Shown: positions 1 through 24,229 of the stretch, piece after piece | How the letters are laid out: each line of letters starts with the position of its first letter | Numbering within the stretch: the first letter of the stretch is position 1 | Assembly: GCA_023250585.1 (NCBI GenBank) | Contig: JAHFAK010000008.1 | Location: 12,006-36,234, forward strand | Direction of reading: 5' to 3' | DNA length: 24,229 nt | Origin: Deltaproteobacteria bacterium | GTDB lineage: Bacteria > Bdellovibrionota_F > JAHFAK01 | The notes under the pieces: generated by a model | What the model was told of the DNA's origin: nothing | The model's database searches: none | Seen by the model: the letters and a program-made list of their open reading frames with translations, nothing else | Position numbers and translations under genes: made by a program

Positions 1-50
1 TTTGTGTTTAATTCTGTGGAATTTAGAGAGTTTTTTGATACAATAGTATT

Positions 51-1220
51 ATGCGTGTAATCACAGGTCTTGAGAAGTTTTTAGAAAAAGAAAAAACGAA
101 ATATAACGGCAAACGAATTGGCCTTATTGCAAATTATGCTTCAGTTAATTCGTATTTCCAAGAAAGCAAAAATCTATTTTATAAAGATTCTTCAATACAT
201 TTAGTTAAACTGTTTTCTCCTCAGCATGGGTTTCGCGGCGAAAAGCAAGATAACATGATCGTTTCGGAAAGTTATCAAGATGGAGAAACAGGGCTTCCTG
301 TGTATACTATCTATGGGAAAAAACGATATATTGAGACACGGTTACTTGAAGATGTTGATGCTCTTGTTTGTGATTTAGTTGATGTTGGAACGCGTGTGTA
401 TACTTTTATTTATACTATGGCACTTGCTATGCATGCATGTAGACGTGCGCATAAAAAAATTATTATTCTTGATCGACCTAATCCCCTTAATGGAATTACA
501 CTTGAGGGGAATTCTACTGAAAAATGCTTTTCTTCTTTTGTTGGCATGTATCCTATTCCTATGCGTCATGGGATGACAATCGGAGAAATAGCGCAGCTTT
601 TTAATGATGAATTCAAAATCAATTGTGATTTAGATGTAATTACTATGGAACATTGGGAGCGTGAAATGTTCTTTGATCAAACCGATATTCCTTGGGTGTA
701 TCCATCGCCTAATATGCCAATGCTCGATACAACAATTGTATATCCCGGGACTGTATTATTTGAAGGAACAAATATTTCAGAAGGACGAGGAACCGCGCGG
801 CCATTTGAAATTATTGGCGCTCCATATATTGATTCAGCAAAGCTTTTGGAAAATCTTGCGACATATAATCTCAAGGGCTGTAAACTTCGGCCGCATTCTT
901 TTTGCCCAACATTTAATAAATATAAAGATGAACTCTGTCATGGCCTCCAAATCCATGTTACTGATCGTAATGTATTTCAGCCTCTTGTTACTGCAATTGC
1001 TATTATCTATGAAATTCATAAGCTCTGGCCAAAAGAATTTAGATGGAAAGAACCTCCGTATGAATACATTACAACGAAGAATCCTTTTGACGTGATTAAT
1101 GGAACCGATCGAATACGAATAGTGATTGAATCGAGAGGATCGCTTGATGCTGTAATTGCTTATTTTAGAAGAGAAGAAGATACATTCAAAAAAGTTCGAC
1201 AGCATTATTTGATCTATTGA
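51..1220 (+). CDS. NamZ-like exo-beta-N-acetylmuramidase (DUF1343 family)
   Basis: The 389-residue product carries the signature blocks of the DUF1343/NamZ family: SPQHGFRG (about 56-63), CDLVDVGTRVYTF (about 107-119), DRPNPLNG (about 141-148), PIPMRHGMTIGE, WVYPSPNMPMLDT and EGTNISEGRGTARPFE. Characterised NamZ enzymes release N-acetylmuramic acid from the non-reducing ends of peptidoglycan fragments, so a role in wall turnover or recycling is likely. I see no signal peptide; the N-terminus starts directly into the domain, so this copy may be cytoplasmic or the start may lie elsewhere. There is no Shine-Dalgarno sequence before the ATG. Instead TACAAT ends six bases upstream, which would place transcription initiation at the ATG itself (leaderless). 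The gene stands alone and is followed by a foldback repeat. Confidence 0.88.
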   Translation: MRVITGLEKFLEKEKTKYNGKRIGLIANYASVNSYFQESKNLFYKDSSIHLVKLFSPQHGFRGEKQDNMIVSESYQDGETGLPVYTIYGKKRYIETRLLEDVDALVCDLVDVGTRVYTFIYTMALAMHACRRAHKKIIILDRPNPLNGITLEGNSTEKCFSSFVGMYPIPMRHGMTIGEIAQLFNDEFKINCDLDVITMEHWEREMFFDQTDIPWVYPSPNMPMLDTTIVYPGTVLFEGTNISEGRGTARPFEIIGAPYIDSAKLLENLATYNLKGCKLRPHSFCPTFNKYKDELCHGLQIHVTDRNVFQPLVTAIAIIYEIHKLWPKEFRWKEPPYEYITTKNPFDVINGTDRIRIVIESRGSLDAVIAYFRREEDTFKKVRQHYLIY

Positions 1221-1240
1221 TTCGTAATGCTTCAGTTATG

Positions 1241-1353
1241 AGGGAGTAGGGATGTTGCAAAAAAGTATTCCTATCGACGTCGCTTCCATAATATTATTAA
1301 GAACAGGAAAGCGCGCTCGATAGGAATACTTTTTTGCAACATCCCTACTCCCT
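1241..1353. repeat. Foldback element A1: ~37-bp perfect arms around a conserved ~39-bp centre
   Basis: The left arm (1241-1277) and right arm (1317-1353) are exact reverse complements. The centre (1278-1316) begins CGTCGCTTCCATAA, contains TTAAGAAC and ends AAGCGCGC. It can extend the stem imperfectly (GTCGCTTCC against GGAAAGCGCGC). The same centre recurs at 6673-6712, but there it is flanked by different arm sequences. No target-site duplication is visible. There is no T-run after the stem, so it is not a standard intrinsic terminator for the upstream muramidase gene, although it would fold in a transcript. The arm segment ATGTTGCAAAAAAGT loosely resembles some insertion-sequence ends, but no transposase lies nearby. 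Confidence 0.9.
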
Positions 1354-1373
1354 AACTCACCCCATTAACTGAG
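1353..1373. repeat. Short dispersed repeat, copy 1 (contains CCCCATTAACTGAG)
   Basis: This 21-base stretch reads TAACTC, A, then CCCCATTAACTGAG. A 20-base version lacking the A occurs at 13065-13084. This copy abuts the right edge of foldback element A1, and the other abuts the left edge of the 13084-13325 inverted repeat. It may be a boundary or remnant of a larger repeat family. Confidence 0.55.
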
Positions 1374-1435
1374 CCATTACATTGATTCTAAATGACCCTC
1401 TAGACGAACAAACGTTAATCTGTTAGTATATAATT

Positions 1436-1624
1436 ATGAAGGATCCTGTTATTGAGGCTTATAAAAAAGACATTGATCGTTCTCTTATAAGGGAAAATCT
1501 CAAATTAAGCGTTGAAGAAAGGTTCCGAAACCTTATGGCATTGCAATTATTTGCAGATGAATTAAGAAAGGCTCAAAGTAATGCTCAACTTTCAAAAAAT
1601 ACTCAAAACCCTCGTCGATCATAA
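1436..1624 (+). CDS. Small helical protein, partner of the downstream nucleotidyltransferase
   Basis: The 62-residue product is charged and predicted helical, with the segment IDRSLIRENLKLSVEERF followed by LMALQLFADELR. From memory, small proteins with this 'RENL...S.EER...L..LQ.FA.ELR' pattern are often encoded just before nucleotidyltransferase-fold genes such as the next one. The two ORFs overlap by 44 bases in different frames, so they are surely co-expressed. No Shine-Dalgarno sequence precedes the ATG, and TATATAAT runs to one base before it. TAGTAT six bases upstream would fit leaderless initiation. The arrangement is compatible with a two-gene toxin-antitoxin-like or conflict cassette, but nothing here proves that. 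Its function is unknown. Confidence 0.65.
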   Translation: MKDPVIEAYKKDIDRSLIRENLKLSVEERFRNLMALQLFADELRKAQSNAQLSKNTQNPRRS

Positions 1625-2057
1625 AGTTAATTTTATTATCATTGGTGGAGTTGCTGCCGTTGCTCATGGTTCTAGTCGACTTACTCAAGACATTGATGTT
1701 GTATACGAACGAAGTGATGAAAATATTCGACGATTAGTCGCCTCACTTAAAGAATTTCGTCCTTACTTGAGGGGAGCGCCACCTAATCTTCCTTTTCAAT
1801 GGGGCGAAGAAACTCTGAAGTATGGACTAAATTTTACGTTGGTTACTACTCTCGGCGCAATCGATCTTTTGGGAGAACTTACGGGAGGGGGTAAGTATAC
1901 TCATTTGATAGAACATACCGTACTCCTTCAAATTTTTGGAGTTCAATGTAGATGCATAAATCTAGAAAAATTAATTGAAGTAAAGCGGGCTGCCGGTCGT
2001 CCAAAAGACTTTGAAGTAATTGCAGAATTAGAAGCAATTCTCGAAGAAAGAAAATAG
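1581..2057 (+). CDS. Nucleotidyltransferase-fold protein (DUF6036/AbiEii-like)
   Basis: The 158-residue product has a minimal polymerase-beta-type nucleotidyltransferase core. It shows GGVAAVAHGSSR followed by DIDVV (about 38-42), giving the paired Asp residues, and a later GAIDLLGE (about 92-99) giving the third acidic position. A C-terminal KRAAGRPKDFEV segment is typical of this group. The ATG at 1581 puts the first helix (FQKILKTLVDHKVNF) immediately before the GG motif, which is the normal spacing. AGAAAGG lies about nine bases upstream. The family includes antitoxin or toxin-like enzymes and uncharacterised NTP transferases, so I do not assign a substrate. The gene ends 13 bases from the convergent ccsA-like gene with no clear terminator between. 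Confidence 0.8.
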   Translation: MLNFQKILKTLVDHKVNFIIIGGVAAVAHGSSRLTQDIDVVYERSDENIRRLVASLKEFRPYLRGAPPNLPFQWGEETLKYGLNFTLVTTLGAIDLLGELTGGGKYTHLIEHTVLLQIFGVQCRCINLEKLIEVKRAAGRPKDFEVIAELEAILEERK

Positions 2058-2070
2058 CAATAATGGGGAT

Positions 2071-3396
2071 TTATCCCGTCGCGTAGCTGTGTAATCCGGA
2101 TATAACTAAATTTACTCCAAGATACGTAAACAAGACCGAGAAAAATCCAATAATGGAAATCAGTGCGCTGATTTCTCCGCGCATTTTTTTAATGTGAATT
2201 GTATGTAAGTAAATAGCGTAAATTAGCCATGTAATTAAAGCCCACACTTCTTTTGGATCCCAACCCCAGTATCTTCCCCAGGCGTAATGTGCCCAAATGG
2301 CGCCAGTGGTAAGAAGAAGAGCCATGATAGGAAAGCCCAGAAGAATGGCTTTATGATTAATGTTAAAAAGAGTTTCTGCATCGGGCAATACTTTATCAAG
2401 ATAATTTTCTGATGTTTTGATAATGAGAAATAAAATGCATAAAAATAATGCGAGTACGAGAATTCCTAATTCAAATGTATTTGAAGATAAGCTAATATAC
2501 ACAGATTGGTTCATTGTGGTAATGGGTTTGAAAGTAACTGCTTGATAGATAATATCTCCAATTGAAAGCGCTAAAAAAATAATCATTACAAAAAATAGCT
2601 TTGAAGATATCAAGAAGCAACGCATTTTGTTTTTAACAAAACCAACTATATTTAAAAGAGTTGTAACAAATGCCAGAAAAAGCGTGATTATTAAAAATAT
2701 TCCGGCGAGAGGAACATGAATTCGAAGAGGAGGACTATTTTCTCGGGTAAAATCTTGAGGAATGCGCAATATATTTCCCGCCATGTCTTTGGTTAAAAGA
2801 TCCATAGTATACGAAAGTTTGGTAAAAAGAGGTGAGTTATAGCAGAGAGCAAGCACGGCAATAAAAGTAACAAATGCCAAGCCAAGCTCAAAGTAATGAA
2901 GATTCACTTTCTTTTTGAGTAAATATGCAATAGCAAATGCAGTTGCGATGATAAACGATCCATATGCAAAAGTCGCGCATGCAACGTGAATATGGATCCA
3001 ATAGCTTTGAAGCGCGGGAACCAATGGTTCTATTTCTTTTACCGGATGAAATGCAGCAAGTCCCATTCCAAGCATTGCAAGAGGAACAGCAAATACAGCA
3101 ATAAAGTCAACGCGGGATATGAAGTAGAAAATGTGGTACATGAGCATAATTCCCCAGGTGAAAAATACAAGTGATTCGTAGAGATTTGACCATGGGGGCT
3201 GTCCCCAGCCAGATGCTATCCAGCGAAATATAAGTCCAGAGGTATGTAAAAGAAATGAAAAGGCTGTAATTCCAAATCCTAATTTAAAGAGGAGTCTTTT
3301 TTTTATAATGAGATTAAAAATGAATATAAATGAAGCAATTACATAACCAAACGATACGATGTTTAAAACATTCAATGATAATGAAAGAAAATCCAT
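2071..3396 (-). CDS. ccsA: Cytochrome c assembly protein, CcsA/CcsB-ResC type, enlarged
   Basis: This polytopic membrane protein has the haem-handling WWD motif (WGRYWGWDPKEVWALITW, residues about 373-390). Candidate haem-ligand histidines sit near 51, 135/137, 370 and 436, the last in the C-terminal GLHSYA. System II (Ccs) proteins deliver haem to CXXC motifs of exported cytochromes c. At 441 residues it is clearly longer than common CcsA proteins of roughly 250-330. The extra part is about 165-330: a soluble loop (residues 190-225) and two or three more hydrophobic helices, inserted before the WWD half. AAGGAG precedes the ATG. It lies 28 bp downstream of the DUF4430-like gene on the same strand, so it may belong to the riboswitch-controlled transcript. 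No CcsB/ResB partner is seen in the window. Confidence 0.88.
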   Translation of the reverse strand: MDFLSLSLNVLNIVSFGYVIASFIFIFNLIIKKRLLFKLGFGITAFSFLLHTSGLIFRWIASGWGQPPWSNLYESLVFFTWGIMLMYHIFYFISRVDFIAVFAVPLAMLGMGLAAFHPVKEIEPLVPALQSYWIHIHVACATFAYGSFIIATAFAIAYLLKKKVNLHYFELGLAFVTFIAVLALCYNSPLFTKLSYTMDLLTKDMAGNILRIPQDFTRENSPPLRIHVPLAGIFLIITLFLAFVTTLLNIVGFVKNKMRCFLISSKLFFVMIIFLALSIGDIIYQAVTFKPITTMNQSVYISLSSNTFELGILVLALFLCILFLIIKTSENYLDKVLPDAETLFNINHKAILLGFPIMALLLTTGAIWAHYAWGRYWGWDPKEVWALITWLIYAIYLHTIHIKKMRGEISALISIIGFFSVLFTYLGVNLVISGLHSYATG

Positions 3397-3424
3397 AGGT
3401 CTCCTTAATGATGTACATAAATTA

Positions 3425-3988
3425 TCATTGAATAGATTCTGAGGTCAAGTTACTTGGAATGCGAGGTTCATCTTTTGGTGTATAATCTTCTTTATTTACT
3501 TTTATCCACGCTGTTCGTGAAAAACCTATGATGTCACCGTCGGATACGGGAGCTTCTGCAACCGATGCTAATTCGTTTTCTGTTTTTTTCGGTAAAATCC
3601 ATTTTGACGTTGAATGCTCTAAAGTGAAAAAGGTCCATGTTCGGGTCCCATCTGTAGTTGAGTCTGCAGTGATTCCCATGAGAGAAAGTATCAAAACCTT
3701 TGGAGGATTATTAAATTTAGGATGCTTTACCAGCGTAATTCCAGATTTTAATAAGGCCTTATACGCCGTATAATCACTCCCTTCTGGGAGGGTAATAATT
3801 TTAGCATATATTTCATTTACTGAGTCTGGTTTATGAGGATCAATGATTATACCTACCTGAATTCCGTCTTGTGTTGAAGCAGATTTTAATGTATTTATAA
3901 ATAACTGCGTTGGCGTTAAAGACGATTCTCCATGAGCACTAATAAAACAAGATAGTGAAATAAAACATATGACACTTCTTCTTAACAT
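3425..3988 (-). CDS. Exported protein with DUF4430-like (transcobalamin C-domain-like) domain
   Basis: The 187-residue product starts with a signal peptide (basic MLRRS, hydrophobic core, then Ala-His-Gly). The rest resembles DUF4430: LPEGSDYTAYKALLKSGI (strand-helix), VLILSLMGITAD, RTWTFFTLEHS, and a late SDGDIIGFSRTAW corresponding to the 'GD.I.W' end strand. DUF4430 is related to the C-terminal cobalamin-binding domain of transcobalamin. The assignment is from pattern only. Its context supports a B12 link: it is the second gene after a cobalamin riboswitch. The ATG lies two bases after the stop of the preceding gene, with its AAAGGAG inside that gene's end, so translation is coupled. A role in capturing or presenting corrinoids outside the inner membrane is an inference. 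Confidence 0.6.
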   Translation of the reverse strand: MLRRSVICFISLSCFISAHGESSLTPTQLFINTLKSASTQDGIQVGIIIDPHKPDSVNEIYAKIITLPEGSDYTAYKALLKSGITLVKHPKFNNPPKVLILSLMGITADSTTDGTRTWTFFTLEHSTSKWILPKKTENELASVAEAPVSDGDIIGFSRTAWIKVNKEDYTPKDEPRIPSNLTSESIQ

Positions 3989-3990
3989 AA

Positions 3991-5169
3991 TTACATCTCC
4001 TTTTTCTTTTGATTGTATTTAATCGTATGGGCTAATTCTATACTATCGATATAGAAACCTGAAAAAAACTCGTTGACGGGTGTAAGAGCTGCTTTTTCTT
4101 CTTCTGTCAGTGGATAAACATCTTGAATGACTATCATTTGAGTATGAGATATTCCTGCAACTGCCAAATCAATAGGAGCGTTTCCCATAATTCCAGAAAC
4201 TGCCCTTCCTAGAGGAACTTTATCTCCATTCTCAGTAACGGCATACACATCGGCCTCATTTGCGAAGCTTTCTGCCAAGACAGGCAAATGGAGATAAAAA
4301 TCAGGCCCTTCTCCATTAATAATAAAGCCATTTTCTGCAGCAATAGCTAATTCGCCGTTATATCCTAAAGTTTGAATTTTAAGTTTGAGTTTTTCTAAAT
4401 CAGAAGCATCTGTATTAGTAACATCAGGTGGGCAAGCAATACGTTCTAGAATTTTTGATTTGTCTGATTCTGCATATCTTCCCAACGCATCCCCCGGTTT
4501 AAAAGAATAAATCGAATATTCAAATGGTCCTAATTGTTCTTCTTTCGCTACTTCAGGGAAAGTAATTTTTTCTTTGGTTTTTTCGTCTTCAAATATATCA
4601 GGAAACAGCTGCCCCAAATTTTTTGCTTTGATTAAGTTTCGATTTTTCTCATAATTTTTTTTACTATCGTTTGAGTATGAGCTATTCTGCCATGATACTG
4701 GTTGATCTTGAGTATTCGTATAAGATTTTTTTTCATTAGTATTACCCGATGAATAATTTGCTGCTCGTCTTTGTGAAACTCCTTGAGAGTTTTTTTCTGA
4801 TCTTCCCCCATCAATATACTTTGGAGTATAATTCGTATATTGCTGACTTTCGCTATTCGTGAGATCTTTATTCTTTCTTTGAAAAATACTCTCTGATTGA
4901 TTCCCCGACGCATGTGTCTTACTAAAAAGTTCCCTCAAAAATTTCTGTTTGCTTTGAGATTGTTGTGTGCCTAAATCAGAAATCGGTTGAGATTTCATCA
5001 TTTCGCTTGAATAAGCATTATGACTATCAGATGCATTGGATATGCCTACATCAATGAAGAGAATGCGCATAATCTGGATTGTAAGAAAAGCAATACCGAA
5101 TAAAGAAAAAGCACAAAAAACAATAAATGATAATTTTCCTAAAGATTTTTTTGAACGTTTAATTAACAT
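3991..5169 (-). CDS. Membrane-anchored surface-type protein with C-terminal 'GPGPDF' domain, under a cobalamin riboswitch
   Basis: The 392-residue product has one N-terminal membrane anchor (about 13-37) after a basic start. A low-complexity Ser/Asn/Gln/Lys-rich linker follows (about 45-185), then a folded C-terminal domain (about 215-382). That domain contains YNGELAIAAENGFIINGEGPDFYLH (split here as YNGELAIAAENGF, then IINGEGPDFYLH), IDLAVAGI and a final SGFYIDSIELAH. These match, from memory, proteins labelled 'cell surface protein' with '...V.GPG.DF.VFEN...' and a terminal 'GFDLDAV...'. The ligand of that family is not known to me. The start is well supported by GGAGG five bases before the ATG, which lies right after a cobalamin aptamer. 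The protein is therefore expected to be repressed when corrinoid is plentiful. Candidate B12 scavenging component; function unproven. Confidence 0.7.
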   Translation of the reverse strand: MLIKRSKKSLGKLSFIVFCAFSLFGIAFLTIQIMRILFIDVGISNASDSHNAYSSEMMKSQPISDLGTQQSQSKQKFLRELFSKTHASGNQSESIFQRKNKDLTNSESQQYTNYTPKYIDGGRSEKNSQGVSQRRAANYSSGNTNEKKSYTNTQDQPVSWQNSSYSNDSKKNYEKNRNLIKAKNLGQLFPDIFEDEKTKEKITFPEVAKEEQLGPFEYSIYSFKPGDALGRYAESDKSKILERIACPPDVTNTDASDLEKLKLKIQTLGYNGELAIAAENGFIINGEGPDFYLHLPVLAESFANEADVYAVTENGDKVPLGRAVSGIMGNAPIDLAVAGISHTQMIVIQDVYPLTEEEKAALTPVNEFFSGFYIDSIELAHTIKYNQKKKEM

Positions 5170-5188
5170 ATGTACCTCCGCGGGATTA

Positions 5189-5279
5189 TAGGCATGGAGA
5201 GCTATCGGGCTTATAGAGTTATTCTACTTACCGTTGCGGGACAGCACCGGATTCTCACCGGACTTTCCTCTTTCCATCC
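5189..5279 (-). promoter_or_regulatory. Cobalamin riboswitch, compact (class II-like)
   Basis: Read on the minus strand, the region contains GAGGAAAGTCCGG, the hairpin CCGGTGAGAATCCGG (5247-5261) and CCCGCAACGGTAA (5229-5240). It then has a B12-box-like AAGCCCGATAGC followed by CTCTCCATGCC (5191-5213). GGATGGA (5273-5279) can pair with TCCATGCC with one bulged base to form P2. Only about 16 bases separate GGTAAG from the B12 box, so the peripheral P8-P12 arms of AdoCbl-selective class I aptamers are missing, as in class II. The GGAGG of the next gene lies 11-15 bases beyond the box (5175-5179), so control by ribosome-site sequestration is the simplest model. Confidence 0.9.
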
Positions 5280-5421
5280 TTGATCGTTATATACAACATC
5301 ACAACTTCGCATACCTTCGTTACTCCTCATCTCGTCACTGCGGCGTAGCTAAAAGTACGCCTCATTCCTCGATTTTGTCGTGCCTTGGTCTGCTCGTTCT
5401 GTCGTTGTATATAACGATCAA
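5280..5421. repeat. Foldback element B: 18-bp perfect arms at the 5' end of the riboswitch leader
   Basis: TTGATCGTTATATACAAC (5280-5297) is exactly complementary to 5404-5421. Inside, the stem continues imperfectly (CACAACTTCGCATACC against CAGAACGAGCAGACC on the opposite strand). The middle holds a small hairpin GGCGTA-gctaaaag-TACGCC (5342-5361). The element is 142 bp, lies between the nifS stop and the aptamer, and would be the first thing transcribed in the riboswitch mRNA. Its centre is unlike that of elements A1/A2. The ORF spanning it on the plus strand looks spurious. Confidence 0.85.
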
Positions 5422-5426
5422 AAGCT

Positions 5427-5456
5427 ATATGTGGGGAAATCTCTTTTTAAAGTCAA
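5427..5456 (-). promoter_or_regulatory. Probable promoter of the riboswitch operon
   Basis: On the minus strand TTGACT (5456-5451) starts seven bases after the nifS stop codon. AT-rich candidates for a -10 (ACATAT or CATATA, about 5432-5427) follow at 18-19 bases. Transcription would begin just before foldback element B. The -35 is good and the -10 is weak. Confidence 0.45.
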
Positions 5457-5462
5457 GGTTTT

Positions 5463-6626
5463 TCAATAAACATCCTTCAATCGAGTAATAATAGTTGGCA
5501 AGGCTTCTAACACAAAATCAATTTCCTCTTCCGTATTAAATCGACCAAGGCTCATTCGAATTGCTGATTTTGCTTCCTGTTGTGATAGACCTAAAGCAAG
5601 AAGAACAGGAGAGGGATCAAGTGAGCCTGATGAACATGCTGATCCTGATGAAACGGCAATCTGAGCTAAATCGAGATTCAGTAAAAGAGCCTCGCCTTCG
5701 ATATGAGTAAATCCAACATTGAGAGTCCCGGGAATTCGATGATCTAATTCTCCATAAATATGTGCATCAGGAATTTTTTCCAAAATGCCTCTTTCTAATT
5801 TCTTTCTCATATTAAATATGCGCTCCATTTCTTGAGATAGATGCGCACGAATTAATTCTGCGGCTTTTCCAAAGCCAGTAATTGCGGCAGTATTTTCTGT
5901 TCCGGGACGTATGGCACGTTCTTGCCCTCCACCGTGCATAATCGGTTCGATAGATAGTCCCTGCTTTATATAAAGGGCTCCAATGCCTTTAGGTCCGTAG
6001 AATTTGTGTGCCGAAAGACTTAAAACATCGACTCCTATATTCGGAATATTTACGGGAATTTTTCCAACTGCTTGAACTGCATCAGTATGGACAAGAATAT
6101 TTTTTGCATGCGCGATTTGAGAGATTTTTTTTAAGGGATAAATGTTCCCAATTTCATTATTGGCAAGCATAACCGATATTAGGATTGTTTTATCTGTTAT
6201 TGCTTCTTGTAATTCATGAATAGTAATTCTGCCTGCATTGTCGACTGGAAGATAGGTAACAAGCGCGCCTTCTTTTTCTAAATATTTCATTGTCGCTAAA
6301 ATAGAAGGATGTTCTACTCTCGTTGTAATTATATGATTCCCGCGATTCTTTTCTTTGAGATAGATTCCTTGAATAGCTAAATTATTAGCTTCTGTGCCAC
6401 CGCTTGTGAAATACATTTCATGGCTAAGAGCTCCAAGGAGCGATGCTATTTCTTCGCGAGCATTTTCAATTGCTACACGCGCGCGGCGGCCGTAGGCATG
6501 AATAGAACTCGCATTACCATGAATATTTCGTAAACATTCTTCAATAACTTCTCGCACGAGCGGGTCGAGAGGCGTTGTTGCATTGTTATCGAGATAAATT
6601 GGGGGCATATTTTTATGGTAATTCAT
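5463..6626 (-). CDS. Cysteine desulfurase, NifS/IscS type
   Basis: This is a PLP enzyme removing sulfur from cysteine for Fe-S clusters or thio-modifications. Numbering from MNYHKN, it has YLDNNATTPLDP (11-22), SGGTEANN (75-82), the PLP-stacking His in VEHPS (about 106), HTDAVQ (180-185), the PLP lysine in SLSAHKFYGPKG (K208), and the catalytic cysteine in SSGSACSSGSLDPS (C331). Length (about 387) is normal. The frame is open upstream to 6752, but that extra part runs through foldback element A2. Other possible starts are ATG 6608 (MPPIYLDNN) and ATG 6650 inside the repeat arm. None has a clear Shine-Dalgarno sequence, which is odd for this window. No iscU or iscR is nearby. The gene follows the M16 peptidase. 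Confidence 0.9.
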   Translation of the reverse strand: MNYHKNMPPIYLDNNATTPLDPLVREVIEECLRNIHGNASSIHAYGRRARVAIENAREEIASLLGALSHEMYFTSGGTEANNLAIQGIYLKEKNRGNHIITTRVEHPSILATMKYLEKEGALVTYLPVDNAGRITIHELQEAITDKTILISVMLANNEIGNIYPLKKISQIAHAKNILVHTDAVQAVGKIPVNIPNIGVDVLSLSAHKFYGPKGIGALYIKQGLSIEPIMHGGGQERAIRPGTENTAAITGFGKAAELIRAHLSQEMERIFNMRKKLERGILEKIPDAHIYGELDHRIPGTLNVGFTHIEGEALLLNLDLAQIAVSSGSACSSGSLDPSPVLLALGLSQQEAKSAIRMSLGRFNTEEEIDFVLEALPTIITRLKDVY

Positions 6627-6635
6627 CACTTGTGT

Positions 6636-6750
6636 GGAGGTGGTATGCATCTTCTTTTTTATTGTCCCATGACGTCGCTTCCATAAAAATATTAAGAACG
6701 GGGTAAGCGCGCTCATGGGACAATAAAAAAAGAAGATACATACCGCCTCC
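6636..6750. repeat. Foldback element A2: ~37-bp arms around the same conserved centre as A1
   Basis: The left arm (6636-6672) and right arm (6713-6750) are complementary apart from two single-base changes and a one-base difference in a T-run. The centre (6673-6712) starts CGTCGCTTCCATAA, contains ATATTAAGAAC and ends TAAGCGCGC, matching A1 almost base for base. The arm sequences differ from A1, yet outer ends share a GGGAGT/GGAGGT-like start. The element occupies nearly the whole gap between the M16 peptidase stop (6762) and the desulfurase start. Confidence 0.9.
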
Positions 6751-6761
6751 AATTTTATCCA

Positions 6762-8039
6762 TTAAATTTTTATTATTTTTTCAATTTCTTTTTTATTCTT
6801 TATAGGGCCGACAATGGTGATATAACAGTTTTCTTTTGCTAACACCTCTTGAGCTATCGCATTTACTGTTTGTCGTGATATATTTTTAATGCACTCTATT
6901 CTTTGTTTGTATGAAATAGTCGGCATAAATAATTCAATACCCGCATAAACAGTTGAAAGATATGAAGTGCTATCAAGAGCTAATTCCATATCAAGAAGTT
7001 CCATTTGCTTTGTCCGAGTCAGTTCTTCTGCTGTTATTCCTTTTGTATACATCTTATCGAGTTCTTTAAAAAGAAGGAGGATAACATCTTTTACTTTTGT
7101 GTGAGAAGTAGAAAGCGTAATATCAAAAACACCACAATCCTCAAAATTTTCCGACTGAGTATCAATATCATACGCAAGACCTTTTTCTGCACATAGGCTT
7201 TGATAGAGTCGCGAACTCATTCCTCCGTCGAGCACCTTTCTGAGAATCATAAACGGGATTTGTTTTTCCGAACTTATGGGAAAAGTCTTAAATGAGAATG
7301 AAAGCTCAGTGTTTGCGTTGTCTTCATATGTAATATGGATTTTCTTTGAACTATTTGTTTTTGGAGGAGGTAATGGAGTAATTTTTTTTCCCGCAGGGAT
7401 TTCGTGAAAGTATTTTTTTGCTTCTTCAATAATTTTGTTGGGCGAATGTGGAGAAGCGATAACCACGAGCATATTTTCTACCGTAATAACGTTTAAGTGA
7501 AAGGATGCAAGTTTAGCTTTAGTAACCCCACGAATGGAATCTGGAGTTCCAATAATAGCAAAACCCAACGGATGTTTGTTTCCCCAAAGAAGTTTTCTCG
7601 AGAGATTATCTACATTAATATCTTCATCTTTCGTGTTTACATCACTAAGGCGTTCTTCGAGAATGATTTCTTTTTCGAGCTCAATATCGCGAAAGATTGG
7701 TTCCGTAAGAGCATGCGCGACAATTTTAATTCCTTGATGGATAAATTGAGGATGAAGTTGCATGGTAAATTGTGCATAATCTCGAGTGGTAAAGGCATTA
7801 AAGGATCCTCCAAAGCTTTCAGCTATACAGGCAAGTTTTTTTTGATTCATTTTTTTTGTTCCGCGGAAGATCATATGCTCAAAAAAGTGAGAAATTCCAT
7901 TATCTTGCGAAGTTTCATATCTTGATCCCATTCGAACAAAACATGAAATTTCTGCATTATGGAGATGGGGAATTTCTAATGCGATAATCTTTAATCCATT
8001 ATCGGTATAGTCAGTATATTTCTTGAATCCATTGATCAT
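6762..8039 (-). CDS. Zinc protease, peptidase family M16 (processing-peptidase-like)
   Basis: The 425-residue product has the inverted zinc motif HFFEH at 51-55 (catalytic Glu54), with EKEIILEE (about 122-129) supplying the third metal ligand. The second half contains GGMSSRLYQSLCAEKGLAYD, the conserved Arg/Tyr substrate-clamp region. It is a single-chain, two-domain M16B-type protein of normal length, similar to bacterial YmxG/PqqL-like peptidases, with no signal peptide, so probably cytosolic. Substrates are unknown. The start ATG lacks a Shine-Dalgarno; TATAGT eleven bases upstream with TTGATT 16 bases earlier suggests a very short leader. It is separated from groEL by a strong terminator and followed by the desulfurase. 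Confidence 0.9.
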   Translation of the reverse strand: MINGFKKYTDYTDNGLKIIALEIPHLHNAEISCFVRMGSRYETSQDNGISHFFEHMIFRGTKKMNQKKLACIAESFGGSFNAFTTRDYAQFTMQLHPQFIHQGIKIVAHALTEPIFRDIELEKEIILEERLSDVNTKDEDINVDNLSRKLLWGNKHPLGFAIIGTPDSIRGVTKAKLASFHLNVITVENMLVVIASPHSPNKIIEEAKKYFHEIPAGKKITPLPPPKTNSSKKIHITYEDNANTELSFSFKTFPISSEKQIPFMILRKVLDGGMSSRLYQSLCAEKGLAYDIDTQSENFEDCGVFDITLSTSHTKVKDVILLLFKELDKMYTKGITAEELTRTKQMELLDMELALDSTSYLSTVYAGIELFMPTISYKQRIECIKNISRQTVNAIAQEVLAKENCYITIVGPIKNKKEIEKIIKI

Positions 8040-8147
8040 AACGGCAAAAAACTATAATTGAGGCCCTAGAATAATCAAGAGTTTTTATTCTTGATAGGTA
8101 ATGCCTCGTTCCCCTCATTTTATCTTATCTGAAGATGAAACAAAAAA

Positions 8148-8178
8148 GGCCTTCCATTTCGGGAAGGCCTTTTTATTT
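8148..8178 (-). terminator. Intrinsic terminator of groESL
   Basis: GGCCTTCC (8148-8155) and GGAAGGCC (8162-8169) form an 8-bp GC-rich stem with a six-base loop. On the minus strand the stem is followed by CTTTTTT-like U-rich sequence toward 8142. A T-run on the plus side makes it usable in both directions. It lies 20 bases past the groEL stop. Confidence 0.9.
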
Positions 8179-8197
8179 TAGTGAGACTAACTATTAA

Positions 8198-9841
<1,644 letters not shown>

Positions 9842-9847
9842 CTAAAT

Positions 9848-10135
9848 TTACTCAATAATTCCGAGAATATCGTCTTCTCGCATAATGAGATGTTCTGTTC
9901 CGCCGATTTTAACTTCAGTTCCGGCATATTTACCAAATAACACTTTGTCGCCTTTTTTGAGATCAGGCTTTTGAAAAGTTCCATTTTCCAAAACTTTTCC
10001 TTTCCCAATTGAAACAACTTCACCTTCTTGGGGCTTTTCTTTAGCGGTATCGGGAATAATAATACCACCTTTTGTCTTCTCTTCTTCATTTAGTCTTTTG
10101 ACTAAAATACGATCTTGTAACGGTCTGATGTTCAT
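9848..10135 (-). CDS. groES: Co-chaperonin GroES (10 kDa)
   Basis: The 95-residue product is of normal length. It begins [13 protein letters not shown], has the mobile-loop region [21 protein letters not shown] that contacts GroEL, and ends [13 protein letters not shown]. It caps GroEL and triggers ATP-driven folding. AGGAGGG sits five bases or so before the ATG. The upstream leader (10136-10249) contains no CIRCE element (TTAGCACTC...GAGTGCTAA) that I can see, so HrcA control is not supported here. A sigma-70-like promoter is visible instead. Confidence 0.98.
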
Positions 10136-10227
10136 AACTACCCTCCTAAAAACTAATTATTATGGCTCATTATAAAAGCCTTCCTTAACGAGAAAGCTTA
10201 TTTAGAGTAGCCTTATGGCTGCTGTCG

Positions 10228-10255
10228 AAAATAATCATTAATTGCTTTTTGTCAA
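10228..10255 (-). promoter_or_regulatory. Promoter of groESL
   Basis: On the minus strand TTGACA (10255-10250) is followed after 16 bases by TATTTT (10233-10228). This gives a leader of about 85-90 bases before groES. A small hairpin AGCC-ataa-GGCT lies in the leader. The -35 hexamer overlaps the divergent promoter for the gene at 10280. Confidence 0.6.
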
Positions 10256-10271
10256 GCTCTATACTAAAATT
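10243..10271 (+). promoter_or_regulatory. Promoter for the small membrane protein/permease pair
   Basis: TTGCTT (10243-10248) and TAAAAT (10266-10271) are 17 bases apart, nine bases before the ATG at 10280. Initiation would leave almost no leader, in keeping with the absence of a Shine-Dalgarno sequence. It overlaps the groESL -35 region on the other strand. Confidence 0.5.
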
Positions 10272-10279
10272 TTTAAAAT

Positions 10280-10558
10280 ATGCAGAGAAAATATAAAGCT
10301 TATCTTATTATAATTATTCTGAATCTTCTGTATTCTATGTTAGAAATAAGTGTATTTTTTGAAAGTCTTCGGTATGAGAATTTGCTTATACGAACAATAG
10401 ATTTAGGCGTATATATTTTTCTTTCCTTCTTGGTTTTAGTGATTATATGGATAGAGTTGCGACAGAAAAATTATAATTTCTCCATTAATATAAGTTTAGT
10501 GGGGTCATTTTTACTCTTAACTTCATTAAAACTATGGACACTATTAAAAATACTTTAG
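10280..10558 (+). CDS. Small membrane protein of unknown function
   Basis: The 92-residue product is strongly hydrophobic with three likely membrane helices (about 7-28, 41-60 and 69-90). A short polar loop RQKNYNFS separates the last two. I do not recognise a family. It overlaps the following permease gene by 25 bases in another frame, so the two are co-expressed and the small protein may assist the permease. No Shine-Dalgarno sequence is present. Confidence 0.65.
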   Translation: MQRKYKAYLIIIILNLLYSMLEISVFFESLRYENLLIRTIDLGVYIFLSFLVLVIIWIELRQKNYNFSINISLVGSFLLLTSLKLWTLLKIL

Positions 10559-11637
10559 TTTTGGGGTTATTAAAAGAAATTATTTCTATATTTAATGAGG
10601 CCTCGCCGTATCTTTTATTTGGATTTTTGATCGCAGGTTTTTTGCATATTTACCTTCAACCAGATTTTATTGCAAAACATTTAGGACAAGGAAAAATAAA
10701 ACCTGTTCTTCTTGCCGCACTTTTTGGGGTCCCTCTCCCTCTGTGTTCATGCGGCGTTATTCCTGCTGCTCTTGCCCTAGATAAAAAAGGAGCAAATAAA
10801 GGAGCAGTTCTTTCTTTTTTAATTTCCACACCACAATCAGGGGTAGATTCTATTGCTCTAACCTATGCTCTTATTGATCTTCCAATGACGATTATTAGAC
10901 CTATTGCTGCTTTTCTAACAGCAGCAGCTGCAGGAATTATTACAAATTTTACCGAAAAAGATCACAAAAAAAACAATCTTTCCCCTGAAGCCTGCGTTAT
11001 TGATGATTGCTGTAAAGTGGAGGAATGTCCTCCGGAAGAGCATAAACATCATCATTCATTTTTAGAAAAAATACGATTTGGATTACGGTTTGCCTTTGTC
11101 GATCTTTTAGCTGATATTGCCCAATGGTTGCTCATCGGAATTATTCTTGCGGGGATTATTTCTTATTTTATTCCCGTATCGTTTATTACCCAACATCTCT
11201 CCGGTGGTATTTTTTCAATGCTCATTATGCTTGCGGCAGGAATTCCATTATATATTTGTGCTGCTGCTTCAACTCCCATTGCAGCTGCTTTAATCGCAAA
11301 AGGTGTAAGCCCCGGAACAGCATTAGTTTTTTTACTTTCAGGCCCCGCAACGAATATCGCAACGATTTTAGTTATTGGAAAAACATTAGGGAAAAAGGCT
11401 ACTGCTCTATATTTAGGTTCAATTGCCGTATGTTCAATTGGATTAGGAATTTTTGTCGATTATCTTTACTTTTATTTTATGATTGTTCCTGCTACTTCCA
11501 TTGTTTCTCATGAGCATGGGAGTGGTGTTATTCTAAAAAGCATGGCGAGCGGGATTCTTTTTGTCTTAATTATCGTGGCGCTTTATAAGGAATGGAAGAA
11601 AAAAAAGAACGCAGTGACTCAAAGTCGTCATCATTAG
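10534..11637 (+). CDS. SO_0444/ArsP-type metal efflux permease (DUF318 family)
   Basis: The 367-residue membrane protein has two similar halves, each with several helices. Family hallmarks are PLPLCSCGVIPAALALDKKGA (the CxC-G motif, about 70-81, then the Lys-Gly turn), SFLISTPQSGVDSI, and in the second half IPLYICAAASTPIAAALIAKG and FLLSGPATNIATI. Relatives export Cu, Zn or organoarsenicals. The central cytoplasmic loop (about 147-175) is rich in Cys and His (CVIDDCCKVEECPPEEHKHHH, given as CVIDDCCKVEEC then EEHKHHH) and probably binds metal. The precise substrate is not deducible. The 3' end overlaps the convergent RNHCP gene by 68 bases. Confidence 0.85.
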   Translation: MDTIKNTLVLGLLKEIISIFNEASPYLLFGFLIAGFLHIYLQPDFIAKHLGQGKIKPVLLAALFGVPLPLCSCGVIPAALALDKKGANKGAVLSFLISTPQSGVDSIALTYALIDLPMTIIRPIAAFLTAAAAGIITNFTEKDHKKNNLSPEACVIDDCCKVEECPPEEHKHHHSFLEKIRFGLRFAFVDLLADIAQWLLIGIILAGIISYFIPVSFITQHLSGGIFSMLIMLAAGIPLYICAAASTPIAAALIAKGVSPGTALVFLLSGPATNIATILVIGKTLGKKATALYLGSIAVCSIGLGIFVDYLYFYFMIVPATSIVSHEHGSGVILKSMASGILFVLIIVALYKEWKKKKNAVTQSRHH

Positions 11638-11905
11638 CCGTTTTATTACGTTTTATTTCACCGCATTTTAAACATCTATACAAAAGAATATAACCTTTTT
11701 TACTTTTATAATCGATGCCAATAACACTCATAACCCCGCCACAAAGATTGTCTCGATCGCCAGGAAACGTATCTACATGAGATGAGCCCAAGCAAAAACG
11801 ACAATGATCACGGCATCCTCCTTTGAGGGGAGAATTTTCTTTCCCGCATTGACTACAAATAAAACCATCATTTATTTTGGTAAAACGTTTAGTTTGCATG
11901 AACAT
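11570..11905 (-). CDS. RNHCP-domain zinc-ribbon protein
   Basis: The 111-residue product fits the RNHCP family: FICSQCGKEN (CxxC), GGCRDHCRFCLGSSHVD (the RNHCP-like core), PGDRDNLCGGVM, then YRCLKCGE (CxxC) and a terminal ANDDDFESL. The Cys/His set should hold two zinc ions. Function in the family is not established. Two ATGs, 11905 and 11899, are possible. TATACT lies three or nine bases upstream of them and there is no Shine-Dalgarno sequence. Its last 22 codons run antisense to the end of the permease gene. Confidence 0.85.
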   Translation of the reverse strand: MFMQTKRFTKINDGFICSQCGKENSPLKGGCRDHCRFCLGSSHVDTFPGDRDNLCGGVMSVIGIDYKSKKGYILLYRCLKCGEIKRNKTANDDDFESLRSFFSSIPYKAPR

Positions 11906-11957
11906 AGTAGTATACCGTATGTTTGATTTTACGGCAACATCTTGCTAGATAATTCTT

Positions 11958-13022
11958 ATGCCAAAGTTCATCAAAAAATATTCAAAAAAAGTCGGGCTTC
12001 CTCCGGGTTCTTTGGTTCATATAGGAGAGAAGCATTCTGACATTTCAAAGATTACGGTTGTTGATTACAGTAAAGATCATTATGAAGAAAAAAACGTAAC
12101 TGCCTTAGAGGATTGCCGATCTTATTTAGAAAAAAATTCAACAACATGGTTACGACTTACCGGTATTCATGACACGCAGCTCGTTCAATCGATTGGATCT
12201 CTCTGCAATCTTCATCAATTGGTATTAGAGGATATTTTACATACTAATCAAAGACCTAAAGTGGAGTTTTATAAAGAGTATGTTTTTATTGTCCTTTGGT
12301 TGATTTATTACAACGAGGATAACGATTCAACAAAATATGAACAGTTAAGTCTTGTGGTAGGTAAGAATTTTGTCATTACCTTTGAAGAACGAGAGCATGG
12401 TTTATTTGATACGATTAAAGAGCGAATTGAACATTCCCAGTGGAGGGAAAAAGACTTAGGTTCTGATTATTTAGCGTATGCTCTCGTCGATGTCATCGTC
12501 GATAACTATTTTTTAGTCTTGGAAAGTAAATCAAATAAAATAGAAGAAATTGAGCAATCATTTTTTGATGACACTTCTGCTGCTAGCGCACGTTCTCTCT
12601 ATAAACAAAAAGCGAACATGATTTTTTTAAAGAAATCCATATGGCCCTTACGAGAAGTTGTGAGTACATTATTAAGAAATGATTCAACTATTATTAAAGA
12701 ATCTACGCTTCCGTATCTGCGAGATCTCAATGACCATACGGTACAAATAATTGAAATAATCGAGTCCATTCAAGATCTCCTTACCAGCATGTTGAACATA
12801 TACCAATCGGCGGTGAGTAATAAAATGAATACTATTATGAAAGTTTTAACCGTTATTACTACTATTTTTGTCCCACTTACCTTGATTACCGGTATCTATG
12901 GGATGAACTTTAAATATATGCCCGAACTTGAATGGAAGTATGGATATCTTACGGTCCTTGCCATCATGGGGAGTATCATTTTTGGCATGCTCGTGTATTT
13001 TAAAAGAAAAAAATGGCTATAG
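11958..13022 (+). CDS. corA: Magnesium/cobalt transporter CorA
   Basis: The 354-residue product is a complete CorA-type channel subunit. A large N-terminal cytoplasmic domain includes HQLVLEDILHTNQRPKVEFY and a long helix (SNKIEEIEQSFFDD onward). Two C-terminal membrane helices follow, with the selectivity motif YGMN at about 314-317 (GIYGMNFKYMPEL), and a basic tail KRKKWL. CorA pentamers admit Mg2+ and can carry Co2+. There is no Shine-Dalgarno sequence, but TAGATA sits six bases before the ATG, fitting leaderless initiation. The gene is monocistronic; a repeat-rich gap follows. Confidence 0.95.
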   Translation: MPKFIKKYSKKVGLPPGSLVHIGEKHSDISKITVVDYSKDHYEEKNVTALEDCRSYLEKNSTTWLRLTGIHDTQLVQSIGSLCNLHQLVLEDILHTNQRPKVEFYKEYVFIVLWLIYYNEDNDSTKYEQLSLVVGKNFVITFEEREHGLFDTIKERIEHSQWREKDLGSDYLAYALVDVIVDNYFLVLESKSNKIEEIEQSFFDDTSAASARSLYKQKANMIFLKKSIWPLREVVSTLLRNDSTIIKESTLPYLRDLNDHTVQIIEIIESIQDLLTSMLNIYQSAVSNKMNTIMKVLTVITTIFVPLTLITGIYGMNFKYMPELEWKYGYLTVLAIMGSIIFGMLVYFKRKKWL

Positions 13023-13064
13023 GTTTTTTTGGTAGCCACATTAAATTTAAGCAATTGAAATAAT

Positions 13065-13084
13065 TAACTCCCCCATTAACTGAG
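13065..13084. repeat. Short dispersed repeat, copy 2 (contains CCCCATTAACTGAG)
   Basis: The sequence TAACTC followed by CCCCATTAACTGAG matches 1353-1373 apart from one inserted base there. It touches the left edge of the outer inverted repeat at 13084. Confidence 0.55.
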
Positions 13085-13325
13085 AAGGTGTGAAAAAATC
13101 AAGAGAGGGCTGCATTTTCTGAAAAAGAGCGATAGGAAACTGAAATGTCCCATTCAACTGTCATTGCGAAAACCTGAAGGGTTTGAAGCAATCTTTTCTT
13201 ACATATGCAGGATTGCGGAGTTTATCCCGAACCTGCTTGAGATTGCTTCGTCGGACAAGAAAACGTGTCCTCCTCGCAATGACAGGTGAGGGATCACGTT
13301 CGAAATCTGATTCTTTCACACCTTC
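13084..13325. repeat. Composite inverted repeat with 18-bp outer arms
   Basis: GAAGGTGTGAAAAAATCA (13084-13101) matches the reverse complement of 13308-13325 with one mismatch. The 206 bases between hold the REP-like pair. There is no transposase gene or coding capacity, so this may be a small non-autonomous element into which, or around which, the REP-like copies inserted. Confidence 0.6.
13158..13285. repeat. Inverted pair of REP-like palindromes (TGTCATTGCGA...GAAGCAATCT)
   Basis: Copy 1 (13158-13194) begins CTGTCATTGCGA and ends GAAGCAATCT, with an inner hairpin AAACC-tgaa-GGGTTT. Copy 2 (13240-13285), reversed, has the same ends but a different inner hairpin GGACA-agaaaacg-TGTCC. The 'CATTGCGA...GAAGCAATC' ends resemble dispersed palindromes I have seen in many bacterial genomes. 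The head-to-head pair lets the 12-base outer arms (13158-13169/13274-13285) pair with each other. Confidence 0.75.
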
Positions 13326-13385
13326 CGAGCTGTTACCGAAGCCTTCTAGACATTGTAACGATCGTTTTATACTATAAATTACAGT

Positions 13386-13931
13386 ATGAAAATTTATACA
13401 AAAACAGGCGATACGGGGGAAACGTCTCTCATTGGTGGGCGGCGTATTTCTAAATCTAATGTACGAATAGATGCGTATGGAACCGTTGATGAATTGAATT
13501 CGTGTATTGGATTAGTTCGAGATCATGTAGGACAAGCGCATGAGAAAGAAATATTAAAAAAAATTCAAAATACGCTTTTTGTGATGGGTGCATTACTTGC
13601 CGAAGATCCTCTAAAATCTTTTGAGAAATTACCAAAATTAAATCAAACAGATATTGTTTTTTTGGAAAAAGAGATTGATAAAATGGATGAAATTCTTCCC
13701 GCCTTAAAAGAATTTATCCTACCTGGCGGACATCCTCTTGTTTCATATTGCCATGTTGCTCGCAGTGTGTGTCGACGGGCTGAACGACGATGTGTTGATT
13801 TGGCATCTTCTGAACCAGTGGATAAAATTATCATTATCTATTTGAATCGTTTATCTGATTATCTATTTACGCTTGCGCGAAAGTTTGGGCATGACTTAGG
13901 AATCAAAGAAACAGGGTGGACAAAATTATGA
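13386..13931 (+). CDS. pduO: Cob(I)alamin adenosyltransferase, PduO/MMAB type
   Basis: The 181-residue product transfers adenosyl from ATP to cob(I)alamin, making coenzyme B12. It shows the N-terminal ATP-binding signature YTKTGDTGETSLIGGRR (residues 4-20), RIDAYGTVDELNS (about 27-39), FILPGGHPL, ARSVCRRAERR and LNRLSDYLFTLAR, in the family order and normal length. It is the first gene of an operon: its TTATGA end contains the ATG of the next gene (4-base overlap). There is no Shine-Dalgarno sequence, but TATAAA is seven bases before the ATG. The organism must therefore use adenosylcobalamin. No corrin-ring biosynthesis genes lie in this window, in keeping with salvage. Confidence 0.95.
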   Translation: MKIYTKTGDTGETSLIGGRRISKSNVRIDAYGTVDELNSCIGLVRDHVGQAHEKEILKKIQNTLFVMGALLAEDPLKSFEKLPKLNQTDIVFLEKEIDKMDEILPALKEFILPGGHPLVSYCHVARSVCRRAERRCVDLASSEPVDKIIIIYLNRLSDYLFTLARKFGHDLGIKETGWTKL

Positions 13932-14443
13932 AGACGCTGGTTATATCAAGCTCTCTTGCAAAAAGTTCTCGTTCATTTATTCTGTGTTCATATGTATGCG
14001 AGAAACTAAAAAATAATAATATTGATGTTGAACTTGTTGATGCGAGAAACATGTCTCTTGTTCCATGCCATCGGGACATAACTCCTGATATGAAGGAGCT
14101 CACTAAAAAAATTCAGAAAGCTGATAATTATGTTATTGGAATGGGTGTTCATAATTATTCTATTAACGATGCTCTGAAGATTATTCTTGATGCGTGTTTT
14201 GAGGACACAGAAGGAAAATTTTTTGGGATTCTCTGTTCAGGAGGCGGCCAGAAAAGCTATTTGTCAACGATGCATCTCACGCAGATGTGTATGAATGAAT
14301 GGAGTATGATACAATTGCCTCGCGTTGTCTATGCTGTTTCTTCCGATATTAAAGAAGGAAAAATTATTAATGAACACATTCATGAAAGAATAGATCTTTT
14401 CTGCAAAGAGTTTACTGAAATCGGAGAAAAACTTTTGAAATGA
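13928..14443 (+). CDS. NADPH-dependent FMN reductase-like flavoprotein
   Basis: The product (171 residues from ATG 13928) has the flavodoxin-like start KTLVISSSLAKSSRSFILCSY (shortened: VISSSLAKSSRS binds the FMN phosphate). It also has KADNYVIGMGVHNYSINDALKIILD, akin to the 'aD.iv..tP.Yn.s.p..LK..iD' segment, and GILCSGGGQKSY. I chose ATG 13928 rather than the upstream GTG 13916 because it gives the canonical 4-base ATGA overlap with pduO. The tight coupling suggests it may reduce cob(II)alamin or supply reduced flavin to the adenosyltransferase, but that is inference. The stop overlaps the next ATG by four bases. Confidence 0.75.
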   Translation: MKTLVISSSLAKSSRSFILCSYVCEKLKNNNIDVELVDARNMSLVPCHRDITPDMKELTKKIQKADNYVIGMGVHNYSINDALKIILDACFEDTEGKFFGILCSGGGQKSYLSTMHLTQMCMNEWSMIQLPRVVYAVSSDIKEGKIINEHIHERIDLFCKEFTEIGEKLLK

Positions 14444-15462
14444 AATGTACACTTATTATTTTTGTTTTATTTTTTTCGACGCATGTGTTTTCTGCTGGTG
14501 TTGAATTTGAAGTTACGGGTAAAACAGAAACAGAGATATTTAATAAAGCGAAGGCACGCAATAAAGCTCTCTATAATGCTTTCGTTGCTGCGTTTAAGAA
14601 AACGATGATTCCTCTTGTTGTGAATGAAACCCTTCTTGAATCAAATAAAGAAGTGCTTACACGAAATATTTATTCCCCGTTTAATCGTTATATAGCAGCA
14701 TACAGTGTTTTACAGCAGAAAGCGGAAGATAAAAGCTTTGAAATTACCTTGCGCGTAACGGTTAGAAAAGATGAAATTGCCCAAGAGCTTAAACGTTTAG
14801 GGCTTACACTTCGCGCAAGCGATAAGCCTCGATTTATTGTAGTTCATGAATTCGAAAAAAAAGAAGAATTTTTAAATGAATTAGTTTCAAAATTTGAGCA
14901 AGGCGGCTTTCCTATAATTAATAAAACTCCAAAATTACCCCGAGATCCTCAAGATCCTGAGAACGGAATGAAAGAACTGATTGCCATAGCTCGAAATGAA
15001 GGAGCAGATTTTATTGTTCATATATTTCCTAAAGATGAAACCTATGTTGTAAGGCTTATTTCAAGAGGAGGAGAGCTCATTCTTCAATCATTTATTTACA
15101 GCGCTTCTTTAAAAAAAGAGAAATTAAAAGAAAATATTTATGCTGATACTATTGAAACAGCGCTCTCTTATTGGAGTAAAAATACTTTCATGGATGAGGA
15201 AAATACGATTATAAGCTTGCTCTATTTCAAAACGTATTCCGAAATTGAATCATTTAAAACTCTTTTAAGTAAAATAAAAGGAGTGGAAAATGTACAAGAA
15301 AAGTCTGTGATAAAAGTAGGTAAAGATAAAAAAATGAGCTTTTCTTGTAAGACGAAACTTCCCTTAAATAAGCTCATTAAAGAAATACAAGACAGCAGCG
15401 TTCCTTTGCAATTGATTAGCTTCGAAAAAAACAATGTAAGCTTTAGAATAAAAAAAGATTGA
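14440..15462 (+). CDS. Exported protein of unknown function (DUF2066/FlgT-N-like start)
   Basis: The 340-residue product has a clear signal peptide (MKCTLIIFVLFFSTHVFSA). Next comes VEFEVTGKTETEIFNKAKARNKALYNAFVAAF, reminiscent of the 'a.G.a......A...Al..A...v' repeat of DUF2066, LPP20 or FlgT N-terminal domains. The remainder is alternating strand/helix with no motif I recognise; PRFIVVHEFE and ADFIVHIF look like buried strands of a repeated alpha/beta fold. It is probably periplasmic. It overlaps the flavoprotein gene by four bases (ATGA) and is followed nine bases later by eno, so it is embedded in this operon. Its function is unknown. Confidence 0.75.
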   Translation: MKCTLIIFVLFFSTHVFSAGVEFEVTGKTETEIFNKAKARNKALYNAFVAAFKKTMIPLVVNETLLESNKEVLTRNIYSPFNRYIAAYSVLQQKAEDKSFEITLRVTVRKDEIAQELKRLGLTLRASDKPRFIVVHEFEKKEEFLNELVSKFEQGGFPIINKTPKLPRDPQDPENGMKELIAIARNEGADFIVHIFPKDETYVVRLISRGGELILQSFIYSASLKKEKLKENIYADTIETALSYWSKNTFMDEENTIISLLYFKTYSEIESFKTLLSKIKGVENVQEKSVIKVGKDKKMSFSCKTKLPLNKLIKEIQDSSVPLQLISFEKNNVSFRIKKD

Positions 15463-17249
<1,787 letters not shown>

Positions 17250-17311
17250 AGTATACCCCTTTAGGGAATTAATTTTATATTACACCCTAAATTCAAGGAT
17301 GTCAAATAGCT

Positions 17312-17551
17312 TCACTGCAAGACCTTTGTTGAAAATTTGCGTAACTTCTGATGAATTTTGTTTTTTATCCATTCATTTATTTTCTGTCGTTCGTGTTTAG
17401 GTAAATTGGTTTCCAATGCAATATGTTTAAGCGTTTCTATATATCTGCAGTACATGAGTTGATTCAGATTATGATCGCATTTATAGTAAATAGTGCAGTG
17501 GGTATATTTACATTTACTCATATTTTTATGAAGTTGCATATTGTATGCCAA
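17312..17551 (-). CDS. Small cysteine/histidine-containing ORF, hypothetical
   Basis: The 79-residue frame contains CKYTHCTIYYKCDH then YCRYIETL, which could bind a metal, and a Lys-rich helical end (HERQKINEWIKNKIHQKLRKF). The real start may be the internal ATG at 17521, where the Cys-rich part begins, because TACAAT lies in the right place before it. There is no Shine-Dalgarno sequence. It fills most of the gap between two divergent genes, and nothing else explains this stretch. I do not recognise a family. Confidence 0.4.
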   Translation of the reverse strand: MAYNMQLHKNMSKCKYTHCTIYYKCDHNLNQLMYCRYIETLKHIALETNLPKHERQKINEWIKNKIHQKLRKFSTKVLQ

Positions 17552-17644
17552 TAAATTTGTGTAATTATTTCAAGTGATTGAGTAATAATAGATTTTTGGA
17601 TTAATCGTTCTTGAGACATTCTGTATTCATAAAGGGACAATGAG

Positions 17645-18532
17645 ATGGATGAATTTATTGATATATATGTAACGTATCTAAAAGTAGAAAAAGGACTATC
17701 TCACAATACGATTATATCCTATAGCAACGATCTGATTGAGTTTACTGCCTTTATGGAAAAAAGAAAAATTAAAAACGTAGAAGCAATAGAAAAGAAGGAT
17801 GTCCTCGAATATTCATTATTTCTTTCTCAAAAAAATTCTGGCGCGACAATTACTAGAAAAATCATTGCAGTTCGAAACTTTTTTGAATATTTAGAAAGAG
17901 AAAATCTTGCCAAAAACCAAGCTGTTCAGGATTTGGAGCTCCCAAAAATTTGGAAAAAAATTCCACAAGTTTTAAGTAAAGATGAAATAAAGAAGCTGCT
18001 CGAATCCCCTGATGAAAAGACCTCTCATGGCCTTCGTGATAAAGCAATGTTTGAGTTGGCGTATGCGAGTGGTTTACGTGTTTCAGAGCTTGTTAATTTG
18101 AAAATGGTTCATTGTGATTTTGATCGAGGAATTTTAAAGTTTCCCGGAAAAGGAAATAAAGAACGGCTGGTGCCTGCAAGTCCTCGTGCGATACGAGTTG
18201 TTGAATCCTATATCCATACAGCAAGAATACAGCTTACTCAAAAATATGGAGAAAGTGAGTTTGTCTTTTTAAATAAATTTGGTAAAAATTTAACGCGGCA
18301 AGCTTTTTGGCAGATCCTTCAAGCGCAGATTATAAAGACAGGAATTACGAAAAAAGTTACGCCGCATACTCTTCGTCATAGCTTTGCCACTCATCTACTC
18401 GATAACGGGGCGGATCTTCGCGTCGTTCAAATGCTTTTAGGCCATAAAAATATTTCGACAACCGAGATTTATACTCATGTGAGTAAGGAAAAAATTCAAG
18501 AAATCTACCGACGCTTTCATCCTCGGGCATAA
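17645..18532 (+). CDS. Tyrosine recombinase XerC/XerD
   Basis: The 295-residue product is of typical Xer length. It has an N-terminal SAM-like core-binding domain (about 1-90) and a C-terminal catalytic domain with the full active-site set: R145 in ASGLRVSEL, K172 in GKGNKERLVP, H241 and R244 in HTLRHSFATH, H267 in LLGHKNIS and the nucleophile Y276 in EIYTHV. It resolves chromosome dimers at dif sites. Length and sequence do not separate XerC from XerD. AAAGG stands eight bases upstream of the ATG. I see no phage or integron genes next to it, so a housekeeping role is likely. No dif-like site is evident in the window. Confidence 0.93.
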   Translation: MDEFIDIYVTYLKVEKGLSHNTIISYSNDLIEFTAFMEKRKIKNVEAIEKKDVLEYSLFLSQKNSGATITRKIIAVRNFFEYLERENLAKNQAVQDLELPKIWKKIPQVLSKDEIKKLLESPDEKTSHGLRDKAMFELAYASGLRVSELVNLKMVHCDFDRGILKFPGKGNKERLVPASPRAIRVVESYIHTARIQLTQKYGESEFVFLNKFGKNLTRQAFWQILQAQIIKTGITKKVTPHTLRHSFATHLLDNGADLRVVQMLLGHKNISTTEIYTHVSKEKIQEIYRRFHPRA

Positions 18533-18535
18533 GAA

Positions 18536-18551
18536 TTATGCAATTGCATAA
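18536..18551. repeat. Perfect 16-bp palindrome after xer
   Basis: TTATGCAATTGCATAA begins three bases after the xer stop codon and is followed by TTAATTTT. It could be a weak terminator or a protein-binding site. With no loop it is a poor hairpin. Confidence 0.5.
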
Positions 18552-18638
18552 TTAATTTTGATAGTATGCTTACATTGCAGCGCGAAATTTATTTTTTATT
18601 TTAAGGCGATTTTTTGATGTTTAAGCATGCTTTCTTTG

Positions 18639-18663
18639 TTAACCATCTGTTTTCATTGGTTAA
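18639..18663. repeat. Inverted repeat TTAACCA-N11-TGGTTAA
   Basis: Exact 7-base arms separated by 11 bases, about 150 bases upstream of the gene at 18815, in the AT-rich 282-base gap after xer. The spacing suits a dimeric regulator's operator, but no regulator is identified. Confidence 0.4.
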
Positions 18664-18814
18664 ACACGTTTATAAAATACTTGCAAAACAAAATCAACTT
18701 TGATAGAGTCACTATTAAGATACGGGTCTTAATTTTATTATAGGTAATAAAAAATAAATTTTATATATGGCGTTAGAGTAAAAGGTGGGACAATAACGTC
18801 TCAGGAGGCTTTGC

Positions 18815-19246
18815 ATGGAAACTAAAATGGTAAAAGATGAATGTTTTGACGATCTCATGTATCGGTTTATTATTGAAATTTGGAGTCCTGTGATTGGAGT
18901 CCTGGGTCTTAATGAAGAAGCTCTTAAAACCCTCAGTGATAAGATAATGAAATTTCCTGATCTTTCGAAAGAAAATAAAAGGGCTATTATCGATGTTTTA
19001 AAACTAAAAAGCGATAATTCTACTGATCGTGTTGATCGCAATATCAGCAGAGCATGTGTGCGTGCGCTTGAGAAATTAGAAATTCGATTAACTCATGAAG
19101 AACAATTTTTACAAAAACGGGTTAAGGATTTAGAAGATAAAATAGAAGCATTTCATTCAGCTCACCCAAAAGGTGAAAAAAAGACTTTAGAGAAGAAAGC
19201 TGCCGATGAGCCAGAGGAAAATGTTCGCGTAAATCCCACTTATTAA
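18815..19246 (+). CDS. Coiled-coil-rich cytosolic protein of unknown function
   Basis: The 143-residue product has no signal peptide or membrane segment. Residues about 10-35 are mixed hydrophobic (LMYRFIIEIWSPVIGVLGL). A long helical stretch follows (about 85-115, ALEKLEIRLTHEEQFLQKRV and onward), then a charged tail rich in Lys and Glu. The size and layout recall phasin-like or polymerase-accessory helical proteins, but no motif decides. AGGAGG is placed eight bases before the ATG, one of the best ribosome sites in the window. The last 20 codons overlap the 3' end of the convergent pgpA gene. Confidence 0.65.
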   Translation: METKMVKDECFDDLMYRFIIEIWSPVIGVLGLNEEALKTLSDKIMKFPDLSKENKRAIIDVLKLKSDNSTDRVDRNISRACVRALEKLEIRLTHEEQFLQKRVKDLEDKIEAFHSAHPKGEKKTLEKKAADEPEENVRVNPTY

Positions 19247-19654
19247 ATCATCTCCCATTGTTCCAAATCCACTATGTCTCTTATCTAAAATATTTGCTGG
19301 TGGAATTTTTACAATATCAAAGATCCTAAAAAGAATAAATGCCATCAGTATATTTTTCCAGGTGCAAGGAATAAGAAAAAGACTCACGAGCATTCCTAAT
19401 ACTTCATCGATGACAATGATGCCGTTGTCATGAGTTTGGTAGAAAGCATCTGTTGCATCGCTTGCCCACATACCCAAGAAAAATAGAGCTATAAGACTTA
19501 TGAGATAGATCAGTGGAGATAATTTCGAAAATATGAATACGTAGACAAACAGTGTAGCTGCAGATGCAATGGTTCCAGGAGCAATCGGTATAAATCCTAT
19601 ATAAAAAAAAGTAGCGATAATAATATATGATTTAGAGAGTAAACGCATTTTCAT
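19187..19654 (-). CDS. pgpA: Phosphatidylglycerophosphatase A
   Basis: The 155-residue membrane protein removes phosphate from phosphatidylglycerophosphate in phospholipid synthesis. Motifs in order: IGFIPIAPGTIASA (about 18-31), GMWASDATDAFYQTHD, IVIDEVLGMLVSL (about 80-92), LFRIFDIVKIPPA and FGTMGDDLISGIYAN (about 130-144). These include the metal-binding acidic residues. It starts inside the yraN end (23-base overlap) and is the last gene of the rpsP operon. Its 3' end overlaps a convergent gene by 60 bases. Confidence 0.93.
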   Translation of the reverse strand: MKMRLLSKSYIIIATFFYIGFIPIAPGTIASAATLFVYVFIFSKLSPLIYLISLIALFFLGMWASDATDAFYQTHDNGIIVIDEVLGMLVSLFLIPCTWKNILMAFILFRIFDIVKIPPANILDKRHSGFGTMGDDLISGIYANIFLWLIGSFLL

Positions 19655-19991
19655 AGTACGTAATTTCTGGAATTTTTTTCATAATAATACAAATAACATC
19701 GAATCTAAAGTAATAATTATCAAATTTTTTTTGACTTACATACCATTGTGCTGCATTTGTTATTCGTTTTTGTTTTGCTTGATGAATAAATGAGGCAGGA
19801 TCATCCTCAGCCGACGAACGTGTCTTTACTTCAATAAAATGGATTGTATCTTTTTTTTGTGCAATTATATCAATTTCTCCATATCGGCAATTAAAATTTT
19901 GCTGTAAAATAGTGAATCGATTTTTTGTGAGAAATTTTTGCGCGAGCATTTCTCCCGTATCGCCACTATGTTTCTGTTTTGTTTTAATCAT
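19632..19991 (-). CDS. yraN: YraN family (UPF0102) nuclease-fold protein
   Basis: The 119-residue product has GDTGEMLAQKFL near the N-terminus, then NFNCRYGEIDIIAQKKD and HFIEVKTRSS. The spaced D...E-x-K of the restriction-endonuclease-like fold is therefore intact (GEIDII and EVKTR). The biological role is unsettled; relatives are proposed Holliday-junction-resolvase-like proteins. It overlaps rnhB by four bases (ATGA). The rnhB-yraN pairing is a common bacterial arrangement. Confidence 0.92.
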   Translation of the reverse strand: MIKTKQKHSGDTGEMLAQKFLTKNRFTILQQNFNCRYGEIDIIAQKKDTIHFIEVKTRSSAEDDPASFIHQAKQKRITNAAQWYVSQKKFDNYYFRFDVICIIMKKIPEITYYENAFTL

Positions 19992-20563
19992 AGAGAAATA
20001 TGTTCTTTAACTCCGCGAAATGTTTTTCGGTGAACATCGCTCACCCCATATTTTTTTATACTTTCTTCATGTTCACGTGTGCAGTAGCCTTTATGCGCCT
20101 TAAAATTATATTGAGGATAGAAAGTATCAAGTTCCATCATGAACCTATCGCGATATACTTTTGCAATAATAGATGCACACGAAATAATTGGAACAAGAAA
20201 ATCCCCATCAATAATTGCTTCATGCGATATATCAATATTTAATCTATCTCTACCATCTATCAATACATGATCTGGCTTCGGAGATAAATTATTGATTGCA
20301 ATTTCCATAGCGCGTTTAGAAGCTTGCAAAATATTGATTCTGTCTATTTCGGTATTCGAAACAAGACCGAGCGAAATGGCATCTGCGTGAAGAACAATTT
20401 TATTATAGAGTGATTCTCTTTGCTGAGGAGATAATTTTTTTGAATCGGTAATGCCTGGAATGCTCTCTAAGGTTTCTTGCGTAATAACAACCGCACATGC
20501 AACGACAGGTCCTGCCAGGCAACCTCGTCCTACTTCATCGCAACCAGCAAGCATAATAATCAC
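19988..20563 (-). CDS. rnhB: Ribonuclease HII
   Basis: The 191-residue product cleaves RNA in RNA-DNA hybrids and removes misincorporated ribonucleotides. The four acidic metal ligands are present: D9 and E10 in GCDEVGRGCLAGP, D103 in LIDGRD, and the Asp in ASIIAKVYRDR (about 139). DVHRKTFRGV near the end is also typical. The frame starts at GTG 20563, three bases after the rplS stop. The ATG at 20554 (MLAGCDEVGRG) is an equally good start. No strong Shine-Dalgarno is seen, so translation probably reinitiates from rplS. Confidence 0.96.
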   Translation of the reverse strand: MIIMLAGCDEVGRGCLAGPVVACAVVITQETLESIPGITDSKKLSPQQRESLYNKIVLHADAISLGLVSNTEIDRINILQASKRAMEIAINNLSPKPDHVLIDGRDRLNIDISHEAIIDGDFLVPIISCASIIAKVYRDRFMMELDTFYPQYNFKAHKGYCTREHEESIKKYGVSDVHRKTFRGVKEHISL

Positions 20564-20565
20564 AT

Positions 20566-20931
20566 CTATTCAGCTTTTTGTTGTTGCTCTGTTTCCTTGA
20601 TGCGAGCATTCCTGCCTTGAAGATTGCGTAAGTAATACAGCTTTCCTCGTCGAACTTTTCCTTGCCCAAGAACTTTAATTTTTTCAATTTTTGGTGAATA
20701 GAGAGGAAAAATTCTTTCAACGCCAACACCGTATGATACTTTACGAACGGTAAACGTAGAGCTCGCCCCAGAACGTTGTTTTTTAATAACGAGGCCTTCG
20801 AATACTTGAATACGTTCCTTATCGCCTTCGGTAATTTTAAAATGAACTTGAATGGTATCTCCTGAGCCAAAAGAAGGCAGTGTATCCTTCTTTTCCCCGA
20901 TGAGTTTTTGTTCTATAGTTTTTATCTGCAT
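20566..20931 (-). CDS. rplS: Ribosomal protein bL19
   Basis: The 121-residue product matches bL19: [27 protein letters not shown], the basic [28 protein letters not shown] stretch, and [10 protein letters not shown]. It lies at the 30S-50S interface. AGGGAG, embedded in the last codons of the upstream methyltransferase gene, precedes the ATG by about six bases. The C-terminal tail (ETEQQQKAE) is a short polar extension. Confidence 0.98.
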
Positions 20932-20933
20932 AA

Positions 20934-21506
20934 CTAACTCCCTTGTCTGTAACTGTAAATTCTATCAACAATAATAGAAGCTGCCGATCTTACCGATAAA
21001 TGATTATAATTGCAAGCTCCTTTAATGGGGGAAAGTACGTAATCAGTCTGTGCCATAAACTCTTCGGTAAGCCCAAAGCCTGTGCCAAACACTAATAATA
21101 TACTTTTCCCGTGCTTGTAAATAAGATTTTTAAGCTCATCTGGGTTTATAGCCTTATTTTGTTCTCGGGCAGTTGTGGTTACTATTAACAAATCTTGATG
21201 ATTCAATCCACATATGGCCTCTTGAGCTTCTTCCAACGTATTTTTAAATGATATCACGGAGAGAGCTTCTTTTCGGTCAGGATTTCTTTCTCCGCCTTTT
21301 CCTTTGGTCCAATAATCCACTAACCGAATGCCTAGCTTCTTTTGGATTTCCAACGGAGAAATAAAAAAGACTTTAGGGATATTGTAAGTTCTCGCGAGCC
21401 GTGCAAAATCATGAATATCTAAATTAGTAAAAGCTGTAGTTACAATTTCTTTGTGCTTGTTATATACGGGATAATGTACAACAGCTAGATAAAGAGATGA
21501 GCTCAT
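20934..21506 (-). CDS. SPOUT-fold RNA methyltransferase (RNA_Me_trans/DUF2168 family)
   Basis: The 190-residue product shows [33 protein letters not shown] at the N-terminus, then [30 protein letters not shown] (trefoil-knot SAM loop) and [24 protein letters not shown] at the end. These are hallmarks of an uncharacterised SAM-dependent SPOUT methyltransferase group. I remember it lying between trmD and rplS in deltaproteobacterial genomes, which makes it a useful lineage hint. It overlaps trmD by four bases. The RNA substrate is unknown. Confidence 0.88.
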
Positions 21507-22201
21507 AATTTTTTCAATAAATCAGGCCGAACTTTTCGAGTTTTCTCAAGTGCTTTTTTTTGTCTCCATTCCTCTATTTTTTTATGATTACCTGATAAAA
21601 GCACTGCTGGAACTTCCATTCCATCGATTTCTCGAGGTTTTGTATATTGAGGAAAGCCAAGGCCTATTGATTGACTAAAAGTCTCATTTGTTTTGCTTTC
21701 TTCATTTCCTAAAACGCCTGGAATGAATCTCGATACTGCTTCAATAAGAACCGCCGCCGCAATCTCGCCTCCACTTAAAATATAATCACCGATTGAAATT
21801 TCCTCATCAACATACTGATCAATAACACGCTGGTCGATTCCTTCGTATCGGCCACAAATAAGGATAATTTCTTTTTTCGATGCAAGTTTTTTAGCTTTAG
21901 CTTGAGTTAGCGGTTTTCCTTGCGGAGAAAGATACGTCACATATGAGTGTACAGTTTTTTTTTGTTCAATTGCTTTAAAGAGAGGCTCGGGCATAAGAAC
22001 CATGCCAGGGCCTCCACCGAAAGGTGTATCATCAATTTGTTTATATTTATTCTTGCTAAAATCCCTCACGTTAGTAATGGAGATATCTATAAGTTGATTT
22101 TTAAGAGCTCTCTTTAAAACTCCATGGTTAAAAATTGAGTCAAAAAAATTTGGAAAGATAGTAATAATATTAAAGTGTAAAGTCTTCGGTGTCTTTTGCA
22201 T
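21503..22201 (-). CDS. trmD: tRNA (guanine-N1-)-methyltransferase TrmD
   Basis: The product methylates G37 of tRNAs reading CNN codons, preventing +1 frameshifts. It shows FNIITIFPNFFDSIF, DDTPFGGGPGMVL, the knot residues ICGRYEGIDQRV and ISIGDYILSGGE, and IPGVLGNEES. The usual start position is ATG 22201 (MQKTPKTLHFNIITIFP). The frame is open to 22222, but that would extend further into rimM. Even from 22201 the gene overlaps rimM by 32 bases, an unusually long overlap. No Shine-Dalgarno sequence is apparent. Confidence 0.96.
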   Translation of the reverse strand: MQKTPKTLHFNIITIFPNFFDSIFNHGVLKRALKNQLIDISITNVRDFSKNKYKQIDDTPFGGGPGMVLMPEPLFKAIEQKKTVHSYVTYLSPQGKPLTQAKAKKLASKKEIILICGRYEGIDQRVIDQYVDEEISIGDYILSGGEIAAAVLIEAVSRFIPGVLGNEESKTNETFSQSIGLGFPQYTKPREIDGMEVPAVLLSGNHKKIEEWRQKKALEKTRKVRPDLLKKL

Positions 22202-22667
22202 AAATAATTTTTTGTTCAGCATCTACTTTGACTATAAATTCTTTGTTATACGGAATTAAACATTCGTGTTTATTGTTCTGTCTAATAACAAGAATGTCCC
22301 CCGCTCCAAGGTTAATAATATGTTCTACGATTCCAATTGGCATATCTTTATCCATAACGGTAAAATCAATGAGATCTGCCAGAATATGTTCTTCTTCTTG
22401 AAGAAGGATATCTCCCCGTAAAATAAATATGCTTTGTCCTTTGAGTTTTTCTGCCTCATCGATTGAATAAACTGTATCGAAAAAAATATAAAAGAAATCT
22501 TTATGTTGAGTAATTTTTTGAATAGTGTACTTTTTGGTATTACAATAAAGAATTGTTCCTGGTCTGAGAAGAGGAGAAAGAGGATTATAGACCTTTACTT
22601 TGAGCTCGCCTTTTAAGCCACGTGTATTAATTATTTCGCCAAATAATACAAAAGAATTTTTTTTCAA
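22170..22667 (-). CDS. rimM: Ribosome maturation factor RimM
   Basis: The 165-residue product has the N-terminal RimM barrel (GEIINTRGLKGELKVKVYNPLSP, shortened as INTRGLKGELKVKVY) and a C-terminal PRC-barrel-like part (DFTVMDKDMPIGIVEHIINLGAGDILVI, then LIPYNKEFIVKVD). It helps assemble the 30S head. The start is TTG (22667), three bases from the khpA stop, without a strong ribosome site, so reinitiation is likely. Confidence 0.93.
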   Translation of the reverse strand: MKKNSFVLFGEIINTRGLKGELKVKVYNPLSPLLRPGTILYCNTKKYTIQKITQHKDFFYIFFDTVYSIDEAEKLKGQSIFILRGDILLQEEEHILADLIDFTVMDKDMPIGIVEHIINLGAGDILVIRQNNKHECLIPYNKEFIVKVDAEQKIIYAKDTEDFTL

Positions 22668-22668
22668 T

Positions 22669-22899
22669 TTATTCGATGATTTCGAGTACGGTTCTTTTAT
22701 TAATTTTTGTTGAAGCAGCGCTCAGTATTGTGCGCATTGCTTGCGCTGTTCTTCCCTGCTTACCAATTACTTTGCCGAGATCTGATTTCGATACTTTAAG
22801 TTCAATTACTGATGTCTGCTCCCCTGAAACTTCTGAAACAGATACCTCATCTGGATTATCAACTAATGCCTTTGCAATGTAACTTACTAATTCTTTCAT
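22669..22899 (-). CDS. khpA: KH-domain RNA-binding protein KhpA
   Basis: The 76-residue product is a single KH domain with the [16 protein letters not shown] (GxxG-type loop GKQG, about 46-49) RNA-binding segment, ending in [10 protein letters not shown]. It lies in its standard place between rpsP and rimM, 24 bases downstream of rpsP. GGAGG precedes the ATG. Confidence 0.95.
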
Positions 22900-22923
22900 T
22901 GGAGCCTCCGCTATGAGTAGTAA

Positions 22924-23169
22924 TTATTTATTGTAAAATCCGTTTTTCTTCAATAAACTATACACAGTTTCTGATGGCTGGGCGCCATTTGTAATCCATT
23001 TTTGAATTTTATCTTTCTCAAGATGCACTTCTGCGGGATTTTTATTTGGATTATATCTTCCAACAATTTCAATAAATTTTCCATCTCGTGGGTTACGAGA
23101 ATCGGTTGCTACAATACGATAAAGCGGCTGAATTTTTTTCCCATACCGCGTAAGTCTCAATTTTACCAT
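22924..23169 (-). CDS. rpsP: Ribosomal protein bS16
   Basis: The 81-residue product matches bS16: MVKLRLTRYGKKIQPLYRIV, then VATDSRNPRDGKFIEIVGRYNP and ITNGAQPSETVYSLLKKNG. It is the first gene of the translation/RNA operon that continues down to pgpA at 19187. AAGGA stands about eight bases before the ATG, and a promoter is visible 39-67 bases upstream. Confidence 0.98.
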   Translation of the reverse strand: MVKLRLTRYGKKIQPLYRIVATDSRNPRDGKFIEIVGRYNPNKNPAEVHLEKDKIQKWITNGAQPSETVYSLLKKNGFYNK

Positions 23170-23207
23170 AATCGATATCCTTGTATAATTTATGTGCCAA
23201 AGTGGCT

Positions 23208-23236
23208 TTTTTAGATGATTTGCGCATAGTTGTCAA
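23208..23236 (-). promoter_or_regulatory. Promoter of the rpsP operon
   Basis: On the minus strand a consensus TTGACA (23236-23231) is followed after exactly 17 bases by TAAAAA (23213-23208). It lies between the esterase stop (23256) and rpsP. Confidence 0.6.
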
Positions 23237-23255
23237 GCACTAAGCTAGGCTTAAA

Positions 23256-24229
23256 CTATTGAACGTTTACATAACTGCTCGATTTTTTTCTTTTTGTATG
23301 AGTATAACGAAAAGAATCATTAACTCTAGGACCTGGAAAATGTGTCCTTGCAAAACCATCAAATGCTTCACTCCAAGATACTTCATTATGACCAGCTCCC
23401 TCAACCCAAGCACGATGAAAGTATCCATTATTTCCCCATGTCGTTGCTTGAAGCCTTGCGATCATTTCTAACGTTAAATCAGTGCCATCAGATTCATCTC
23501 GATGTTGAGGGTTACGGACTCCTCCGACATATATATATAATTTGCCCTGAGGTTCTTTAATATAAGGATACAGTCGTGATTCTAGGTCTTTTTCACTAAG
23601 CTCATATTTCTCGAGTGCTTCACGGTTACCCTGTCGTTCTTCGTCTCGTAGCGAATCGGGAATCGCTAAAGCCCATAAAGCAGGGGAGAAAACTCCCGCT
23701 ATTCCAAATATATGAGGGAAGTCCATTCCTATCCAAAAAGCGAGGTTTCCTCCCAAAGAAGACCCTAGGATTGCGATATTCTCTGCCCCATCTTGTATCC
23801 TTAAGTTTTGATTTAAAAATGGCATGATATCGTTGATAATATAATTTACAAACTCTTGTCCTTTCCCTTTTGGATCAGGAGGAGGGAGATCTTCATCAAA
23901 TCTTTCTGATCCATGTGGAATGGCAACAATGATAATTGGTTCTATTATTTGTTTTTCAATGAGCGCTTCTGCTTGAAGGTTTAGTTGCCATCCGTGCCAT
24001 CCACCAAGTCCACAATCAGGATCGTCCCAGGTATTTTGTCCGTCGAAAGCAAGAAGTATTCTAAACTTCTTTTTTGGTTCTTTAAAATATTGAGGTGGAA
24101 GATATACAGAAACAGCTCTCTCTTCAATAGGATTTTTCGGTGAAGGTTTAATAGTAAAACGGGATTGATAGACTCCCTGCCCCCATCGTTTTCCAAGGTC
24201 TTTAAGAGAAACAAAGTTTGTACGAAAAA
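23256..24229 (-). CDS. Alpha/beta-hydrolase esterase (enterochelin-esterase-like), 5' truncated by the window edge
   Basis: The reading frame is open from the stop at 23256 to the end of the window, about 324 codons, so the start lies outside. The ATG at 23825 is internal. Read in full it shows VYLPPQYFKEP, ILLAFDGQNTWDD, IVAIPHGSERFDED, the nucleophile elbow in ILGSSLGGNLAF (GSSLGG), GVFSPALWALAIP, LYIYVGGVRNPQHRDESDG (acid region) and GAGHNEVSW (catalytic His). This is the esterase-D/enterochelin-esterase-like family, often exported. The substrate is not deducible. A short basic/polar tail (TKRKKSSSYVNVQ) ends the protein. Confidence 0.88.
   Translation of the reverse strand, partial: FRTNFVSLKDLGKRWGQGVYQSRFTIKPSPKNPIEERAVSVYLPPQYFKEPKKKFRILLAFDGQNTWDDPDCGLGGWHGWQLNLQAEALIEKQIIEPIIIVAIPHGSERFDEDLPPPDPKGKGQEFVNYIINDIMPFLNQNLRIQDGAENIAILGSSLGGNLAFWIGMDFPHIFGIAGVFSPALWALAIPDSLRDEERQGNREALEKYELSEKDLESRLYPYIKEPQGKLYIYVGGVRNPQHRDESDGTDLTLEMIARLQATTWGNNGYFHRAWVEGAGHNEVSWSEAFDGFARTHFPGPRVNDSFRYTHTKRKKSSSYVNVQ

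Follow-up and report, generated by a model that had tools for sequence, protein, structure and literature searches.

A two-gene unit behind a cobalamin riboswitch

The window, by which the whole analysed stretch of 24,229 nucleotides is meant, carries on its minus strand two adjacent genes, the first for a membrane-tethered protein and the second for a small exported protein, behind a 5' leader that contains a cobalamin riboswitch aptamer. In the order in which they would be transcribed, the features of this unit are the following.

5280–5421, no strand assigned: palindromic element of 142 nt in the leader, adjoining the aptamer on its 5' side
5161–5292, minus strand: diverged AdoCbl riboswitch aptamer in the 5' leader (RF01482, RF00174, RNA fold)
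5175–5181, minus strand: Shine–Dalgarno GCGGAGG of the tethered-protein gene, 5 nt before the ATG, read from the sequence
3991–5169, minus strand: gene (open reading frame) for the membrane-tethered protein, 392 aa, with N-terminal anchor, long disordered linker and C-terminal domain
5056–5133, minus strand: hydrophobic N-terminal anchor, residues ~13–38, read from the sequence
4531–5052, minus strand: Q/N/S/K-rich linker, residues ~40–213, about 175 residues, read from the sequence
3994–4530, minus strand: C-terminal domain of a riboswitch-associated family (GEGPDF ... IDLAVAGI ... GFYIDSIEL)
3425–3988, minus strand: gene (open reading frame) for the small exported DUF4430-like protein, 187 aa, whose relatives match PF14478
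3494–3775, minus strand: DUF4430-like (transcobalamin C-domain-like) region, residues ~72–165, from alignment to paralogs matching PF14478 positions 2–71 of 72

Both open reading frames are real and are those given in a preliminary description of this DNA, which had also taken the first protein to be tethered through a long disordered linker; this layout can indeed be read, since the anchor is followed by some 175 Q/N/S-rich residues, and the same succession of anchor, long linker and C-terminal domain recurs in L008, L009, L015, L016 and L023. The anchor could equally keep the protein on the periplasmic side of the inner membrane as display it on the outer surface. The ATG of the small gene starts 2 nt past the stop of the tethered-protein gene and its Shine–Dalgarno, AAGGAG, sits within the 3' end of that preceding gene, so that the coupled translation proposed earlier for the two genes is plausible. 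Elsewhere in the window, at 1436–2057, an open reading frame of 62 aa overlaps the gene of a small nucleotidyltransferase (DUF6036/DUF2204, with a weak AbiEii match), and the two may form a pair of the toxin–antitoxin type.

The C-terminal domain (C-domain) of the window protein is recovered by a profile built without it at an E-value of 2.9e-13, and still at 1e-10 when L008 is left out too (both against the window's open reading frames); with L008 it shares 29% identity (E 1e-12). Homologues of the tethered protein were found in G034 (two), G059, G060 and G062. The window C-domain represents a shortened subtype, common to the G034:C5 protein (L008), that does not have the FENPF...CAGV middle segment, and binding residues may therefore be missing from it. 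A single-sequence AF2 model of the domain was too poor to use (pLDDT 34).

The riboswitch aptamer and its leader

The aptamer matches RF01482 over the full model (1–149) with 43.7 bits against a gathering score of 50 (E 6.3e-7, in a search limited to 5100–5500), and RF00174 with 30.1 bits against a cut-off of 31.5 (E 7.2e-6, in a search of the 2.24-Mb host genome, of which it is the sole RF00174 match). Its scores lie under the curated cut-offs of both families, so it has to be regarded as diverged, and Rfam at the gathering threshold gives no match anywhere in the window. The aptamer is real, but not clear-cut, as the preliminary description had called it. It has the aptamer core (GGAAAGUCCGGUGAGAAUCCGGUGCUGUCCCGCAACGGUAAG), a closing stem (GGAUGGA/UCCAUGCC) that is present in the RNA fold, and a place directly before probably B12-related genes, homologous pairs of which lie under strong riboswitches. 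The GCGG of the Shine–Dalgarno could pair with the CCGC of the aptamer (5236–5239), a possible kissing contact that would block translation.

Aptamer and closing stem end at about 5279, and the stem does not overlap the neighbouring palindrome (5280–5421). This element, absent from the preliminary description, has 26-nt terminal inverted repeats that are 88% complementary and a predicted hairpin of -54 kcal/mol, and resembles a small mobile palindrome; no second copy was found in the ~60 kb of its own genome examined.

The low scores and the abutting palindrome are what one would expect if the aptamer were a decaying relic, the insert marking a disrupted leader, and the two proteins had been co-opted for another function, such as adhesion, and LIC_13355, the protein after which the nearest library family of the C-domain is named, binds host matrix proteins (PMC11891782). 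Such a history is nevertheless quite improbable, as the aptamer core, closing stem and Shine–Dalgarno are intact, neither reading frame is interrupted, the two genes are coupled, and pairs of this kind accompany strong riboswitches in distant genomes.

A borderline likeness of the small protein to the transcobalamin C-domain

A signal peptide is visible in the sequence of the small protein. Searched directly, the protein has no match in Pfam, PF14478 (DUF4430) included, and neither window protein gave anything useful against Pfam, NCBIfam or PDB. It is, however, recovered by a profile of six relatives built without it (E 1.4e-20, against the window's open reading frames), and for its relatives DUF4430 is the best or only family, with most of the model covered. 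Individual relatives reach 21.3 and 15.3 bits, below the PF14478 cut-off of 23.8 bits, and window-free consensus sequences reach 20.8 and 21.8 bits over positions 2–71 of 72. The DUF4430-like, and hence transcobalamin C-domain-like, character claimed for the protein can thus be upheld at a borderline level, through paralogs scoring 15–22 bits. Its AF2 model from a single sequence was likewise too poor to use (pLDDT 38).

Bacterial transcobalamin-like proteins of the SLBB type were predicted by Burroughs et al. (2007; PMC1796856) to scavenge B12; the members of that clade are secreted, often occur as pairs of paralogs and share their operons with genes resembling CbiO and CbiQ, and their hosts are usually without B12 synthesis.

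A C-domain family tied to cobalamin riboswitches and B12 uptake genes

A profile of six C-domains, searched against 384 genomes, found the family in 39, about a tenth of them. With Rfam at its gathering thresholds, a cobalamin riboswitch lies within ~6 kb of the domain gene at 24 of 36 loci, in all 24 cases encoded on the strand of that gene, either upstream of it or overlapping its start. From the 46 RF00174 matches in 133.8 Mb, the 35 genomes of the scanned loci, only ~0.15 loci would be expected by chance, a figure to be read with the loci not being fully independent, since some genomes are close kin, and with several riboswitch-free loci matching the profile weakly. At two further loci (G041 and G132), the riboswitch lies just beyond the stretch scanned.

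The neighbours of the domain genes point in the same direction: 10 of 60 neighbouring proteins have a TonB plug domain, and YncE/DUF5074 propellers are also among them. L059 presents a complete B12 uptake operon in the order riboswitch, btuB, domain protein, propeller, btuF, btuC and btuD. In L064–L066, the domain can be read C-terminal to a propeller-like part within one protein, and the L066 propeller matches YncE-family PDB chains, including 8blw_B, so that here the domain is fused to a YncE/BtuG-type propeller. At L068, L073 and L074, the domain gene is the first behind the riboswitch, no btuB standing in between. Homologues not linked to B12 genes or riboswitches had been named beforehand as what would speak against a role in B12 capture; the opposite was found, several of the 24 linked loci being btuB/btuFCD operons. 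At L023 (7192–10170), an 83-bit cobalamin riboswitch is followed by a domain-family protein and an exported protein of 434 aa, which matches no Pfam family and reads like a beta-propeller.

LIC_13355 (NF033170) is the only library family near the domain family, being matched by all 19 members tested (best E 4.3e-20), with 13–28 bits for the listed relatives against a criterion of 120 bits and with partial coverage of the model; the window tethered protein itself does not match it. Searches with the window tethered protein and profile A1 against genome contigs, and with profiles A6 and A7 against viral contigs, returned no relatives, and in plasmids a fusion-protein query gave propeller relatives only and the other queries nothing.

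At most loci of the domain family, a propeller or TonB receptor takes the place of the DUF4430 partner, so that the domain might serve B12 uptake complexes in general as a docking part. This raises a division of labour, in which one partner alone would bind the corrinoid, either the DUF4430-like protein, with the tethered one as a docking or scaffold part for this binder or for a transporter, or the reverse. The shortening of the C-domain in the window and in L008 would fit, as would BtuL, a lipoprotein of a B. theta B12 operon that does not bind cobalamin (PMC12751083). Such an arrangement is nonetheless rather unlikely, given that in Bacteroides B12 operons most of the accessory surface lipoproteins are B12 binders (PMC12751083, PMC13398666) and that at L068, L073 and L074 the domain gene stands directly behind the riboswitch.

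The pair in other genomes

Pairs of a C-domain protein and a DUF4430-like protein occur in five genomes, namely the window's own, G034 (at two loci), G059, G060 and G061. Among 59 genomes searched, a single distant one, G034, had the two genes adjacent, and a profile of the small proteins added two, G059 and G060. In G034, one locus (C14) combines a small protein and a tethered-type protein with a cobalamin riboswitch of 90 bits, and the other (C5) comprises a DUF6580 membrane protein, one tethered-type protein and two small proteins; scanning of the latter (L008) showed no riboswitch before the DUF6580 gene. In G059, a riboswitch precedes the small and the tethered-type protein, after which DUF6580 lies on the facing strand. 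G061 has no riboswitch, and its tethered-type protein is accompanied by a small protein that matches weakly.

The arrangement in G060, which comprises a small protein, a tethered-type protein, a second small protein, a likely EcfT and a tandem ABC ATPase, fits the gene neighbourhood given in PMC1796856. The likely EcfT is recognised by its motif only, finding no support in any family library, and the tandem ATPase is similar to EcfA/CbiO as well as to other ABC ATPases. Transporter genes adjoin the pair in G060 only. PF02361 (CbiQ) gave no matches in six genomes and misses even the likely EcfT of G060, so that its absence cannot count against ECF transport.

A separate observation in G034 is a weak cobalamin riboswitch match just upstream, on the same strand, of class I nrdA and nrdB (L024 3807–7191, G034:C2). 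A riboswitch before nrdAB is the typical control of a B12-independent isozyme, and cobalamin riboswitches also govern cobalt transport.

These other uses of the riboswitch, the weak match near nrdAB included, allow one to suppose that the pair handles another ligand, such as cobalt or the B12 precursor cobinamide, or modifies cobamides outside the cell, and is switched on at B12 shortage; cobalt ECF ATPases are, moreover, among those that the CbiO-like ATPase next to the pair in G060 resembles. We regard this as improbable, because the full btuB/btuFCD operons and the BtuG-type fusions among the family loci point to the corrinoid itself, and the likeness to DUF4430 points to transcobalamin.

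B12 use of the host and the apparently missing classical importer

The window's own genome (G000) is 96.7% complete and belongs to a user of B12, as it encodes a fused acyl-CoA mutase and the methionine synthase MetH, which depends on B12, both recognised by reading of the sequence and by matches to B12-binding domains. A gene that bears on this lies in the window, outside the operon.

13386–13931, plus strand: PduO-type cob(I)alamin adenosyltransferase (PF01923, E 1.2e-60)

Its presence shows that adenosylcobalamin is a cofactor which the host produces and employs. Upstream of the window, a protein that reads like a secretin points to an outer membrane. As for the receptor and permease of the classical BtuB–BtuFCD system, the TonB plug (PF07715) has no match in G000, and the sole match to PF01032 (FecCD) was rejected as BtuC, since it is a permease that resembles ZnuB and lies in a Znu operon. 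BtuB and BtuCD are thus likely, but, with a genome of this completeness, not certainly, absent from the host. The classical system, seemingly lacking in the window's genome, is found elsewhere in the class: in G001, the one class-mate examined, a 74-bit riboswitch precedes btuF/btuD/btuC-type genes (L022 8570–11487).

A candidate for the receiving carrier is the DUF6580 membrane protein, which was found in G000, G034 and G059 and adjoins the capture pair in G034 and G059; in G000 it lies alone, on another contig than the window. The copies, each with the invariant cysteine of the motif GLMxCY, are located as follows.

L097 10889–11416 (G000:C137), strand not given: DUF6580 membrane protein
L008 7800–8321, strand not given: DUF6580 membrane protein
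L015 9904–10443, strand not given: DUF6580 membrane protein

DUF6580 might be a cobalamin carrier, possibly BtuM-like in its action; identity with BtuM was rejected, there being no sequence match.

A probable corrinoid-capture module

Organisms compete for B12, and many of the bacteria that depend on it lack a recognised importer. Against this background, the pair is probably a riboswitch-controlled corrinoid-capture module, by which scarce cobalamin would be bound outside the cytoplasm and passed to an inner-membrane carrier. Corrinoid capture is by far the best reading of the contextual evidence, from which we infer the binding, the site in the envelope and the receiving carrier, and the candidate B12 capture system of the preliminary description gains support from the linkage of the homologues to riboswitches and B12 uptake and from the DUF4430 lead. 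Several points count against it: the sub-cut-off scores of the aptamer and of DUF4430, the shortened C-domain, the position of DUF6580 on a separate contig, and the naming of LIC_13355 as a matrix binder.

When AdoCbl is scarce, the leader riboswitch would permit synthesis of the exported pair. The tethered protein would hold its C-domain on a long flexible tether from the N-terminal membrane anchor, its small partner would be a secreted transcobalamin-like (SLBB/DUF4430-like) protein, and both together would bind and hold the scarce cobalamin outside the cytoplasm, before handing it over to an inner-membrane carrier, for which DUF6580 is the candidate in the host and an ECF-type transporter the presumed counterpart in G060. 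Once AdoCbl is plentiful, the aptamer would close and the genes would be shut, probably through a hidden Shine–Dalgarno. A bolder version can be offered only tentatively, namely that a tethered LIC_13355-like domain, a transcobalamin-like protein and DUF6580 make up a complete route by which bacteria with two membranes acquire B12 independently of BtuB and BtuCD, and that the C-domain founds an unrecognised, widespread family of corrinoid binders.

Surface B12 binders under riboswitch control are known, such as BtuG, BtuH and BtuJ. What is new is that the domain family is linked to riboswitches and that it is paired with a DUF4430-like protein in a genome where BtuB and BtuCD cannot be recognised; no prior report of either was found in the open-access literature searched. 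An unnamed exported domain that is tied to cobalamin riboswitches, with few exceptions among its best matches, offers a ready list of candidate B12-binding proteins, and the survey links it with bacterial proteins related to transcobalamin, the carrier of B12 in animals.

Comparison with known systems

Among the known systems, the LIC_13355 family lipoprotein (NF033170) is matched partly and below the cut-off by members of the domain family, and not by the window protein; it is described as a laminin and plasminogen binder, no link to B12 being reported there (PMC11891782). The BtuJ/DUF4465 binders (PMC12751083, PMC13398666), which scavenge B12, resemble the family described here in being exported, linked to riboswitches and encoded beside TonB receptors and propellers; Pfam DUF4465 gave no match up to E 10 with the window C-domain or the A4 and A7 members (0 of 19 family members tested).

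A closer parallel in architecture is BtuH/BtuG1-H of Bacteroides, an accessory domain of riboswitch-controlled btuB loci that is found behind Ig-like domains or fused to the BtuG propeller (PMC8941943, PMC10404256), BtuG1 carrying its BtuH domain behind the propeller (PMC10404256). The domain family shows both architectures, in L059/L072 and in L064–L066, respectively. It differs in comprising ~180 residues instead of ~250, and the window form is anchored N-terminally, without propeller or BtuB; searches of PDB with profiles A4, A6 and A7 gave no match to BtuH (BtuH2) or BtuG1 up to E 10, and transcobalamin in PDB has no sequence match either. As for the candidate carrier, BtuM is a solitary cobalamin S-component, a small membrane protein with a conserved cysteine (PMC6072759), and DUF6580 likewise has an invariant cysteine; it has no sequence match to PDB chains, BtuM among them.

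Finally, the SLBB/DUF4430 proteins (PMC1796856) have a small beta-grasp-like domain, secreted or anchored, of a kind that the small window protein probably shares, and their operons may hold a second paralog and CbiQ/CbiO-like genes, as in G060. The window member differs in scoring below the cut-off, so that it is recognised through its relatives only, in its host, which has no BtuB/BtuCD family matches, and in being paired with an unrelated tethered domain under the control of a cobalamin riboswitch.
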